Made by a program: the position numbers and the translations under genes | Shown here: positions 1 through 64,000 of the stretch, piece after piece | Layout of the letters: each line of letters opens with the position of its first letter | Position numbering within the stretch: position 1 is the stretch's first letter | Notes under the pieces: model-generated | The model's input: the letters and a program-made list of their open reading frames with translations, nothing else | What the model was told of the DNA's origin: nothing | Databases searched by the model: none | Source: Methanothrix thermoacetophila PT | GTDB taxonomy: Archaea; Halobacteriota; Methanosarcinia; Methanotrichales; Methanotrichaceae | Length of the DNA: 64,000 nucleotides | Assembly (NCBI RefSeq): GCF_000014945.1 | Contig: NC_008553.1 | Location: 434,001-498,000, forward strand | Reading direction: 5' to 3'

Positions 1-393
1 GACGAGAACTCTTTCCCGCTGACTGTGTACCTGTACACCAGCACGCCATCAAATCCCTGGAAGCCCCGCGGCTCAAAGACCATCACAGTGACGCCTGAGA
101 GGCAGACTGTATCGTTCGAGACCAGCTTTGACGTATCAGACTGCAATCAGACGTTCGCATACAGGTTCTCCTACTCAGAGCCGGATCAGAACGGCAGGAC
201 TAGCATCGATCTCAGAGTGGATAAACCGATAAATCCGAGGATCGTGAGGTACACCATATTGTCGCCTGTGGGCATCGCAAATGTAATTCTGACTCTGGTG
301 ATATGCATTTTCGCTGGCGTGATTGTAGAACGCGTGAGCAATAACGGGGGAAGGAAAAAGGAGATCAAGGGCAGACAGGAGGAAGACAGATGA
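1..393 (+). CDS. Membrane-anchored beta-rich extracellular protein, 3' part
   Basis: The reading frame is open from base 1, so the gene starts before the window and only the C-terminal 130 residues are seen. They consist of a Ser/Thr-rich, probably beta-sandwich segment (about residues 1-85), one hydrophobic segment (about 88-112) and a short basic tail rich in Lys, Arg and Glu. That layout suggests an outside domain anchored by a C-terminal membrane helix. The stop overlaps the next start as ATGA, so it is translationally coupled to the five-helix membrane protein and, through it, to the tubulin-like protein. I do not recognise the family. An internal GTG at 25 is possible but not needed. 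Confidence 0.7.
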   Translation, partial: DENSFPLTVYLYTSTPSNPWKPRGSKTITVTPERQTVSFETSFDVSDCNQTFAYRFSYSEPDQNGRTSIDLRVDKPINPRIVRYTILSPVGIANVILTLVICIFAGVIVERVSNNGGRKKEIKGRQEEDR

Positions 394-971
394 TTTTGAC
401 TGCGATGCCGCTCGTGCTGCTGCTCATAGGGCTTGTGCTTCACAAGATGAACTTCGAGCGCATATACCGGAGACTCTCTGAGCTGTCAGATAGCGTCTCC
501 AAGGATAAGCTGTATGAGGTGCTATACATAGATCACGGAGCCAACTTCTCTGCCATGGTCTTTTCATCCTGGGTCGCGTTTTTCATCGCGTTTATGTATT
601 ACCTTATACCGTCAACGACCCCCTGGCTGCTCAGATCAGGGTTTCCGATTGCCACTGACTATGGGCTGGCATTTTTCGCTATACTAGTTGCAGTGCTGGC
701 ATCGATCCTGCTATGGGCCATCAGACGCCTTCCCGTATGGCTGCGGCTCTCTGAGATCCACAGCATATACCCTATATCGAGAAATGAGAAGAATCTGTGT
801 GCAGCCACAGTGCTGGTGCTTGCGTTCTCAGCGATATTCTCGATCTACAATTTCGTCAATTATCCCTTTGTGAACAAGACGCTTGAAGCTGCATCCTGGG
901 TGCTGATTATAGTAGCCGTGATTTTGCTTTTCATACCTGTGGTTAAAGAGTTCGTGGAGGCAGGTAGATGA
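390..971 (+). CDS. Five-helix integral membrane protein of the tubulin-like operon
   Basis: This 193-residue protein is mostly hydrophobic. Helices are predicted by eye near residues 1-18, 55-73, 88-110, 137-156 and 166-187. A charged stretch of about 30 residues after helix 1 (FERIYRRLSELSD region) looks cytoplasmic and could be a short amphipathic or coiled helix. The start overlaps the upstream stop by 4 nt and its own stop overlaps the next start by 4 nt, so all three genes are probably made together. No enzymatic motif is visible. A membrane docking partner for the tubulin-like protein is the simplest inference, but it rests on context only. Confidence 0.8.
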   Translation: MILTAMPLVLLLIGLVLHKMNFERIYRRLSELSDSVSKDKLYEVLYIDHGANFSAMVFSSWVAFFIAFMYYLIPSTTPWLLRSGFPIATDYGLAFFAILVAVLASILLWAIRRLPVWLRLSEIHSIYPISRNEKNLCAATVLVLAFSAIFSIYNFVNYPFVNKTLEAASWVLIIVAVILLFIPVVKEFVEAGR

Positions 972-2497
972 GATCGTGCTGTGTTGGCATAGGCGGATGT
1001 GGAGGTAAAATGCTTGAGGTGTTTCTCAAACCACTGGATATTTATTTACCCTTTCGCGATCCTGAACCGGTGGCATTTGGCAAAATTAAGGGCGTATACA
1101 TAGAAGCATATACGCCAGATGCCCAAAAAAACAAATTCTTTAAGCCAGCAAACGTGGGATATCCAGGATATGTCATACCTCATGCATCAATACCCGATGA
1201 TTCCAAAATATTGAGTTACGTATCTCATAAGTATGGATTCTATCTTAAGAAGGAGGGGTTTCACCGAAAGGCAGAGTATCTCAAAGCCATATTTGAGATA
1301 TTTGAGATCGATGAAACACTGAAAGGAATCGCTAAAATGGAGAATCCAATACTTGATGCAACATGGGATGCTATAAAAAGATATACAACGTTAGCTGAAA
1401 GCGGAGAGTGTGACAATATTCTATTCATTGTGTCACTTGGTGGCGGTACAGGTACGGGCTTCATAAACCCTATAGTCAACTATATACGATCAGGGGGAAG
1501 AAGGGAGTTTCCTGTTTTTGTTCTTGGAATACTAACGGAGGAAGGGGAGGACTCCAGAACTGGTGTATCCGAGGAGCAAAGAGGACTGGCAGCAGCAATA
1601 TCAATATACGACCTTCTCACGAAGAACAAAGATGAAGGCGTGGACGCTCTTATTCCCATAGATAATCAGATTCTTATTGATAAGTTTGGGTCGAACTATA
1701 CAAGTATAAATGATTATATATCTCGTGTTATGAGACCGTTTCTTGCAGATCGTCCTTTTCCACAAGAGGAAATGGATGGTCAAGGCCTTAGAGAGGAGTT
1801 CTTGAAAAACCTATCTAAACCGCCTGTCATGATTCCCTGCTATGCATCATTGGACAGCAAGAAGTCCAGCAACCCTGAGACGGAACTGGTCTCAAAAGCC
1901 CTCACAGGAAGCGTGCAAAATGATGAATGCGGCCCGCTGTTCCCATGCAACCCGGAAATGGCGGAGAGGGCGTTTGTCTTCTCGAGAGGGTATATATCAA
2001 AGGATAAGCTAGAGTCATCCGTACAGAGCATCACGGGACTTGATAGGAAAGACATATTCGTATGGAGAAAACTCGGAGAAAACAGGAAGAGTGATGTTCT
2101 GGTACTGCTGCGAAACCCCTACGGATCAGGATACAGTGGGCCGTTTGAAAAAAAGATGTGCCGCATTATCTCCCTCGCTTTGGATTACATATCACAGAAA
2201 AAGCAAGAGACTCTTCAAGTTGTAGAGGAGGGTGATGACCAGGCGCTGACATCTCAGTCTACCGATGCTCTGAGCAGCTACTTCAATCGCCTCACCAGTG
2301 AGCTGAAGAATGCAAAGTCCAGGCTCAAGGAGGGAAAGAAGCCGTTCTTCTTAAATGAGCTACAGATATTCGAGAGATCGTCGAACAACACGCATCAACA
2401 GGACAACGTTATTCAGAACAATCACGGGCCTTCAGAGGAGATGATCAGAAAGATCGTGCAGGAAGAGCTCAGGAAGCTGCTTCCAGCAGCGACCTGA
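968..2497 (+). CDS. Tubulin/FtsZ-superfamily GTPase-like protein
   Basis: This 509-residue protein has a glycine-rich nucleotide loop at the N-terminus (CVGIGGCGGKM, residues 5-15) and the tubulin/FtsZ signature GGGTGTG near residues 157-163. These positions match the T1 and T4 loops of that superfamily. The rest does not look like canonical FtsZ or CetZ and resembles the divergent Tubulin_2-like group. The C-terminal 90 residues are charged and probably coiled coil (YFNRLTSELKNAKSRL and EEMIRKIVQEELRKLL), a possible polymer or partner-binding tail. Bases 1100-2200 are visibly richer in A and T than the neighbouring genes, which may indicate transfer. It is coupled to two envelope proteins upstream, so a membrane-linked cytoskeletal role is inferred. 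Confidence 0.8.
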   Translation: MRSCCVGIGGCGGKMLEVFLKPLDIYLPFRDPEPVAFGKIKGVYIEAYTPDAQKNKFFKPANVGYPGYVIPHASIPDDSKILSYVSHKYGFYLKKEGFHRKAEYLKAIFEIFEIDETLKGIAKMENPILDATWDAIKRYTTLAESGECDNILFIVSLGGGTGTGFINPIVNYIRSGGRREFPVFVLGILTEEGEDSRTGVSEEQRGLAAAISIYDLLTKNKDEGVDALIPIDNQILIDKFGSNYTSINDYISRVMRPFLADRPFPQEEMDGQGLREEFLKNLSKPPVMIPCYASLDSKKSSNPETELVSKALTGSVQNDECGPLFPCNPEMAERAFVFSRGYISKDKLESSVQSITGLDRKDIFVWRKLGENRKSDVLVLLRNPYGSGYSGPFEKKMCRIISLALDYISQKKQETLQVVEEGDDQALTSQSTDALSSYFNRLTSELKNAKSRLKEGKKPFFLNELQIFERSSNNTHQQDNVIQNNHGPSEEMIRKIVQEELRKLLPAAT

Positions 2498-2574
2498 TGC
2501 TCTCTTCCTACTGCTGATGCTGGGGAGGTATGGGCCGACAAGCTGCAGCTCCCATGTGCTTCCACCGGAAAAGT

Positions 2575-2584
2575 AGATATATAG
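2575..2584 (+). promoter_or_regulatory. Probable archaeal TATA box for the 2631 gene
   Basis: AGATATATAG lies about 50 nt upstream of the ATG at 2631 and well after the stop at 2497. This suggests an independent promoter with a short leader for the secreted-protein gene. Confidence 0.4.
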
Positions 2585-2630
2585 TTACAATATATCTTGG
2601 AAGTAATTCATAACATCCGTGGTGGCTGAC

Positions 2631-3515
2631 ATGATACGAACAGCTGCTCTGGGGGTCATGCTCATACTGATGCTGTGCGTGATGGATTCCGCATCGGTGC
2701 TGCCTGTGACAGGCGGCAACGGAGAGCTCTGCTGCACAGTCTTCGACATTTTCAAAGGGCCCCTGTATCAGGGAGGCTCTTACGATGCAGACAGGATGAT
2801 TCTGTACATTGATGCCGGTCTGAGATGGAGCAACGGGAGCTGCGCGGAGCTTTCCCGTGTCAAATATATTCTGATCGACGGAAATGACAGGAGCTACAGC
2901 AGAGATATAGCATCGAGCAGGCCCGTCTCTCCGGGACGGGAGCTCCTCGCATTCGTGGTTCCGAGAGAGGCGATCCCGAAGAGTCTTGTAGTGGACTCTG
3001 GAATCGGGGAGGTGTTCAAGGTGGATCTCGGGGAGCCGCTGAACTATTCGGATGAGAACATCACGGTCACATATTATGGCATCATGGGATCGAGGCTTGA
3101 TTACAATCGGAAGGCGCTTGATATAGATATCTCTGTAAGAAACAACTCATCCAATCCCATGAGAATATCCCCTGAGAACTGCACACTAGTGGACCAGTGG
3201 GGCTGGGGATACAGGGCGACTGATGGCTTCGAGACCAGAACGCTGAACGCCAACGAGAGCATCCGGGGAGTGGTGCGGTTCAGGTACCTCGCGCCATCCA
3301 GCATCCCATCACTTCTGCTATACAACCTCTCGTATGGGGATGGGATGATAGTGATAAGCGAGGGTAGCTGCGAGAACACAACCGAGCCCTCCAAGGAGGA
3401 CTCATCTGGAGAGTGCAACAGCTGTACTGTAGATGAGAGCAGCGTCAAGGGGCGGGTCGCAGCTGCAAAGGAGCGCCTCGCCAGGGTACGTGCCGCACAT
3501 GATACCGAGTCGTAG
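2631..3515 (+). CDS. Secreted protein with a DUF4352-like domain
   Basis: This 294-residue protein begins with a signal peptide (MIRTAALGVMLILMLCV). ATG 2631 is preferred over the in-frame GTGs at 2619 and 2622 because GGTGG lies 5-9 nt before it. The first half has paired cysteines (CC near residue 32). The region from about residue 140 to 240 (NITVTYYGI through RYLAPSSIP) has the pattern of the DUF4352 immunoglobulin-like fold common in archaeal surface proteins. The C-terminal tail is hydrophilic with four Cys (residues about 248-267) and a helical Lys/Arg/Ala end. It is probably extracellular. No enzymatic function can be assigned. Confidence 0.75.
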   Translation: MIRTAALGVMLILMLCVMDSASVLPVTGGNGELCCTVFDIFKGPLYQGGSYDADRMILYIDAGLRWSNGSCAELSRVKYILIDGNDRSYSRDIASSRPVSPGRELLAFVVPREAIPKSLVVDSGIGEVFKVDLGEPLNYSDENITVTYYGIMGSRLDYNRKALDIDISVRNNSSNPMRISPENCTLVDQWGWGYRATDGFETRTLNANESIRGVVRFRYLAPSSIPSLLLYNLSYGDGMIVISEGSCENTTEPSKEDSSGECNSCTVDESSVKGRVAAAKERLARVRAAHDTES

Positions 3516-3697
3516 GATGCTTATCTGACTGACCTGTCAGTGGCATCAGTGGCGCCGACTGGCTGTGCATTATGGAAACTGATTGAAGAGGCTGGTCATC
3601 GGCTCGAATCGCTGAATGGATTCTCAGAAATTGGCATTTACAGGATCAATACAACACAAATCATGCGAAGCCACCTGCTAGTGGCAATGTACTATAT

Positions 3698-3758
3698 TTG
3701 CTGTAAATTCAAAACTGATCGGTACACTTCGCACCAGCACGAAGCAAATTTACAGCAA
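3698..3758. repeat. 12-bp perfect inverted repeat
   Basis: TTGCTGTAAATT at 3698-3709 is the exact reverse complement of 3747-3758, with a 37-base loop. It could be the end of a decayed element or an RNA hairpin. It lies about 60 bases before the degenerate repeat at 3821-3960. Confidence 0.6.
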
Positions 3759-3820
3759 TTTCGGCTCACCACCTGCTATTACCATGAAAGCACGAGAGAT
3801 AGGGTTTATTCCACTTGTGT

Positions 3821-3960
3821 TTTGTCGTTCCTGAAGAACATGCTCGATACGCTGATATAAATTGCCCTCCTGGCAGATTTCTGATGAAAGACTATGCCCA
3901 ATATTGAGGGTTCAGTCGGTCAGTATCCAAGTACGCTCACGATATTGAGCAGCTACTCCT
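3821..3960 (+). pseudogene. Degenerate repeat or gene remnant, left copy
   Basis: This stretch matches the reverse complement of 9160-9285 at roughly 70 percent by eye. The matching blocks are GAACATGCTC, TGGCAGATT, TGCCCAAT and CAAGTACGCT followed by ACGATATTGAGCA. In one frame it reads FVVPEEHARYADIN, PPGRFLMKDYAQY, a stop, then SKYAHDIEQLLLE. The other copy reads EHAQYVEV, GRFLDE and LKYAYDIEQ. Protein-level similarity with stops in both copies suggests two decayed copies of a gene, perhaps from a mobile element. The family is not identified. Confidence 0.55.
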
Positions 3961-4255
3961 TGAATGAGACTGACCGCACCTCAAACGCTTTTCATCTCTT
4001 TGGCATGCATTTTTGTTGCATGCGGGGTTTCGATGAAGCACACGATTGATATCATAAGTTCTGAAATAATTATATTATCTAATAATACATAGAAAATTTT
4101 AAGTAGCACCTAATATTACGAAGTTTGTGAAATGCGGCTAGAGCATAAGAAGCTCTGCAACATAACCTGCTGTAATGACGGCCCTCTCTAATGCGTCACA
4201 TGTGGCCGGTGCTTGCTGCCTGCAGGGAAGTGTTAAGCATGCCTGAGGGAGTTTG

Positions 4256-5383
4256 ATGAGACGGTATGGATTGATTGGCGTAATGCTGATAGTGGTATTT
4301 GTGTTGTCAAGCTTTATCGCAACAGCATCATATCCAAAGACATTCACAGATACCCAGGGTCGTGAGATCACACTTGAAAAGCCTGTAGAGAGAATAATAA
4401 CCAGATCTCCGGATGAGGCCAGAATCATCATAGCACTTGGCGCAGGAGATAAGCTCATAGCATCAGAGCAGGCTACAAAATACTGCCTCTGCCCAATGAC
4501 ATTTGGTGATACCTCCGAGGGATGCGTTAATTGCTTTGAGACCATCATCGAGGGACGCATGCCAGATCTTCCAGAAATCAGCACCAGATATGACATATAT
4601 TTCGAGAAGATCGCAGCTCTGAATCCCGACATAATTTTTTGTGGAAGCTTGAAGGATGCTGAAGCATTTGAGGATAAGATCGGTTGTCCGGTTGTGGTTC
4701 TTGGCGGTCGTGGTTGGAACTTCAGCGATGAAGGATACTTTAATAGCATCGAGGTGGCTGGTAAGGCGCTGGACAAAGAAGAAGAAGCAAAAGAGCTTAT
4801 CGATTTCATAAAAAGCAAGATAGATAGAGTAAAATCTGTAACCGATGAGATGGATGATAGCGAGAAGCCCAAGGTCTACTTCGCATCAAGGGGTGCCAGC
4901 GCGGCATTTTATGATCCAAAGGAGGGGCGGGATTTCACAAGAACCGAACCGGAATACGATCCCCTGACGGTAGCAGGTGGTATAAATGTTGCATCTGATA
5001 TCCCAGGATCAACGGTCAACGTGGGGCTAGAACAGATAATCGCCTGGAACCCCGACTACATATTCATAGCAAGCAGCGATCCTGGAAACTACACGGCACT
5101 GAATTTCATCAAAAACAGCCCTGAGCTTCAGTCAGTCAACGCAATCAAAAACGGCAACGTGTACTATTGCTTCTATCCGCACTGCCGCGGGACGCCTCCC
5201 GATAGAAACCTGCTGAACATGATGTACATGGCAAAGATTCTGCATCCAGATAAGTTCAGGGATCTCGATCTCGAGAAGGAAGGCAATGAGATCTTCAGGG
5301 CATTCCTGGGAGTTGATAACGTCTTCACAGAGTATGCAGATTACCTCGTGTGGCCAAGAGATTACCTCAACAGCCTGAAGTAG
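4256..5383 (+). CDS. ABC importer A: substrate-binding protein with a Cys-rich insert
   Basis: This 375-residue protein has a signal peptide (VMLIVVFVLSSFIATASYP) and a periplasmic-binding fold of the BtuF/FepB/TroA type. FTDTQGREITLEKPVERII is the usual opening strand and the C-terminal half begins near residue 230. ATG 4256 follows GAGGGAG at good spacing. Unlike binding proteins B, C and D, it carries a CLC plus CVNC motif near residues 79-97 and further Cys at about 138, 153, 304 and 309. It starts an operon with a methyltransferase, a stomatin-like protein, a permease and an ATPase. The family carries iron chelates, cobamides or haem; the exact ligand cannot be read from sequence. The Cys insert may bind metal (inference). 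Confidence 0.85.
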   Translation: MRRYGLIGVMLIVVFVLSSFIATASYPKTFTDTQGREITLEKPVERIITRSPDEARIIIALGAGDKLIASEQATKYCLCPMTFGDTSEGCVNCFETIIEGRMPDLPEISTRYDIYFEKIAALNPDIIFCGSLKDAEAFEDKIGCPVVVLGGRGWNFSDEGYFNSIEVAGKALDKEEEAKELIDFIKSKIDRVKSVTDEMDDSEKPKVYFASRGASAAFYDPKEGRDFTRTEPEYDPLTVAGGINVASDIPGSTVNVGLEQIIAWNPDYIFIASSDPGNYTALNFIKNSPELQSVNAIKNGNVYYCFYPHCRGTPPDRNLLNMMYMAKILHPDKFRDLDLEKEGNEIFRAFLGVDNVFTEYADYLVWPRDYLNSLK

Positions 5384-5393
5384 GGGGGTGACG

Positions 5394-6221
5394 ATGCCAG
5401 GAATCATCAACTGGGATGAGCTCTGGAAGGCTGTACATCCAGGTGGCTTCCATCACAACGGTGATCCAGCAGCCTACTGGGACAAGAAAGCGAAGGCATT
5501 CAACCAGAGGGTCATGAAGCACAGAGAATGGGCGGAGATGCAGGTAGCCTCCCTGAAGCTCCAGCCGCACGAAACTGTGCTTGATATTGGAGCCGGCACA
5601 GGCAGGCTCGCCATTCCGATGGCCAGGATGGCTAAGAGTGTAACAGCCCTGGATCGTTCCGGAGGAATGCTGAAATGTCTCAAAGCGAACATGCAGGCAG
5701 AGGGCATTTCGAATATAACATGCATCCAGAGGGATTGGGAGGAGATCGGGGTGGACGAGATCCCACCTCACGATGTCGTCCTCTCATCCAACTCTCTTGG
5801 CGTCGTTGATCTCAGAACGGCTCTTGCCAAGATGGACCAGCTGGCCAAGAGAGCTGTTTACATATTCACATTTACAGATCACAGACGAGATGGCGGCTTT
5901 ATGGAGTTTCTGATGCCAGAGCATTCTCGCCGATCCCCCAGCTGGCCGGCTGATTATCTGATTATATATAATTTGCTTGCAGATATGGGGATCCATGCTG
6001 ATATCAGTATCCATAGGTTTGAGTCATCTGAGTATTATGCCAACCTCGATGACGCAGTAGCAAGCTGGAAGGAGATGCATGATATCTCTGATGAAAAGGT
6101 GCCGAAGCTAAGAGAATTCCTTTCGCAAAAGCTGATTCCAACCGATCAGGGGCTTCAGATGCATCGGCGATCAAAGATTGCGAGAATCTCCTGGCAGAAA
6201 GATATGCAGTTTGAGGTTTAG
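5394..6221 (+). CDS. Class I SAM-dependent methyltransferase within importer A operon
   Basis: This 275-residue protein has motif I VLDIGAGTGRLA (about residues 62-73), an acidic residue after strand 2 (VTALDRSGGML) and the post-II region HDVVLSSNSL, all typical of Rossmann-fold methyltransferases. ATG 5394 is chosen because GGGGGGTGA ends 4 nt before it; GTG 5388 lies within that site. It lies 10 nt after the binding-protein stop and 8 nt before the stomatin-like gene, so it is part of the transport operon. A methyltransferase in an importer operon suggests modification of the imported ligand, such as a tetrapyrrole, or of a related small molecule. The substrate is unknown. Confidence 0.85.
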   Translation: MPGIINWDELWKAVHPGGFHHNGDPAAYWDKKAKAFNQRVMKHREWAEMQVASLKLQPHETVLDIGAGTGRLAIPMARMAKSVTALDRSGGMLKCLKANMQAEGISNITCIQRDWEEIGVDEIPPHDVVLSSNSLGVVDLRTALAKMDQLAKRAVYIFTFTDHRRDGGFMEFLMPEHSRRSPSWPADYLIIYNLLADMGIHADISIHRFESSEYYANLDDAVASWKEMHDISDEKVPKLREFLSQKLIPTDQGLQMHRRSKIARISWQKDMQFEV

Positions 6222-6229
6222 GTGGGAAT

Positions 6230-7015
6230 ATGCCGATCCCTGTAACTCTCTTGGCTGCATCTGTACTTTTTGCTGTAGCATTCATGGTGTCCGCCAGAGT
6301 GGTAAGGCAGTACGAGCGAGCGGTGGTTTTCAGACTCGGAAAGCTGCATGGCGAAAAGGGACCGGGGATTCTCTTTCTGTTGCCATTGATAGATAGAATG
6401 ATACGTGTGGACATGCGGGTGAGGGAGCTGGATGTCCCGAAGCAGACTGTTATTAGCAGTGACAATGTAACGCTGGAGGTGGACGCAGTCATATACTACA
6501 AGGTGAGTGATGCCTCAAAAGCAATCATCGAAGTAGAGGACTATGAGGCGGCCACACTTCTGCTTGCCCAGACCACCCTTAGAGATGTTCTTGGACAGAA
6601 TCAGCTTGACACAATCCTCTCTGACAGAGACGACCTCAATAAGAAAATACAGGAAATCCTGGACACCATCACGGGTCCATGGGGAATGCGCGTGGTGATG
6701 GTTACCATGAGGGATGTGGCTCTGCCTGAGAACATGCTGAGGGCTATTGCCAGGCAGGCGGAGGCAGAGAGAGAGAAAAGGGCCAGGATCATACTGGCGG
6801 AAGGTGAGCTGCGGGCTTCGCAGATGATGAACGATGCTGCAACGATGTACGAGGACAAGCCCAGCGCGCTAAAGCTCAGAGAGTTCCAGACCCTGGCAGA
6901 GATTGCCAGAGAGAAAAATCTGATTGTGGTCGCTTCTGGAGTTAATGACGATCGTAAGGCGTCTGAAACTCCCCTTCTAATGGCACTTGCAAAGGCAGCT
7001 GCTGATAAGATATGA
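6230..7015 (+). CDS. Stomatin/slipin-like SPFH-domain membrane protein
   Basis: This 261-residue protein has one N-terminal membrane segment (residues 2-20) and the SPFH hallmark YERAVVFRLGKL with GPGILFLLPLIDR. A long alanine/glutamate-rich helix follows (AIARQAEAEREKRARI), then the usual C-terminal end. Length fits archaeal stomatins. GGTGG precedes the ATG. Archaeal stomatin genes usually sit beside an NfeD protease-like gene; none is present here. Instead it lies between a methyltransferase and the permease of importer A, and its stop overlaps the permease start (ATGA). It may scaffold or stabilise the transporter in the membrane, which is inference from context. Confidence 0.9.
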   Translation: MPIPVTLLAASVLFAVAFMVSARVVRQYERAVVFRLGKLHGEKGPGILFLLPLIDRMIRVDMRVRELDVPKQTVISSDNVTLEVDAVIYYKVSDASKAIIEVEDYEAATLLLAQTTLRDVLGQNQLDTILSDRDDLNKKIQEILDTITGPWGMRVVMVTMRDVALPENMLRAIARQAEAEREKRARIILAEGELRASQMMNDAATMYEDKPSALKLREFQTLAEIAREKNLIVVASGVNDDRKASETPLLMALAKAAADKI

Positions 7016-8136
7016 ACACCAGGGTCTTTTTCCGCGGAAATGCTCGTAAAAGAGCGCCGATTGCAAGACGCACTGGTAAAAAGAGCGGTATGCAGCTTGC
7101 TCACGAGCAGTTCAAGCTGTTCAGATCAATATTTGTGTTGGCGATACTCCTGTTCCTTCTTCTCCTAACAGGCTTTGTAATAACACTGGGCCCTCTCAAT
7201 ATATCCATGTATGATGCATATTCTGCTCTTCTCGAGCGCTTTTTGCCTTCGTATTTTCAGGTTGATGCTCTCACTTCACGTGTGGTCTGGAACATAAGAT
7301 TCCCCCGGATAGTCGGTGGACTAATGGCAGGTTTCGGTCTTGGGATGTGCGGGTGTGTTATGCAGGCTGTGCTGAAGAACCCGCTTGCCAGCCCGTTCAC
7401 ACTGGGTATAAGTGCCGGAGCCCAGTTTGGAATTTCTGTGGCAGCCGTTATCGGGTTTGCGATTTTTGGAGGACCTTATTTCATCATCGGGAATGCATTC
7501 ATCTGCGCTCTGCTCTGCTCATTGCTTATTGTTGCTCTTGCTGCCATTAAAGGTGCCACATCCGAGAACCTTGTCCTCGCAGGCATTGCTGTAAATTATT
7601 TCTTTACCGCCATGAGTCAGCTTCTTAAGTACTTCGCATCTGATGAGCAGCTTAGAATTATGACCAACTGGGGAATGGGCGATCTGGCCGCATTCTCCTG
7701 GGCAAATTCAAGAATACTCCTGGGCATATTTCTGATATGCTTCCCCCTGCTCATATCAAGATCCTGGGATCTCAACATCATGACAGCTGGAGATGATGCG
7801 GCCAAGAGCATCGGCGTGGATGCGGAGCGAACTCGCATATTCATAATGGTCATCTCGAGTTTACTGGTTGCGACAATAGTTTGCTTTGTGGGGACGATTG
7901 GTTTTGTGGGTCTGGTCGCACCTCACATGGCCCGTATGGTGATAGGCGGAGACCACAGGTTTCTGATTCCAGCATCCGGTGCACTTGGCTCGCTGGTTCT
8001 AGTATCAGCAGACGCTGTTGGGATGAACGCGATTGCGCCTACCATAATTCCCACTGGCATAATGACCTCAATTATTGGGGTCCCATTCTTCATGTATCTG
8101 ATGCTGAAGGGCAAGCGCAAGGAGTTCTGGACATGA
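7012..8136 (+). CDS. ABC importer A: FecCD/BtuC-type permease
   Basis: This 374-residue polytopic protein matches the FecCD family. Features are an R(I/L)PRI-like first loop (NIRFPRIVGG), GMCGCVMQAVLKNPLASPFTLGIS, and a C-terminal GLVAPHMARMVIGGDHRFLIP followed by a final helix pair; about ten helices are expected. The start at 7012 overlaps the upstream stop by 4 nt but gives a basic N-terminal extension of about 26 residues; the in-frame ATG at 7090 is an alternative. It overlaps the ATPase gene at its 3' end. It forms the membrane channel of importer A. Confidence 0.93.
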   Translation: MNTRVFFRGNARKRAPIARRTGKKSGMQLAHEQFKLFRSIFVLAILLFLLLLTGFVITLGPLNISMYDAYSALLERFLPSYFQVDALTSRVVWNIRFPRIVGGLMAGFGLGMCGCVMQAVLKNPLASPFTLGISAGAQFGISVAAVIGFAIFGGPYFIIGNAFICALLCSLLIVALAAIKGATSENLVLAGIAVNYFFTAMSQLLKYFASDEQLRIMTNWGMGDLAAFSWANSRILLGIFLICFPLLISRSWDLNIMTAGDDAAKSIGVDAERTRIFIMVISSLLVATIVCFVGTIGFVGLVAPHMARMVIGGDHRFLIPASGALGSLVLVSADAVGMNAIAPTIIPTGIMTSIIGVPFFMYLMLKGKRKEFWT

Positions 8137-8921
8137 TGATCAAGCTGCAGGCCAAGAACCTCACATTTAGCTATAACAGCCATCCCATATTGAACGATCT
8201 CAGCTTTGAGATACCACCATCAAATCTTGTCACAATAGTCGGTCCGAACGGTTCTGGCAAATCAACACTCATAAAGTGCATTGACCGTATACTCTCACCC
8301 CAAAAGGGCAGCATCTTGATCGACAGGAAGGAGCTCACGAGGATGAACAGGAGAGAGGTGGCCAGGTATCTCTCCTACGTACCTCAAAGCTCCGTGAGGG
8401 TCTTCCCCACAAACGTCTTTGACACCATACTGATGGGAAGAAGGCCCCACATCGGATGGTTGGGAAGCCAGGATGACGAACGCAAGGTATGGGATGTCCT
8501 GAGGCTTCTTGATATCGAACATCTGGCCATGAAAAACTTCGATGAACTCTCAGGAGGTCAGCAGCAGAAGGTTCTCATCGCTCGAGCGCTGGTTCAGGAG
8601 GCAGAGGTCATGCTGCTGGATGAACCCACCAGCAACCTGGACATATGGCATCAGATCGATGTGATGAATGTGATCAGGGACATCGTCAAGAGCAGAGATA
8701 TCACTGCCATAATGGCACTGCATGACCTCAACCTGGCATCTGCCTATTCAGATCGAATAATCATGATGCACAAGGGCAGGATCGTGGCCGTCGGAGACCC
8801 GGAGTTTGTGATCACAAAAGAGAATATCGCATCGGTGTATCGTGTGGAAGCTGCTGTGCGAAACGTATCTGGCAAGCCTATTATTCTGCCTCTGAGACAG
8901 ATCCGTGAGAAGATGTACTGA
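8133..8921 (+). CDS. ABC importer A: FecE/BtuD-type ATPase
   Basis: This 262-residue ATPase has Walker A GPNGSGKST (about 35-43), a Q-loop YVPQSS, signature LSGGQQQKVLIARAL, Walker B VMLLDEPTSNLD and an H-loop ALHDLNLA. The frame is open upstream, but ATG 8133 is chosen: it overlaps the permease stop and GGAG lies 9 nt before it. It powers importer A. After its stop comes a 375-base intergenic region with a family Q repeat and a degenerate remnant, so the operon ends here. Confidence 0.95.
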   Translation: MMIKLQAKNLTFSYNSHPILNDLSFEIPPSNLVTIVGPNGSGKSTLIKCIDRILSPQKGSILIDRKELTRMNRREVARYLSYVPQSSVRVFPTNVFDTILMGRRPHIGWLGSQDDERKVWDVLRLLDIEHLAMKNFDELSGGQQQKVLIARALVQEAEVMLLDEPTSNLDIWHQIDVMNVIRDIVKSRDITAIMALHDLNLASAYSDRIIMMHKGRIVAVGDPEFVITKENIASVYRVEAAVRNVSGKPIILPLRQIREKMY

Positions 8922-8980
8922 GTCGATACCAGCTCAACGACTTGAAGGTAAATCTATTGGCAGAGTGTGATTTTTCGACT

Positions 8981-9103
8981 CGCTCTTATCCATTTGATGA
9001 CTTGCCCGAAGGAGCAGTGGTCATGCTATGCGTTCGTGGCGAATGAATGTGGTCATCACCAACCACATCGCATGCCCTACAAGTTGCTACCCACATATGA
9101 GCG
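8981..9103 (+). repeat. Family Q MITE-like repeat, copy 1
   Basis: This 123-bp element starts CGCTCTTATCC and ends ACATATGAGCG, so the ends are inverted repeats. It contains an internal hairpin (ATGTGGT...ACCACAT). Other copies lie at 48925-49063, 49069-49187, 52426-52548 (reverse) and 63229-63352, with a partial copy at 52605-52655. No coding capacity is seen. Confidence 0.8.
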
Positions 9104-9159
9104 AATTTTGTTTGGTTTCTTCACATATTCCTAACAAGTGATGGCAACATTCAGGTATT

Positions 9160-9285
9160 TGCTCAATATCGTAAGCGTACTTGAGTTATGATCAAGAAGC
9201 CGTTATCATTGGGCACAGTTATTCATCCAGGAATCTGCCAAGATGGCAAATTACCTCAACGTATTGAGCATGTTCATATTCAGAG
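9160..9285 (-). pseudogene. Degenerate repeat or gene remnant, right (inverted) copy
   Basis: On the minus strand this reads as a diverged copy of 3821-3960 (shared GAACATGCTC, TGGCAGATT, TGCCCAAT and GATATTGAGCA blocks). Together the two copies bracket importer A (4256-8921) in opposite orientation. The frame is broken by stops, and the parent element is not identified. Confidence 0.5.
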
Positions 9286-9296
9286 ATTCAATTGAG

Positions 9297-10394
9297 CTAA
9301 TGCAGAGAGCCGGTCACGTACTTCACGAAAACCCTTTTCACTGCGCACTCAATTTCCGCGCCGCCAGCTCTGCTGAAGACACCAGCTGGACAAGGGCCAC
9401 CGCAGAGCCAGAGTTCTGAGCATGTCATGCACTTATGTGGTGTTTTTATGGATCTCCTGGCATCTCGCAGCCTCTCCGAAATCGTGTCCCAAAAACGTGG
9501 TTCCAATATGTTGCCGAGGCGGAAATCTGGATGGTGTAGAGACGCACATGGATACGCATCGCCATTTGGGCAGACCATCAGCGATTGGTATGCATCGAAA
9601 TAGCAGCGATACCGTCGAACCCCTCCAGTCTTTAAGAGACACCTCATCCGCTCAACTTCTCTGAACCTCACAGGATTCCCGCCGGATCCAGCAAGATACT
9701 CTGAACGTTTGATCGCTTTATAAAGATGCTCTGCAGTTAAGTGAGGACTTGGCATCATATCACAACTACCGCGTCCGAGAGGTCTCAGCGGATCCAGGGA
9801 GATGCCTGCCACATTGCCCAGGTAGCTTGCCAGATCTACCAGCGAAGAGAGACCTTTAACGCTTGTGCTGGAAAGAACAGATGTCATTCCCACAGAGATT
9901 CCTGCATCACGGAGATTTCTTATTCCATTTATAACGGAGTGAGTGGAACCATGCCCATCTGCAAAAGGGCGGAGATGATCATTTATAGCAGGCACACCAT
10001 CAAGACTCACGCCCACACCGATACCAAGAGCTCTGAGACGGCTGGCGATAGCCGGGGAGATAAGTGTTGCATTGGTCTGAAGCTGAATGCTCGCGTCCGC
10101 TCCCAGATCGTGGATGTAAAAAACGATCCTCTCGATCAGACCAAAATTAAGCAGCGGCTCACCACCTGCAAGCTGTACCTTAAAACAATCAGCACCTTCT
10201 GCAACAAGATCTATGGCACGCTTTGCCACATCCCAACCCATGTATGCCTTATTATCGCCGCCGTTCGCATAACAGTACACGCATCGCAAGTTACAGTCGG
10301 TGGTGACCCAGAGTATGAGTGTTCTCGGATGCGTTCCGCTGGCATCAATATCAATTTGTGCATCCTGGTCAGTCACCCCTGCTTGTTTAGGCAT
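9297..10394 (-). CDS. Radical SAM/SPASM protein of the CobN-D unit
   Basis: This 365-residue protein has the radical SAM cluster motif CNLRCVYC (about residues 34-41), the glycine-rich LAGGEPLLN, and SLDG near residue 132. Its C-terminal SPASM-like domain has many cysteines (RCYF, VCPNG, PCASL, CMTC, LCGGPC, ECAV) that could hold auxiliary Fe-S clusters. SPASM enzymes usually modify peptides, but some act on other substrates or in haem metabolism (AhbC/D-like). It lies 6 nt after the CobN-like gene on the same strand, so a role in tetrapyrrole or metal-cofactor handling is plausible. No precursor-peptide gene was found beside it. Confidence 0.88.
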   Translation of the reverse strand: MPKQAGVTDQDAQIDIDASGTHPRTLILWVTTDCNLRCVYCYANGGDNKAYMGWDVAKRAIDLVAEGADCFKVQLAGGEPLLNFGLIERIVFYIHDLGADASIQLQTNATLISPAIASRLRALGIGVGVSLDGVPAINDHLRPFADGHGSTHSVINGIRNLRDAGISVGMTSVLSSTSVKGLSSLVDLASYLGNVAGISLDPLRPLGRGSCDMMPSPHLTAEHLYKAIKRSEYLAGSGGNPVRFREVERMRCLLKTGGVRRYRCYFDAYQSLMVCPNGDAYPCASLHHPDFRLGNILEPRFWDTISERLRDARRSIKTPHKCMTCSELWLCGGPCPAGVFSRAGGAEIECAVKRVFVKYVTGSLH

Positions 10395-10400
10395 GTCCCA

Positions 10401-13400
10401 TCACTCTTCAAGCGTCCCCTCTACATCCAGATATATGCTGCGCAGTTTCTCACGCATACTCTCTGTTGCTCTCCACATGCCTCTCTCAATCGCCTCCAGC
10501 AACCGTTCAACTATGTTCTGCAGAGCATGTGGATTTACCTCCTTCAACCACTCCTGCATATCCTTATCAAGAGCATATCTGTTTGCGAGCTCCTCGTACA
10601 TCCATTCCTCAATAACCTCAGATGTTGCATCCCATCCAAAAACCACATCCACCGTCCTGGAGAGGTCTCCTGCGCCTTTGTAACCATGCCGCTTCATGCT
10701 CTCGATCCACTTGGGGTTCAGTATTCGAGCACGGAAGATGTGCATCGTCTCTTCAGATATACTCCTCACCTTCACGCGTTCCGGATCAGAGCTGTCTCCG
10801 CAGTAAGAACGTGGTCTATCTCCTCTGAACGCTCTAACAGCTGCGATCATGCCCCCATGATATGAGTAGAAGTCATCGCTGTCGAGCATGTCATATTCTC
10901 TTGTATCCTCGTTCTTGACGGTCAGCTCTAACCTGCAAAGGCATTTCTTAAAAGATTCTGGTACTATCGTTCCATATTCCTGTCTTGTATAAGCATATCC
11001 ACCCCAGGTAACATAGATCTCAGCAAGGTCTTTCAAATCCCTCCAGTTTTTGGAGTCCACTGCCTCACAGACGCCTGCGCCGTATGCACCTGGCCTGCAG
11101 CCGAAGATGCGATAGGATGCCTCTATCCTTGCCAGCTTCGGATCAATGCCATCATCCAGTTTCTCATTCACATCCTCTGCCACATGTCTGGCCAGATAGT
11201 TCATATCATGTGGTTCGTCCAGACTGGCCACCATCTCCACCGCTTCATCGATCAGATGAACTATATTTGGAAAAGCATCCCGAAACAGGCCGCTTATGCG
11301 TATCAATACATCTATACGTGGACGTTTGAGCTCCTCTAGGGGTATGACCTCCAGACCCTGGACTCGTCCGTTCCTCCGATCCCAGATGGGCCGAACACCT
11401 ATGAGATACAATGCCTCTGCGATATCATCCCCCTTTGTACGCATTGTGCTGCTACCCCAGATCACCATCCCGATCGCCTCTGGATAACGACCCTCTTCAC
11501 GAATGTAGCGCCTCAGCAGAGCATCTGCATTTGCGACCCCCACATTCCAGGCTGCTGGAGTGGGTATCGCCTGAGGATCTACGGAATAGAAGTTCCTGCC
11601 AGTCGGAAGTATATCAGCCATACCGCGAGTTGGAGCTCCGGAGGGTCCGGAAGGCACGTAACATCCCTCTGATGCAGCCAACAGATTGTTCAGCTCATCC
11701 TCTGTAGAAGTTATTTTTTGGGAGAGCTTTATTATATAATTTAATACCAGCTCTAACCTCGCATCTCTTCTTCCCAGAATCTCGTCCTCTACTTTGGGAA
11801 TGGATTCAGGGTCAAAGCCATTCTCACGAAGTTTAGCTACGAGGTGCAGGGATAGCTCGTCGATATCTTCAAGTAACTCTCCGCCAGTCTTCATTCCAAA
11901 ATATCTTCCTCTGCCGGCCATGAGACTGCTGTAATCGTAACCCATAATTAAAGCGAGCGTTTCTCTCAATGATGGTACCTCGCCATTTTGAAGTCTCGTG
12001 AGCGAGACCAGGAATTCATCAAGGCGAGTATCTTTTGGCGGCACCCCCAGAACATGTAGACCATCTCTTATCTGCGTGTCTGCGATCTCGTTCAGGTAAT
12101 CGTGCAACCTCACCAGCAGTTGATCGAAATCGGATAATGCTGTATTCTCATCGATACCAAGGTCGCGGTCCAGCCTGGCCTGTACGACCTTTTCCCATAC
12201 GATTCTCTTCATGCTCTCAAGCTTTCCCGGATCCTCTGATGCAGCATGATGGTAATCTCGGAGCATCACCTCAAGCTCAGCAAGATGATCGTAGAGGTTC
12301 GCCCTGTGCATCACCGGAACAAGGTGATCTATAATACAGCAGTAACTTCTTCTCTTCGCTTGTGTGCCCTCCCCTGGATTGTTGATGATGTACGGATATA
12401 TGTTGGGCAGGTCCGATATTGCAATATCAGGAAAACACGAATCTGAGAGTCCAACAGATTTCCCAGGAAGCCATTCCAGTGAGCCGTGCTTTCCTATATG
12501 CATTATCAAGTCTGCCCTGAAGATGTCACGTATCCATCTGTAGTATGCATAGTAATGATGCGGTATGGGCAGATCGGGACTGTGGTAGATCGCAGCTGCA
12601 TTCTCCAGAAAGCCGCGTGGTGGCTGGAGACCGATGAAGATGTTGCCATTTATGATACCAGGGATTAGAATACCACCTCTGTGCACAAAGAGCTCCCCCG
12701 GTGGGTTGCCCCAAGATTTTACCATTCTTCTACGAATGTTGATCGGCAGCTCGTCAAACCATTTCATGTACCGCTCTCGCGAGACGCTCGCTACTGCTCT
12801 GCTCTTCATCTCCTCCGGGCTTCTCAGCCGGTTATCATTTGTGAGATGCTTTTTTATATCTCGTATCAAAGCATCTCCGCTCTCCGGAATCTCATATATA
12901 CGGTATCCTGCAGCCTTGAGCACACGCATTATATTCAAAACCGAGGCAGGGATATCAAGACCGAAAGCTGTGCCGATGCGATCGTCTCGAGGCGGGTAAT
13001 TGTGAAGGATTATGGCAACCCTTTTCTCATCGTTTGGTTTATGTCTCAGCCTGGCCCAATTCAGGCTCAGCTGAACGAGCTTCCGGACCCTCTCCGGAAT
13101 CGGCTCAAGCCGGGTCACTGTCACCCCTGTCAGAGGATCTCGCTCAGTTCTCTCTTTGGCAGCCACCGGTACCGTGATGAGATCTCCATCGAACTCTGGC
13201 ATTGCAACACTCAACGTGATGTCCATCGGAGTCAAGCCACATTGCGACTCCTGCCAATCTTTCAGGGAATTATAGGTTATGATTGCCTTTATGATGGGTA
13301 CTCTGAGCCTGGAGAATATCGATGATCCCTCTGTACAGGATCTCATCGATATCGAGAACATCAGAGGGTTGATCAGCACATCTATTATCGGCCTGCCGTT

Positions 13401-14135
13401 TTGCATGAAATAGTTCTCGATAACCCATTCTGCGCCTCTCGTCCCCAGATCCTCATCCTTGAGGGAGTACATGAATACAGGGATCACGTTTGCACCTGCA
13501 CGTTCAACCTCTCTGATCATCTCATCTACAAATGCGGTGTTTCCCGACTGCCAGAAGCTGTGGTAAAACCAGATACCAACTGTCAGTCTGTCCTCTCTGC
13601 ATCTCTTCTGCATGTACTCCTCGAGAGAGGGAACATGATCGAACTCCGGATGGTATATCCCCTCCCAGACAGACTTCTCTGGATCTCGAAATGCATATTT
13701 AGCACCGGCAAATCTATTCGCTAAGTAGAGGACGAGATTCCTGAAGTTCTCCCTTCCACCGTAGCTGATGTACTCTGATACAGTTTCATAGACATCTTCT
13801 GTGACGGTAGATACTTCCCTGAGCTCCAGATCATGCTCCGCAGATCCTGACTGGGCAAAGATCGGAACCCCTTTCTCGGAAAGTCGTTTGATCAGCTCAT
13901 CGAAACACGGAAGGCTCTTCTTTCCCCCCATCAAGCTGAATATTATGATGTGAGAGCTGATTGCAAAATTTGTCAGCTCTTCGATCTGTTTGAGGTCAGA
14001 GAGATCGTCTCCAGACCGCAGCTGCAGCTCAGCTATCTCGCCCTCTTTATCGAGAATCTCCCTGAACGCTGTGACGAGAGGCACCACATCCTTGGATTGC
14101 TGAGTCGTTATGTAGGCAATTCTGACCTTCTCCAT
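10401..14135 (-). CDS. cobN: CobN/ChlH-family giant chelatase subunit, copy 1
   Basis: This 1244-residue protein belongs to the CobN/BchH family (large tetrapyrrole-binding subunit of cobalt and magnesium chelatases). Diagnostic stretches are LQPPRGFLENAAAIYHSPD, GKHGSLEWLPGK (about residues 545-556) and EGTQAKRRSYCCIIDH; the C-terminal part contains the usual MNYLARHV and RHGYKGAGD blocks. ATG 14135 is chosen because GAGGT lies 5 nt upstream; the TTG at 14153 is less likely. It follows binding protein D by 66 nt and precedes a radical SAM gene by 6 nt. A ChlI-ChlD partner is at 30390. Methanogens are thought to insert cobalt early by CbiX/CbiK enzymes, so the true substrate is uncertain. Confidence 0.9.
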   Translation of the reverse strand: MEKVRIAYITTQQSKDVVPLVTAFREILDKEGEIAELQLRSGDDLSDLKQIEELTNFAISSHIIIFSLMGGKKSLPCFDELIKRLSEKGVPIFAQSGSAEHDLELREVSTVTEDVYETVSEYISYGGRENFRNLVLYLANRFAGAKYAFRDPEKSVWEGIYHPEFDHVPSLEEYMQKRCREDRLTVGIWFYHSFWQSGNTAFVDEMIREVERAGANVIPVFMYSLKDEDLGTRGAEWVIENYFMQNGRPIIDVLINPLMFSISMRSCTEGSSIFSRLRVPIIKAIITYNSLKDWQESQCGLTPMDITLSVAMPEFDGDLITVPVAAKERTERDPLTGVTVTRLEPIPERVRKLVQLSLNWARLRHKPNDEKRVAIILHNYPPRDDRIGTAFGLDIPASVLNIMRVLKAAGYRIYEIPESGDALIRDIKKHLTNDNRLRSPEEMKSRAVASVSRERYMKWFDELPINIRRRMVKSWGNPPGELFVHRGGILIPGIINGNIFIGLQPPRGFLENAAAIYHSPDLPIPHHYYAYYRWIRDIFRADLIMHIGKHGSLEWLPGKSVGLSDSCFPDIAISDLPNIYPYIINNPGEGTQAKRRSYCCIIDHLVPVMHRANLYDHLAELEVMLRDYHHAASEDPGKLESMKRIVWEKVVQARLDRDLGIDENTALSDFDQLLVRLHDYLNEIADTQIRDGLHVLGVPPKDTRLDEFLVSLTRLQNGEVPSLRETLALIMGYDYSSLMAGRGRYFGMKTGGELLEDIDELSLHLVAKLRENGFDPESIPKVEDEILGRRDARLELVLNYIIKLSQKITSTEDELNNLLAASEGCYVPSGPSGAPTRGMADILPTGRNFYSVDPQAIPTPAAWNVGVANADALLRRYIREEGRYPEAIGMVIWGSSTMRTKGDDIAEALYLIGVRPIWDRRNGRVQGLEVIPLEELKRPRIDVLIRISGLFRDAFPNIVHLIDEAVEMVASLDEPHDMNYLARHVAEDVNEKLDDGIDPKLARIEASYRIFGCRPGAYGAGVCEAVDSKNWRDLKDLAEIYVTWGGYAYTRQEYGTIVPESFKKCLCRLELTVKNEDTREYDMLDSDDFYSYHGGMIAAVRAFRGDRPRSYCGDSSDPERVKVRSISEETMHIFRARILNPKWIESMKRHGYKGAGDLSRTVDVVFGWDATSEVIEEWMYEELANRYALDKDMQEWLKEVNPHALQNIVERLLEAIERGMWRATESMREKLRSIYLDVEGTLEE

Positions 14136-14201
14136 ACGAGACCTCTTTTTCAAAGTTGGATATGATTTAATTCGTCCAGAATAAATATCTAAAAATTCAT
14201 A

Positions 14202-15290
14202 CTATTTTGGTACTTCAGGATAGACAAATATCCTGTCATCTGGATAGTCCAGACCTGTTATCCTCTGATATTCCTCCCAAATCTCATGGGGGTCCAGATC
14301 TGCATCCGGATGCAGCAGTTTGGCTATATATGCCAGACCAACCACATTCTCCAGCCCGGAAAGCATCATAGAATGACAGAGAAATACCCTTTCTGCGTTC
14401 ACCGCACTGATGCTGGCACCACCCGGCCGGTCAAGAACTTCATTAAGTTTCCGTTCCAGTTCTACAGTATCTTCACTTGGCGACGGCTCCCAGCCGACAG
14501 AATCTGCTGAGTACCATACCAGAATCACATCGGGATTCTGTGATACAACCCATTCCCATGATACCTTGGGGAAGACCTCTCCCAGCGATCCCGCGATGTT
14601 ATCCCCGCCAGCTATTTTGACAAGTGTGCCCATTCCTGATTCTGGTCCAAACGCTGTAAGCTCGCCCAGTCCTTTAGAGGCTCCAGATTCAATATACACC
14701 CGAGGCATTGGCTGGCCTTCCACAGCAGATTTCACCAGCTCTATCTGCTTCTGTCTCCATTCGTTGATCTCTCTTGCCTTCTCCTCTTTACCCAGAATAA
14801 CTCCCAGCTTGTACAATGAGTCTGTGAGGTTCTCTGGGTTTGTGAAGTCCAGTGCAATCAGCGTTATGTTCTCGAACGGAGCAAACCCCTTCTCAAAGGA
14901 GTCGATCGAGAAGGACATTCCCTTATAATAGTAGCATAGTACTATGATATCAGGAGTTATGGTATCTCCTCTCTTCGCTATCTCACCAACCAGCTCGTAA
15001 TCGAACGACTTCCATGTTCCGACCACCTGCTTGTCCGTAAGCAATGGATACAGCTCTGGATTTTTGGGTATGAAATCCGCGACCCCAACCACCTTATCAG
15101 CAGCATCCAGCGCCATAAGAGCTCTGGCAGCACCGCCATTCTGTACGATTATCCGCTCCACCGGCATCTTGATCTCAACTTCACGCCCGGCAGAGTCTAT
15201 TATCGTCCTGGGATAACCCTCGTCTGCATGAGCAGTCGAGACAAGAATGCATGCTAAAAGAGCGACCTGCAGAACAGATTTTAGTTTCAT
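14202..15290 (-). CDS. Binding protein D of a FecB/BtuF-type ABC importer, without its own permease
   Basis: This 362-residue protein has a signal peptide (SVLQVALLACILVSTAHA) and the fold-typical YPRTIIDSAGREVEIKMPVER. ATG 15290 follows GGAGGT by 5 nt. It is a clear paralogue of binding protein B (24428-25498): both have VERIIV, GIS/GVAD-type helices, KLLHPD or KILHPD, and end in DDRIFVYPEV or EDRIFVYPEV. No permease or ATPase follows; the next gene is CobN copy 1. It may share transporter B or feed the chelatase directly (inference). An AT-rich promoter zone lies just upstream. Confidence 0.87.
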   Translation of the reverse strand: MKLKSVLQVALLACILVSTAHADEGYPRTIIDSAGREVEIKMPVERIIVQNGGAARALMALDAADKVVGVADFIPKNPELYPLLTDKQVVGTWKSFDYELVGEIAKRGDTITPDIIVLCYYYKGMSFSIDSFEKGFAPFENITLIALDFTNPENLTDSLYKLGVILGKEEKAREINEWRQKQIELVKSAVEGQPMPRVYIESGASKGLGELTAFGPESGMGTLVKIAGGDNIAGSLGEVFPKVSWEWVVSQNPDVILVWYSADSVGWEPSPSEDTVELERKLNEVLDRPGGASISAVNAERVFLCHSMMLSGLENVVGLAYIAKLLHPDADLDPHEIWEEYQRITGLDYPDDRIFVYPEVPK

Positions 15291-15299
15291 CTCAAACCT

Positions 15300-15380
15300 C
15301 CAGATCAAATAAAGTTTATTTAAATAAGATGTACTTTAACTAAACATTATCTTAAGTAAAACAAATTCATCTTAATAAAA
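15300..15380 (-). promoter_or_regulatory. AT-rich promoter and possible operator of the binding protein D unit
   Basis: The zone contains TTTATTTAAATAA (a strong archaeal TATA-like block) and TTTAACTAAACATTATCTTAAG. The piece TTAACTAAA recurs at 30141-30149 upstream of binding protein C, and TTAAG-type half sites recur upstream of 26606. A shared metal-responsive regulator is possible but unproved. Confidence 0.4.
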
Positions 15381-15397
15381 GTTTTGGTGGGATCGTC

Positions 15398-15484
15398 GGA
15401 CCTGTCCGAATAAGGATTAAGTGTCTTCTCCATCCACAAGGAGTAAGCCACAGATCTCCGAATTCATCTCTTGTCCGGACAGGT
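15398..15484 (+). repeat. Family P MITE-like repeat, copy 1
   Basis: This 87-bp element has inverted ends GGACCTGTCCGAATAAG and CTTGTCCGGACAGGTTC. The central part (CTTCTCCATCCACAAGGAG) is shared with copies at 15919, 26837 and, reversed, 63088. It is non-coding. Confidence 0.8.
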
Positions 15485-15612
15485 TCCGCACAACCACCGA
15501 AAATCCACAGCTTCTGCTCAACAGGTTCGCGAATGGTCAATCTGCTAGAGGTTCGTTGAGCTACTTGGTGATCAGGGAAGATACAGTCCCCTTGAAGACA
15601 TTTAAATAAAAC

Positions 15613-15759
15613 CTAATTATGAAATTTCGGCGCACACATGATGGATAGCAGCAGAAGCAGCAGCCAAACTATTAATATGATGATGTGATGCATCATCGTC
15701 TCTCTGTTATCAAGAACTCCAAGCCTCGTGATGACCGCATGAATAAACCTCTCTGCCAT
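15613..15759 (-). CDS. Putative 48-residue single-helix membrane protein
   Basis: This short frame starts with ATG 15759 and encodes a basic N-terminus (MAERFIHAVITRLGVL) and one strongly hydrophobic helix (IIILIVWLLLLLLSIM). It has a Met-Met-His-His before the helix and Cys-Ala-Pro-Lys-Phe-His after it. GTGAGG lies 3 nt before the ATG, which is short but usable, and an AT-rich TATA-like block (TTTATTAA) lies about 45 nt upstream. It sits between family P repeats, upstream of binding protein D on the same strand. The hydrophobic pattern is hard to obtain by chance, but no family is recognised. His, Met and Cys at the membrane edge could bind metal (speculative). Confidence 0.4.
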   Translation of the reverse strand: MAERFIHAVITRLGVLDNRETMMHHIIILIVWLLLLLLSIMCAPKFHN

Positions 15760-15819
15760 AAACCTCACGTTTATTATTGTTATTCGCTGATTGTTAATAA
15801 ATTTTCCTAATCAATTCCT

Positions 15820-15906
15820 GGACCTGTCCGAATGAGGAATAGGTGTTTCCGACCTGCGGAAGGCGGTAAGGTTCGGATTTCTGGCCTCAGCTCTTATTCG
15901 GACATA
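15820..15906 (+). repeat. Family P MITE-like repeat, copy 2 (variant centre)
   Basis: The ends are GGACCTGTCCGAATGAGG and CTCTTATTCGGACATA. The centre (AGGTGTTTCCGACCTGCGG...TTTCTGGCCTC) differs from copy 1 but matches the interrupted copy at 26977-27165, so there are at least two subtypes. Confidence 0.75.
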
Positions 15907-15918
15907 TCTCAATTTCTA

Positions 15919-16000
15919 GACGTGTCCGATTAAGGATTGAGTATCTCCTCCACCCAAAAGCAGTAAGCCACACACTTCTGAATTCCTTATTCAGACAGAT
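15919..16000 (+). repeat. Family P MITE-like repeat, copy 3
   Basis: The element begins GACGTGTCCGATTAAGG and ends CCTTATTCAGACAGAT. The centre CTCCTCCACCCAAAAGCAG matches copies 1 and 4. It starts 13 bases after copy 2. The remaining 16001-16380 shows no further repeat or convincing gene. Confidence 0.75.
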
Positions 16001-16380
16001 ACCAATTTCTCATAATGTCAGAAGAAGAGCGAGCTCAGAAATGTGTGGTGAGCGTTACAGTTTTTGTTTAGCGGAGAGGTCTTCACATTATTCTGGCATG
16101 TTCATCTGGATCACGGAAGGGTGAGGCCTTCAGGTACACCATCTCTGCTCTTCAGAGTGGAATCGCCGATTGTGTTAATGTCAGGGGTTCCCGGCACAGA
16201 CAAAATAACACTGGTACCCTGTTGGTATAAAAATGGTTCTCGCAAAGGTCCATTTTCATCCATATCTACGACCTTGGGTCATGGGTGTTTTTTTATGATT
16301 ATCTTCAGCCACACCGATGGGGATAACTTCATATCCTAGTTATTCTTCCTGGAATACCAGAAGAATATCAGAGGAACACC

Positions 16381-16548
16381 ATGCCGAAGGTCACGGTTGA
16401 GATACCACAACACATCATAGATGATGTGAACAGGCACGTAGGGAATGGAAAGAAGTTCGTGAGCTTCTCAGATGCCGTGCGCACCGCTCTCAGGAAGATG
16501 CTCGACCAGCTCGATGAGATCGACAGGATGCGGGGACGCCTAGAATGA
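16381..16548 (+). CDS. Ribbon-helix-helix (CopG-type) regulator, 55 residues
   Basis: The 55-residue protein begins MPKVTVEIPQHIIDDV, a typical ribbon-helix-helix strand and helix, followed by the SFSDAVRTALRKML helix that completes the fold. GAGG lies 6 nt before the ATG. Its stop overlaps queD (ATGA), so it is co-transcribed and translationally coupled with the queuosine-precursor genes. A DNA-binding autoregulator of the que operon is the likely role. No operator was identified. Confidence 0.85.
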   Translation: MPKVTVEIPQHIIDDVNRHVGNGKKFVSFSDAVRTALRKMLDQLDEIDRMRGRLE

Positions 16549-16907
16549 GAATGGGCTTATCGATGGAGTTCGACGCGGCCCACCACCTTCCCATGCATGA
16601 TGGCAAATGCTCCCGGATTCATGGGCATACATACAGGGTAGAGGTTGTTCTCCAGGGAGATCCAGGAGATGATGGTATGATCATAGATTTTTACATGCTG
16701 AAAAAGATCGTGGGCAGGGTGATCCAAGAACTAGACCATAACAATCTCAACACAGTTCTCCAGAACCCAACCGCTGAGATGATCGCATCTCACATCCACA
16801 GAAGACTGCACGAGGAACTGAAGATGACCGGTTTATCTGATAAAGCCACACTTCTCTCGGTCAGGCTCTGGGAGGGTCGCGACAAGTGGGTGATGGTAGA
16901 TGGGTAG
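16545..16907 (+). CDS. queD: 6-carboxy-5,6,7,8-tetrahydropterin synthase, QueD
   Basis: This 120-residue protein of the PTPS/QueD family has zinc ligands in FDAAHHLP and IHGHTY and the catalytic Cys in GKCSRIHGH. Family length is 115-140. It converts 7,8-dihydroneopterin triphosphate to carboxytetrahydropterin, the first committed step toward preQ0, which archaea use to make archaeosine in tRNA. It overlaps the RHH gene upstream by 4 nt and queC downstream by 8 nt. The second ATG at 16551 is an alternative start. Confidence 0.93.
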   Translation: MRMGLSMEFDAAHHLPMHDGKCSRIHGHTYRVEVVLQGDPGDDGMIIDFYMLKKIVGRVIQELDHNNLNTVLQNPTAEMIASHIHRRLHEELKMTGLSDKATLLSVRLWEGRDKWVMVDG

Positions 16908-17574
16908 AGCTGTGTGTCTCTGCTCCGGCGGCCTAGACTCGACCGTCGCCGCGACGATCGCGCGCAGATCCGGCATGGATGTCTATCTCATACATGTCAG
17001 CTATGGGCAGCAGGCGGAGCGGAGAGAGATCGAGGCGATCGAGAGGATCGCAGATGCGATCGGAGCATCGGATCTGATGTGCTCACGTATCGATTTGTTC
17101 AGGAATATCTCGGCACTGACCACCCAGGGCGCCAGGATACCGCGGGGCGAGGAGGTCTCGCTCGATTCAGAATCCACACCGCCGACGTGGGTTTACTGCC
17201 GCAACACCGTGCTGCTCTCGATGGCTGCCGCATACGCCGAGTACCTCGGAGCACATAGCATCTACGTCGGCTTCAATGCTGAGGAGGCCATGTCATATCC
17301 GGATAACAGGCCCGAGTTCGTCGAGCAGTTCAATGCGCTTCTCGAGAAGGCGGTCGCATCGTTCAGCCGGCCTCCGAAGGTTGTGGCGCCGCTTGTGGAC
17401 ATGAGAAAGAAGGATATCGTGCGTCTCGGCGCTGATATAAAAGCCCCTCTGGAGCTCACCTGGTCCTGTTATCTGAATGGAGAGATCCACTGCGGTACGT
17501 GCGAGTCATGCCAGCACCGCAGGCGAGGGTTCGTGGAGGCTGGGATCCCTGATCCGACAGAGTATCAGCACTGA
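16900..17574 (+). CDS. queC: 7-cyano-7-deazaguanine (preQ0) synthase, QueC
   Basis: This 224-residue protein has the PP-loop ATP-pyrophosphatase motif CSGGLDST (residues 8-15), VYCRNTVLLS, and a C-terminal zinc site CYLNGEIHCGTCESC (four Cys). It makes preQ0 from carboxydeazaguanine using ATP and ammonia. It overlaps queD by 8 nt. Its 3' end also overlaps, or nearly touches, queE depending on the start of queE. Confidence 0.94.
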   Translation: MGRAVCLCSGGLDSTVAATIARRSGMDVYLIHVSYGQQAERREIEAIERIADAIGASDLMCSRIDLFRNISALTTQGARIPRGEEVSLDSESTPPTWVYCRNTVLLSMAAAYAEYLGAHSIYVGFNAEEAMSYPDNRPEFVEQFNALLEKAVASFSRPPKVVAPLVDMRKKDIVRLGADIKAPLELTWSCYLNGEIHCGTCESCQHRRRGFVEAGIPDPTEYQH

Positions 17575-18316
17575 AGGCTATATCGGCGAGATCTTCACCA
17601 GCCTTCAGGGAGAAGGACCTCTTCTCGGGCGAAGACAGATCTTCGTGAGGCTCTCCGGATGCTCTCTGAGATGCAGCTACTGTGATACCAGAAAGTATCT
17701 GAAGCGCACAGAGATGTGCAGGATTGAGGCTTCTCCTGGCTCGCGCGTTTTTGTTGAAATCAGAAACCCCATCACCGTGGATAAGACTATCGAGTGCGTG
17801 AAGCTCCATGCGGCTCCAGGGATTCACAGCGTATCGATAACCGGAGGGGAGCCCCTGGAGCAGCCGAAGTTCACGGAAACACTTGCAGAAGATCTGAAGA
17901 GCCTGGGTATGAGGGTCTACCTAGAGACGAACGGCTGCTCATTCGAGTACTTCTCGAACATCGCGGAGCACATAGATATCGCAGCGATCGATGTAAAGCT
18001 GCCAGGCACAGTTGGATGCAGCAGAGTTCAGTGTGACAGTCTGATAGAAAATGAGCTCGCATGTTTAAGAAGATCATCTGAGATGGGCGTATACACGATA
18101 GCAAAGTTGGTTGTTCTGCCCGATACCGCAGAACACGAGCTGGAGCGCGTCTGCCGTGAGATGCCATCTGTTGATGCTATCGTGATACAGCCGGTCTCCG
18201 GTCAGAGGATGAGCGAGTCCAAGCTTATGGCACTCCACAGCATCGCAGCAAGGTATCTCGGTCCTGAGAATGCAATGGTGATCCCGCAGATGCATAAAGC
18301 TCTGGGCATGATGTGA
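17549..18316 (+). CDS. queE: 7-carboxy-7-deazaguanine synthase, QueE (radical SAM), unusual start
   Basis: The protein has GEIFTSLQGEGPL near its N-terminus, the cluster motif CSLRCSYC and SITGGEPLEQP, as in QueE. It rearranges carboxytetrahydropterin to carboxydeazaguanine. No ATG, GTG or TTG lies near the domain start: the only upstream one in frame is ATG 17477, which would overlap queC by 98 nt and add 24 unlikely residues. CTG 17549 has GGAGG 9 nt upstream and gives a family-length protein, so a CTG start is proposed; ATG 17477 remains possible. Confidence 0.85.
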   Translation: MIRQSISTEGYIGEIFTSLQGEGPLLGRRQIFVRLSGCSLRCSYCDTRKYLKRTEMCRIEASPGSRVFVEIRNPITVDKTIECVKLHAAPGIHSVSITGGEPLEQPKFTETLAEDLKSLGMRVYLETNGCSFEYFSNIAEHIDIAAIDVKLPGTVGCSRVQCDSLIENELACLRRSSEMGVYTIAKLVVLPDTAEHELERVCREMPSVDAIVIQPVSGQRMSESKLMALHSIAARYLGPENAMVIPQMHKALGMM

Positions 18317-18425
18317 AAGATGTCAGAACTTCATGCTGCCAGGGAAAAAGCCGGGCATCCGGGGTTCTGGATCTGCAGATGGTGATAGATAGCCCAGAGC
18401 CCCTGCAGTTCTGTACGGCTCGCTT

Positions 18426-18800
18426 TCAGCGCATCATGCCTGTGCTGGAGTCCAGAGCGCTCCCGCCAACATCCTCTGCAGCCTTCTTCTCGCGCTCCTC
18501 CTTGCTGAGTGGCTTGTACATCTTCCTGTACTTCTCGCCCCTCTCGTCCCTCTTCCACTCCTCTAGCTTTCTGTCCAGCGCCTCGAACATGTACTTCTCG
18601 GCCTGCTTGATCGTATCGAGATCTCCACGCAGCACGAGTATCTCCCGCTCGTCGACCTCCCCGATCACATCGACCCTGGCGCGCCTCTTCACAAGATCGA
18701 CCTCGAACTTCTCCACGAGCTCCCTTATGACGCTCACCGGTATGCCCGGAGGTATGGCAAGATCGTAAAGCCCCTCCAGGTCCTTCTTACCGCTCTCCAT
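18426..18800 (-). CDS. Small KH-like conserved archaeal protein, function unknown
   Basis: This 124-residue protein is highly charged. The section RARVDVIGEVDEREILVL followed by GDLDTIKQAEKYMFEALD resembles a KH or KH-like alpha/beta fold. The tail is Lys/Arg/Glu-rich (WKRDERGEKYRKMYKPLSKE) and probably helical and nucleic-acid binding. It is convergent with queE and separate from the cobN operon. I recognise no named family. A role in RNA binding is only suggested by the fold and charge. Confidence 0.7.
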   Translation of the reverse strand: MESGKKDLEGLYDLAIPPGIPVSVIRELVEKFEVDLVKRRARVDVIGEVDEREILVLRGDLDTIKQAEKYMFEALDRKLEEWKRDERGEKYRKMYKPLSKEEREKKAAEDVGGSALDSSTGMMR

Positions 18801-18992
18801 CGCAAAGACCTCAGATCAAGTTAAGAATCGAGAGATTTAAGATTGTCGAGATGCCTGGCGGGTCTCGCCCTAGCGTGATGCCCGGCCAGCACATCCACTT
18901 TCAGAGAGGAGACATGAGCTGCAGTGAGATCAAAATTACTGAATGGGGTAGTATGAACTGACATCTACAGGCGGATACACAGCTGTTGGTCC

Positions 18993-21900
18993 TCACTCTA
19001 TCCCCGCCTCCCGCAGTATCTTGGAGGCCTTCTCGCGCCACTCTGCGATGTCCTTCATCGTCATCACATCTATCGAGCCGCCCTGGAACCCGCCGTCTCC
19101 GACCTTTTCCTCGATCCACCCCTCGATCTCGAGGTACGCGGATCTGAGCGAGTCCAGAACCTCAGGGTCCGCATCCCACAGTCCCCTCTGATGGGCCTCC
19201 AGCAACCTCCTCCCGATCTCCTCGAGCGCCCACGGATTGCTATCCTCAAAGAACCTGCGCATATCCTCATCGAGCACGAAGGTCCTCGCTATATCATCGA
19301 AGATCCAGTCATCGACCTCCCTCGTCGTGGCCTCCCAGCCGTAGACCCTGCCAACCCTCTTCGAAATATCTCCAGCGCCCTTGTAGCCGTGACGCTTTAT
19401 CCCCTCAATCCATTTTGGGTTCAGAAGCTTTGTTCTCACGACCCTTCTTATCTCATCGGCAAGCGTCCTTATCTCGATCCTCTCACTGTCCCTGGTATCC
19501 CCGTAGTACGTGGAGATTTTGTGCCCTGAGAGGCTCTCAGCAGCGTTCGTCAACCCCCCATATGTGCCGAAGTAGCAGCAGCAACCGAGGAGATCGTACT
19601 CATCGGTGACGGTCTTGTTGAACGCCACATCCACCGAGCTCAGCATCTTCTTCAGCGCTCCTGGCGCTGGATCTCCGAAGATGTCCTTCCCATAGGCATA
19701 GCTGTTCCACTGCATGAACACATCCGTGAGATCCTTCTCGTCCTTCCATGCCGAGGCATACACCGCCAGATTCACGCCGCTCCCGTAGGTCCCAGGGGGG
19801 CTTGCAAAGATCCTCAGAGCCCTTCCATCCCCGCTCTCGATCATGTGCTTTCTCACATAATTCATCTCAGGCGGTTCATCCAGAGATGCCACATCCTGTA
19901 TCGCAGAATCGAGAAGCTCTATGCATCCCATGAAACAGTCCCTCGTGATGCCGGATACGCGGACAGTGAGATCTATGCGGGGTCGTTTGAGATCCTCCAG
20001 AGGCATTATCCTGTACCCGCTTACCCTTCCGCCCCTCCACACCGGCTCCACGCCCAGAAGATAAAACATCTGTGCCAGCTGCTCCCCGTCAGACCACATT
20101 ATGTCGCTGGCCATCCAGTACATCGCCACGTTCTCGGGCCATCTCTTGTGCTCGCTCCTGTATCTCTCGAGGAGCTTTTCAGCAAGCTGCTTTCCTATCA
20201 GGGCCGCTGCCTGCGTCGGGACGTTCCCCGGGTCCAGGGAATACATGTTCCTGCCGGTCGGGAGGACCTCAGGCTTTCCTCTTGTGATCAGCCCTGAGGG
20301 CCCTGGCCTGACGAACCCACCATCGATCGCATGCATCAAACTCCCCATCTCATCAGATTCGTCCATCCGTCTGGATATGTCCAGGACGAGCTCCCCAATC
20401 TCTGGATCCGCATCCCCTCCGCTCAGAACCGCTCTGACAGCATCTTTGAGATCTGCGGAGCTATTGACCAGTGGCTTTGCGATGGCGCTTATCATCTCCA
20501 CCCTCTTTTCGCCCTCCGGGACCTCGCCGAAGATGTGCATGCCATCTGGAATGTATGAGCTGTATATCTCTGAGAGCTTTGCATGTGCTCTTTCGAGGAT
20601 CTCCTCGAAGTTATCATGATCGTGACCCGCTCCAAGCTCCCCTGCTAGATTTGATCTCTCCAGGAGCTCCAGGATTATGTGCTTCAGAGCATGTTTTCTC
20701 CCGTGATCCTCAGCCTTTCTGTACTCCGCTATCCTGTCGTCCAGCTCCTTGAGCTCGCCGTAGAGGCCTGCGGTGGTCATCACGGTCTGCATGTGATCGA
20801 CGATCACAGCGCAGCTCCTGCGTTTCGCAACGGTCCCCTCCGGAGGATTATCGGAGTTGTAGATGTAGAGATGCGGCGTGTCGCCTATCGCGATATCGGG
20901 GAGGCAGTTCTGCGACAGAGCAACAGACTTTCCGGGGAGGAACTCGAGGTTCCCGTGTGTTCCCACGTGGATTATGATATCCGCGCCGAAATCTTTCTGG
21001 AGATACCTGTATGTCGCCAGATACTGGTGCGGAGGCGGGATCTCAGGATCGTGGAGTATCCTGCACGCCTGGCCATCGCATCTCGCCCCTGCACACCCTC
21101 TCTTCGGCTGGACGCAGACCACGACATTCCCGTACCTCCTGCCGGTGACGACGATCTTTCCCTGGTAGACCATAGGCGCAGGTGCCCCCTCCCTGGGCTC
21201 GCCCGGCGGCATCCCCCATGCGCTGCAGATCTTCGACCTGCTCTCCTCAGTGAGCTCGTTGAACCATTCGCTGTACTTTTCCTGATCCACAAGCGCCAGC
21301 GCTCCGCCCCTGCTCACTATCTCCTGGACCGTCGTCCACCTGAACTCGGAGATCGCCTTGTGATTCAGTATGTCCTCTATCAGCTCCTTCCCGTTCCCTG
21401 GGAAGGAATCCAGCGTGTATCCGAGCTCTGCGAGTCTGGACATTATCCGCGCCACGCTCTCCAAAGAATCGAGATGCGCCGCAGCTCCCACAGTTGCCTC
21501 GACGGATGCGCACGGGCTGTTGTGGAGTATGAAAGCAATCCTTCTCTCAGACCTGGGCTTCGATCTGAGTCGTATCCACGCTCGGATTCTTCTGACCAGT
21601 TTCTCAATGCGCTCCTCTATGGGATGGTGGACCTCTACCTCATCCCCCCACATCTCCTTTCTGTAAGCTACGCCTATCGGTATGTTCTCTATCAGCCCCT
21701 CGAACTCAGGCAGTGCTACAGACCAGCCGATCTCGCCCGGATCCATGCCCTTTATGTCCTCCCTCCACTCCTCCTCTGTCTTGTGATAGAGTGTTAGAGG
21801 ATGCAGGACAGGTACATCGATCTCCTCCAGGGATCTCAAGGAGACCTCAACGCTTCCAGCGTGGAATACCGACTGGAGATTTATGATCAGATCCACACGA

Positions 21901-22571
21901 CCTGAGAGGAAATCCCTGACCACCTGATCTATGGGCTTTGCGTCCGTCTGTTTTGATCCTACGCTGCCGAGACCGAATGCAGCGATCACATTGAACTCCC
22001 GCTCAAGGGATCTTATGAGACGATCCACGATCTCCAGATCCCCGTTCGCCCAGTATGTTCTGAAGAAGAGAATTCCCACGGTGTGCTCATGCCTGAACGG
22101 TCTCCACTCCAGGTACTCCTCGATCGTGCTGAACGCCTTCCTGGAATCAGGATGGTATATCCCCTGCCAGAGCGTCTCCTGAGGTTCTCTGCAGGGGAGA
22201 TCGAGACCGAGGACCTCTCTTCCTATGTAGAGAAGCATGTTCTTGATGTTCTCCAGGCCGCCGTAGACCACGTACGCATTGACTGCGGCCACGACCTTCT
22301 GGGACACATTCCGGGAGAAAGACCAGAGTGCGGGATCGAAGCCGAATGCTATGACTGGCTTATCTGTCTCCAGCAGCTCATCAAACCTGCCATCGTGCGT
22401 GGGATGTACGAGAATTACGTCCGCTTCATTCAGGGATCGTCTGCATTCCTCAAGCGTTTCTGAATCGAAGAGTTCCTGGACCGACCAGACCCTGAGATCT
22501 ATCCCGAGCTCAGCGCCTGCCTGTACCAGCAATGCCTTGTCACTTGCCCATGTAAGCGCTCTCACTCGCAT
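18993..22571 (-). CDS. cobN: CobN/ChlH-family giant chelatase subunit, copy 2, with Cys cluster
   Basis: This 1192-residue CobN/BchH-family protein has GTHGNLEFLPGK near residue 535, EGTVAKRRSCAVIVDH and the C-terminal RHGYKGAGD block. Unlike copy 1 it contains a cysteine-rich insert VCVQPKRGCAGARCDGQAC (about residues 484-503), with four Cys where copy 1 has LQPPRGFLENAA. ATG 22571 overlaps the ATPase B stop by 10 nt and has GGAGG 6 nt upstream; the longer open frame is not used. It is the last gene of the importer B operon. Coupling of a chelatase to an importer suggests metal insertion into, or removal from, an imported tetrapyrrole (inference). Confidence 0.9.
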   Translation of the reverse strand: MRVRALTWASDKALLVQAGAELGIDLRVWSVQELFDSETLEECRRSLNEADVILVHPTHDGRFDELLETDKPVIAFGFDPALWSFSRNVSQKVVAAVNAYVVYGGLENIKNMLLYIGREVLGLDLPCREPQETLWQGIYHPDSRKAFSTIEEYLEWRPFRHEHTVGILFFRTYWANGDLEIVDRLIRSLEREFNVIAAFGLGSVGSKQTDAKPIDQVVRDFLSGRVDLIINLQSVFHAGSVEVSLRSLEEIDVPVLHPLTLYHKTEEEWREDIKGMDPGEIGWSVALPEFEGLIENIPIGVAYRKEMWGDEVEVHHPIEERIEKLVRRIRAWIRLRSKPRSERRIAFILHNSPCASVEATVGAAAHLDSLESVARIMSRLAELGYTLDSFPGNGKELIEDILNHKAISEFRWTTVQEIVSRGGALALVDQEKYSEWFNELTEESRSKICSAWGMPPGEPREGAPAPMVYQGKIVVTGRRYGNVVVCVQPKRGCAGARCDGQACRILHDPEIPPPHQYLATYRYLQKDFGADIIIHVGTHGNLEFLPGKSVALSQNCLPDIAIGDTPHLYIYNSDNPPEGTVAKRRSCAVIVDHMQTVMTTAGLYGELKELDDRIAEYRKAEDHGRKHALKHIILELLERSNLAGELGAGHDHDNFEEILERAHAKLSEIYSSYIPDGMHIFGEVPEGEKRVEMISAIAKPLVNSSADLKDAVRAVLSGGDADPEIGELVLDISRRMDESDEMGSLMHAIDGGFVRPGPSGLITRGKPEVLPTGRNMYSLDPGNVPTQAAALIGKQLAEKLLERYRSEHKRWPENVAMYWMASDIMWSDGEQLAQMFYLLGVEPVWRGGRVSGYRIMPLEDLKRPRIDLTVRVSGITRDCFMGCIELLDSAIQDVASLDEPPEMNYVRKHMIESGDGRALRIFASPPGTYGSGVNLAVYASAWKDEKDLTDVFMQWNSYAYGKDIFGDPAPGALKKMLSSVDVAFNKTVTDEYDLLGCCCYFGTYGGLTNAAESLSGHKISTYYGDTRDSERIEIRTLADEIRRVVRTKLLNPKWIEGIKRHGYKGAGDISKRVGRVYGWEATTREVDDWIFDDIARTFVLDEDMRRFFEDSNPWALEEIGRRLLEAHQRGLWDADPEVLDSLRSAYLEIEGWIEEKVGDGGFQGGSIDVMTMKDIAEWREKASKILREAGIE

Positions 22572-23344
22572 GCCATCCCTCCGTTGAGGGATCTTATGGG
22601 GATGACAAAGGGCCGCTCGAGCTGCATGACCACCGCCTCCACGCTGTATACCTCTCTTATGATATCGGGCGTGAGGAGTGACGATGCGTCGCCGGCAGCC
22701 CATATCCTGCCGTTTTTGAGCACTGCGAGCTTGTCGACGAATCGCGCAGCGAGATTCAAATCGTGTACAGCCATCACCGCGGATATGCTCTTTCTCTGCA
22801 CCATCTCCCTGATGATCTCCATGACCTCGAGCTGGTGCTTCATGTCCAGGTTTGATGTTGGCTCATCTAAAAGAAGGACGGACGGCTCCTGGGCCAGTGC
22901 GCGTGCTATGAGAACCTTCTGTTTCTGGCCGCCGCTGAGCTGGCCGAAATCCCGCATCGCGAGATCCTCGAGATGGAGGAGCTCTATGACCTCTGTTACG
23001 ATCTCAAGGTCTCTATCAGATACCCGCCAGCTGATGTGCGGCCTCCTCCCCATGAGTATCGTCTCGAAAACGGTGGTGCCCATCGCGCTGCTACCCGACT
23101 GGGGGACGTACCCGATCTCCCTGGCGATCTCACTCCCCTCCATCGAGGAGAGGTCTCTTCCGTCGAGGAGTATGCTCCCCCTTGGCTTCAGTATCCTGTC
23201 GATGCATTTTATCAGGGTGGTCTTTCCGGAGCCGTTAGGGCCTACGAGCCCGAGGATCTCTGAGTCCCCGACGACCAGGTTCAGATCGTTCAGAATCAGA
23301 TTTGAGCCGTAGCTGAATGATACGTTCTGGATGGTGATCTTCAC
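22562..23344 (-). CDS. ABC importer B: FecE/BtuD-type ATPase
   Basis: This 260-residue ATPase has Walker A GPNGSGKTT, a Q-loop YVPQSG, signature LSGGQKQKVLIARAL, Walker B VLLLDEPTSNLD and an H-loop AVHDLNLA. The GTG start at 23344 overlaps the permease stop (GTGA) and GGAG lies nearby. The longer open frame upstream lies inside the permease gene and is not coding. The stop overlaps the start of CobN copy 2. It is close in sequence to ATPase A. Confidence 0.94.
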   Translation of the reverse strand: MKITIQNVSFSYGSNLILNDLNLVVGDSEILGLVGPNGSGKTTLIKCIDRILKPRGSILLDGRDLSSMEGSEIAREIGYVPQSGSSAMGTTVFETILMGRRPHISWRVSDRDLEIVTEVIELLHLEDLAMRDFGQLSGGQKQKVLIARALAQEPSVLLLDEPTSNLDMKHQLEVMEIIREMVQRKSISAVMAVHDLNLAARFVDKLAVLKNGRIWAAGDASSLLTPDIIREVYSVEAVVMQLERPFVIPIRSLNGGMACE

Positions 23345-24408
23345 CAAAACTCCTTCCTCCTTTTCATGAAGAGATAGACGAAGAACGGCACTCCCAGGAA
23401 TGATGTCATTATTCCAACGGGCAGTATGACCGGTGCGAGAACAGTCCTCGCGAGCGTATCGGCTGCGAGGAGTATAACAGAGCCCATGAGCGCGGATCCA
23501 GGGATAAGAAACCTGTGATCTCCGCCTATGACCATCCTGGTCATGTGCGGCGCCACGAGACCTATGAAGCCGATGGTGCCCGTGAAGCATATCACGCTTG
23601 CTGTAATGAGAGATGCAAAGATCATGGAGAGAACACGTATCCGCTCAACATTCACCCCCAGACTCTTCGCGGTCTCATCGCCCGCCCCTATCGCGTTTAT
23701 GTCCCACGACTTCAGGATCAGATACGGAAGACAGATGATAATCATAAGCGCTGATGCATAGACCTTATCCCATGATGATCTTCCGAGCGAGCCCATCATC
23801 CAGAACACAACCTCCTGGACCTGCTCCGCTCTCCCAACATACTGGAGAAAGGATGTCATCGCTGAGAAGAAGTACATGATCGCGATGCCCGCGAGGATCA
23901 TCGTCTCGGGCGTTATACCCTTGTACTTGGCCAGACCGTAAACCGCAAAGGTTGCAAGTAGCGTGAAGACGAACGCGTTTCCTATTATCAGGTACTCGCC
24001 GCCCGCAAACCCGGCTCCAAGAATTATGGCGAGCGCTGCACCAAACGATGCTGCTGATGATATCCCGAGCGTGAACGGACTCGCCAGCGGATTCTTCAGT
24101 ATGCCCTGCATCGCAGCACCCGCGACACCGAGCCCGGCGCCTGCCACCACGCCCATCAGAATCCTGTGGAGCCTCAATCCCCACACAATCGTATCCGCAA
24201 ACCAGGTCGTCTCGAAATATCCTGGGAACGCCCTGGCGAGTATCGCGCTGTAGACCTCGAAAACAGAGAGGTTCGCAGAACCCAGTGTCGCGGATATCCC
24301 TGCTATTATCACTATACTCAGGGAGAGGGCTGCCATGAACAGCAGCTTCCTCCCCACGAATCTGGTGTACTCCTCCTTCAGGGCGATCCTTGATTCCATG
24401 CAGTCCAT
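23341..24408 (-). CDS. ABC importer B: FecCD/BtuC-type permease
   Basis: This 355-residue polytopic protein has GLRLHRILMGVVAG, GAAMQGILKNPLASPFTLGI and GLVAPHMTRMVIGGDHRFL, the FecCD family marks, and about ten helices. It lies 19 nt after binding protein B and overlaps the ATPase by 4 nt. It is very similar in layout to permease A. ATG 24408 is used; ATG 24399 is nearly as good. Confidence 0.94.
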   Translation of the reverse strand: MDCMESRIALKEEYTRFVGRKLLFMAALSLSIVIIAGISATLGSANLSVFEVYSAILARAFPGYFETTWFADTIVWGLRLHRILMGVVAGAGLGVAGAAMQGILKNPLASPFTLGISSAASFGAALAIILGAGFAGGEYLIIGNAFVFTLLATFAVYGLAKYKGITPETMILAGIAIMYFFSAMTSFLQYVGRAEQVQEVVFWMMGSLGRSSWDKVYASALMIIICLPYLILKSWDINAIGAGDETAKSLGVNVERIRVLSMIFASLITASVICFTGTIGFIGLVAPHMTRMVIGGDHRFLIPGSALMGSVILLAADTLARTVLAPVILPVGIMTSFLGVPFFVYLFMKRRKEFW

Positions 24409-24427
24409 CTGCGCTCAGCGTCTCCCA

Positions 24428-25498
24428 TTACACTTCAGGGTACACGAATATCCTGTCCTCAGGATAGTCCACGCCCAGGAACTGGAGGTACTCCCTGTAA
24501 ACGCTCTCCGGATCCAGATTCACATCAGGATGCAGGATCTTCGCAAGATATGTCAGGCCCACAACATCATCCAATCCGGCCATGATCTCCCAGTTGACAA
24601 TGTAGACTCTGTCGTTCTTCACAGCATTCACAGCTGCTGCACCGCTTCTGCTGAGGACTTCGTTGAGCGTGTTCTCCAGATTAGTGGAATCCAGAGATGG
24701 CGGTTTTTCCCAGCCAAGCTGCGTGGATGTCGATCTCTTTATTATGACATCTGGATTCTTCGAGATGACCCACTCCCACCCGATCTTTGGATACGCATCT
24801 TTCAGATCATTCGCTACGCTGTAGCCCCTCGCCATTGAGACAAGCTGCGCTGCGCCTGAGCCTGTGCCCATCGTTGTGAGCTCTCCACCCTTCGATGTCC
24901 ACTCCACGTAGACCTTTGGAACGTTCCTGTTCGCCACAGCGTTCTCAACATCCGCCTGCTTCTCCTCATACCACTCTATGAAGCGCTGTGCTTCCGCCTC
25001 CTTCCCGAGGATCCTGCCGAGAAGCTCTATCTCCCGGGTCATGTTCTCCGGCTTGTAGAAGTCCAGGCCGATTGCAGTGATGCCCGTGAAAGGCTCCAGC
25101 CTCTTTGCCACCTCCACTATGCCGTAGGGCTTATCGGGATACGTATAGCTTATCACGATTATGTTGGGAACAATCTCATCACCGCTCCTTGCTATCTCTC
25201 CGATCATCTCATAGTCAGGCTCGTTCCACTTTCCCACGCTCTGCCTGTTCTTCAGGGCGGGGAAGTAGTACGCCTTGTTCTTCACGCTGTCCGATATCCC
25301 CACGATCTTATCCGCTGCCCCCAGAATGGTCACAGCCTCTGCCGCGTCGGAGTTCAGCACTATGATCCTCTCCACAGGCATCTGTATGGTGACCTCGCGC
25401 CCTGCGGAGTCTGTGATCGTCATCGGGTACTCGGCTGCTGCACAGCATGAGGTAGCAATTAGTAAAAGCAATACTGAATAAGTGAGCCATTTGATCAT
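24428..25498 (-). CDS. ABC importer B: FecB/BtuF-type binding protein
   Basis: This 356-residue protein has a signal peptide (LTYSVLLLLIATSCCAAAE) and YPMTITDSAGREVTIQMPVER. ATG 25498 is preferred because AAGGGGAAA lies about 8 nt upstream; the open frame extends 11 codons further. It is a paralogue of binding protein D (same C-terminal EDRIFVYPEV). The two Cys at the cleavage region might form a lipobox, but the match is poor. It starts the operon binding protein, permease, ATPase, CobN. Confidence 0.9.
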   Translation of the reverse strand: MIKWLTYSVLLLLIATSCCAAAEYPMTITDSAGREVTIQMPVERIIVLNSDAAEAVTILGAADKIVGISDSVKNKAYYFPALKNRQSVGKWNEPDYEMIGEIARSGDEIVPNIIVISYTYPDKPYGIVEVAKRLEPFTGITAIGLDFYKPENMTREIELLGRILGKEAEAQRFIEWYEEKQADVENAVANRNVPKVYVEWTSKGGELTTMGTGSGAAQLVSMARGYSVANDLKDAYPKIGWEWVISKNPDVIIKRSTSTQLGWEKPPSLDSTNLENTLNEVLSRSGAAAVNAVKNDRVYIVNWEIMAGLDDVVGLTYLAKILHPDVNLDPESVYREYLQFLGVDYPEDRIFVYPEV

Positions 25499-25578
25499 AA
25501 CAATTTCCCCTTTATTCGATATTATTATCACCCATCACGCTTTGAGCTGTTTAAGTTAATAAGTATTTTGTATTTTGT

Positions 25579-25612
25579 GTCAATTAAAAATAAATTGTGA
25601 TCCCTTTACGGG
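25579..25612 (-). terminator. Possible U-rich terminator after the 26606 gene
   Basis: On the minus strand the stop at 25620 is followed by a short stem (GTCCCGTAAAGGGAT) and TTTATTTTTAATTG, a U-run typical of archaeal termination. The same AT-rich stretch may serve as the promoter of binding protein B. Confidence 0.35.
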
Positions 25613-25619
25613 ACTCCTG

Positions 25620-26606
25620 CTACTTGCCTGTCGTGAACTGCGCAGTTGTGCCATTCCATGCTGGTTTGAATGTACTCAGGGATGTTTCTCTGCATGTGCA
25701 GTCGAAGATACCTATCTGCCCCTTGTTCGCCTTGCTGTAATCCGGCACATCGAAGAACCCGCCCATGCAGCACGGGAGCCAGTCATCCATCGTCACCGCC
25801 TTGGATTTCGTGACCTCCAGCTTCATGTTCCTCTGTATATCGAAGTTTCCGATGTAGTTCTCATCGATCTCGATGAGAGCGCCCTTCACGCCCAGAACCT
25901 TGCTGGATTTGCTCAGCTTCTTGCCATCTGATTTGTATGTCTGTGGATTTGTAAGCAGCTCTGCTACATGCACAGTGCCCTGGATGACCTTGTCCTCGAG
26001 GTTCATGCTCGCGAGGCCGTATCCATTCTTAGTCTCCGTGGGTCCGGTGCAGTTCAGCTCGACAGCCACATCGCCCACGAATCCACGTGCGTACTCGAGC
26101 TGGTGGAGCATCATGCTCCCCTCCTGGTAGCTCTTCGCGACGGTTCTGTCCTTAAGAAGGGAGTTGTATGTTATCGGATGAGATGCATACCATCCCGTGC
26201 CGTATGCGAAGGTCATGGGCGACTGTGTCATGTCGCTCTGCCTGGTGAGCTTGATCTCGCTGTTGGCGCCGGTCCACTGCTGCTTCCACTCTGGCACAAT
26301 CTTTCCGGTTGAAAGGCTCTGATAATAATAGTAAGATCCATGTGTCGTCTTCTGCGCTGAATCTATTATATCCGCCACATCGAATGATCCGCTGCCGTGC
26401 ATGTACTCGACCGCTGAGAGGTTGTTGGTGTTGATGTTCTGATACACCATCACAAAGCCCTCTCCTGTCACATCCCCCTCCGAGTGATGCGTGTGCTTCA
26501 GCGCCTCCTTTCCGGGGTTGAGATCCCAGGGGCCTGCATATGAGCTTCCCACCACAAGGATGACCACCAAAGAAGCCATGAGAACATTTTTTTTCAGACT
26601 TCTCAT
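25620..26606 (-). CDS. Secreted protein of the metal/tetrapyrrole cluster, function unknown
   Basis: This 328-residue protein has a clear signal peptide (NVLMASLVVILVVGSSYAG). The mature part has KHTHHSEGDV near its start, many Tyr and Asn, and Cys in ELNCTGP, WLPCCMGG and FDCTCRET. GGGAGG lies 5-10 nt before ATG 26606. It is monocistronic between importer C and importer B on the same strand. Its promoter contains a 17-base sequence identical to one upstream of binding protein C, which suggests co-regulation with the importers. No family is recognised. A surface or pseudoperiplasmic ligand-binding protein is a guess. Confidence 0.8.
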   Translation of the reverse strand: MRSLKKNVLMASLVVILVVGSSYAGPWDLNPGKEALKHTHHSEGDVTGEGFVMVYQNINTNNLSAVEYMHGSGSFDVADIIDSAQKTTHGSYYYYQSLSTGKIVPEWKQQWTGANSEIKLTRQSDMTQSPMTFAYGTGWYASHPITYNSLLKDRTVAKSYQEGSMMLHQLEYARGFVGDVAVELNCTGPTETKNGYGLASMNLEDKVIQGTVHVAELLTNPQTYKSDGKKLSKSSKVLGVKGALIEIDENYIGNFDIQRNMKLEVTKSKAVTMDDWLPCCMGGFFDVPDYSKANKGQIGIFDCTCRETSLSTFKPAWNGTTAQFTTGK

Positions 26607-26649
26607 TTTCGTCCTCCCTCTTTTTAATACATATTTACTGTATCATTTG

Positions 26650-26666
26650 ATTAAGTGTTATTTAAA
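26650..26666. promoter_or_regulatory. Candidate operator shared with the importer C promoter
   Basis: ATTAAGTGTTATTTAAA at 26650-26666 is identical to 30123-30139 upstream of binding protein C, and the match continues with WTWACTA. It lies 44 nt before ATG 26606 and overlaps the TATA-like zone. This is a likely regulator site of a metal-responsive repressor (inference). Confidence 0.5.
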
Positions 26667-26836
26667 CATTACTAGATGTCATTTAAAAAGATTTTAAAAC
26701 ATAATGTAACATATAATAACAAATCAACAGCTGTTGATTGGTGCTCTCTTCAAACTTAGACAAATTAAGTTTACCTCTAGCATAGTTATTTGATTAAACT
26801 AATTTGATTTTACTTAAAATTTTTGATGCATGGAGC

Positions 26837-26924
26837 GGACGTGTCCGAATAAGGATTGAATATCTTCTCCATCCAAAAGCATCAAGCCACAGATTCATGA
26901 ATTCAGCTCTTATTCGGACACATC
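26837..26924 (+). repeat. Family P MITE-like repeat, copy 4
   Basis: The 88-bp element has ends GGACGTGTCCGAATAAGG and CTCTTATTCGGACACATCC. The centre (CTTCTCCATCCAAAAGCAT) matches copies 1 and 3. It is non-coding. Confidence 0.8.
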
Positions 26925-26976
26925 CTATCCCAATGATACGAGCAATTCAGTGATACGAACACTCAACCCGGAAAGA

Positions 26977-27165
26977 GGACGTGTCCAAATGTGGATCAGG
27001 TGTTGAGGTTGTCTCAAAATTCCCAGGCATATTGATTTATGTAGATTGTATTTTCCGCGCAGGATCGATGCAGATCTGCATCGTGCTTAAATAGTTTCGA
27101 GACAAATTCGTTTCCAACCTGCAGAATGTGGTCCAGATTTCTGGCCTCTGCTCTTATCCGGACAG
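26977..27165 (+). repeat. Family P repeat, copy 5, split by a family R insertion
   Basis: The left part (26977-27004, GGACGTGTCC...CAGGTGTT) and right part (27111-27165, TTTCCAACCTGCAG...CTTATCCGGACAG) join to a sequence like copy 2 (15820-15906). The 106 bases between (27005-27110) are absent from copy 2 and form the family R element. Confidence 0.7.
27005..27110 (+). mobile_element. Family R MITE-like insertion inside a family P repeat
   Basis: The 106-base insert begins GAGGTTGTCTCAAAATTCC and ends GTTTCGAGACAAATTCG. The reverse complement of the right end gives TTTGTCTCGAAAC, so the ends are inverted repeats of about 11 bp. Its left 35 bases and its centre recur at 52388-52597. There is no coding capacity. 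Confidence 0.65.
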
Positions 27166-27193
27166 CTTCCATAGTCTGCCTGCATGTTCCAGA

Positions 27194-27212
27194 ATTATAA
27201 AAAGAAAAGAGC
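27194..27212 (-). terminator. U-rich terminator after importer C
   Basis: On the minus strand the sequence after the ATPase stop (27220) is CTCTTTTCTTTTTATAATT, a strong U-rich run with no hairpin, as expected for an archaeal terminator. Confidence 0.5.
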
Positions 27213-27219
27213 GAGATCC

Positions 27220-28020
27220 TCATAGCGGGAAGAGCAGCCGTCTCCCCTTTATCTCGAGCATCTCTACATCTATCCCGTATGCTTTTCTGATGTTCTCCGG
27301 AGTCATCACGCTCACTGGCTCGCCCATGGCCACTATGTTGTTCATATCTGAGGATTCACAATCTATCTTTTGCAGAAGCACAACTCTGTCAGAGAACATT
27401 AGCGCATGGTTCGGATCGTGAAGCGACATCACCACAGTCATCAGCCCGCTTTCAGCAAACCCCCTCACGGTCTTCAGAATCCTGATCTGGTTCCTGAAAT
27501 CCAGGTAAGATGTCGGCTCATCCAGCAGCAAAAACGATGGCTCCTGCGCCAGCGCCCTTGCGATCATGGCAAGCTGGCGCTCGCCGCCGCTGACATGGTT
27601 GTACGGTCGATCTGCAATGTGAAGCGCGCCAACCATCTCCAGAGCCCTGTATGCCTTCTCAACATCGCGCTCGCCTGGCTTTGATAAAGGAGAAATATAC
27701 GAAAACCTGCCGGTCAGCACAACATCGAGGACTGTAAACGGAAAGGTGGACCTTTGGGCCTGCGGCACATGCCCCATACGCCTTGCCATCTCTCCGGGCT
27801 TCATGGATCTGGTGTCCCTGCAATCCACATAAACCCGTCCGCTTGTTGGCGGCAGCAGTCCGTTGATTATCTTCAGCAAGGTCGTCTTGCCGCATCCATT
27901 TGGCCCCAGAAGGGTTATCACCCTTCCCCTTTCAATCTCCATGCATATGTTGTTGAGCACAGCTCTGCCGTTGTAGCTCAGCGATACACCATCGATCAGG
28001 ATTCCCTTACCGGAGATCAT
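27220..28020 (-). CDS. ABC importer C: FecE-type ATPase
   Basis: This 266-residue ATPase has Walker A GPNGCGKTT, Q-loop HVPQAQ, signature VSGGERQLAMIARAL, Walker B FLLLDEPTSYLD and SLHDPNHA. It differs from ATPases A and B in the signature loop (GGERQ) and lacks the AVHDLN form. ATG 28020 is preferred: GGAGG lies 6 nt upstream and it overlaps the permease stop by 4 nt; ATG 28026 is the alternative. It is the last gene of importer C. Confidence 0.93.
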   Translation of the reverse strand: MISGKGILIDGVSLSYNGRAVLNNICMEIERGRVITLLGPNGCGKTTLLKIINGLLPPTSGRVYVDCRDTRSMKPGEMARRMGHVPQAQRSTFPFTVLDVVLTGRFSYISPLSKPGERDVEKAYRALEMVGALHIADRPYNHVSGGERQLAMIARALAQEPSFLLLDEPTSYLDFRNQIRILKTVRGFAESGLMTVVMSLHDPNHALMFSDRVVLLQKIDCESSDMNNIVAMGEPVSVMTPENIRKAYGIDVEMLEIKGRRLLFPL

Positions 28021-29039
28021 TCCCATCCTCCGCTGCGCGTGCTTCTGAGAAGATACGCAAAGAACGGCGCTCCAATCAGAGTGGTGATCACGCCCACAGG
28101 AACCTCAAAGCCCATTCCAGCGCGCGCAATATCATCTACAAGAACCATGAATGCAGCTCCGAATGTTATGCAGAGCGGTATAAGATGTGTATGGTCTGGA
28201 CCGAATATCATACGCATCATGTGAGGTATCACAAGCCCAACAAAGCCTATTATCCCGACAACCGAGACAACAGACGACGCGGCGAGAGATGCTGCCACGA
28301 CAAATACGGCCTTGTAGAGCTCAGGGTTCATGCCCACAGATCTCGCTTCCTCATCCCCCATAGCCAGAACGTTGAGCCTCCACCTGAGCAGAAATATCAC
28401 AGCACATCCGGCCAGAGCCAAGGGGAGTGTGCTGTGGATCTTCGACCAGCTCGCGGTTGCAAGGCTTCCCATGAGCCAGTAGACTATGCTCTGGAGAGCC
28501 CGTTCGTTCACAGCCATCTGGATGATTGAAAGTAGAGAGTCGAAGACCGCTGAGACGATCACACCTGAGAGCAGAAGGGAGATCACAGGGGTGCTCCCGC
28601 GGGATGTGGCTATGTAGTATGCAAACCCAACCGCCAGGAGACTAAAGAAGAGTGCGGAGAGTTGTACTGGGAACTGAGGTGCGACAGCGAGCGAGAGAGC
28701 AGCTCCAAATGCTGCACCAGATGAGAGCCCAAGTATGTAGGGGCTGACGAGCGGGTTCCTAAATATGCCCTGAAACGCTGCGCCCGCTACGGAGAGCGAC
28801 GCTCCAACAAGCATTCCAAGAAGAATGCGCGGGAGGCGGACCTCGAATACCACTGTCTTATACACACTTGGATGTGGTGTCTCAGCACCCATGAGGTTGA
28901 AGATCACCAGCTGAATGATGTCGTCTGGTGAGATCGTAAATTTGCCTATGAAAAGCGAGAGAACCATCACGATCAGCGGAGAGAGTATAAGAAAAATATA
29001 AAGATATTTTTTATAAGGCATCAGACTACCGACCGTCAT
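28017..29039 (-). CDS. ABC importer C: FecCD-type permease
   Basis: This 340-residue polytopic protein has VRLPRILLGMLVG, GAAFQGIFRNPLVSPYILGLSS and GLVIPHMMRMIFGPDHTHLIP. The start ATG 29039 overlaps the binding-protein stop (ATGA); the longer open frame begins inside that gene. It belongs to the same family as permeases A and B but is clearly divergent, matching the divergence of its ATPase and binding protein, so importer C probably has a different ligand. Confidence 0.93.
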   Translation of the reverse strand: MTVGSLMPYKKYLYIFLILSPLIVMVLSLFIGKFTISPDDIIQLVIFNLMGAETPHPSVYKTVVFEVRLPRILLGMLVGASLSVAGAAFQGIFRNPLVSPYILGLSSGAAFGAALSLAVAPQFPVQLSALFFSLLAVGFAYYIATSRGSTPVISLLLSGVIVSAVFDSLLSIIQMAVNERALQSIVYWLMGSLATASWSKIHSTLPLALAGCAVIFLLRWRLNVLAMGDEEARSVGMNPELYKAVFVVAASLAASSVVSVVGIIGFVGLVIPHMMRMIFGPDHTHLIPLCITFGAAFMVLVDDIARAGMGFEVPVGVITTLIGAPFFAYLLRSTRSGGWE

Positions 29040-30073
29040 GCCTTTTCCATGCTCGGGTAATGCACTCCCCACATGTCCACGTGGAAGTCATCTATGATCT
29101 TGTCCATATCTACATCCTTGAATCTATCTGGATGGAGATCCACTGCCACATGCAGCAGCGCCAGAGGCATGCGTGGGGAGAACGCATCGAATAGATATGG
29201 ATTTCTGATCTCATAGACTCGCCCGTTCTTAACAGCGTTTATATCCTTCCAGCCATTGAAATCATCGCCAGTCAGTATATCCTCTGGATCGAGATTCTCG
29301 TTGTACCACATGTATATCACATCAGGATTGAGCTTTATCAGAGTCTCCAGGTTTACTACCGGATGTTCCATCGTCATGGCGGTCTCGTTCTCAGCGAACT
29401 TCATCACATTGACACCGCCAGCAAGCTCTATGAGATCGTTTATCCCGCTATTAACGCCTGCTGTCCCCAGAACATCTGTCCACATCCAATAGACCTTAGG
29501 TCTCTCGCTCTCCGGGATGTTGCTGGTCACATTAGTTGTTGTGTTCATATAATCGTGCATTATCTCCTTAACCTCCGCAGCCCGCTCCATTCTGTCGGAT
29601 ATCGTCCCCATTGTATCGACCTGGTGGAGCACATCATCCACGGATCTGACAAATATCGCAAAGACCGGCACACCAAGCGTCTCCTCGATCGCTTTCAGAT
29701 TGGCATCATCAGGGGTGGTGGCCCAGAGGACCACAAGGTCCGGGTTTGCCCTGGCCAGGGATTCGAGATCGACACGATCGCCCGATACGCTGACCGTGAG
29801 CTTCTTCTCGAAGTCAGGATCAATCACTGGAAAGATATCATCAAGCAGCTTCCGCATCCATCTGTCATCCTTCAGAGCCACGATATTCTCGGGATCCCCC
29901 ACAGCATAGTAGGTCTTTAGCGCGTTCTCCATCATGAAGACCACACGCTCGCTGGGGGAGTTTATTGTCACATCACGTCCGAGATCATCCTTGATCGTGA
30001 CCTCTCCGCAGCATCCAGCAGATACAGCCAGCACAAAACACACAAAGGCTGCAACCACTGATATTTTATGCAT
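29036..30073 (-). CDS. ABC importer C: FecB-type binding protein, possible lipoprotein
   Basis: This 345-residue protein starts at ATG 30073, with GGTGA 5 nt upstream. The N-terminus VVAAFVCFVLAVSAGCCGE has a lipobox-like SAGC, so it may be lipid-anchored. Then comes VTIKDDLGRDVTINSPSERVV, usual for the family. RWMRKLLDDIFPVID and a late HVAVDLHPDRF resemble iron-complex or related binding proteins. It begins a three-gene operon with 4-nt overlaps. The promoter carries the 17-base sequence shared with the 26606 gene. Confidence 0.9.
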   Translation of the reverse strand: MHKISVVAAFVCFVLAVSAGCCGEVTIKDDLGRDVTINSPSERVVFMMENALKTYYAVGDPENIVALKDDRWMRKLLDDIFPVIDPDFEKKLTVSVSGDRVDLESLARANPDLVVLWATTPDDANLKAIEETLGVPVFAIFVRSVDDVLHQVDTMGTISDRMERAAEVKEIMHDYMNTTTNVTSNIPESERPKVYWMWTDVLGTAGVNSGINDLIELAGGVNVMKFAENETAMTMEHPVVNLETLIKLNPDVIYMWYNENLDPEDILTGDDFNGWKDINAVKNGRVYEIRNPYLFDAFSPRMPLALLHVAVDLHPDRFKDVDMDKIIDDFHVDMWGVHYPSMEKA

Positions 30074-30122
30074 TTTTATCACCTAGATCCAACTTAAATG
30101 GGTTATTTGCTAACTTCATAAT

Positions 30123-30139
30123 ATTAAGTGTTATTTAAA
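30123..30139. promoter_or_regulatory. Candidate operator of importer C
   Basis: ATTAAGTGTTATTTAAA is identical to 26650-26666 and is followed by GTTAACTAAAT, part of which recurs near 15333. It lies 49 nt upstream of ATG 30073 in the AT-rich promoter. Confidence 0.5.
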
Positions 30140-30389
30140 GTTAACTAAATTAGCAATTAAAGTATACGAATTTCACATTTTATGCAATTCATGAACCGCC
30201 GTGAGCCGCTGACAGTCTACCTTCATTGAGTTGATCTGGAAGAGCAGACAGGACTGCATGAATCGTTATCCTTATGATAGATGTATCTAGTCAGATTCAT
30301 TGATCTGCAGGTTCAAAATGATCTCATATCTTAATACCAAAAATCTACTTATATGACATGATATGATCGAACTTCAGAGAGGTATAACG

Positions 30390-32399
30390 ATGCATCATCT
30401 CAAGAGGCGCACGATTCCGTTCACATCAATCGTTGGCCAGGACCTGATGAAGCTGGCCCTTGTGCTCAATGCCATCAACCCGAGGATAGGCGGTGTTCTC
30501 ATACGTGGAGACAAGGGCACCGCCAAATCGACTGCAGTTCGGGCCCTCGCAGATCTTCTCGATGAGATACCGGTCGTCGATGGCTGCCCGTTCAACTGCA
30601 ACCCATTCAGCGAGGATGAGATGTGCGATATCTGCTATCAGAAGAGCCAGAATGGCGATCTGCAGGTTCTGATGAGGAGAATGCCTGTGGTGGACCTGCC
30701 GCTCGGAGCCACAGAGGACAGGGTTGTAGGCTCTCTGGATGTGGAGCGCGCGATAAAGGAGGGGATAAAGGCGCTGGAGCCTGGGATACTGGCTGCAGCA
30801 AACAGGGGCATTTTATACATAGATGAGGTGAACCTTCTCGACGACCATGTCGCTGATGTTCTTCTAGATGCAGCTGCAATGGGGGTGAACATCGTCGAGA
30901 GGGAGGGGGTGTCGGTTGCGCATCCATCGAGGTTCATGCTCGTCGGCACCATGAACCCTGAGGAGGGTGAGATCCGTCCGCAGCTTCTCGACCGCTTCGG
31001 CCTCCAGGTCAACGTCGAGGTTATCTCAGATGTCGATCTCAGAGTTGAGATCGCAAAGAGGGCCGAACGTTTTGAATCCGATCCTGAGGCGTTCATCTCG
31101 GAGTGGAGCGATGAGCAGAACCTCCTGCGCGAGAGGATCCGCAGGGCTAAGCAGATGCTTCCAGGGGTCGTGATGGACGATTCTCTCCTGAGGCTCATAG
31201 CCCGGACATGCATCGAGATGGGGGTCAGAACTCACAGGGCTGAGATAGTCACTGCCAGAACTGCCAGGACAATAGCTGCATTCGAGGGCAGGAACGATGT
31301 CACGGAGGAGGATGTGAGGAGGGCGATGATCCTGGCGCTGCCCCACAGGATGAGGAGCAAGCCCTTCGAGCCGCCATCGATGGCTCAGGAGAAGCTCGAG
31401 CAGGCGATGGCAAAACACCAGGAGCAGAAGCATCAGCACAAACACCAGCATGAGCATCATGAAGAGAGACGTCCGCAGGAGGAAAGCTCTGATGCCCCCA
31501 GCGAGCAGAGCGAATCCACGCCTGAGGAGAGTGTATTCGGGATAGGCTCTCCGATTGACGTGAAACAGCTCAGAGATACACTGAGGCGCGACAGAGTGCT
31601 GAGGAGGATGCCCAGAGGAAGAAGGGTGAGCAGCCTGAGCATGCGCAGGTCCGGCAGATACCTGCGATCGAAGCTGCCGGTGGACGGGAGAGATATCGCA
31701 TTCGATGCCACGATCAGGGCGGCCGCGCCGCACCAGCACATGCGCGAGAGAAGGTTCGCGGTGACCATCCTTCCCCAGGATATCAGGGAGAAGGAGCGGG
31801 TCAGAAAGACCTCGGCCACGGTGCTTTTCGTGGTCGATGCTAGCGGCTCCATGGGTGCGATGCGCCGGATGGAGAGCGCAAAGGGCGCTGTCCTCTCGCT
31901 CCTCATGGACTCGTACCAGAAGAGGGACAGGATAGGGATGGTGGCATTCAGGGGGAATGATGCAGATCTCCTCCTCCCGCCGTGCTCCAGTGTCGATCTC
32001 GCAATGAAGAGACTTGCAGAGCTTCCCACTGGCGGAAGGACGCCGCTATCCGCAGGTCTCTCAAAGGCTCTCAGGGTCATACAGGGTGAGCTTATCAAGA
32101 ACAAGGAGACCAGACCCATGATCGTTCTGGTCTCAGATGGAAGAGCGAATGTCTCGATCTCCTCAGATCCGAAGAAGGAGATCGTTCAGATCGCTGAGGA
32201 GGCGAGGAGGCTCGGTGTTCACACTGTGGTCATAGACACAGAGGTCGTGGGATCTTCATTCATGGAGATGAGGCTCGGATACTGCAGAGACATCGCGGAG
32301 GCAGCCGGCGGCAGGTACTACCCTATATCCGATATCACTCCCGAGTCCCTGAGCAGGATCGTGGAGCAGGAGCACATGGGCCTCTTCCACGGAAGCTGA
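30390..32399 (+). CDS. ChlI-ChlD fusion chelatase subunit (AAA+ plus vWA) with His-rich linker
   Basis: This 669-residue protein has an AAA+ module with Walker [10 protein letters not shown] (40-48), Walker B ILYIDEVN (about 142) and a BchI-type insertion carrying CPFNC and CDIC (about 66-84). A C-terminal von Willebrand A domain has the MIDAS motif VVDASGSMG (about 482). Between them, near residues 343-358, is a His-rich linker (7 His in 16 residues, bases 31415-31460). It is the motor of CobN/ChlH-type chelatases and lies just beyond the importer cluster, so it probably serves one or both CobN proteins. ATG 30390 follows AGAGGT; ATG 30363 lacks a ribosome site. Confidence 0.92.
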
Positions 32400-32419
32400 G
32401 AGACCTTTTATCTGTGCAG
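32385..32419 (+). repeat. 35-bp direct repeat, first copy
   Basis: TTCCACGGAAGCTGAG followed by AGACCTTTTATCTGTGCAG covers the last codons and stop of the ChlI-ChlD gene. A copy with one mismatch lies at 32456-32490, a 71-base period. The repeated unit includes a TATA-like TTTTATC. Confidence 0.85.
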
Positions 32420-32455
32420 CATCTCCCTTATCTGGAGATCTGCCGAGTCGTTTCC

Positions 32456-32490
32456 TTCCACGGAAGCTGAGAAACCTTTTATCTGTGCAG
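32456..32490 (+). repeat. 35-bp direct repeat, second copy, overlapping the pyrD promoter
   Basis: 34 of 35 bases match 32385-32419. The copy ends 15 nt before pyrD, so its CCTTTTATC lies about where the pyrD TATA box is expected. A GGGGGATTCCCCCC hairpin (32489-32502) follows. Confidence 0.8.
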
Positions 32491-32505
32491 GGGGATTCCC
32501 CCCAC

Positions 32506-33420
32506 ATGTCATCCCTCTCGGGAGATGTTGGCGGTCTGAGGCTCGAGAATCCCCTGATACTGGCAGCAGGCATTCTTGGAACAACAGGAGCGTCTATGCG
32601 CAGGGTCGCTCTTGCAGGCGCCGGCGCAGTGGTCACGAAATCCGTCGGCCTTGAGCCAAGGAATGGTCATCCGGGGCCGACCGTGGTCAGGCTGGGCGTC
32701 GGCCTCATAAACGCCATGGGTCTTCCCAATCCGTCGTACAGGGCATTTCAGGATGAGATCGATATTGCAAGGGAGGGCGGGGTGCCTGTGGTGGCGAGCA
32801 TCTTCGGCTCATGCCCTGAGGAGTTCGCAGAGATCGCCTCTGCTCTGGATGTAGACGGGTTCGAGCTGAATCTCTCATGCCCGCATGCAGGTGGCTACGG
32901 CATGGAGATCGGCTGCGATCCCGCGAACGTCGAGGAGATCACGAGAGCTGTGAGGAGAGCTGTTAACGTTCCTGTATGGGTCAAGCTCACCCCCAATGTG
33001 ACGGACATAAGGGTCCTCGGGATCGCGGCACAGCGCGGTGGTGCGAACGCAGTCGTCGCCATAAACACCCTGAAGGCGATGGCGATAGATGTCGAATCCG
33101 GATACCCGATACTGGGCAACGTGATCGGCGGTCTCTCGGGGCCGGCGATCAAGCCGGTCGCCCTTAGATGCGTGTACGAGCTCTCCGGCGTTCTTGAGAT
33201 ACCAGTCATCGGAGTCGGCGGCGTCTCTTGCTGGCAGGATGCTGTTGAGATGATCATGGCCGGAGCAGCTGGCGTCCAGATCGGAACAGCGCTCATGGGC
33301 GGGCTTGAGGTCATAAGGGATATCACGAGTGGGATCATCAGGTTTCTCGATAGAAAGGGCTGGAGCCTGGAGGAGATACGGGGAATCGCACGGAGGCGTG
33401 GATCAACTCCTTCTTCCTGA
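32506..33420 (+). CDS. pyrD: Dihydroorotate dehydrogenase catalytic subunit, PyrD (class 1B)
   Basis: This 304-residue FMN-binding TIM barrel has NPLILAAGILGTTG at the start, LNLSCPHAGGYGMEIG with the catalytic-base Cys of class 1 enzymes, WVKLTPNVTDI, and GVGGVSCWQDA. It oxidises dihydroorotate to orotate in pyrimidine synthesis. The pyrK gene 20 nt downstream fits the class 1B heterodimer that uses NAD or another external acceptor. ATG 32506 matches the family start; an upstream GTG at 32485 would add seven odd residues. Confidence 0.95.
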   Translation: MSSLSGDVGGLRLENPLILAAGILGTTGASMRRVALAGAGAVVTKSVGLEPRNGHPGPTVVRLGVGLINAMGLPNPSYRAFQDEIDIAREGGVPVVASIFGSCPEEFAEIASALDVDGFELNLSCPHAGGYGMEIGCDPANVEEITRAVRRAVNVPVWVKLTPNVTDIRVLGIAAQRGGANAVVAINTLKAMAIDVESGYPILGNVIGGLSGPAIKPVALRCVYELSGVLEIPVIGVGGVSCWQDAVEMIMAGAAGVQIGTALMGGLEVIRDITSGIIRFLDRKGWSLEEIRGIARRRGSTPSS

Positions 33421-33440
33421 TCTCCGCACAAGGAGGTTCT

Positions 33441-34214
33441 ATGAGGTTCAGGCCTGCAAATCTTGTTATAAAAGATGTGATGCGTGAGACGGCATCTGTC
33501 AGTACGATACGCTTTGACAGACCGCTGGATCCCATACCTGGGCAGTACATCATGGTCTGGGTGAGGGGTGTGGACGAAATACCGATGAGCTTTTCCGCGC
33601 CGGACTCGATCACAGTGCACGCTGTTGGTGAGGCGACGAGGGCTCTGTGCGATCTTAGACCCGGGGATAGCGTGGGCATTAGAGGGCCGTTCGGAAATGG
33701 CTTCAGGCTCGTCGGAGAGAGGATACTTCTCATCGGCGGAGGTGTCGGGGTGGCGCCGCTCGCATTTCTCGGGGAGGATGTGAAGAAAAGGGGAATCGAT
33801 GTGACCTCCCTGATAGGGTTCAGATGCAGGGAAGACATCATATTTTTGGACAGGTTCAGGCGGCTTGGGGATGTGATACTCACCACAGACGATGGAAGTG
33901 CTGGAATCGAGGGGAGGGCCTCAGCAGGCCTGAGCGAGATCGATCCTGAGGATTACAGTCAGATATACCTCTGCGGCCCTGAGATGATGATGATCGATAT
34001 AATAAGGAGATGCAGAGAGCACGCCTCGAGGATCCAGGCGAGCATCAACCGGTACTTCAAGTGCGCCGTGGGGATCTGTGGATCGTGCTGCCTCGATCCT
34101 GATGGGATAAGGGTGTGTGTTGAGGGGCCTGTGATCACAGGGGACAGGCTCCTCGAGAGCGAGTTCGGGAGGTACAGGCGCGGCCCATCCGGGATGAGGG
34201 AGAGCTGCTACTAG
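33441..34214 (+). CDS. pyrK: Dihydroorotate dehydrogenase electron-transfer subunit, PyrK
   Basis: This 257-residue ferredoxin-reductase-like protein has an FAD-binding region (PGQYIMVWV), NAD-binding ILLIGGGVGVAPL, and a C-terminal 2Fe-2S site CAVGICGSCCLDPDGIRVC. It passes electrons from PyrD FMN to an acceptor. AAGGAGGT lies 3 nt before ATG 33441. It is in an operon with pyrD and probably with the FAH gene that starts 10 nt later. Confidence 0.95.
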   Translation: MRFRPANLVIKDVMRETASVSTIRFDRPLDPIPGQYIMVWVRGVDEIPMSFSAPDSITVHAVGEATRALCDLRPGDSVGIRGPFGNGFRLVGERILLIGGGVGVAPLAFLGEDVKKRGIDVTSLIGFRCREDIIFLDRFRRLGDVILTTDDGSAGIEGRASAGLSEIDPEDYSQIYLCGPEMMMIDIIRRCREHASRIQASINRYFKCAVGICGSCCLDPDGIRVCVEGPVITGDRLLESEFGRYRRGPSGMRESCY

Positions 34215-34224
34215 AGGTTTTGCT

Positions 34225-34947
34225 ATGATAGCACGTTTCAGATACGGAGATCGTGTGTTTGATGGAGATGTTGATGGTGACCGCATTGTATCAGACGGCG
34301 TTTCATACGAGCTGGAGGAGGTGAAGCTTCTCCCGCCATCAGTCCCCACAAAGGTTGTCTGCGTGGGTCTGAACTACCTGGAGCATGCGCGGGAGCTCAG
34401 GATGGATCTGCCAGATGAGCCGATCATATTTTTAAAGCCGCCATCCGCTGTTGTGGGCCACGACGATGAGATAATCCTGCCGGAGATGAGCAGACGCGTC
34501 GACTACGAGGGCGAGCTTGCTGTTGTCATTTCCAGGAGGTGCAGGAGGATCTCCGCAGATGAAGCTGATGATTACATTCTGGGATACACATGCTTCAACG
34601 ATGTCACAGCCCGCGATCTCCAGCAGAAGGACGGACAGTGGACCAGGTCGAAGAGCTTCGATACATTCGCTCCTGTGGGGCCATGGGTGGCTCAGATGAG
34701 CGTTGAGGATGCGGAGGACCTCAGCATATCCACCAGGGTCAACGGGGAGACAAGACAGAGATCGAACACCTCTGACCTTATATTCGGGGTCGCAGAGCTG
34801 GTGGAGTTCGTGAGCTCCATAATGACGCTGGAGCCAGGAGATGTCATAGCAACAGGCACACCTCCAGGGGTTGGAAGGCTCGAGAGCGGCGACATCGTTG
34901 AGGTCGAGATAGAGGGGATAGGCCTGCTCAGGAACCGGGCAGTCTAA
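34225..34947 (+). CDS. Fumarylacetoacetate hydrolase-family protein
   Basis: This 240-residue protein has VVCVGLNYLEHARE, the metal-binding DYEGELAVVI, YTCFNDVTARDLQ, KSFDTFAPVGPW and TGTPPGVG, all FAH-superfamily hallmarks. The family includes acylpyruvases and decarboxylases acting on 2-oxo acids such as oxaloacetate or fumarylpyruvate. The exact reaction here is not known. GAGG lies 7 nt upstream of ATG 34225, and it probably belongs to the pyrDK transcript. Confidence 0.93.
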   Translation: MIARFRYGDRVFDGDVDGDRIVSDGVSYELEEVKLLPPSVPTKVVCVGLNYLEHARELRMDLPDEPIIFLKPPSAVVGHDDEIILPEMSRRVDYEGELAVVISRRCRRISADEADDYILGYTCFNDVTARDLQQKDGQWTRSKSFDTFAPVGPWVAQMSVEDAEDLSISTRVNGETRQRSNTSDLIFGVAELVEFVSSIMTLEPGDVIATGTPPGVGRLESGDIVEVEIEGIGLLRNRAV

Positions 34948-35058
34948 CATTGACCTGAGCCTCACAATCCCTGCGTCTCGATTATATCCAGGATGCACTC
35001 GCGGCGATCGACACGTTCGACACGTCTCACATAGACCTGAGCCTCGGTGATCCCTGCG
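34948..35058 (+). repeat. Imperfect direct repeat after the FAH gene
   Basis: CATTGACCTGAGCCTC with ATCCCTGCGT (34948-34977) recurs as CATAGACCTGAGCCTC with ATCCCTGCGT (35028-35058). The frame between and after reads DYIQDALAAIDTFDTSHIDLSL-like residues without a start, so this may be decayed coding sequence. No gene is called in 34948-35148. Confidence 0.5.
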
Positions 35059-35148
35059 TGATGACGGGGCTCCGCTCAACCAGCGATGCTCGTAGCAGTG
35101 CCTTTGCGGTTATTCTCCAAGCTGCCTGGGTAAATCTTTTATGATTCG

Positions 35149-36111
35149 ATGAATACAGTGATGTCAATGCGTCTGATCACATCGGTTCTCATCCTGCTCC
35201 TCCTCCCAGCGCTCTTCGGCGCTCTGGCTGGCACAGAGGACGGCTCGTTCTGCCCGACATGCCCTGACTGGACAAACCTTGATGGATGGTACAGGCAGAA
35301 GGAGGCGTACTCGCAATCGCAGCTTCCTCCCGCGCTCAGGACTGCGCAGCAGAACGAGACGCTTCAGGTCAAGAGCGCAGAGAAGAGATACGAGGTGGAG
35401 GAGATCGCAGCAGATGCCGGGGATCTTGCAGGTGCTGTGCCCGTCGATTCCCGCTCGCCTGAGGAGTATGCAGCGGGCCATATACCCGGGGCCAGGAACA
35501 TCTGGTGGAGATCTGTGAGATCTGGAGAGAGCATAAACGCATCCGCGCTCGTCGAGGCCTTGAGGGAGAATGGCGTGAACACCACAGACAGAATCGTGGT
35601 TTACGGAGAGGAAGGCGATGCATCATACCTCTTCTGGGCTCTGGAGTACATCGGGCACAGAAACGTCAGCCTGCTGAATGGCGGAGTTGATGCATGGGCG
35701 AAAACAGGCAGAGCACTGGTGCGGAACTCCCCATCGATGCCTCGATCCGACTACAGCGGGAATATCAGTGAGGATCTCCTCATAAAGCCAGAGGATCTCG
35801 AGGATGTGATCGGTGCCGCTCAGATCATAGACACGCGGGAGAGCTTTGCAGACTTCGGCAGATCCAGGATCCAGGGGGCTATACAGATACCGATCTCAAC
35901 GGTGATCGCAGACAATAGCGTCAGGGACGCGGCATCACTGGAATCGATATTCTCAGGCCGCGGCCTTGACGGAGGAAGATTGCAGATCGTGTACGGGGAT
36001 ATGCCGGATGCGAGCATCATGTACTACTGCCTGAGGCTGATGGGCTACAGGGCCGCGCTTATGGACGGCAACTGGAGGGCATCCGGCGCGGTCGTGGGCA
36101 ACATCAGATGA
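35149..36111 (+). CDS. Secreted two-domain rhodanese-fold protein lacking the active-site Cys
   Basis: This 320-residue protein has a signal peptide (LITSVLILLLLPALFGALAG), a CPTC pair near residue 35, then two rhodanese-like domains. The first has VDSRSPEEYAAGHIPGA and VVYGEEGDASYLF; the second has IDTRESFADFGRSRIQGA and IVYGDMPDASIMYY. In active sulfurtransferases a Cys follows the strand in VVVYC; both domains here have Gly at that place, so it is probably not a classical thiosulfate sulfurtransferase. The C-terminal LMDGNWRASG is as in family members. The start is uncertain: ATG 35149, 35161 and 35167 are all possible. Confidence 0.85.
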   Translation: MNTVMSMRLITSVLILLLLPALFGALAGTEDGSFCPTCPDWTNLDGWYRQKEAYSQSQLPPALRTAQQNETLQVKSAEKRYEVEEIAADAGDLAGAVPVDSRSPEEYAAGHIPGARNIWWRSVRSGESINASALVEALRENGVNTTDRIVVYGEEGDASYLFWALEYIGHRNVSLLNGGVDAWAKTGRALVRNSPSMPRSDYSGNISEDLLIKPEDLEDVIGAAQIIDTRESFADFGRSRIQGAIQIPISTVIADNSVRDAASLESIFSGRGLDGGRLQIVYGDMPDASIMYYCLRLMGYRAALMDGNWRASGAVVGNIR

Positions 36112-36141
36112 ATGCATTCTTTCTGGGCGGTCGGCCGCATG

Positions 36142-36981
36142 CTACTGCAGCGTCTGCAGAATCTCATCGGAGACAACGCCCCTGCAGACGGTCACAGCCG
36201 GCCCCTCCATGAAGGCCTTCTCTCCTGCAAACGAGATGCGCAAGGGTCCGCCCTTCGTCATGACCTCAACCGTCTCGCCCACAAGGCCAAGTCTTCGCGC
36301 GACTGCAGCCGCTGCCACAGAGCCTGTGCCGCACGAGAGCGTCTCGGCCTCGACCCCGCGCTCGAAGGTTCTCACCTCAAGATGATTCCCCAACCTCACA
36401 AAGTTCACGTTCGCCCCCTCCGGGAAGCAGGAGCTGTGCCTGATCTTGGGGGCGATCTGCTCTACAGGGATATCCAGATTTTCGACGAATATCACAGCAT
36501 GCGGGACGCCGGTGTTCACAGCTGATACCTCGAAGCCGTGGAGTGGTACCTTCAGGAACGTCCCCTCGCCATCAGCGGGAATCTCAGAGCGCTCGAATCT
36601 CGGGATGCCCATCTCAACCCTCGCCCAGAATCCCTTGCGATCCCTTCTGACCTGGATGGGGATCACGCCGGCCAGCGTCTCAACAGAGAATCTCTCCCCC
36701 ACATAGCCGCTCTCCCACGCGTGCTTTGCGAGGCAGCGTATCCCATTCCCACACATCTCGGCCTCAGATCCGTCCGGCTGGAAAAGGCGCATGCCGATAT
36801 CCGCTCTTTCTGAGGGTACGAGAAAGAGAACCCCGTCGCCGCCGATGCCGAAGTTGCGATGGCACAGAATCCTGGAAGCCTCGCTTTTCTCATCTTCCGG
36901 TATCCTCTCCCCGTTCAGCTCATCTATGAGTATGAAATCATTCCCATTCCCATGAAGCTTCACGAACTCCAGCTGATTCAT
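36142..36981 (-). CDS. dapF: Diaminopimelate epimerase, DapF
   Basis: This 279-residue protein opens [15 protein letters not shown] and has the two catalytic Cys motifs EMCGNGIRC and [11 protein letters not shown]. It epimerises LL- to meso-diaminopimelate in lysine synthesis. ATG 36981 is preferred because GGAG lies 6 nt upstream and the family begins here; the open frame extends 92 codons further into the divergent gene and is not coding there. It is divergent from hps, sharing a 58-base promoter region. Confidence 0.95.
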
Positions 36982-37039
36982 GTCTTCTCCATGGGACCTC
37001 CCTTTATATCCCTCTTCCCAGAATGGTATCAGGGTGGTG

Positions 37040-38326
37040 ATGGATATCAGGCCGATTCTGCAGGTTGCTCTGGATCTCCTGGAGATCGATCGGGCTGTTG
37101 AGATAGCGAAGGAGGCGATAGCGGGCGGTGCGGACTGGATCGAGGCCGGCACGCCCCTGATCAAGAGCGAGGGTATGGACGCGGTTCGAGAGCTCCGGCG
37201 CACCCTTCCAGGAGTCAGGATTGTCGCTGATATGAAGACCGTGGATACAGGCGCCATGGAGGTCGAGATGGCTGCGAAGGCCGGCGCAGATATCGTGGCT
37301 CTGCTCGCGATATCAGATGACTCAACGATACAGGACGCGATTCGAGCTGCGAGGAAGTACGGAGTGGAGATAATGGTCGATCTGCTCTCAGCGCCTGATC
37401 CGGTGAAGCGCGCGAGAGAGCTCGAGGAGCTCGGAGTGGACTACATCTGTGTCCACGTTGGCATAGATCAGCAAATGGTTGGGAAGAGCACAATAGATCT
37501 CCTAAGGGAGGTCGTCCAGGTCGTCAGCATTCCGGTGGCTGCAGCAGGAGGAATAGACGCATCCTCTGGAAAGGATGCGATCTTCTACGGGGCATCTATC
37601 GTGATAGTAGGAGGAAACATAACAAGATCTGCAGATGTCACTGGCTCAGCCAGGCGGATCAGAGAGGCGATAGATCATGTAGAGGGCGCTGGCACCTCCC
37701 GAAGAAGCCTGGAGGAGGAGATGATCTCCATATTCAGAGAGGTCTCCACCCCGAACATAACGGACGCGATGCACCGCAAGGGGGCGATGCGGGACATACT
37801 CCCGATAATTCCGGGGACGAAGATCGTCGGCACCGCGATCACGGTCCAGACATTCGAGGGAGATTGGGCGAAGACCGTGGAGGCGATAGACGAGGCCGGG
37901 CCTGGGAAGGTCATCGTCATCTACAACGGCAGCCGCTATGTCGCGCCGTGGGGAGGGTTGGCGACGCTGAGCTGCATGCAGAAGGGTGTTGAGGGGGTCG
38001 TGATCGATGGAGCTGTCAGAGATGTGGACGAGATCCGCAGGCTCAATTATCCTGTGTTCGCAAGCGCCATAGCCCCCACTGCGGGAGAGCCGAAGGGAAT
38101 GGGGGAGATAAATGTGGAGATCGTCTGCGGAGGGCAGGTTGTGCGTCCGGGGGATTACATCGTGGGGGATGACTGCGGTGTCGTGGTGATACCGAAGGAG
38201 AGGGCCTACGAGATCGCGAGAAGAGCTAAAGAGGTCGAGAAGAACGAGAGCAGACTCTTCGAGGAGATAAGAAGAGGGAGGACGCTGTCCGAGGTCGCAA
38301 AGCTGAAGAAATGGGAGAAGCTCTGA
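37040..38326 (+). CDS. 3-hexulose-6-phosphate synthase fused to an RraA-like domain
   Basis: This 428-residue fusion has an N-terminal OMP-decarboxylase-fold Hps domain ([48 protein letters not shown]), about residues 1-205. The C-terminal RraA/aldolase-like domain ([44 protein letters not shown]) covers about 225-415. In archaea the Hps side of the ribulose monophosphate pathway makes ribulose 5-phosphate or releases formaldehyde; fusions to RraA-like domains are known in methanogens, but that domain's role is unclear. GGTGGTG precedes ATG 37040. Confidence 0.93.
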
Positions 38327-38799
38327 AAATGGCATGCAGGGCCTCTCTGCATGATGGCTCTAGAGCTCGAGCTGACTCATGTTCGCGAATCATCTGAGTC
38401 CGCGTCGAGACCGGTTTCTCGTGAGCAGCATGACCCATACCCCAGCATCTGCCGTCATCGCTGAATCAGCTGATGAGCCACCCAACTTTTTATTTGAGAT
38501 CTTTGACGTAAACGTGTATCGAGATGGGAGATCTCATGCATGTGGTCTACGGAGATACTTTTCTGTATCTGAATGGACAAGCCTCTCTGTGGACCAGATG
38601 GCTGCTGTGCTCCGGTGATCCAGGCTCACAATCCAGGAGCGTACAAGTTGAGTTGACTGCATGGCATGCCAGTCATTCACTAAATAATTTTATCTAGTTG
38701 TCCATCCATGTAATCTACTGTACGTACTACATGCAGGAAAATTTATGAGTTTGACTGGAGCGAGATGACTGGATGCTCGCCGCGATCATGGTGGATGCG
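38327..38799. other. Intergenic region before the HTH/RecA-like pair
   Basis: These 470 bases have no convincing gene. A 31-codon frame at 38524-38619 (MGDLMHVVYGDTF) has no family features. Near the end are AT-rich promoter-like blocks and the palindrome-ended CATGTA...TACATG site at 38707-38733. Confidence 0.5.
38707..38733. promoter_or_regulatory. Possible operator with inverted ends upstream of the HTH gene
   Basis: CATGTAATC...TACTACATG has 6-base inverted arms around GTACGTAC. It lies 67 nt before the HTH start, a usual place for autoregulation. Sequence alone cannot confirm this. Confidence 0.3.
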
Positions 38800-39150
38800 A
38801 TGTCCTATAAAGAGAAGATACTCAGGGCGATTCAGGACTCCAAGGATGGTCTGACAACGGTAGAGGTGGCCAGGCAGGCTGGGGTGAGCAAGACGACAGT
38901 CATAAAATACCTCTCCGTTCTCAGATCTGAGGGAAAGTGTGAGTACGTGGAGGTCGGCCCCTCGAAACTCTGGCGCGCTGTTACCCCCAAAAAAGAGATA
39001 TGCAAGCGCGATATAGAACCATGTGAGGTGGAATCTGTCTCTGTCAAGCCGCCGGACGATAGCGGGATGGTCTCCATCTCATTCAAGATAAGAGCAGATC
39101 AGCTGTCTGCGCTTCTCAGGCAGATACAGTCGATAAACGACAAGTGTTGA
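38800..39150 (+). CDS. Winged-helix transcriptional regulator
   Basis: This 116-residue protein has an N-terminal HTH (SYKEKILRAIQDSKDGLTTVEV, then GVSKTTVIKYLSVLRSEGK) of winged-helix type and a C-terminal beta-strand and helix (MVSISFKIRADQLSALLRQI). Two Cys (EICKRDIEPC) lie in the linker. ATG 38800 follows GGTGG by 5 nt; ATG 38773 is possible. It lies 76 nt before the RecA-like ATPase, so the two may act together. Confidence 0.8.
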   Translation: MSYKEKILRAIQDSKDGLTTVEVARQAGVSKTTVIKYLSVLRSEGKCEYVEVGPSKLWRAVTPKKEICKRDIEPCEVESVSVKPPDDSGMVSISFKIRADQLSALLRQIQSINDKC

Positions 39151-39168
39151 GATAAGACAGCAATAACC

Positions 39169-39177
39169 GTATAAATA
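39169..39177 (+). promoter_or_regulatory. TATA box for the RecA/KaiC-like gene
   Basis: GTATAAATA lies about 55 nt before ATG 39227, with a second TATATATG at 39186-39194. The ATPase therefore probably has its own promoter as well as read-through from the HTH gene. Confidence 0.45.
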
Positions 39178-39226
39178 GTAACACCATATATATGAGAATT
39201 GCTACAAGAGTGGGTGGGGGGAGCCC

Positions 39227-40591
39227 ATGCGCATACCTACTGAGATACACAGGTTTTTTGAAATCGGCGAGGGTCAGACCCTCCTGATAAAAGGCCTGCC
39301 CGGAACCGGCAAGACCACGCTCGCGTTTGAGATATTGAATGTGATGTGCGAGAAGAGAAATGGAATGTACATCTCCACGCGTGTCGATCCTGACAGGCTT
39401 TACAGGACGTTTCCCTGGATAAAGGAGATCGTGCCGCCGAGAAATGTCGTTAACGCGACGCAATCAAAGCTTCTTCAGACTCTGAGAAACATCGCCGGAG
39501 GGATCCCCACATACGATACTGTCCTGGACTTCTTCCGCGTTCTCTTCGAGGACGTGGAGGATATGGAGAGCCCGATCATAGTATTCGACAGCTGGGACGC
39601 ACTGATGAACTACATCTCTCCGATAATTAAAGAGCAGCAGAGCTTCGAGCAGAACATATGCGAGTTCGCGAGGGATATGGGCATTCACATAATATTTGTA
39701 AGCGAGTCTGCTGATCTGATGCCGCTCGACTACATAGTCGACGGTGTGGTTTACATGGAGCACTACAGGATCGCCGGAACACCGTCTTCCGCTGTCAGGG
39801 ACAGCGGCATGAGGACCAGATACGCCCGTGAGATAAGGCTTGAGAAGCTCCGCGGCGTTGAGATACTCCAGCGCACATTTACAGCAACGCTTCACGGTGG
39901 CAGATTCCAGTGCTTCACTCCCTGTGTCGAGGATGGCGATGCCAGAATCGGCGGAGATCATGTACGAATATCAGATCCAAAAGAGGATTGCGCATCTACC
40001 GGAATTCCACAGCTTGATGAGATTACAGGCGGTCTGAAGTACGGCTCCTGCAATGTTCTTGAGATCAACCACGGCGTTGGCAAGCGCTACTACCACATAC
40101 TCACAGCCCTTGCATCAAACGCTCTGAAGAACGGGAGAGCTGTATGCATAATCCCATCGATAGGGTACCAGCTCAGCCCCAGGGAGATCTTCGTGCCGAC
40201 GAACGTCCGTGTCGTCCAGCCTTATGGGGACGACATTGTATCATGGGGAAAAGAGCTCATTGGCATATGGGATGAACTGCGAGAGCGCAGCGGCCGCCCC
40301 ATCCTCAACATAATCGGCATGGACGCGATGGAGTTCGCCTTCGGATACAGACAGCTCCTTAACATAGCGAACCGGCTGATCAACCAATGGAAGGAGACGA
40401 ACGATATCAATCTCCTGGTCGTCAAGACCGGTCAGGAGAGCATCAACATGGCGATTCACGTCGCAGACACGTACTTCGTCGTCAACGAACTCAATGGAGG
40501 GCTCTGCATATATGGAGTGATCCCGCGGACCGAGCTCTACAATATGAGCTTCGAGGGTGGGAGCAGGATCTGCCTGACGCCGATAGTTTAG
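39227..40591 (+). CDS. RecA/KaiC-superfamily ATPase, GvpD-like
   Basis: This 454-residue protein has a RecA-like domain with Walker A KGLPGTGKTT (about residues 22-31), Walker B-like SPIIVFDSWDAL, and a second RecA-like half beginning STGIPQLDEITGGL. In the second half the P-loop is degenerate (EINHGVGKRY). The arrangement and the opening FFEIGEGQTLLIKG fit KaiC/RadA-like regulators and the GvpD regulatory family, but no other gas-vesicle gene is present here. It follows a small HTH protein. A signalling or regulatory ATPase is likely. Confidence 0.75.
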   Translation: MRIPTEIHRFFEIGEGQTLLIKGLPGTGKTTLAFEILNVMCEKRNGMYISTRVDPDRLYRTFPWIKEIVPPRNVVNATQSKLLQTLRNIAGGIPTYDTVLDFFRVLFEDVEDMESPIIVFDSWDALMNYISPIIKEQQSFEQNICEFARDMGIHIIFVSESADLMPLDYIVDGVVYMEHYRIAGTPSSAVRDSGMRTRYAREIRLEKLRGVEILQRTFTATLHGGRFQCFTPCVEDGDARIGGDHVRISDPKEDCASTGIPQLDEITGGLKYGSCNVLEINHGVGKRYYHILTALASNALKNGRAVCIIPSIGYQLSPREIFVPTNVRVVQPYGDDIVSWGKELIGIWDELRERSGRPILNIIGMDAMEFAFGYRQLLNIANRLINQWKETNDINLLVVKTGQESINMAIHVADTYFVVNELNGGLCIYGVIPRTELYNMSFEGGSRICLTPIV

Positions 40592-40682
40592 ATCACAGGC
40601 AGACCCGTGCCGGAATCGCCGGCACCTGCATTACACCTTCTCAGAAACTGTACGCCGGATGCATTCAGTGCATCTGCCGCGA

Positions 40683-40693
40683 AAATAAAATGA
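40683..40693 (-). terminator. Possible U-rich terminator of the PAN gene
   Basis: On the minus strand the stop at 40697 is followed by ATCATTTTATTTTCGC, a weak U-run, in the 105-base convergent gap with the RecA-like gene. Confidence 0.3.
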
Positions 40694-40696
40694 TAC

Positions 40697-41911
40697 TCAC
40701 GCGTAGTTCGGGAGATCCAGCTCATCGCCTGCACCATGCCTCTCCGCCTGAAGCACCTTTGCGATCGCACGCTCGAAATCCCTCTGGAGCACCTGCGTCC
40801 GCTCCTCGCGGATCGCAGACATTCCAGCCTCGGTGACTATCGCCTTCAGATCAGCACCGCTCGCGTTCTCTGTGAGATCCGCGATGCTCCTCAGATCAAC
40901 ATCCGGGCCGAGGCTCATGCCCTTTGTGTGTATGAGGAGGATCGCGTATCTGCCTTCACGGTTGGGCAGCGGAACGTATATCGCCCTGTCGAACCTTCCG
41001 GGCCGGAGTAGAGCAGGATCGAGCATGTCCGGCCTGTTTGTGGCGCCTATTATCTTGACCTCTCCACGCGGGTCGAATCCGTCCATCTCAGCGAGCAGCT
41101 GCATCAGTGTCCTCTGAACCTCACGATCACCGCTCGTCGCCCCATCTATGCGCCTGGAGCCTATCGCATCGAGCTCATCTATGAATATGATCGCGGGGGC
41201 TCTGCTCTTTGCCAGATCGAAGAGCTCCCGGACAAGCCTGGCGCCCTCTCCTATGTACTTCTGGACAAACTCGCTCCCGACCACCCTCAGGAACGTCGCC
41301 TCTGTGCTGTTGGCCACCGCCTTGGCGAGAAGTGTCTTGCCGGTGCCCGGAGGTCCATAGAGGAGAACTCCCTTTGGCGGCTCGATCCCGACCGCATGGA
41401 AGAGTTCAGGCCTCTTGAGGGGAAGCTCCACGATCTCCCTGAGCTCGGCGATCTGGCTGTCGAGGCCACCGATGCTGGCGAACGTCACGTCCGGCACCTC
41501 CTCGACCTCCATTCCAAAGACCATGGGATCGCGCGGTGATGGAAGCACGCACATCACCGCGAACGTCTGCTGGTTCAGACCGACCTGCACACCCGGCCTC
41601 AGCTCCTCCTCGATGAACTGCGAGACGCTCACGACAAGTCTTGGGCCTGTGCTCGACTTCACGATCACCCTGCTCTCGTCGAGAACCTCCACAACCGTAC
41701 CGACGATCATGGGCCCGACACGCAGACGCTCCAGCTCGCTGCGGAGCTTCCGGGCCTCGCGCTCGTACTTGAGCTTCTGGTTCTCTATGAGCCGCTTCTC
41801 CCCCTCCGCGCGGTCCTTCTGCTCCCTCAGGGCGAGGTTGCGCTCCTCAAGCTGCTTCATCCTGTCCAGGATGTACTTCGAGAAGTCGGGTCCACTTTGA
41901 GGCTCGTTCAT
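40697..41911 (-). CDS. pan: Proteasome-activating nucleotidase, PAN
   Basis: This 404-residue AAA+ unfoldase has an N-terminal coiled coil ([17 protein letters not shown]), an OB domain ([18 protein letters not shown]), Walker [16 protein letters not shown] (about residue 189), Walker [12 protein letters not shown] and second-region-of-homology [19 protein letters not shown]. It caps the 20S proteasome. The C-terminus is LPNYA; Tyr is in the penultimate place of the HbYX gate-opening motif, but the preceding residue is Asn rather than hydrophobic. ATG 41911 follows GGAG; the longer frame overlaps the divergent gene. Confidence 0.96.
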
Positions 41912-41942
41912 CCCATCTCCAAAGCTTATTAAACTCCGAGGG

Positions 41943-41951
41943 CTATAAAAG
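41943..41951. promoter_or_regulatory. Compact divergent promoter of pan and the MBF1-like gene
   Basis: CTATAAAAG lies 23 nt (centre) before ATG 41970, predicting a leaderless transcript for the MBF1-like gene. On the other strand the same site reads CTTTTATAG and lies about 35 nt before the pan ATG, leaving a short leader with GGAG. Only 58 bases separate the two starts. Confidence 0.5.
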
Positions 41952-41969
41952 ATTTCCGAGATGAGAGAG

Positions 41970-42458
41970 ATGAGCGATAGGCAATGTGAGATCTGCGGCG
42001 CAGACATCTCTGGCTCTCCCGAGAGGATAGTGATCGACGGCTCGGTTCTTGAGGTCTGCAAGAGCTGCGCTCGCTTCGGCAAGCCTGAGGACAAATGGTC
42101 TCCTGTTCCGAGAAAGATCGTGCCTGTTGAGAGGAGCTTTCGCGTGCAGAAGCCAAAGCCACGCGACCACTTCAGGGATCTGGTGGAGGTAGTGCCGGAT
42201 TACGGGAATATTATAAAAAATGCCAGGGAGAGCATGAATCTCTCTCTCGAGGATCTGGCTCTCAGGATAAAGGAGAAGGCATCTCTTCTCAGAAAGATCG
42301 AGCGCGAGGAGCTCGTCCCGGAGGACGATGTGAGGAAGAAGCTGGAGAAGGAGCTCAAGATAAAGCTCACCGAGGAGACGACCGAGGAGAAGCTCAAATC
42401 CCGGGGAGGATCGAAGGTTCTGACGCTCGGGGATATCGCAAACATCAGGAAGAGATGA
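41970..42458 (+). CDS. Archaeal MBF1-like zinc-ribbon HTH protein
   Basis: This 162-residue protein has an N-terminal zinc ribbon (CEICGADI and CKSCARFG), a basic linker, and an XRE-type HTH ([34 protein letters not shown]), the layout of archaeal multiprotein bridging factor 1. It probably links transcription or translation factors. ATG 41970 is chosen because the TATA spacing predicts transcription start near it; ATG 41961 is in frame. It is followed 7 nt later by a Sua5-like gene. Confidence 0.9.
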
Positions 42459-42465
42459 TTTGCAG

Positions 42466-43056
42466 ATGGCTGTTGTTGGTGGCACAGACGAGGCTGCAAG
42501 ATGCATACTCTCAGGCGGCATTGTGGTGTACCCCACAGAGACCGTCTATGGCATAGGTGCGAACGCTCTTGATGAGAGCAGCATCGTAAGGGTCTACGCG
42601 ATCAAGAGGCGCCCCCTCGATAAACCGATATCCATAGCTGTATCAAGCTTCGAGATGCTCTGTGATGTGGCGCATGTCCGGCCTGAGGACCTGGATATGA
42701 TGAGAAAACTCCTGCCCGGACCCGTGACATTTCTCGTGCGGAAGAGATCGATCGTCCCAGATATGCTCACAGCAGGATCTCCGCTTGTCGGAGTCAGATA
42801 CCCAGATCATGAGATGGCGCTCAGGCTCATCGAAATGACCGGGCCGATCACGTCCACAAGCGCGAACATCACCGGCGCCCCTCCACCATCGGATCCTAAA
42901 GAGATTGACCCGGAGATTTTATCTCGGGTGGATATGCTGATAGATGGAGGGAGATGCAGATACGCCGTACCATCCACCCTCGTGGACCTCTCAACCAGGA
43001 GGATCCTGAGGATGGGCGCGATGGCAGATCGAGTTCTAGAGGTAATCGGGCGATGA
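42466..43056 (+). CDS. Sua5/YrdC-family threonylcarbamoyl-AMP synthase
   Basis: This 196-residue protein has the YrdC fold: GGIVVYPTETVYGIGANA, VYAIKRRPLDKPIS, LPGPVTFLVRK, VGVRYPDHEMALRL and SANITGAPPPSD. It makes threonylcarbamoyl-AMP for the t6A modification of tRNAs reading ANN codons. It lacks the separate C-terminal Sua5 domain, so it is the short YrdC type. ATG 42466 is used; TTG 42460 is an alternative. Its stop overlaps the next start (ATGA). Confidence 0.93.
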   Translation: MAVVGGTDEAARCILSGGIVVYPTETVYGIGANALDESSIVRVYAIKRRPLDKPISIAVSSFEMLCDVAHVRPEDLDMMRKLLPGPVTFLVRKRSIVPDMLTAGSPLVGVRYPDHEMALRLIEMTGPITSTSANITGAPPPSDPKEIDPEILSRVDMLIDGGRCRYAVPSTLVDLSTRRILRMGAMADRVLEVIGR

Positions 43057-43988
43057 GAGCCAGAATCAGGGACTTTCTCGAGAGCAGGGAGGGTTGGATA
43101 TTCTCGGTCGTGGATTACGTCCACATCGATGGCGTGAGATCCCTGCTCAGGTACATCCCGGATGAATCAGGGGGGAGAATCGCAGGCGGCAGAAGATACA
43201 GAAAGCTGGATTTCGACGAGGCGTTTGATTTTCTCAGGGTGAGACGCCCTGATTACGTCAGGGACGTCCATGTGGTACCGTTTGATGATGTGAAGAGGTT
43301 CTTCAGACCGGCTGATGAGCTTCCAAGGGTGAGAGCTGAGGACGAGAGGGTCGGCAGGATCGCTGAAATACTGGAGGAGCATGGCATCCCTGAGAGGTGC
43401 ATCGGGATCACCGGATCGATGCTCCTGGGGCTCCACAGCAGATCATCAGACATAGATCTGGTTGTTTACGGAAACGCCTGGTGGAAGGCGAGGGACGTCA
43501 TAGCAGATGCAAAGCGCAGCGGCTCGATCCAGGAGCTCGATAGCGCAACATGGATGAAGATCTACATGAAGAGAAAGCCCTCGATCCCCTTCGATGAGTT
43601 CGTGGCGCATGAGATGCGCAAGGGCAACCGCGGAATGATCGACGGCACGTACTTTGACCTCCTCTTTACGAGAGACTGGGATGAGATCGAGCCGGTACCC
43701 CCAGGCAGGCCACTGTGCCGAAGCAGAATAGTCGCAGAGGTGGTCGACGCCAGATACTCCTTCGACAGCCCTGGCATTTTCAGGCTCGATCATGAGATCG
43801 GGGAGCTACTCTGTTACTCTCACACATACGCAGGCCAGGCATTCGAGGGGGAGATGATCGAGGCATCTGGGGTGGTCGAGGAGACCCCAAACGGCCTGAG
43901 AATGGTTGTCGGCACGACGAGAGAGGCGAAGGGGGAGTGGATACGCTCGCTGACGCTCATGTCGAGCCTATCCAGAGGGTGTGGATGA
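43053..43988 (+). CDS. Predicted nucleotidyltransferase (COG1665-like)
   Basis: This 311-residue protein has a minimal nucleotidyltransferase motif in its middle, GITGSMLLGLHSRSSDIDLVV (residues about 120-140), with the GS and DxD pattern. The N-terminal section (FLESREGWIFSVVDYVH and LLRYIPDESGG) and C-terminal beta-rich part (HDEIGELLCYSHTYAG region) are specific to an archaeal family. Target molecules (RNA or small metabolites) are unknown. ATG 43053 overlaps the Sua5 stop. The linkage to Sua5 suggests a tRNA role, which is speculative. Confidence 0.82.
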   Translation: MRARIRDFLESREGWIFSVVDYVHIDGVRSLLRYIPDESGGRIAGGRRYRKLDFDEAFDFLRVRRPDYVRDVHVVPFDDVKRFFRPADELPRVRAEDERVGRIAEILEEHGIPERCIGITGSMLLGLHSRSSDIDLVVYGNAWWKARDVIADAKRSGSIQELDSATWMKIYMKRKPSIPFDEFVAHEMRKGNRGMIDGTYFDLLFTRDWDEIEPVPPGRPLCRSRIVAEVVDARYSFDSPGIFRLDHEIGELLCYSHTYAGQAFEGEMIEASGVVEETPNGLRMVVGTTREAKGEWIRSLTLMSSLSRGCG

Positions 43989-44002
43989 TCTGGGTGATCT
44001 GA

Positions 44003-45541
44003 ATGTTCGAGGTTGTTCCTTTCGATATAGAGATCGGGCAGTACAAGGTAATGCTCAACATCGCAGACGCCAGAGCGATGGGCCTCAACCCGGGAGACAG
44101 GGTTCGGGTGAGAACGAGAGGCGCATCTCTGACCGCGATTCTTGACGTGACTGGACAGATGATCGGGCAGGGGCAGGTCGGCATATTCACAGAGGCGTTC
44201 AGGGATCTGAAGGAGGCGAAGAGCGTGGAGATATCGCCCGCCCCAAGGCCTGCCTCGATATCATACATAAAGATGCTGATGGACAGGCAGAAGCTGAGCG
44301 AGGATCAGATCAGGAGCATAGTGAGGGATATCGTCTATAACAACCTCAGCGAGATCGAGCTCTCAGCCTACATCACAGCATCCTACATCCATAACCTGGA
44401 TCCACAGGAGACGGAGTGGCTCACCAGGGCGATGATAGAGACTGGCGAGAGGATATACTTCGATAAGCATCCTGTCGTGGACAAGCACAGCATAGGTGGG
44501 GTTCCAGGGAACAAGGTCTCGATGCTCGTGGTTCCGATTGTCGCAGCCTCAGGCCTGCTCATACCGAAGACAAGCTCGAGGGCGATAACAGGCGCAGGCG
44601 GGACCGCGGATCTGATGGAGGTTCTTGCGCCCGTTGAGTTCACAGCCGATGAGATCAAGGAGATCACCGAAACCGTGGGAGGGGTCATCGCATGGGGCGG
44701 CGCCACAAACATAGCGCCGGCGGACGACAGGTTGATAAAAGCGGAGTACGCCCTCGCCATCGATCCCTACAGCCAGATGCTCGCCTCGATAATGGCGAAG
44801 AAGGGGGCAGTCGGAGCTGACGCTGTCGTGGTCGATATGCCCACAGGCCCTGGAACGAAGCTGGAGACGCCGGAGAAGGCGAGGGTACTCGCGAAAGATC
44901 TCACAGACCTTGGAGAGCGGCTGGGGATCAGGGTGGAGTGCGCGATGACCTTTGGCGGCTCTCCCGTCGGTCGCACAGTGGGACCTGCTCTCGAGGTCAG
45001 AGAGGCTTTAAAGATGCTGGAGACAGGCGAGGGGCCGAACAGCCTCAGAGAGAAGAGCCTCGCCCTCGCAGGCATACTCCTGGAGATGGGAGGGGTTGCG
45101 GCCAGGGGCGAGGGATACAGAGCCGCGGAGGAGATACTGGTGAGCGGAAAGGCCCACAGGAAGCTCATGGAGATCGTAGAGGCGCAGGGAGGGGATCCGA
45201 AGATAAGGAGCGAGGACATCCAGATCGGAGAGCATCAGAAGCAGATACTCTCCCCGACGAACGGATACGTGGTCGCATTCTACAACAAGAGAATCATAGA
45301 GATCGCGAGGGCAGCAGGCGCGCCCGGTGACAAGAGGGCGGGAGTGATAATACACAAGAAGATGGGAGAGATCGTGAAGAAGGGTGAGCCGCTGCTCACG
45401 ATATGCTCCAGCACAGACTGGGAGCTGGAGTGCGCGGTGAAGATGTGCTCGATGAGGGACGCCTTGGAGCAGCCGCCGATAGTCGTGGAGGGCATGCTGC
45501 TCGAGAGGTATCCGACCGAGAGGTATCCGAGAACGATATGA
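44003..45541 (+). CDS. deoA: AMP phosphorylase (archaeal DeoA-like)
   Basis: This 512-residue protein has an N-terminal archaea-specific beta domain (FDIEIGQYKVMLNI), then the thymidine-phosphorylase fold: KHSIGGVPGNKVSMLVVPIVAA, SSRAITGAGGTADLMEV, GGATNIAPADDRLI, and a C-terminal barrel-like hybrid domain (PTNGYVVAFYNKRI). It phosphorolyses AMP to ribose 1,5-bisphosphate plus adenine in the archaeal AMP pathway that feeds type III RuBisCO. GGGTGA lies 4-9 nt before ATG 44003. Neither the isomerase nor RuBisCO is in this window. Confidence 0.95.
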   Translation: MFEVVPFDIEIGQYKVMLNIADARAMGLNPGDRVRVRTRGASLTAILDVTGQMIGQGQVGIFTEAFRDLKEAKSVEISPAPRPASISYIKMLMDRQKLSEDQIRSIVRDIVYNNLSEIELSAYITASYIHNLDPQETEWLTRAMIETGERIYFDKHPVVDKHSIGGVPGNKVSMLVVPIVAASGLLIPKTSSRAITGAGGTADLMEVLAPVEFTADEIKEITETVGGVIAWGGATNIAPADDRLIKAEYALAIDPYSQMLASIMAKKGAVGADAVVVDMPTGPGTKLETPEKARVLAKDLTDLGERLGIRVECAMTFGGSPVGRTVGPALEVREALKMLETGEGPNSLREKSLALAGILLEMGGVAARGEGYRAAEEILVSGKAHRKLMEIVEAQGGDPKIRSEDIQIGEHQKQILSPTNGYVVAFYNKRIIEIARAAGAPGDKRAGVIIHKKMGEIVKKGEPLLTICSSTDWELECAVKMCSMRDALEQPPIVVEGMLLERYPTERYPRTI

Positions 45542-45641
45542 GGAATCGTGCAAACTGGCTGCTGGTAGCACTCATCTCCAGAGCGCTCAGCAGGACCACT
45601 GCCCCTGCGGGCAGGTTATCAGATAAACGGAGGGAATTCAG

Positions 45642-46496
45642 ATGGAGAAGATGAAGGTAGCTGTTGTGTACCACGAGGACTTTCCGGTACATGGATACTC
45701 TGTGCTGAAGGACAGGATCAGGCCATCGTTTGACGCTCTGATGAACTCCGGGCTTGTTGATGGTGTGGAAGTGCAGGTGTTCAGGCCACAGCCAGCGCCG
45801 GTGGAGCTTGTGGCCGAGGCGCATACAGAGAACCACATGCAAAACATGAGGCACGACCCGCACTGGAACGTCGCTCTGCTCTCAGCAGGAAGCGTGCTGA
45901 TGGCAGCTGAGCTTGTGGTCTCCGGAAAGGCAGAGTCCGCATTCGCGTACACAGGAACAGCAGGACATCACGCATCCAGGGGAAGCTGCTGGGGGTTCTG
46001 CTACTTCAACGATGTCGCAATAACGATACTCAAGCTCCGCAAGATGGGGCTCAAGCGCTTCCTGATAATAGATGTGGACCCGCATTTTGGGGATGGGACA
46101 AGAGACTTCTTCGGGAACGATCCGGATGTCTTCCACATCAACTTCCACTCCGGATCGCAGAAGGAGTTCGATCACGAGAGGAACAACTACGACTTTGGCA
46201 TAGGGTGGAACGCGAACGACGAGACGTTTTTGAGGGAGATGGAGAACGCGCTGAAGCTTGCAGAGGGCTTCGATTATGAGGTATGCTTCGTGATCTTCGG
46301 GCATGATTCCCATACCGATGATTACGGCGGCTTCGACCTCACGCTGAATGCGTATCCGAAGATGGCGAGCATGATCAAAAAAGCGGTCGATGGCAAACCG
46401 CTTGTATTCGTGCTCAGCGGCGGCTCGAATCCTGATGTGGCGCGCCGCGCGATTCCGGATGTGATCGCTGTTCTGGCTGGGCGGTGGCCATATTGA
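45642..46496 (+). CDS. Histone-deacetylase-fold protein with altered active-site Tyr
   Basis: This 284-residue arginase/HDAC-fold protein has TAGHHASRGSCWGFCYFND (the His pair and GFCYFND box), zinc-ligand DVDPHFGDGT and FGHDSHTDD. The usual catalytic Tyr in a GGY motif near the C-terminus is replaced: the sequence is LSGGSNPDVAR. Family members deacetylate lysines, polyamines or acetoin-related substrates; the Ser substitution may alter or remove activity. GGAGGG lies 7 nt before ATG 45642. Confidence 0.9.
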   Translation: MEKMKVAVVYHEDFPVHGYSVLKDRIRPSFDALMNSGLVDGVEVQVFRPQPAPVELVAEAHTENHMQNMRHDPHWNVALLSAGSVLMAAELVVSGKAESAFAYTGTAGHHASRGSCWGFCYFNDVAITILKLRKMGLKRFLIIDVDPHFGDGTRDFFGNDPDVFHINFHSGSQKEFDHERNNYDFGIGWNANDETFLREMENALKLAEGFDYEVCFVIFGHDSHTDDYGGFDLTLNAYPKMASMIKKAVDGKPLVFVLSGGSNPDVARRAIPDVIAVLAGRWPY

Positions 46497-47353
46497 GGAT
46501 GGCGTCGAGCTGCTACATATGCATACTGGAGAGGGCCGGATTCGAATGCGAGCTCCTCTCACTGCCGGAGGACCGGAGGCTTGAGCTGGTGGAGGGTCTC
46601 CTGCAGTTCATGGCAGAGCACATGAGGGATGTGCCTGCCACTGTTGGAACTGAGCGTGAGATCATGCTCAAGCGGATAAGCGGCGTGGCTGATCCATACA
46701 GTAAATTGAAGGAGGAGAGCAATGATGTCGCCCGTGAGCTTCTTCCTGTGGCTGAGAGGTTCTACGATCTCAGCGAGGATAAAATGGAGGCCCTTGTCAG
46801 GATAGCCGCTGCAGCGAACTCGATGGAGTTCGGGGTGAGGGGTCACGAGTTCGATAACAGGTCATTCTCATCCGTATTCGAGGATACACTGAGGGAGGAT
46901 CTGGTCGGCGATCTTGATGCCCTCAAGAAGCTCCTGGCCAGGTCCTCGAGGATATTTTACCTGACAGACAACGCCGGAGAGGTCGTGTTCGATCTCTTCG
47001 TGATGGAAAAGCTCAGAGAGATGGGGAAGAGGGTGATCATCGGGCCGAAGGCAGAGCCGGTATTGAATGATGTCACAGCGGACGAGCTGGAAGGAATGAC
47101 CGATGCGGAGATCGTGCCCACAGGTGGCGTGGTTGGCATCTCCCTGGACAGGATAAACCCTGAGGCGAGGAGGTTGCTTTTCGATCCTGAGTGGCTGGTG
47201 ATCGCGAAGGGCATGGGCAACTTCGAGACGATAAGCGAGTTTGAGGAGGCTCTCCGAGGGAGGCTTATATACATCTTCAGGGCGAAGTGCGAGCCGGTCG
47301 CGCGCGCGAACTGTGTTCGCCAGGGATCGCTGGTCGCAAGGGCCTACCTGTAG
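46493..47353 (+). CDS. DUF89/ARMT1-like metal-dependent phosphatase
   Basis: This protein of about 286 residues has an N-terminal CYIC pair, FGVRGHEFD, and the DUF89 signature YLTDNAGEVVFD with VGISLDR and VIAKGMGNFETISE. DUF89 proteins are damage-control or sugar-phosphate phosphatases using Mn, Ni or Co. TTG 46493 overlaps the upstream stop (TTGA) and has GGTGG 5 nt before it; ATG 46499 is also in frame. It overlaps the convergent PAC2 gene by 10 nt. Confidence 0.88.
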   Translation: MRMASSCYICILERAGFECELLSLPEDRRLELVEGLLQFMAEHMRDVPATVGTEREIMLKRISGVADPYSKLKEESNDVARELLPVAERFYDLSEDKMEALVRIAAAANSMEFGVRGHEFDNRSFSSVFEDTLREDLVGDLDALKKLLARSSRIFYLTDNAGEVVFDLFVMEKLREMGKRVIIGPKAEPVLNDVTADELEGMTDAEIVPTGGVVGISLDRINPEARRLLFDPEWLVIAKGMGNFETISEFEEALRGRLIYIFRAKCEPVARANCVRQGSLVARAYL

Positions 47354-48027
47354 AGCATATCCTCATCCGCGTACCCCTCGTCCTCTGGCGCCTCGATCTC
47401 CTCCGCCTCCTCTTCCTCCTCGATCTCGAGCTGCGAGACGTCTATCTCCATCTGGAGGAGGTTCTTGATGGAGAGCAGCAGGTTCCTGGCCGCGTTCAGA
47501 TCCACTAGCCTCTCCCCTGATGTCGTCCCGAGGATGCAGAATCCTCTGAGGCCGTAGAGAGGGGCCATGCCCGCTATGATCCCGTTCATCCCGCCTATTA
47601 TGCTGCTGGGCATAACAGCTATGCCTGCGCTTTTCAGCAGCTCCACGCCATCAGCGTCTGTGGCGGTACCCACAACATTCTCATGAACAGCTCCCACGTA
47701 TGCTGCGAGCGTCACGACGTCTCTCACATCCATCTCCCTCATATCGCTCAAAATCTCGCCTGCGAGCCTGTTCATGCCCAGGACCTCAAGCGGCTGGGCA
47801 TCTGACGTGAGCAGAAGGATATCCTCTCTACCCTCCGGAGAGAAGACGTCAACCGTGAAGAGCCTGGCGACCCCATCCTGGATCAGAACCTGCGGAGGGA
47901 AGCCGCTGAAGGGCAGCGTCATGATCATTCTGGAATTCGTACAGCTTATCAGGTAATCGACCGCAACCTTCCCGACGCTGCCTATCCCCGGGAAGCTCAC
48001 AACAGCCACCTTTCTCTCGAAGAGCAT
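47344..48027 (-). CDS. PAC2-family proteasome-assembly-chaperone-like protein
   Basis: This 227-residue protein has VAVVSFPGIGSVGKVAVDYL and a purine-nucleoside-phosphorylase-like fold (DVVTLAAYVGAVHE, GGMNGIIAGMAPLYGL), typical of archaeal PAC2 proteins. The C-terminal tail is very acidic (EIEEEEEAEEIEAPEDE). ATG 48027 is chosen at TGAGGCG; the open frame extends 65 codons upstream but that part lacks family similarity. Its role in archaeal proteasome assembly is inferred from the family. Confidence 0.9.
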   Translation of the reverse strand: MLFERKVAVVSFPGIGSVGKVAVDYLISCTNSRMIMTLPFSGFPPQVLIQDGVARLFTVDVFSPEGREDILLLTSDAQPLEVLGMNRLAGEILSDMREMDVRDVVTLAAYVGAVHENVVGTATDADGVELLKSAGIAVMPSSIIGGMNGIIAGMAPLYGLRGFCILGTTSGERLVDLNAARNLLLSIKNLLQMEIDVSQLEIEEEEEAEEIEAPEDEGYADEDMLYR

Positions 48028-48266
48028 CGCCTCAGGGTTGGAAGTGGTGATATAACATGGTTTCGATAGAAAAAGGGGCATCTGGATGAGAAAGCCTTCC
48101 GGGAGCCATCTGCAGCCTGTTCGATGATATAGAAAGGCTCCTTCCGGTGAACCGGCGGACCAGTGATCTCGCAGAAAGATGTAGTGCCGGTTGACATTGG
48201 TCCGGGTGCTGGAGGTTGCCACTCAGACGATTCGACCACATGAGCCTGTAGAAAATATTGGAGAGA

Positions 48267-48845
48267 TCACTCTCCAACAGCCCAGATGACCCAGTTAACC
48301 GGAATTGTTTTGTTGTCTCCGACCGGAAGCACGCCACGATAGAGATTGCCTGTGGATCTGTCGAATATGAACGATTGATCCTTCACGTTATCCAGCTCTG
48401 CAAATGTCATCACAGCTCCACGCTCGTAGAGAACCACGTAGAAATCCCCGTTGACCGCCACAGAGGGCACCTCAATTCTCGCAACTCCAAGACCGGCTGG
48501 GAATGTGAAGTACTCAAGCTGGATATCCGACCAGTGATACAGGAGATTGAAGTCGCTGTCTCTTATCTCAACTGCTATGGTCCTCGCCGCTGGCAGCTCT
48601 GTCTGCGTCTCGTTCCAGCCATCGGTTCCCGGGATGAGCACTGCCTGTACCTTCCAGTTCTGGCTCGGTGCGGTCAGCTTCACCGCCTTCCCAACACCAA
48701 GGTCGAAGAAGTGAAGCGTGGTGTTCATCTCCGTCACATTCTTTCCGCTATCCGCCCGCAGAAGCACCGGCTCAGCAGCGACAATCCCTGTGAAGAGCAG
48801 GACTGTGACGCAAAACAAAGCCGCAAACACAATCTGTTTACTCAT
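48267..48845 (-). CDS. Secreted protein, function unknown
   Basis: This 192-residue protein has a signal peptide (IVFAALFCVTVLLFTGIVAAE). The mature part is beta-rich with WHFFDL-like and WKVQAVLIPGTDGWNETQ strands and no Cys. GGTGA lies 5 nt before ATG 48845. No known domain is recognised. It is a single-gene unit followed upstream by a pair of family Q repeats. Confidence 0.75.
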   Translation of the reverse strand: MSKQIVFAALFCVTVLLFTGIVAAEPVLLRADSGKNVTEMNTTLHFFDLGVGKAVKLTAPSQNWKVQAVLIPGTDGWNETQTELPAARTIAVEIRDSDFNLLYHWSDIQLEYFTFPAGLGVARIEVPSVAVNGDFYVVLYERGAVMTFAELDNVKDQSFIFDRSTGNLYRGVLPVGDNKTIPVNWVIWAVGE

Positions 48846-48924
48846 ATTGGTCACCCATCATAATTTTACAGCATACTTATATAGATACTGCTCTGCTGCA
48901 GATATTCGACGAATAAAATATCAC

Positions 48925-49063
48925 CACTCCCATCCATCTGATGACTTGAAGAGGCCCCGGTCATGCTGTGCGCTCGTTTCGACTTATCTTTGACCGCGTC
49001 GAAGGCCTGGCGAGGGATGAGTGCATTCAGCAACCACCCGCATGACCTCCAAATAAATAAGAG
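48925..49063 (+). repeat. Family Q MITE-like repeat, copy 2 (diverged)
   Basis: The sequence begins CACTCCCATCCATCTGATGACTTG and ends AAATAAATAAGAGC. The centre (GCGCTCGTTTCGACTTATC...GATGAGTGCATTCAGCAACC) is like copy 3. The 5' end has lost the CGCTCTTAT match. Confidence 0.65.
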
Positions 49064-49068
49064 CAAAT

Positions 49069-49187
49069 CGCTCTTATCCATCTGATGACTTGAAGAAGCA
49101 CCAGTCACGCTGTGCGTTCGTGGCGAGCGAATGAGTGCATTCAGCAACCGGCCTGCATATCCTTCAAGTTGCTGAATACATAAGAGT
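49069..49187 (+). repeat. Family Q MITE-like repeat, copy 3
   Basis: It starts CGCTCTTATCCATCTGATGACTTG and ends CTGAATACATAAGAGTG, close to copies 1 and 5. It lies 5 bases after copy 2 in tandem and just before the radical SAM stop at 49198. Confidence 0.75.
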
Positions 49188-49197
49188 GGAGCGAATA

Positions 49198-50349
49198 TCA
49201 CAGCCCTTTTGGCTCCTCCTTGGATGCGATCTTGCGGATGAGCGCGATTATTCCAGGCTTGCTGCTCTGCAATCCGAAGGAGCTGAGCATCTCTCTGTTG
49301 AACCTCTCTGTGATCTCGTCGAAGATTCTTTTGTAAGCGATGCAGTAGGGATCCACGCCTCTTATCTCCCCATCTGTGTGGGATATCGCATTGTAAGGAC
49401 ACCCGCCCCTGCAGTATCTGAGGTGCCTGCATTTCCTGCAGTGCACCTCCACGCACTCCCTGAAGCGGTTCATCCGCCTCCATGCTTCAGATCGCTTCAG
49501 ATCGTCCATTGATGGATGATCTCTCACATCACCCATGACATAATCGGGCATCCCGACAAACCTGTAGCACGGATATATGCTCCCATCCGGGCCCACAGCG
49601 AACGTGTTATCCATGCAGTCCACGAATGTGCACACAGTTCCCCGACCGCTGAAGACGCATCTGCAGAGATCGTTGATGTTCCTCACCTCGATCCTGTCCA
49701 TGTTCTCGAGGTATCTGTCGAGGAGATAAACTAGAAGCTCCCCGTACTCAGATGGATCGAGGGCCCACCGCTCCGGCTCGTCGCTGCGAAGCGATGGAAG
49801 CGCTGGATGGAGCTTCAGGGTCAATCCGTTGCTCATGAAGAAATCGAAGATCTCCTGTTTGTACTTTATGGAGTGCGAGGTGAATGTGCATATGAATTGC
49901 ACACTCAGGCCGTGATCGCGGGCAATGCCGTAGCCGCGCATGGTTCGATCGTAGTAACCCTCTGACCTCTGAAGATCGTTTATCTCCTTCGGGCCGTCCA
50001 GGCTTGAGCCGATCGGCACATCATACTCCTTGAGGACTTCAGCCAGCTCAGGCGTTAGCCTCCAGAGGTTCGTCTGCAGTGCAAATGATGGAGTGAGATG
50101 TGAAAGGCCATCTGCAAGCAACGGCAGTGCCTTCCTGTAAAACTCCACACCCGCCAGCAGCGGCTCACCGCCGTGGAAGGTGAACGTCACGGGATCATCA
50201 CGAAAGAGCTTCAGCCACTCGACGATCTCCTTTACAGTATCAATGCTCATCACCGGAGAGCCCTCCTCAGAGCTCCAGCAGTAGCTGCACTTGGAAGGAC
50301 ATCCCAGAGTGGGAATGATCATAACGTGAAAAGGCCTTTTCCTCTGCAT
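49198..50349 (-). CDS. Radical SAM/SPASM peptide-modifying-type protein
   Basis: This 383-residue protein has the cluster motif CPSKCSYC near residue 17, FHGGEPLLAG, GSSLDGP and a SPASM C-terminus with CYRF, CVEVHCRKCRHLRYCRGGC and CIAY. The layout resembles methanogen peptide-modifying radical SAM families and anaerobic sulfatase maturases. No short precursor gene was found next to it: the 144 bases upstream hold only a 28-codon hydrophobic frame on the minus strand. Substrate unknown. Confidence 0.9.
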   Translation of the reverse strand: MQRKRPFHVMIIPTLGCPSKCSYCWSSEEGSPVMSIDTVKEIVEWLKLFRDDPVTFTFHGGEPLLAGVEFYRKALPLLADGLSHLTPSFALQTNLWRLTPELAEVLKEYDVPIGSSLDGPKEINDLQRSEGYYDRTMRGYGIARDHGLSVQFICTFTSHSIKYKQEIFDFFMSNGLTLKLHPALPSLRSDEPERWALDPSEYGELLVYLLDRYLENMDRIEVRNINDLCRCVFSGRGTVCTFVDCMDNTFAVGPDGSIYPCYRFVGMPDYVMGDVRDHPSMDDLKRSEAWRRMNRFRECVEVHCRKCRHLRYCRGGCPYNAISHTDGEIRGVDPYCIAYKRIFDEITERFNREMLSSFGLQSSKPGIIALIRKIASKEEPKGL

Positions 50350-50465
50350 TCAGGGTCTGAGAGCATCTCACTGTATTAATAGATTTCCCGGGGAAACATC
50401 ACAATGTTAACATACGGAAATACAATGCCAAGATATAAAGATCTCAATACGAGAAAAGCCATGAT

Positions 50466-50493
50466 TGAGTAAAGAAAATAATAAAATAAAAAT
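50466..50493 (-). terminator. U-rich terminator of the symporter gene
   Basis: On the minus strand the stop at 50494 is followed by AAATTTTTATTTTATTATTT, a long U-rich tract typical of archaeal termination. Confidence 0.55.
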
Positions 50494-52089
50494 TTATTTG
50501 ATGCCCTTAAAGCATCGATCAAGATGCGCGGTGTCCGGTGGTCTCGTGAGTATGCTCACAACGATCGTGACTAAAAACGCCAGCGGCAGCGCAACCACTA
50601 TTGGATCCACTACAGGCCAGGGCATCTGGGTTATGAGCACATCCCTGCCGAATATGAATCTGGATATGCCGAGGGCCTCTGCCTCTTTTTTATGGACGAA
50701 GACCATCCAGAGCACGCTCGAGAACGTGCCGGTCACGAGCCCCGCGATCGCGCCCGCTCTTGTGGCCCGCCTCCAGAAGAGAGCGCATGTGTACATCGGG
50801 AGGAACGCGGCTGCACAGAGCCCGAAGAATATGGATGTGCCCCTGGCGATGATGTTCTCCGGAAGTATGTATCCGAGGACGACCGCGATGACCACAGCCA
50901 CTATGATCCCTGCCCTCGTCACCAGTATTGACCCTGTTCCCTTTTTCCCTGTCAGCGTCTCATAGATATCCCTGCCGATCGCGGTGCCCTGGGCATGGAA
51001 CTGAGAGCTCGATGTGGACATTGCTGCTGCGAGGAGTGTGAGCATGAAGAGGTACACAAACCACTCCGGCATCGCCGCATTGATGTAAACAGGTATTATG
51101 CTGTCCGCGTTCCCCTTAGCCACCTCTATCGCTATCTTGCCCTGTGTGGCATGGAAGAAGACGTTTGACAGAGCCCCGACATCGAACGCAACGCCGGTCA
51201 TTGCGAGTATGAACACGCCGCCGATCAGGACACCGCGGTTCAGCTCCCTGCCGGATCTCACCGTCATGAATCTCACCGCGAGCTGCGGCATCGCGAGGAC
51301 GCCAATCCCGACACCGAGGACCACGGTCGAGACCAGTGTCCACCACCATGCGCTTCCGAGCGCTGGCATGCTCGTCCATCCTCTGTGACCCTGTGCCGCA
51401 AGGCTCTGAGGAACCAGGTTCGCCATGTCTGTGAGCGCCTGGTGGGCAGCTGTCACACCTCCAAGGTGGAGATAGGTCATGATGAGAAGAAATATCATCC
51501 CCAGAAACATTACCGTGCCCTGCATCGCATCTGTGTACATGACCCCCTTCAGGCCGCCCCAGACCACGTAGGCAGCGATTATGAGCGAGTAGATAAGCAG
51601 CGCGAGGTTGAAGTCTATTGAGAGCGTGGTCTCCATGAACCTGGCAGCACCAATTAAAACGACGGATGCATATAAAGGCATCCCGAGAAAGATCACAAGC
51701 CCGCTGAACCACTGGATGAACTGGCTGTCGAACCTCCGGCCCATCAGCTCCGGGAGCGTCATAGCTCCCAGGTTGTAACCCATCCTCCTCGTGCGCTTTC
51801 CGTAAATTATGAACGCTATGAATATCCCCACAAAGATGTTGAGGAATGTCAGCCACAGAAGCCCCATGCCGAAGAGACCTGCCATGCCGCCGAACCCCAC
51901 GATCGCGGAGGTGCTGATGAATGTTGCCCCGTAGCTCATCGCCATTATGTAAGGATGGATCTTTCTGCCCGCCACCATGTATCCTTCGGTGTCCCTCGTC
52001 GTCACCCAGCCCCTGTATCCCAGGTAGAGCGTGACAAGCAGATAGACGACCACCAATACGTTGAGAAGTAACAGATTCATGGATATCAC
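50494..52089 (-). CDS. Sodium:solute symporter family transporter
   Basis: This protein of about 531 residues has some 13 helices and SSS-family features: GYMVAGRKIHPYIMAMSYGATFIS near the start, YVVWGGLKGVMYTDAMQG, and AAAMSTSSSQFHAQGTAIGRDIY. Substrates of the family range from acetate to proline; in an aceticlastic methanogen acetate is attractive but not shown. GTG 52089 overlaps the accessory-gene stop; ATG 52080 is an alternative start. Confidence 0.93.
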   Translation of the reverse strand: MISMNLLLLNVLVVVYLLVTLYLGYRGWVTTRDTEGYMVAGRKIHPYIMAMSYGATFISTSAIVGFGGMAGLFGMGLLWLTFLNIFVGIFIAFIIYGKRTRRMGYNLGAMTLPELMGRRFDSQFIQWFSGLVIFLGMPLYASVVLIGAARFMETTLSIDFNLALLIYSLIIAAYVVWGGLKGVMYTDAMQGTVMFLGMIFLLIMTYLHLGGVTAAHQALTDMANLVPQSLAAQGHRGWTSMPALGSAWWWTLVSTVVLGVGIGVLAMPQLAVRFMTVRSGRELNRGVLIGGVFILAMTGVAFDVGALSNVFFHATQGKIAIEVAKGNADSIIPVYINAAMPEWFVYLFMLTLLAAAMSTSSSQFHAQGTAIGRDIYETLTGKKGTGSILVTRAGIIVAVVIAVVLGYILPENIIARGTSIFFGLCAAAFLPMYTCALFWRRATRAGAIAGLVTGTFSSVLWMVFVHKKEAEALGISRFIFGRDVLITQMPWPVVDPIVVALPLAFLVTIVVSILTRPPDTAHLDRCFKGIK

Positions 52090-52274
52090 ATGCCCAGCTC
52101 TTTCTCCTGCATCTCAAGCTCCTGGGCCTCCCAGGCAGCCTCCTCCACGATCTCCTGTTTCTCAATCTCCTCGCCTTTATTCCAGTTGGCGATGCCGTAT
52201 GAGACGCACAGAACTGTGCTCAAAATGCATAAAAGATATACTCCCCATATCCAAGGATCATCTATTCCAAGCAC
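52086..52274 (-). CDS. Small symporter accessory protein, one membrane helix
   Basis: This 62-residue protein has one helix (WIWGVYLLCILSTVLCVSYGIANW) and a long acidic tail (KGEEIEKQEIVEEAAWEAQE). It matches the small accessory subunits encoded before archaeal SSS transporters. GTG 52274 follows GGTG. Its stop overlaps the symporter start. Confidence 0.88.
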   Translation of the reverse strand: MLGIDDPWIWGVYLLCILSTVLCVSYGIANWNKGEEIEKQEIVEEAAWEAQELEMQEKELGM

Positions 52275-52387
52275 ATCGGCACCCTCTTGCAGCTCTCCCA
52301 GAGCGTGTAAAGTGGCAGCATGTTACATATTATCATGATATAAGGGTGTCGGTCAGGAATATATGTTAAAGATTTTTGGTTCGGAGC

Positions 52388-52597
52388 GCATCTCAAAATT
52401 CCCAGGCGTATTGATTTATGCAGATGCTCTTACGTGCGCAGCAACTTGTACAGGATGTGATGTGGTTGGTGAAAGCACTAATCTATTCGAGACAAATGCA
52501 TACCATGACCAGTGCCACTTTGGGTAAGTTATCATATGGATAAGAGCGTATATGGATTCTATTTTCGCACAGGATCAACACAGATCAGCATCATTCT
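52388..52597 (+). mobile_element. Family R element interrupted by a family Q element
   Basis: The left part (52390-52425, ATCTCAAAATTCCCAGGCGTATTG and on) and right part (52553-52597, TGGATTCTATTTTCGCACAGG) match 27015-27090. Between them, 52426-52548 is a reversed family Q copy. The right end of R is lost. The nesting order shows that Q was mobile after R landed here. Confidence 0.65.
52426..52548 (-). repeat. Family Q MITE-like repeat, copy 4, inserted in family R
   Basis: Read on the minus strand it begins CGCTCTTATCCATATGATAAC and ends GCGCACGTAAGAGC, 123 bp, nearly the same as copy 5 at 63229. It has no coding capacity. Confidence 0.75.
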
Positions 52598-52604
52598 CCA
52601 AGAA

Positions 52605-52655
52605 CACATAGCACGAACAGTGTCTTTCCGGGAAGGTTGTCATATGGGTAAGATC
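52605..52655 (-). repeat. Partial family Q repeat, copy 6
   Basis: On the minus strand ATCTTACCCATATGACAACCT with CACTGTTCGTGCTATGTG resembles the left half of family Q. The right half is missing. Confidence 0.45.
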
Positions 52656-52656
52656 A

Positions 52657-52672
52657 AAAACATTTTTGTTAT
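52657..52672 (-). terminator. Possible terminator after rfcL
   Basis: AACAAAAATGTTTTTG is a short palindrome with a U-run on the minus strand, 7-22 nt after the rfcL stop. Confidence 0.3.
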
Positions 52673-52678
52673 GTAGCA

Positions 52679-54082
52679 CTAGAAGTCGAAGAGGGACCTC
52701 TGTCTCTTCTCTTGGACAATTTCCTTGCTCACTGAGGCATACTTCATGGCTTTATCTTCCGGCTTTTCTATCTCTCTATCCACAATTTTAAGGCCGCGAT
52801 CTATCATGGCGATCTGCTCCGCCTCGATTATCTTCTGCGCGTCCTCAAAGAGCTTCTGCACCTTCTTTGTGGTTGGAGAGCTACCGGTCAGGAGCGCGAT
52901 CTCCTCAATGTTCAGACCGAGGGATGCTGCAACAGCCGCTCCAGTCTTCTTACTCCTCAGCAGAGCTCCCACAAAGTTCAGGAGTTCAGATCTGGCGTAG
53001 GACGTGCTGACATGGCAGTGCGCTGCGATCTTTCTGGCAGCTGAATCCCTAACAGATCTGGCCTTCCTTGTCTGACCCAGCCGTTTCCAGAGGCTTGGCG
53101 GCCTGAACTGCGTATACCCCCTACGCACCTTCGAGCTGACCGCTCTAACCCCGCCGGTCATCAGGAATGCGGCATACCTCCAGAGTGTGTAATTCTGCCG
53201 CCTTCTCACCCTTCCCAGGAAGATGTCAGCTCTCGATAAACATTCAAATCCCTTCGCGAGCTCTCGATCCTTGTACACAATGGGCAGATTCTCATCGATC
53301 CAGTGTATGAGATCCTCTGGGCTCTCGTCCAGCTGGTACGTCGCCTCAAGCGCACTCCTCGAGTCCTCGCCCTTGAATATCGAGTCCAGGACCCTGAATA
53401 TCGACGCCTTCACATCCCTCTCAGAGGTCGCGACGTCTTCCAGCCGCAGGTGCTTAAGACCACGAGCCGCAGCCTCCAGGTCGTTTATCGCGCTGCGCAG
53501 ATCGCCGCCGGACATCGCTGCTATATGCATTACCGCCTCCGGCTCGCATTCTATCCCCTCGCTCCTGCAGATCTCCCTGAGAAGCGATGCTATTGTCTGC
53601 GCTCTTATCGATCTGAACTGGACACCCCTGCATGCATCCCTGAGCGGTTTTTCTATATTGTAGTACTCGTTTGCGATCAGAATCACAGGCTGAGTCGCGT
53701 TCTTTATCACCCTCAGGATCGCTGCTGCGCCTCCTCTGTCGTATGTACCGTGGAGGTTGTCAGCCTCATCAAGTATCACGAGCCTTCTCCTGCCAGAGAA
53801 CGTGCTCACCTGCGATGCCGGGCCGGCAATGCTCTTTATTATCTCCGCGGTCCGCTGATCGCTGGCGTTGAGCTCTATGTAGTCCCAGTCCATCTCAGAT
53901 GCCAGCGCGAGGGCTGCAGATGTCTTCCCAACCCCTGGGGGGCCGTACAGGATAAGGCACTTCACCTCTGGCCTGCCCTTCTCCCAGGCCATGGCCCATG
54001 CCCTGAGCTCCGAGACCGCCTTGGCATTGCCCAGGATGCCGTCAAGGTTCTTCGGCCTGTACTTCTCAGCCCAGCTCGTCAT
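52679..54082 (-). CDS. rfcL: Replication factor C large subunit, RfcL
   Basis: This 467-residue AAA+ clamp-loader subunit has WAEKYRPKNLDGILGN, Walker A LYGPPGVGKTSAALAL, Walker B LVILDEADNLHG and SGGDLRSAINDLEAA. The C-terminus QRSLFDF is a PIP-box that binds PCNA. It loads the sliding clamp with RfcS (not in this window). Distance to the upstream flavoprotein gene is 4 nt, so both probably share a transcript. Confidence 0.95.
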   Translation of the reverse strand: MTSWAEKYRPKNLDGILGNAKAVSELRAWAMAWEKGRPEVKCLILYGPPGVGKTSAALALASEMDWDYIELNASDQRTAEIIKSIAGPASQVSTFSGRRRLVILDEADNLHGTYDRGGAAAILRVIKNATQPVILIANEYYNIEKPLRDACRGVQFRSIRAQTIASLLREICRSEGIECEPEAVMHIAAMSGGDLRSAINDLEAAARGLKHLRLEDVATSERDVKASIFRVLDSIFKGEDSRSALEATYQLDESPEDLIHWIDENLPIVYKDRELAKGFECLSRADIFLGRVRRRQNYTLWRYAAFLMTGGVRAVSSKVRRGYTQFRPPSLWKRLGQTRKARSVRDSAARKIAAHCHVSTSYARSELLNFVGALLRSKKTGAAVAASLGLNIEEIALLTGSSPTTKKVQKLFEDAQKIIEAEQIAMIDRGLKIVDREIEKPEDKAMKYASVSKEIVQEKRQRSLFDF

Positions 54083-54086
54083 GACT

Positions 54087-54515
54087 CTACCAGATGCCCT
54101 CCCTTCCTGTCATCTCAAACGCCTTTATCTCCCAGACGCACATCTCCATGCGCTCAAGCATCTCCCAGGTGAAGATCTTTCCACCATGCCCGCCGATCCC
54201 GCTCTTCATGAATGCATCGAACATCCTGCGCTTTGACTCCTGTGATCCTGAGAGCTCAGCTCTCCCATACACTATAACGCTCCTCCAACGCTGGCCCTCA
54301 AGCTCGTCGACCTCGAAGCAGACATTGCTGTTTCTCCTTGCGATCTCGATCTTCTTTCCGGAAGGCCTGGAGTGGAGTATCACCGTGTTGTCCACGTAAA
54401 CGTACGACATTGGTATCACGTAGGGGCGATCCTCATAGGAGAGCGCCAGCCTGCCGTATCTGCATCTTCTGAGCAGGTCCTCGCATTCATCCATGCTCAT
54501 TTCACGAACGTTCAT
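54087..54515 (-). CDS. Pyridoxamine 5'-phosphate oxidase-like flavin-binding protein
   Basis: This 142-residue protein has the split-barrel start EDLLRRCRYGRLALSYEDRPYVIPMSYVY, NSNVCFEVDELEG and WRSVIVYGRAEL, features of the FMN- or F420-binding PNPOx-like family. GGTGATGAGAG lies before ATG 54515. The substrate is unknown. It is followed by rfcL at 4 nt spacing. Confidence 0.9.
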   Translation of the reverse strand: MNVREMSMDECEDLLRRCRYGRLALSYEDRPYVIPMSYVYVDNTVILHSRPSGKKIEIARRNSNVCFEVDELEGQRWRSVIVYGRAELSGSQESKRRMFDAFMKSGIGGHGGKIFTWEMLERMEMCVWEIKAFEMTGREGIW

Positions 54516-54666
54516 CTCTCATCACCTCAAAGCAGTGCTTTCTGTGCCAGTCTCAAACACGTCGAGCCATGTAAAAATGTTTCATGGGGCCAATCACAAG
54601 GCGCTACCTTCCGGGGGTTAATCTATCGTCTGCTCCTGCCACAAGGGGGCGTGCCTCGAACCCCAT

Positions 54667-55650
54667 TCAATAGCCTCTGCGTATCATGTAATCCGCAAGC
54701 TCGAGAAGCAGTTTCTTCGCGGGAGAATCATCCAGAACATCGAGCGCGCGCTTCCCCCTCCCGACGAACTCCTCCGCCCTTCTCCTGGCATAATCTATAG
54801 ACCCGCATCTCCTCAGGGCTGAGATCGCTTCCCTCAGCTGCTCCTGGCTGGCCTGCCCCTTCCCGAATATCTCCAGCTTCACACCCTTCGAGAGCGCATC
54901 TATTATTATCATCGTCTTCTTTCCCTCGAGGATGTCTCCTCCAAGCCTCTTTCCCAGGACATCCTCTGGCACGGTCAGGTCGAGTATGTCGTCGTGTATC
55001 TGAAATCCCATGCCTGTAAGCCTGCCGAACTCCTCGAGGCCTCCTGCCACCTCAGGAGGCGCCCCGCCCAGAGTCGCGCCGATCCATGCAGAGGCTCCAT
55101 ACAGCACCCCTGTCTTCTTCTCGATCATCTCCAGGTACTCTTTCTCCGTCACGCTTTCAGCGCGCTCAAACTCCAGGTCCTGCCACTGACCCTCGCATAT
55201 CGAGGTGCAGGTTCTCGCGAGCATATCCATGGCGGCGAGCACTCTCTCAGGGGGTGCGTCCACCATTGAGAGCATCTCGAATGCTTTGGAGTATAGCGTA
55301 TCGCCTGCGAGTATCGCCCCTGATGTCCCCCATATCACATGGACCGCAGGTTTGCCACGCCTCAGGGAGGCGTTATCCATTATGTCATCATGTATCAGCG
55401 TGAAGTTGTGAACCAGCTCTATGGCGACAGCAGCCGGAACCAAACGAGCGGCGTCACACCCAACAGACTCTCCGGCTATTAGGAGCAGAGATGGCCTGAG
55501 CCGCTTTCCGCCAGCCCCCAGCAGATGCCTGGCTGCGTCGTATAACCCTTCAGGTCTGGAGACTGGCAGGAGTTCATCTATGGCTTTAGATATAAGATCA
55601 GCACGCCTCCTGAGCTCTGCCTCCAGATCTCCTCCCTCCAAGGTTTTCAT
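54667..55650 (-). CDS. idsA: Polyprenyl (geranylgeranyl/farnesyl) diphosphate synthase
   Basis: This 327-residue protein has the first Asp-rich motif LIHDDIMDNA and the second QIHDDILDL. GGKRLRPSLLL and KTGVLYGASAW complete the trans-prenyltransferase pattern. It condenses IPP onto DMAPP-derived chains for archaeal lipids. It is the last gene of the isoprenoid operon and has AGAGGT 12 nt before its ATG. Confidence 0.95.
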   Translation of the reverse strand: MKTLEGGDLEAELRRRADLISKAIDELLPVSRPEGLYDAARHLLGAGGKRLRPSLLLIAGESVGCDAARLVPAAVAIELVHNFTLIHDDIMDNASLRRGKPAVHVIWGTSGAILAGDTLYSKAFEMLSMVDAPPERVLAAMDMLARTCTSICEGQWQDLEFERAESVTEKEYLEMIEKKTGVLYGASAWIGATLGGAPPEVAGGLEEFGRLTGMGFQIHDDILDLTVPEDVLGKRLGGDILEGKKTMIIIDALSKGVKLEIFGKGQASQEQLREAISALRRCGSIDYARRRAEEFVGRGKRALDVLDDSPAKKLLLELADYMIRRGY

Positions 55651-55671
55651 GATCTTCGACCTCTTTTAAGC

Positions 55672-57012
55672 TCACCCGAGGAGCAGCTCCTGCCCGTTCC
55701 TCAGGAGATGTATCGAGTATCCCAGCTTGTATCCCGTATCCTCGGCCAGCATTAGGTACTGGCCGTGGCTGTTGAGGTTGCCGTGGCTGGGTATCACATG
55801 CTCCGGGTTTATCATGCGCAGAAGCTCCCAGTGGTCCTCCCTGCATGCATGTCCTGAGACATGCACGTTATCGTATATCCTTGCGCCCTTCATCTTCAGC
55901 TTCGTCTCTACCGTGTGACGATTTGACATGTTGAGGGGCTGTGGTATGATTCCGGCGCTGAATATGACTCTATCTCCAGACTCCACCCGGAACTCTGTCT
56001 CCCCGTTCGCGATCCTGCTCAGTATCGCCCCAGGCTCCCCCTGGTGGCCTGTCATTATGGGCAGGTACTTGTCCTTTCCCTCGACCATCATCCTCTTAAG
56101 TGCTTTATCGACTGCCTTCCGCCTGCCGCATACAGCCAGCCCGTTCCCGCGCTCTGCGTATCCTGTTCTAACAGCAGTCCCCCAGTACTTCTCCATGCTT
56201 CTTCCAAGAAGAATTGGCTTGCGGCCCATTTTGCGGGCTGCCTCTATTATGGCCTTGATCCTGGCGATATGTGAGGAGAACGTGGTCACCAGTATACCCG
56301 ACTCAGTCTCCTCCGTTCCCATGAGAACATCCCAGACCAGGTCCTTGGCGATCTGTTCTGACGGCGTCTTCCCGGAGATCCCAGCGTTTGTGGTCTCCGT
56401 TATCAGCGCCAGAACACCCTCCCTGCCGAGCTGTCTGAGCCTGGGAAAATCCGGGGGCTCGCCCAGCGTCGGGCTCCTGTCGATCTTGAAGTCATTTGCG
56501 TAAAGTATCGTTCCATGTTTTGTGTGAAGCGCGGCAAAGACGCAGTCCACTATGCTGTGCTGGACCCGAATGAACTCCAGCTCTATATCCGGGGTCACCT
56601 GATACCTCTCTCCGGCCCTCAGGCTGATGACCTCGTTGTTCACTCTGAATATCCTCTCAGCCTTTATCTCCTGGTTCACGAGATCGGCTGTGAACGGTGT
56701 TGCTATGATCGGCGCGCGGTATTTGTGAGCCAGCTTCGATACCGCACCTATGTGATCCAGATGCCCATGTGTGCACACGATCGCCCTGACCTTTGATGCG
56801 ACCCCGTTCAGAACGCTGTCATCAGGTATGGCGCCCATCGCTATGAGATCTGAGGAGTGAAGCGACTCCACATCAGTATCCTCATGTATCTGGACCCTGT
56901 CCAGGCGGATCCCCATATCCATTATTATTATGTCATTCCCGACTCTGATGGCAGTCATGTTTCTTCCGATCTCATCGTATCCGCCGACTGCCATTATTCC
57001 TATGCTGCTCAT
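55672..57012 (-). CDS. rnj: Ribonuclease J (beta-CASP metallo-beta-lactamase)
   Basis: This 446-residue protein opens GIMAVGGYDEIGRNMTAI and has the catalytic zinc motif CTHGHLDHIGA, the beta-CASP segments VTTFSSHIARI and LLGRSMEKY, and the C-terminal VSGHACRED and IPSHGN. It is a 5' exonuclease in mRNA decay. ATG 57012 at GAGGAAG is chosen; the open frame continues 120 codons upstream into the isomerase gene and is not coding. Archaeal isoprenoid operons commonly carry this gene. Confidence 0.95.
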   Translation of the reverse strand: MSSIGIMAVGGYDEIGRNMTAIRVGNDIIIMDMGIRLDRVQIHEDTDVESLHSSDLIAMGAIPDDSVLNGVASKVRAIVCTHGHLDHIGAVSKLAHKYRAPIIATPFTADLVNQEIKAERIFRVNNEVISLRAGERYQVTPDIELEFIRVQHSIVDCVFAALHTKHGTILYANDFKIDRSPTLGEPPDFPRLRQLGREGVLALITETTNAGISGKTPSEQIAKDLVWDVLMGTEETESGILVTTFSSHIARIKAIIEAARKMGRKPILLGRSMEKYWGTAVRTGYAERGNGLAVCGRRKAVDKALKRMMVEGKDKYLPIMTGHQGEPGAILSRIANGETEFRVESGDRVIFSAGIIPQPLNMSNRHTVETKLKMKGARIYDNVHVSGHACREDHWELLRMINPEHVIPSHGNLNSHGQYLMLAEDTGYKLGYSIHLLRNGQELLLG

Positions 57013-57026
57013 CTTCCTCCTCTCTT

Positions 57027-58100
57027 TTACCTTTTTGATGAAAAAATCTTTGTATCGATGCCCCTCTGCTCTAGTATCTCCCGAGTCCTGCCGGTTATTA
57101 TCACAGGTGCCCTGCTCAGCTCCTGTAAGCTCCTCGATCCGGTGAGAAACATCGATATCCTGAGTTCTCTCACAAATCTTTGAAGCACTCTGACGACATC
57201 CACGCTGCCCCTCGTCGCTGGAGCGAGCAGGGGAAGCGCAGCGCCGGCCATGAACGCGCCCAACGCGATGCTCCTCGCCACATCTATGCCGCTCCTCACG
57301 CCACCTGATGATATCACCTGAGCTCCGGCGCGTGAACATTCTATCACCGATACAGGCGTTGGTATTCCCCATTCAGCGAAGAGCATGCCGATCTCCTTCG
57401 ACTCTGGATCCCCTCTGAGCTCTGCCCTGTATGATTCGACCATTGACCAGGACGTCCCTCCGGTGCCGGCGACATCTATGAGCTGGATACCGGAATCAAC
57501 GAGCATTCTCGCATCCTCGAAGGGAATACCGCAACCGGTCTCCTTGATGATTATCGGCAGCCTGAATCTCGCCTCTCTCAGAGAACCGAGAACGCCTGCC
57601 GCATGCCTCTCGCCCTCTGGCTGGACTGACTCCTGGAGGAAGTTGAGATGAACCGCGACCGCATCCGCATCCACCATCTCCGCGACCCTGTCCAGAACCT
57701 CAGGCCCGTATCTGTGCAGCTGAACAGCCCCTATGTTCCCTATCACGGGCACATCTGGAGCAAGTTCTCTGACGACCGAGAATGTATCCTCGAGATCGGG
57801 ATGCTCAAGCGCAGCACGCTGCGATCCGACTCCGATCGCAATGCCGGTCTCCTGAGCCGCTGTGGCAAGGTTCGCGTTGATCTCCCTCGCATCCGGATGG
57901 CCACCTGTCATGGCGCTTATTATCAGCGGCGCGGAGAGCCTCCTGTTGAGAAATGTGCATTCTGTACACACATCAGACTCGTCGATCTCGGGTAGGGCTC
58001 TGTGCAGGAGAATCAGATCATCAAACGGCCTGTATTTTGAGACGACCTCCTTCTTCAGGCATATCTCTATATGTTCAAGCTTCCTGCGAACAGTCTCCAT
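57027..58100 (-). CDS. fni: Isopentenyl diphosphate isomerase type 2
   Basis: This 357-residue FMN-dependent protein has APLIISAMTGGH, QETGIAIGVGSQRAAL, AVHLNFLQESVQPEG, IIKETGCGI and IDVAGTGGTSW, all IDI-2 hallmarks. It converts IPP to DMAPP. ATG 58100 is 1 nt after the kinase stop; the longer frame lies in the kinase gene. Confidence 0.95.
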   Translation of the reverse strand: METVRRKLEHIEICLKKEVVSKYRPFDDLILLHRALPEIDESDVCTECTFLNRRLSAPLIISAMTGGHPDAREINANLATAAQETGIAIGVGSQRAALEHPDLEDTFSVVRELAPDVPVIGNIGAVQLHRYGPEVLDRVAEMVDADAVAVHLNFLQESVQPEGERHAAGVLGSLREARFRLPIIIKETGCGIPFEDARMLVDSGIQLIDVAGTGGTSWSMVESYRAELRGDPESKEIGMLFAEWGIPTPVSVIECSRAGAQVISSGGVRSGIDVARSIALGAFMAGAALPLLAPATRGSVDVVRVLQRFVRELRISMFLTGSRSLQELSRAPVIITGRTREILEQRGIDTKIFSSKR

Positions 58101-58101
58101 G

Positions 58102-58848
58102 CTATCTACCTGTGATGAGGGTGCCGAGACTCTCTCCTGAGAGTGCACGTCTGACATTTCCAGCCACGCCTGCGTTGAATATCCTGGAGTCTATGCCGAT
58201 CCCCGCGAGCTCCACAAGCTCTGCGAGCTTTCCGCGCATGCCCCCCGTCACATCAACTCCTTTTGCTGGCAGAAGATGGGATTCGAGAGAATGCATATCA
58301 TTGGGTGTTATGCAGCTGAGAACTCTTCCATCAATCATGACGCCGTCCACATCAGTGCCCATCGCGACCATCCCAGCTCCAAGAGTTCTCGCCATATAAG
58401 ACACAAGCTGGTCTCCGGAGACTATGCCAGCGCCTTTGGACAGATCCATCGCGACATCACCGTGGAGCACAGGAACCACATCGCGCCTGAGCATCTCTGT
58501 GATCACTTCTGTGCTCATGTGATGAATCCTGCCATCCCTGAGAACCACAGAGCTCAGGGGATGGAGGGGCAGTGCATCTACCCCGGCATCGTGCAGCGCT
58601 TCGACCACGATTCTGTTGAGATCCGAGACGGAGAGGTGTGTCTTCAGCAGACCCTCTCCGCTGAACCTCTCAGGGAGCCCGAAATTTTTTGCATGAATGT
58701 GGCCAAACGACCCAGCGCCATGGACGACGATGAGATTCTCGATTCCCGATATCTCATGAGCGATCCGTGATATCTGGTCCAGCCTGGCTGTGGCCAGCCT
58801 GCTCTTATCTGTGATTATGCTCCCGCCAAGCTTCAGTATCTTAAGCAT
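58102..58848 (-). CDS. Isopentenyl phosphate kinase
   Basis: This 248-residue amino-acid-kinase-fold protein has KLGGSIITDKS, the catalytic-His region GAGSFGHIHAKNFG, and DVDGVM. It phosphorylates isopentenyl phosphate to IPP in the archaeal mevalonate variant. It lies 3 nt after mevalonate kinase and 1 nt before the isomerase. Confidence 0.95.
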   Translation of the reverse strand: MLKILKLGGSIITDKSRLATARLDQISRIAHEISGIENLIVVHGAGSFGHIHAKNFGLPERFSGEGLLKTHLSVSDLNRIVVEALHDAGVDALPLHPLSSVVLRDGRIHHMSTEVITEMLRRDVVPVLHGDVAMDLSKGAGIVSGDQLVSYMARTLGAGMVAMGTDVDGVMIDGRVLSCITPNDMHSLESHLLPAKGVDVTGGMRGKLAELVELAGIGIDSRIFNAGVAGNVRRALSGESLGTLITGR

Positions 58849-58851
58849 AAC

Positions 58852-59817
58852 TCAATCTTCTACAGTAACACCATTGCAGCCGGTCCTTACCACAAATGCC
58901 CTGCCCCTCGCCTGGGTTATCGCGGTGATGGCTCTCGAGCACATCCCCTCTTTTGGAAGAGCTATCATGCAGCCACCTCCGCCGGCGCCTGTCAGCTTCG
59001 CTCCCAGCGCCATTCCAGCGCCCCGAGCAGCGTAGACGAGCTCGCTCAGCTCCCTCGTCCCGACCCCGATCGCCTCAAGAAGGCCGTGGTTTATGTTCAT
59101 GAGCCTCCCGAGCTCCTTGAGATCCAGATCCTTTATGCACGGCACAGCCTTTCTGGATATAACGCCCATAGCTTTGAATATAGGGTCCACGATTTCCGGA
59201 TACCTCGACCTCAGCTCCTGGACCCGAGCGACCTCAGCTCTTGTATCATGCGGGACAGAGGTGCAGCCGACGACAAGATCCATCTGAGGCAGATCAAGTG
59301 GCGTGACACCATCTGATATCTGTATGTATCCTCCGTATGCAGCAAGCGCTGTGTCCATCGGGCTCCCAAGGCCTCCCTGGACGGTCTTCTCGATCCTGTG
59401 GGCCTCTGCCGCGATACTCTTCACCTCCATATCTATGCCCATGTGGTGGCTCAGAGCGGCCAGCGTCGCGACGACAATGGCTGCGGAGGATCCCAGTCCT
59501 GATGCCACAGGTATCTCAGAAGAGACCGTGATCCTCACATCTCTCACATCAAGCGCCTTCACAACAGCAGACACATACCTGGCAGCAGCAGCAGCCTCAT
59601 CTGAGCTGCCGAGAGACACGACTCTCCCATCAGAATCGACCGAGAAGCCGGAGAGCCTCAGTCCCAGCCCATGTATGCTGATCTCCGTCTTTCCAGGGAG
59701 ATCCTCAACCAAGACCCTGGCGCGCAGATCTATCGCGGTGCCCAGCGCGGGAGCGCCTGACACAACAGCATGCTCCCCGAAGAGTATGACCTTCCCCGGG
59801 GCTGATGCCGCTGTCAT
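58852..59817 (-). CDS. mvk: Mevalonate kinase
   Basis: This 321-residue GHMP kinase opens APGKVILFGEHAVVSG and has SGLGSSAAIVVATLAAL and KLTGAGGGGCMIAL. It phosphorylates mevalonate. GGAGG lies 4 nt before ATG 59817. Confidence 0.95.
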   Translation of the reverse strand: MTAASAPGKVILFGEHAVVSGAPALGTAIDLRARVLVEDLPGKTEISIHGLGLRLSGFSVDSDGRVVSLGSSDEAAAAARYVSAVVKALDVRDVRITVSSEIPVASGLGSSAAIVVATLAALSHHMGIDMEVKSIAAEAHRIEKTVQGGLGSPMDTALAAYGGYIQISDGVTPLDLPQMDLVVGCTSVPHDTRAEVARVQELRSRYPEIVDPIFKAMGVISRKAVPCIKDLDLKELGRLMNINHGLLEAIGVGTRELSELVYAARGAGMALGAKLTGAGGGGCMIALPKEGMCSRAITAITQARGRAFVVRTGCNGVTVED

Positions 59818-59824
59818 ACTCCTC

Positions 59825-60634
59825 CTAGGTGAATATCACAGCCCCATAGCCCACGACCTGGCCGCGATCTCCGGAGACGTCTCCACTGGTCGCATAGCGC
59901 AGAAGCTTCCCCATGCTCGCGCCCAGTCGCCTGGAGGCTGCTATCGTCGCTGCCATGGGACCGTAGCCGCAGACCCCGTGCCCATAATACCTGGAATCGA
60001 GCATCTCGATCTTTGAATACAGATCGTCGATGTCCATTCTGATAACAGACTCCAGTATCGATGTATCGAGCTGCCTGGCGGTCTCATACCTGAGATAATG
60101 CGTGAGATCGCTGGATGCTATCACAGTGCAGCTCCTACCAAGCTTCAGGATCGCATTCGCCACGGCCTCTCCGACCTCGATGGCGGTCTCCTGATCCTGC
60201 ATGCCCATGCAGATCGGGAGTATTCTGAAGCCTGAGAAGCACCTCTGGAGAAACGGCAGCTGAACCTCGATCGAGTGCTCCTCCATGTGCGCCATCTCAT
60301 CCGACGCCACTATTGTTCCCTCCAGAGCGTCGGCGAGCTCAAGATCCACAGGGACACTGCCCAGCGGGGTTCTCCAGGTCTCCCTGCTGACGGCGACTGG
60401 GAGCCCGAGGCCGGTGTGGTTCGGGCCGATCAGAACGTATGTCTCGCGCTCTGGAAGCCTCGCATACACTTCGGCTGCGACATACCCCGAGTATATGTAG
60501 CCAGCGTGTGGCACCACTGCGCCGATAACCGGCATGGGCTCGCGCTTCAGCCCGCGAAATGCAGAGCTGAGCTCTGCAAGCAGCGCCTCGGCCCTTGCTG
60601 GATAGAACATACCGGCCGCAGCTGGTGGTCTCAT
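59825..60634 (-). CDS. MEMO1-family protein
   Basis: This 269-residue protein has RPPAAAGMFYPA, VVPHAGYIYSGYVAAEVYA, LIGPNHTG, EEHSIEVQLPFLQ and SSDLTHYLRYE, the MEMO family marks with conserved His. Its biochemical role in archaea is unknown, but it is commonly found in ribosomal/mevalonate operons as here, 2 nt from uS2. Confidence 0.93.
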   Translation of the reverse strand: MRPPAAAGMFYPARAEALLAELSSAFRGLKREPMPVIGAVVPHAGYIYSGYVAAEVYARLPERETYVLIGPNHTGLGLPVAVSRETWRTPLGSVPVDLELADALEGTIVASDEMAHMEEHSIEVQLPFLQRCFSGFRILPICMGMQDQETAIEVGEAVANAILKLGRSCTVIASSDLTHYLRYETARQLDTSILESVIRMDIDDLYSKIEMLDSRYYGHGVCGYGPMAATIAASRRLGASMGKLLRYATSGDVSGDRGQVVGYGAVIFT

Positions 60635-60636
60635 AT

Positions 60637-61257
60637 TCAGAACTCCATCTCGAAGTCTGATACTGTGTACTTGAATCTGTCCTCCTCACCACGCTCGCGC
60701 AGGACCTGTCTCGCAAGAAGCCAATATATCAGCGTCAGTGCCTTCCTGCCCTTGTTGTTTGTGGGAATCACAAGATCCACGTTGGATGTCATGTTGTTGG
60801 TATCGCAGAGCGCCACCACAGGTATGCCGATATCGACAGCCTCCTTGACAGCCTGACCATCACCGGCTGGATCTGTAACTAAAAGTACATCAGGCTCTAT
60901 GTATCCCGCGAAATGCGGGTTTGTGAGCGTGTTAGGTATGAACCTTCCGACATTTGCCCTGGCACCGACGGCCTTCGCGAACATTGTAGCCGGCCTCTGG
61001 CCGTATTGTCTGGCAGAAACAACGAGTATCTTTGAGGGCTCATAGTTCGCCAGAAACTTTCCAGCAAGCCGTATCCTTTTGTCTGTTGCCTGAACATCAA
61101 GAACGTAAAGACCGTCTGTTCTGACCCTGTAGATGTACTTCATCATATCGCTGGTCTTCTGCTGCGTCCCGATGTGAACACCGGCAGCAAGATACTCGTC
61201 TATGGGGATCAGGGTCTCATAATCGCCCTCGACGGTTATCGTCTCTTCTTCAACCAA
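60637..61257 (-). CDS. rps2: Small ribosomal subunit protein uS2
   Basis: This 206-residue protein has [44 protein letters not shown] and [22 protein letters not shown], typical uS2. The start is TTG 61257, supported by GGTGA 5 nt upstream. Confidence 0.96.
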
Positions 61258-61266
61258 TCAATTCAC

Positions 61267-61449
61267 CTACCTTTTGCGATCACGTTTCACTGTTATAGGT
61301 ATAACACCCAACCTCATCTCTTCAAGAGCTATTTCGAGAGGGTCTATGGAATCCGTCCTTATTAACACTGGGGCACCCATGAAAATCTGCAGAGCACGTG
61401 CTCCCACTATCCTGGCTCGCTCAAATCGAGTGTATTTCTCGCCCTTCAA
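61267..61449 (-). CDS. rpoK: RNA polymerase subunit RpoK (Rpb6/omega)
   Basis: This 60-residue protein reads [18 protein letters not shown] then [20 protein letters not shown], the conserved RpoK core. TTG 61449 follows GAGGTGG. It sits between the tRNA and uS2, 9 nt from uS2. Confidence 0.95.
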
Positions 61450-61476
61450 ATAGCCACCTCAAAAGGAAGAGTATGA

Positions 61477-61551
61477 TGGGGTTGCTGAGATTCGAACTCA
61501 GGTCACAGCGTCCCGAACGCTGTAGGATGGACCAGGCTACCCTACAACCCC
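61477..61551 (-). tRNA. tRNA-Pro (anticodon CGG)
   Basis: On the minus strand 75 bases fold as a tRNA: acceptor GGGGTTG with CAACCCC, D arm around GGGTAGCCTGGTCCATCC, anticodon stem CAGCG/CGCTG with loop TTCGGGA, T arm with GAGTTCGAATCTC, discriminator A. The anticodon CGG reads CCG (Pro). CCA is not encoded and no intron is seen. It is inside the ribosomal-protein operon between rpoN and rpoK. Confidence 0.93.
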
Positions 61552-61559
61552 CTTTCTCT

Positions 61560-61745
61560 CTACTGGTACCTGCGGAGCATCTCCACGACCTCAACATGGG
61601 AGAGAAGCATCCGCCTGCAGCAGTACCTCTCTATCCCAAGGTCGTCCATCACCTTCCCAGGTGGCTCGGATTTGATCCGCTCCCTGTACTCTTCCCACAC
61701 GCTGGAGATGACCTTCCCACAGGAGAAGCATCTTACTGGGATCAA
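61560..61745 (-). CDS. rpoN: RNA polymerase subunit RpoN (Rpb10)
   Basis: This 61-residue zinc-binding subunit has IPVRCFSCGKVI and ERYCCRRMLLSHVE, the CxxC plus CC zinc site. TTG 61745 is the start, with GGTGA 6 nt upstream. It lies 6 nt after uS9. Confidence 0.96.
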   Translation of the reverse strand: MIPVRCFSCGKVISSVWEEYRERIKSEPPGKVMDDLGIERYCCRRMLLSHVEVVEMLRRYQ

Positions 61746-61751
61746 GGCATC

Positions 61752-62150
61752 TCACCTGTAGGACTTCTGGTACTTCGCTCTGGCACCAAGTCCGCCGAAC
61801 TTCTTCTTCTCCTTCTGTCTGTGATCGCTTACAAGAAGGTTTCTGTCGTACTCGGCGTATGCCTCCTTCAGAGCGGCATCACCAGTCCACTCGAGTATGC
61901 CTCTTGCCAGGGCTGTCCTGACGGCATCTGCCTGACCCATGACACCACCGCCCATCACTGAGACGTCCACATCGACGCTCGAGAACGCCTCTGCCGCCAT
62001 GATTACCGGCTCCATCATCTTCATCCGGGCCAGAGCAGGCTCGATGATCTCTAGCGGCACATTGTTGATGCGGATTCTGCCCTTGCCCTCCTTGAACGTC
62101 GCCCTGGCGATCGCAGTCTTCTTCTTTCCTGAGGAGTTGACCACCTTCAT
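61752..62150 (-). CDS. rps9: Small ribosomal subunit protein uS9
   Basis: This 132-residue protein has [20 protein letters not shown] and [20 protein letters not shown] and ends [11 protein letters not shown], all uS9 signatures. GGGAGG precedes ATG 62150. Confidence 0.97.
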
Positions 62151-62161
62151 GAAGATCCTCC

Positions 62162-62572
62162 CTAGAACTTCGAGCCGAGCATCCTGCTCAGCTCGCCAAG
62201 CTCCATGTAGCTTGCGGTTCGCTTCACCTTGGCCTTATCCGGCTGCTCAAAGGCCATGCCGCTCAGGTCTGGAGGCACACCCACGTAGACCCTGAGGCGA
62301 GCCATCGCCTCTCTACCCCTGCTGGTCTTGTAGGGGAGCATGCCCCGCACGGTCCTTTTCAGAATGCGGTCAGGTCGCTTCGGGTAGTATGGCCCCTTCT
62401 CACGGGTGCCCCTCTCCAGCATCTCGCGATACTCGCGGAGGACCGATTCCTTACTCCCGGATATTATGGCCTTCTCAGCGTTAACTATCCTTATCTCCTC
62501 GCCCTGGAGAAGACACTTCGCGGTTATGCTGGCCAGACGGCCCATAACCAGACCGGTCGCATCGAAGATCAT
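62162..62572 (-). CDS. rpl13: Large ribosomal subunit protein uL13
   Basis: This 136-residue protein has [30 protein letters not shown]-like residues and [19 protein letters not shown] 62572 is chosen because GGTGA lies 5 nt upstream; the GTG at 62581 overlapping the eL18 stop is possible. Confidence 0.95.
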
Positions 62573-62577
62573 CGCAC

Positions 62578-62940
62578 TCACCTCAGAATCTTTATGCCAG
62601 TCCCTTTAGGATGGAGCCTTATGAGCTCCTCTATCTTCATGCACCTTCCACCCGCGGATATTATCTTCGACGCCGCCTGCTCGCTGAAACCAAGCGCTGC
62701 AACTGTCACCCTGTGATCTATCTCTCCGGCCCCAAGGACCTTGCCAGCGACCAGCACCGTGTCATCATCTCCAGTGTGCCTGTTGATCTTGCTCAGATTG
62801 ACCGCGGCATAGTTTCGCCTCGGCTTCTCAAGCCTCTCAGCCACGTCACGCCAGATAGCGGCCTTGCTCTCACGTGAGGCAGCCTTGAGATCGCTGATGA
62901 GACGGACCAGTCTCGGGTTAGTCTTCTTGATAATCTTCAT
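62578..62940 (-). CDS. rpl18e: Large ribosomal subunit protein eL18
   Basis: This 120-residue protein has [27 protein letters not shown] and [14 protein letters not shown], with the end [17 protein letters not shown] lies 5 nt before ATG 62940. Upstream (62941-63443) is intergenic with family P and Q repeats; the rpoD gene often found before it in archaea is absent. Confidence 0.95.
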
Positions 62941-63087
62941 CCAAATCCTCCGCAAAGCCTCGCTAGAGACCGACTCACGCGCACAGCGCGTTCGAACATC
63001 AGTTCATGCGCCAAGGGCCGTTCGGCCCTCATGCGGATATCACTCTCGAACAATCCGCCAGTATATAAGGGTTTTCACGACTTTCTG

Positions 63088-63175
63088 GGACCTTTCCAAA
63101 TAAGATTCCTGCCATAAATTTGGAACTCACTGCTTTTGGATGTCTGAGACGCTTAATCCTTATTCGGAAAGGTCC
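63088..63175 (-). repeat. Family P MITE-like repeat, copy 6 (reverse)
   Basis: Ends GGACCTTTCCAAATAAG and TTATTCGGAAAGGTCC are inverted repeats. Read on the minus strand, the centre matches copies 1, 3 and 4 (AAGGATTAAG with CATCCAAAAGCAG). Confidence 0.75.
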
Positions 63176-63228
63176 ATTCTCTCAGGGTGTTTAGCCCAGA
63201 GAGTCTCGACTTGAGAATTTAAAACGCA

Positions 63229-63352
63229 CGCTCTTATCCACATGATAACTTGCCCAAAGGGGCACCGATCATGATATGCATTTGTGTCGAATGGATAAGT
63301 GATTTCATCAACCACATCACATGCTGTACAAGTTGCTGCGCACATAAGAGCG
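63229..63352 (+). repeat. Family Q MITE-like repeat, copy 5
   Basis: CGCTCTTATCCACATGATAAC to GCGCACATAAGAGCG, 124 bp, closest to copy 4. A minus-strand open frame through it (63160-63372) is not a gene. Confidence 0.8.
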
Positions 63353-63443
63353 AAAACGCAATCTGATACCAAAGGTGATCCCGCAATTCCTCCGTGCTAC
63401 TATATGCAGACAGAATGCGTCTGGCTATTTTAAGACGTGGCCA

Positions 63444-63794
63444 CTAAGATCCATCTTGGTGCACCGTCTCCTGCCTACCTCTGATCTCCTCCACAGGACA
63501 CAGCTCCTCTCCACGCGCTTTCTTGCAGATCTCACATATCCTCTTTATGAGGTCATCGGCATCTCCGTTCATCAGATCCTCCGCAAGCCTGGATATCTCC
63601 TCCCGGATATCGTCTCTGAACACGATGTTATAGCCTCTCTTTCCAGAGACGTACTGCGAGACTGCTGCAGGTGTGACATCCATCAGCCGCGATACCTCTC
63701 TCTGAGAGACCCCCCGCCTAACAAGCTCCTGTGCTATCGTGGCCCTGATTCCAGGGAGGACCTCCCACACAATCTCCTCACATGGCGATCTCAT
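63444..63794 (-). CDS. HTH regulator with C-terminal Cys cluster (COG2522-like)
   Basis: This protein of about 116 residues begins RSPCEEIVWEVLPGIRATIA, then an HTH (SQREVSRLMDVTPAAVSQYV), as in archaeal COG2522 regulators. Near the C-terminus are CEICKKARGEELC, a CxxC plus C set that could bind metal or Fe-S. ATG 63794 matches the family; in-frame ATGs at 63827 and 63878 would lengthen it. It is divergent from the next gene. Confidence 0.85.
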   Translation of the reverse strand: MRSPCEEIVWEVLPGIRATIAQELVRRGVSQREVSRLMDVTPAAVSQYVSGKRGYNIVFRDDIREEISRLAEDLMNGDADDLIKRICEICKKARGEELCPVEEIRGRQETVHQDGS

Positions 63795-63881
63795 GTCATC
63801 AGAACCTTTATCATGACGTATCTCCATTGGGTGAGATCTGGCAGATAAACGTTCTTCTATGTAAAGCCCTGTGAGCATCTT

Positions 63882-64000
63882 ATGAACTGGAGATTGCCAT
63901 CGCTGGCCCCAAAGCCGCTCGTAAGAAGCGCGGAGGCGGATAGACGGCTTGAGCTGTTAATGGTGACCTCCGTAGCGACCATATTATGCATAAGGTTTCT
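63882..64000 (+). CDS. Start of an unidentified gene, cut by the window end
   Basis: The open frame from ATG 63882 encodes MNWRLPSLAPKPLVRSAEADRRL and then a hydrophobic start (LMVTSVATILCI). It is probably the first 39 residues of a membrane protein, transcribed away from the HTH gene. The ribosome site (GTGAGCATCTT) is weak and the family cannot be told. Confidence 0.5.
   Translation, partial: MNWRLPSLAPKPLVRSAEADRRLELLMVTSVATILCIRF

Follow-up and report, generated by a model that had tools for sequence, protein, structure and literature searches.

Nearly all Methanotrichaceae share a conserved four-gene cassette that encodes a member of an apparently undescribed tubulin-superfamily family together with a five-transmembrane (5-TM) protein and two proteins predicted to act outside the cell, an arrangement that suggests a cell skeleton connected across the membrane to the cell surface. 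Our confidence is high for the operon, its conservation and the predicted fold of the tubulin-like protein, moderate for an envelope-linked scaffold, and low for any specific role, such as shape, sheath attachment or division; the idea of a membrane-remodeling or surface-organizing cytoskeleton comes from gene context. In Methanothrix thermoacetophila PT (complete genome of 1,879,471 bp), the 3' part of the cassette opens the 64,000-nucleotide stretch that we analyzed (the window; G000:C1:434001-498000).

The start of the window contains three plus-strand open reading frames (ORFs): one at positions 1-393, whose 5' end is open, one of 193 aa at 390-971 and one of 509 aa at 968-2497. As an earlier sequence-only reading of this DNA had claimed, they are joined by two ATGA overlaps, one between the stop of gene 1 and the start of gene 3 (390-393; relatives have ATGA here or a junction within a few bases) and the other between the stop of gene 3 and the start of gene 4 (968-971; kept in nearly all relatives). 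That reading described a three-gene operon beginning at position 1; the coupling to genes for envelope proteins stands, but position 1 is merely the edge of the window, and the unit begins about 2.7 kb upstream of it, with a fourth gene that had been missed. The complete order, 5' to 3', is gene 2, gene 1, gene 3 and gene 4 (the tubulin), gene 2 being located just 5' of gene 1, outside the window. Directly 3' of the tubulin gene (2619-3515, plus strand), there is a gene for a secreted protein with a weak match to DUF4352, which is kept at this position in the congeners and in L066 only and is possibly an accessory gene of the cassette. The promoter and terminator scan is uninformative here because it covers only the bacterial sigma-70 pattern, with scores no better than those of shuffled sequences, and the host is an archaeon.

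The full gene 1 (L005:8951-10393, that is, G000:C1:432951-434393) encodes about 480 aa, of which the last 130 codons lie in the window (1-393, plus strand). Its product contains a signal peptide, a Gly-rich linker, a weak match to the Ig-like Pfam domain Big_9 and a single C-terminal TM segment (residues 440-458), in agreement with the earlier description of a C-terminally anchored outside protein; profile search found no relatives in the PDB. The gene 2 product is secreted and has no Pfam match, and our impression from its sequence is that it could be Ig-like. It consists of 537 aa in this strain and ranges up to 1,460 aa among relatives (L054:1697-5830, L044:1543-5925 and others), apparently through gain or loss of extracellular domains. 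The gene 3 product (390-971, plus strand; 193 aa) had been read as a five-helix membrane protein, which is borne out by its five hydrophobic segments and the five long helices of a confident structure model (pLDDT 91.6); this model has no fold match in the PDB (best E 1.0), and no Pfam family matches the protein above the cut-off. Given the basic loops on its presumed cytoplasmic side, this protein would be the natural link between the tubulin and the gene 1 product.

A search of 61 genomes detected the tubulin gene across the Methanotrichaceae, some of which carry it twice. The scan of genome contigs yielded 45 tubulin loci; when the neighboring ORFs were clustered, three families proved to be widely shared alongside the tubulin, arranged as 2-1-3-tubulin. 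On essentially all Methanotrichaceae contigs of sufficient length, the four genes keep this collinear order, the exceptions being contig ends and a few loci in which the small gene 3 was lost by the ORF caller under an over-extended tubulin ORF. Dozens of genomes share these genes in collinear order, so that this operon is not a chance arrangement; in particular, the neighborhood comparison called for by the sequence-only reading, which had named homologs lacking the membrane neighbors as evidence against it, showed that the homologs keep these neighbors. RNase HII, the class-V aminotransferase, CcdA/thioredoxin and other neighbors were rejected as cassette members and represent lineage context only.

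An independent search found gene 3 in 43 of 50 Methanotrichaceae genomes, and 6 of the 7 genomes without a match are incomplete or fragmented assemblies, including G010, where gene 2 is located at a contig end. Two cassette copies are present in Methanocrinis natronophilus, M. harundinacea 57_489 and the isolate fen_7, each copy of the tubulin being found beside cassette genes. At the phylum level, where 393 and 386 genomes were sampled, the genomes with gene 1 and those with gene 4 (the latter counted by full-length tubulin matches) form the identical set of 14, namely, 13 Methanotrichaceae and G092. The latter is a metagenome-assembled genome labeled Methanocellaceae UBA148, in which a 14.8-kb contig (L067 / L178) carries the whole cassette; the GC content of this contig, 0.41 compared to 0.44 for two other contigs of that genome, is compatible with either transfer or misbinning. 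No relatives indicative of a viral or phage origin were found, and this origin was rejected, as was a defense system, for which there was no PADLOC match.

Only one well-assembled Methanotrichaceae genome has no cassette, namely, G019 (complete; chromosome of 3,008,626 bp), which we take to be that of the sheathed strain GP6. Genes 1, 3 and 4 are absent from the entire genome; gene 2 was sought at the syntenic site (L175, G019:C1:2144000-2161900), where the RNase HII-aminotransferase neighborhood is followed by unrelated genes and shows no sign of the cassette. This strain is a natural knock-out for comparison. We consider it very doubtful that the cassette serves the sheath or intercellular plugs, with a tubulin scaffold positioning outside Ig-type proteins that join the membrane to the sheath: the family is nearly restricted to the Methanotrichaceae, a sheathed lineage, as would be expected, but the existence of the cassette-less, presumably sheathed strain makes a role in building the sheath less likely. 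Ig-like domains have been described also in Methanothrix sheath adhesins (PMC11576556), although the text of this sheath survey mentions neither FtsZ nor tubulin. The main text of a transcriptome paper on M. thermoacetophila contains no mention of FtsZ, tubulin or the cassette genes.

The Pfam Tubulin profile matches the gene 4 product (968-2497, plus strand; 509 aa) with E=1.7e-6 and 28.9 bits, under the cut-off of 33, and matches all 32 members of the family (best E 2.1e-10); a profile search of PDB sequences retrieved tubulin-superfamily chains, with CetZ at the top. An AlphaFold model built on the 32-row alignment, of good but not high quality (pLDDT 78, pTM 0.80), shows a two-domain tubulin fold, and Foldseek returned 838 matches at E<=0.001, CetZ2 (4b45) being the best, followed by tubulins. 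The model covers most of CetZ2 (TM 0.76 by target length), and the second, C-terminal tubulin domain is kept. Therefore, the whole two-domain tubulin fold is predicted. Judging from the modeled GTPase domain fold and the GGGTG(S/T)G signature of the T4 loop, the gene 4 product is a member of the tubulin/FtsZ superfamily, as had been proposed from its GGGTGTG motif; structure prediction, which could have spoken against this assignment, yielded the full tubulin GTPase fold.

The nucleotide-binding elements are easily located, all on the plus strand. T1 (GIGGCGG, residues 7-13; 986-1006), the family-invariant T4 signature (GGGTGTG, residues 158-164; 1439-1459) and the T6 loop around IDNQ (residues 230-234; 1655-1669), which aligns with VDNQ of CetZ, are kept across the family alignment. 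By alignment and model, the T7 loop (residues 260-271; 1745-1780) lacks the acidic catalytic motif, NxDxxD or the TDLGDF of CetZ, and this motif was not found in any of the aligned family members. The sequence-only reading had noted a coiled C-terminal tail; helices 429-455 and 490-504 are indeed predicted, but between them lie a conserved motif of the PFFxxxLRIF type (GxxPFFxxxLxIF, residues 456-468; 2333-2371) and a disordered linker that this reading did not include. The terminal helix (residues 490-504; 2435-2479), predicted from the model and the alignment, is a possible anchor or coiled coil, and helix 429-455, the motif, the linker and the last helix are all candidate anchoring elements.

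We propose, as a reading that we regard as finely balanced, that the four translationally coupled genes build one trans-envelope assembly with a GTP-binding tubulin, which would organize surface material or cell shape in the Methanotrichaceae. The gene 2 product would be secreted to the outside, the Ig-like gene 1 protein would be held there by its single C-terminal TM segment, and the 5-TM protein would probably bridge the membrane side to the cytoplasm. The tubulin would bind GTP beneath the membrane, recruited by way of the conserved motif near its C-terminus or of the last helix, and most likely would polymerize or form a membrane-bound scaffold. From the loss of the T7 catalytic residues, we infer that GTP is bound but hydrolyzed slowly or not at all, which would favor a stable rather than a dynamic filament. 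The cassette tubulin likely has a third role, given that a separate FtsZ and a separate CetZ are already encoded in the genome. With somewhat less than even confidence, we therefore envisage a Methanotrichaceae-specific cytoskeleton in which T7-less tubulins form stable filaments that the 5-TM protein ties across the membrane to Ig-type proteins outside the cell.

The divergence of the cassette in this strain counts against the trans-envelope assembly. The proteins encoded by genes 1 and 2 are 83-91% identical to those of three congeners, compared to 62-64% for the tubulin and 57-74% for the gene 3 product; divergence that is so much stronger in the tubulin and the 5-TM protein than in the outside proteins is odd for tight partners. 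Correlation of distances between the cassette genes revealed nothing beyond shared ancestry. The segment of the tubulin gene at about 1058-1822, which encodes the GTPase core, is AT-rich (GC 0.37-0.46), and its DNA is only 53-69% identical to that of the congeners, which agree with one another at 84-94% there; no other relative compared comes closer to it. The segment may have changed fast, or it may have been replaced from a donor outside the sample.

Few tubulin-superfamily proteins are known in archaea, and most of these have no known role. With fixed membrane and outside partners, the likely anchor and extracellular load of the cassette tubulin can be named from the genome. The hosts are important methane producers that use acetate, and their cell plan, a sheathed filament, is unusual. 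Whether a tubulin fold that lacks T7 catalysis can act as a static scaffold is a question for which the cassette offers a natural test.

The gene 4 family differs from each of the known groups of the superfamily. It resembles FtsZ in the GGGTGTG T4 loop and in having a linker followed by a conserved peptide at the C-terminus that might serve for anchoring, and profile-profile comparison (hhalign, run against families assembled in this analysis) gives 87% for FtsZ. FtsZ identity was nevertheless rejected: the FtsZ_C domain (PF12327), not detected in the gene 4 product by hmmscan, matches two other places in the genome, the NxDxxD motif of T7 is missing, and FtsZ is encoded separately.

Among the assembled families, CetZ is the closest by profile (98%, E 9e-14, 176 columns), with similarity spanning T4 to the C-terminal domain, as well as by fold, sharing the two-domain architecture (PDB 4b45, 4b46, 3zid) and IDNQ/VDNQ at T6. 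A fast-evolving CetZ, that is, a shape or motility cytoskeleton with acquired membrane partners and ordinary GTP-dependent dynamics, is thus an obvious alternative, and the tree test does not reject a clade that unites CetZ and the family (p-AU 0.254), although the best tree does not join the two. We consider this origin rather unlikely: the family has GIGGxGG at T1 and GGGTGTG at T4, in contrast to GQCGN and SGGTGSS of CetZ, lacks TDLGDF at T7, carries about 110 extra residues of the N-terminal domain before T4 and a C-terminal extension, and has fixed membrane partners, whereas the same genome encodes a separate, ordinary CetZ (L002). The sequence of the latter agrees with that of PDB 3zid along the aligned stretch; a crystal structure of the CetZ of Methanosaeta thermophila has been mentioned (PMC9856176). 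The missing signatures uphold the sequence-only reading that this is neither a canonical FtsZ nor a CetZ. In the tree, the family forms its own long branch with full support and is joined to the Methanosarcina-type FtsZl1 in the best topology (88/84), possibly through long-branch attraction; because of the long branches, the tree does not settle the sister group.

The FtsZl1 proteins combine an N-terminal FtsZ-like domain with an extended coiled coil and, at the C-terminus, a helical domain for which no similarity to a known one was found (Makarova and Koonin 2010, PMC2875224). The cassette tubulin shares with them the GGGTG signature, a GIGG-type T1 and an operon that also encodes a type-I TM protein as well as a polytopic membrane protein; it is, however, shorter (509-580 aa vs ~860-1,190 aa), lacks the FtsZl1 coiled coil and has a full predicted tubulin fold. 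The hhalign comparison gives 80% over 56 columns for the Methanosarcina-type FtsZl1 and 34% for the other FtsZl1. The Tubulin_2 profile (PF13809), a check suggested earlier, yields 17.8 bits against the cut-off of 27, with a match only around the T4 loop (25 of the 32 family members match weakly, best E 0.00043), and CetZ is nearer by profile, a point that the suggestion had missed. Tubulin_2 proteins are present in none of the 8 Methanotrichaceae genomes among those listed in the profile scan. With the tubulin C-terminal domain kept and the partners different, membership in FtsZl1/Tubulin_2 was rejected. The described FtsZl1 partners, a vWA protein, a diverged GTPase, a kinase and OmpA (PMC2875224), are not conserved neighbors among the collected cassette loci, consistent with the earlier remark that the partners are unlike those of described FtsZl1 operons. 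FtsZl2, typified by PFL_1302, is described as limited to Proteobacteria and as lacking conserved neighbors (PMC2875224).

In the FtsZl1 operons of Methanosarcinaceae and Methanomicrobiales (L160, L161, L164), a type-I TM gene overlaps the tubulin-like gene and a 4-5-TM protein with a DO-GTPase-like domain adjoins; BLAST found no relation of the proteins of these operons to cassette genes 1-3. The DO-GTPase2 match of the polytopic protein is weak, under the cut-off (L160:5454-6902, minus strand; L164:11816-13225, plus strand). In another lineage, a short tubulin-like protein (297-299 aa) adjoins FtsZl1 (L163:11633-12529 and L166:12569-13459, both minus strand) and is matched by Pfam Tubulin with 36.5 and 18.2 bits, respectively. 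The similar plan of the Methanosarcina operons and the loss of the T7 motif are compatible with a non-polymerizing GTP binder, a nucleotide-dependent switch or adaptor to which the 5-TM protein would relay a signal from the outside proteins, as may also hold for FtsZl1 operons with their GTPase and vWA partners. We find this quite improbable because the whole tubulin fold, including the C-terminal domain, is kept, no signaling domain (kinase, phosphatase, second GTPase or vWA) is conserved beside gene 4, and PADLOC gives no match.

The trans-envelope scaffold thus remains our preferred reading, and by analogy, the cassette may work like the FtsZl1 operons without being one. No description of the gene 4 family was found in a literature search of incomplete coverage, so that its novelty is provisional. 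Halo.Tub and other CetZ-like archaeal groups (PMC9871819), set side by side with it by description only, are likewise divergent, CetZ-related and of uncharacterized context; Halo.Tub, however, is reported to occur as quasi-tandem copies with coiled-coil neighbors, in contrast to the single tubulin gene per cassette with its fixed partners.

Follow-up and report, generated by a model that had tools for sequence, protein, structure and literature searches.

A complete Q element nested in a truncated R element in the genome of Methanothrix thermoacetophila PT

Features of the locus

The window under study is a stretch of 64,000 bases (bases 434001-498000 of the single-contig, 1,879,471-base genome of Methanothrix thermoacetophila PT), and coordinates refer to it unless marked as genome positions. 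Between a symporter gene and a gene for an ATPase resembling replication factor C (RFC) lies a composite of short repeats, in which a complete copy of one family, Q, separates two parts of a copy of another, R. The features, with an uninterrupted R copy for reference, are as follows.

50494..52089, minus strand: sodium:solute symporter (Pfam SSF, E 1.4e-59)
52384..52424, plus strand: left part of R, consensus positions 1-41 (profile match to model 5-57 from 52388, its end overrunning into Q)
52417..52424: left 8-base target duplication, reading TATGCAGA
52425..52548, minus strand: guest Q, complete, 124 bases (profile match to model 1-123, E 8e-31)
52549..52556: right 8-base target duplication, reading TATATGGA
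52549..52595, plus strand: right part of R, model 34-80 (profile match, E 1e-7)
52591..52653, minus strand: half of a second Q, model 4-66 (profile match, E 5e-10; 2.5e-12 in a short search)
52679..54082, minus strand: AAA ATPase resembling the RFC large subunit (Pfam AAA and RCF1-5-like lid above cut-off)
27005..27109, plus strand: reference R copy, uninterrupted, itself within a copy of the P family with the duplication GTT

Profile searches were run with models built from the genome copies. After the overrun into Q had been trimmed, the left R match covered 52388-52424 (model 5-41), and the right match covered 52549-52595. The first four bases of the left part are an extrapolation, the terminal repeat there having decayed to GAGCGCATCTC. 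On the minus strand the guest Q reads CGCTCTTATCCAT ... GTAAGAGCA. The initial annotation had placed a reversed Q copy at 52426-52548; its strand and its end hold, and its start is corrected to 52425. It had also seen that the R copy is interrupted by Q, but it overlooked that this copy ends at position 80, where half of another Q is joined to it. The host R is without positions 81-105, its last 25, among which is the right terminal repeat, and the fusion runs across a shared 5-base overlap, TCATT. The half Q has the same orientation as the guest and lies 42 bases away from it.

The Q and R families

Q is a multicopy element of 124 bases without a transposase gene. It was found as 63 near-complete copies in 409,975 bases, which cover the matches of the genome search and most end-pattern sites rather than the whole genome. 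The left-end pattern of Q occurred at 73 sites, against 2 for a control pattern read backwards. The terminal inverted repeats, CGCTCTTATCC against CGCTC(A/T)TATGT, are imperfect and about 9 bases long. An 8-base target duplication was perfect in 26 of 62 near-complete copies and had at most one mismatch in 40, while mismatched flank pairs gave a perfect one in 0.05% of cases; perfect duplications of 6, 7, 9 and 10 bases were seen in 0, 0, 3 and 0 of the 62. In a manual comparison with eight copies, the guest Q came closest to one with which it shares 115 of 124 positions. Judged by these features, Q behaves as a MITE (miniature inverted-repeat element). It occurs in all six genus genomes, including the present one, with 1 to at least 49 matches each (E 0.01; one genome has a single match). 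In the larger genomes the scoring covered 40 candidates from a first screen. An exact 26-base Q pattern gave 0 matches in viral contigs.

R is 105 bases long, is likewise multicopy without a transposase gene, and was found at 25 loci at E up to 0.001. Its terminal inverted repeats are GAAGTCGTCTCAAAA against GAATTCGTCTCGAAA, and its 3-base target duplication was perfect in 12 of 19 copies (against 4.7% of mismatched pairs) and had at most one mismatch in 16 of 19. R, too, behaves as a MITE on the evidence of its copies. The host R at the nest agrees with the R consensus at 67 of 80 positions. Five other copies compared by hand gave 66-69 of 79-80 (three copies) and 78-79 of 80 (two copies), which puts the host among the more diverged R copies. 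Among the six genus genomes R in its own form was matched in the present genome alone, apart from two short R-like matches in one sister (E 0.001). In sister genome G001, L146 and L148 carry R-like elements roughly 100 bases long, whose ends are similar and whose core differs.

Since Q is present in all six genomes and R was matched essentially in the present one, Q moved in this genome at a time when R had already spread. Their duplication lengths, 8 bases for Q and 3 bases for R, suggest different enzymes, and the two families were presumably moved by different transposases.

Junctions and target duplication at the nest

When Q was removed together with 8 bases, the flanks joined into a continuous R (model positions 4-80) that scored 64.8 bits. 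The separate flanks scored 27.6 and 20.3 bits, so that the gain on joining was 37.2 bits. The number of bases removed beyond Q was varied from 0 to 20; 8 was best, and any other number gave at most 61.6 bits. The initial annotation had proposed Q nested in R and had called for a search for the junction and for duplicated target bases. The joined flanks and the 8-base overlap bear out this nest: model positions 34-41 are common to both R parts and constitute the target duplication. As it had also supposed, the two R parts are contiguous elsewhere, at 27005-27109 of the window (genome 461005-461109) and in 18 other near-complete copies. At the duplication the R consensus is TATGTGGA, from which both 8-mers at the nest have mutated, at 2 and 1 sites. 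They agree with each other at 5 of 8 positions, a likeness that is weak alone and depends on the R consensus.

A second, independent nest of Q in R was found at genome 82600-82723, with a perfect 8-base duplication, AAATAGTT, at R positions 85-92. Removal of 8 bases was again best, with 91.3 bits against at most 86.1 for other numbers. As a control, flanks were paired across sites. A match spanning the junction was obtained in 53 of 3020 mismatched pairs, and in 69 of about 4560 in a second control in which self-pairs were skipped. The control gains above 12 bits (29.8, 21.0 and 12.4) each paired two sites from the observed list, and the next best shown were 9.4 and 9.0 bits. Compared with these controls, the gain of 37.2 bits at the nest is not due to chance.

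Two R copies in one genome holding a Q might also be read as a longer R variant, of which Q would be an inherent segment moving with the rest as one element and never inserted. R is interrupted, however, at different positions in the two (34-41 and 85-92) and with different duplications, none of the 19 near-complete R copies contains Q, and the 40 Q copies counted above have an 8-base duplication of their own; we consider this reading extremely improbable. The half Q fused to R nearby in the same orientation could instead point to recombination or deletion between neighbouring repeats, rather than transposition of Q, as the origin of the juxtaposition. Complete Q ends, a contiguous R and an overlap of exactly 8 bases, the duplication length of the family, would not be expected from such an event, which makes this origin very unlikely.

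We hold it highly probable that Q and R are unrelated, MITE-like families of non-autonomous DNA transposons, that Q transposed into R positions 34-41, and that a separate deletion fused R to the second Q. An R copy would have landed between the RFC-like gene and the symporter gene, near another Q copy. The two would have been fused by a deletion that ran from R position 80 into the other Q, its ends meeting at the 5-base shared sequence. Independently, and either earlier or later than the deletion, a new Q would have entered R positions 34-41 in the opposite orientation; the enzyme was probably a DDE-type transposase supplied in trans. The insertion would have duplicated 8 bases, both copies of which would have mutated since.

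Neighbouring genes

The RFC-like protein is 88-90% identical in three MAGs (L071-L073; two Methanothrix and one euryarchaeote). Six of the 16 loci with the RFC-like gene were examined, these three and the more distant L074-L076. A symporter gene was not found near the RFC-like gene in any of the six, and the sole symporter match at E 1e-3 among them covered 56 residues (L075). No empty site was found in these relatives, in which the RFC-like gene has other neighbours. The intergenic stretch that bears the nest (52275-52678) falls at a change of gene order. A small ORF at 52086-52274, just upstream of the symporter gene, had no Pfam match at E 0.01.

The position of the composite between two genes raises the question whether it is kept as a promoter, terminator or RNA acting on them. 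The right end of R carries CGAAACTATTTAAG, which we take to resemble an archaeal promoter, and this would favour such a role. That end is missing at the nest, however, the left end of R and the duplication are decaying, the gene arrangement is absent in the six relatives, and Rfam gave no match at E up to 1 in 52200-52750. Retention for a function seems to us very unlikely, and we infer that the composite has none for the host.

Nesting elsewhere in the genome

The joined-flank test was applied to 152 of the 157 near-complete Q, R and P copies in the 409,975 bases described above, to which all counts of nesting refer; the other five are without full flanks. A match across the junction was found in 12 of the 152, and in eight of them the gain over the better single flank exceeded 12 bits: Q in R (two), P in R (two), Q in P (three) and R in P (one). 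The single R in P is the copy at 27005-27109 with its GTT duplication, whose gain of 12.6 bits is the weakest of the eight. Four weaker joined-flank matches were left uncounted: Q at genome 84952 gained 6.5 bits over the better single flank, and no gain was seen for Q at genome 363372 or for R at genome 136456 and 533463. The copy at genome 136456 reads by eye as R in P, and genome 979930-980170 may be Q in Q.

P was also found inside R, the reverse arrangement, at two genome positions, 406944-407035 and 640841-640934. Another R copy is interrupted at genome 981026-981140 by an element whose ends resemble those of P, flanked on both sides by GGATTGTA; its likeness to P was judged by eye, its P profile match being no better than E 0.11. 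Interrupted R loci number five of 25, holding Q (two), P (one), P with two tandem copies of a fourth family (one) and the P-like element (one).

The initial annotation had combined P hosting R and R hosting Q into a nested history of three families. Each statement is true as a pair, but the pairs sit at different loci and do not form one three-level nest. Because each of P and R is found inside the other, there is no strict order of the three families; they were mobile over overlapping times.

The R copy with several guests (genome 640782-641196) hosts one P and two tandem copies of the fourth element, which is MITE-like, with ends GAGTATTC and a GCAT duplication. They are similar to the ends of an IS5-type IS found in other genomes of the order, which has GAGGATTCCTA at its ends and a duplication of about 4 bases. 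Four P copies stand in a row at genome 614710-615092, three in the same direction with a 96-base period, preceded by one reversed. At genome 1641513, 1648398 and 1655283, Q copies and neighbouring Q-like ends recur at an exact spacing of 6885 bases. An IS copy is found twice at the same spacing (genome 1646955 and 1653840), a pattern that suggests tandem multiplication of a unit of about 6.9 kb.

By a crude count, 8045 of the 64,000 bases in the window (about 12.6%) are non-coding. With this share scaled up, the 25 R copies occupy some 1% of the non-coding genome, and chance alone would place about 0.7 of the 63 Q copies in R. Two were seen, which is no clear excess, and so the nesting needs no special mechanism. 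R positions 34-55 take four of six insertion events, as read by eye in an interval chosen after the positions had been seen. That MITEs are preferred safe landing sites for one another in this archaeon appears to us unlikely; if true, targeted mutual nesting would shape the small non-coding space of the genome. The nesting is real and looks like an ordinary outcome of many small transposons having little non-coding DNA to share.

Comparison with known systems

Q and R share with the archaeal and bacterial MITEs treated in PMC10969869 a short length, many copies, the lack of a transposase, imperfect terminal inverted repeats and a target duplication of fixed length. No description of Q or R was found in titles, abstracts and passages of open-licence papers. 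A table for Haloquadratum walsbyi counts 192 cases of one element lying inside another (PMC3119063), and there, too, small non-autonomous archaeal elements have gone into other mobile elements. Most of the targets are PATEs and IS605-type transposons, and the table of that paper contains no MITE as a target. In the genome studied here, unlike in H. walsbyi as tabulated, short MITE-like elements serve as hosts for one another, and between P and R the nesting goes both ways. The same paper states that some MITEs move in H. walsbyi though a functional copy of the matching transposase was not found (PMC3119063). Nested mobile elements in an archaeon have thus already been published, and the present nest is a real, ordinary new example.

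The mechanism is standard transposition. The nesting gives evidence that several small transposon families were mobile over overlapping periods in one methanogen, including Q, for which a search of its own genome with a single transposase family gave no parent. The locus is chiefly useful as a clean worked example, and it cautions against deriving a linear history from single nests.

Search for parent transposases

Sister genome G003 contains two copies of an IS5-type transposase fragment that have different flanks and end at the R left terminus, GAAGTCGTCTCAAAATTC. This terminus is identical over 18 bases to the IS end, which may link R to the IS5 family; the sister copies stop at contig ends, so that their second terminus and duplication lie outside the comparison. 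The transposase matched Pfam DDE_Tnp_1 above cut-off and NCBIfam transpos_IS5_3 at E 3e-13, the latter with a 92-residue fragment and below the model cut-off. No copy of the IS bearing the R terminus was found in the M. thermoacetophila genome. A search of 50 genomes of the order with one IS5-type fragment left this genome without a match at E 1e-10.

For Q, one transposase family profile was searched, and among the 20 DDE_Tnp_1 matches in the genome none was found with Q ends. A 1269-base stretch of G004, in which Q ends enclose a broken IS5-type transposase, was considered as a candidate parent and rejected: the transposase belongs to a separate element, bounded by GAGGATTCCTA...TAGGAATCCTC, and the stretch is an IS inserted in a Q copy. 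A Q copy in this sister genome (L191, G004:C12) accordingly hosts an IS5-family IS with a broken transposase. Ends like GAGGATTCCTA...TAGGAATCCTC occur in 8 copies in G016 and, with variation, in 2 in G021. A nine-copy IS of the M. thermoacetophila genome (IS5 family by NCBIfam; ends TGCTGTGTTGGATAA, 8-9-base duplications) was also set aside, since inspection by eye showed no convincing resemblance of its ends to those of Q or R. A short IS type of this genome (GGGTGTGTCTA) resembles the P ends, as judged by eye only. In the stretches at unpaired R ends and some Q ends (nine loci listed, two of them from G001), no ORF was recognised by eye as a transposase.

One IS occurs in opposite orientations at genome 1053235-1053732 (L169) and 1272987-1273484 (L171), with flanking duplications of the aaaaagtt and atttggaaa types that seem to have been exchanged between the two, which points to recombination between the copies and an inversion of about 220 kb.
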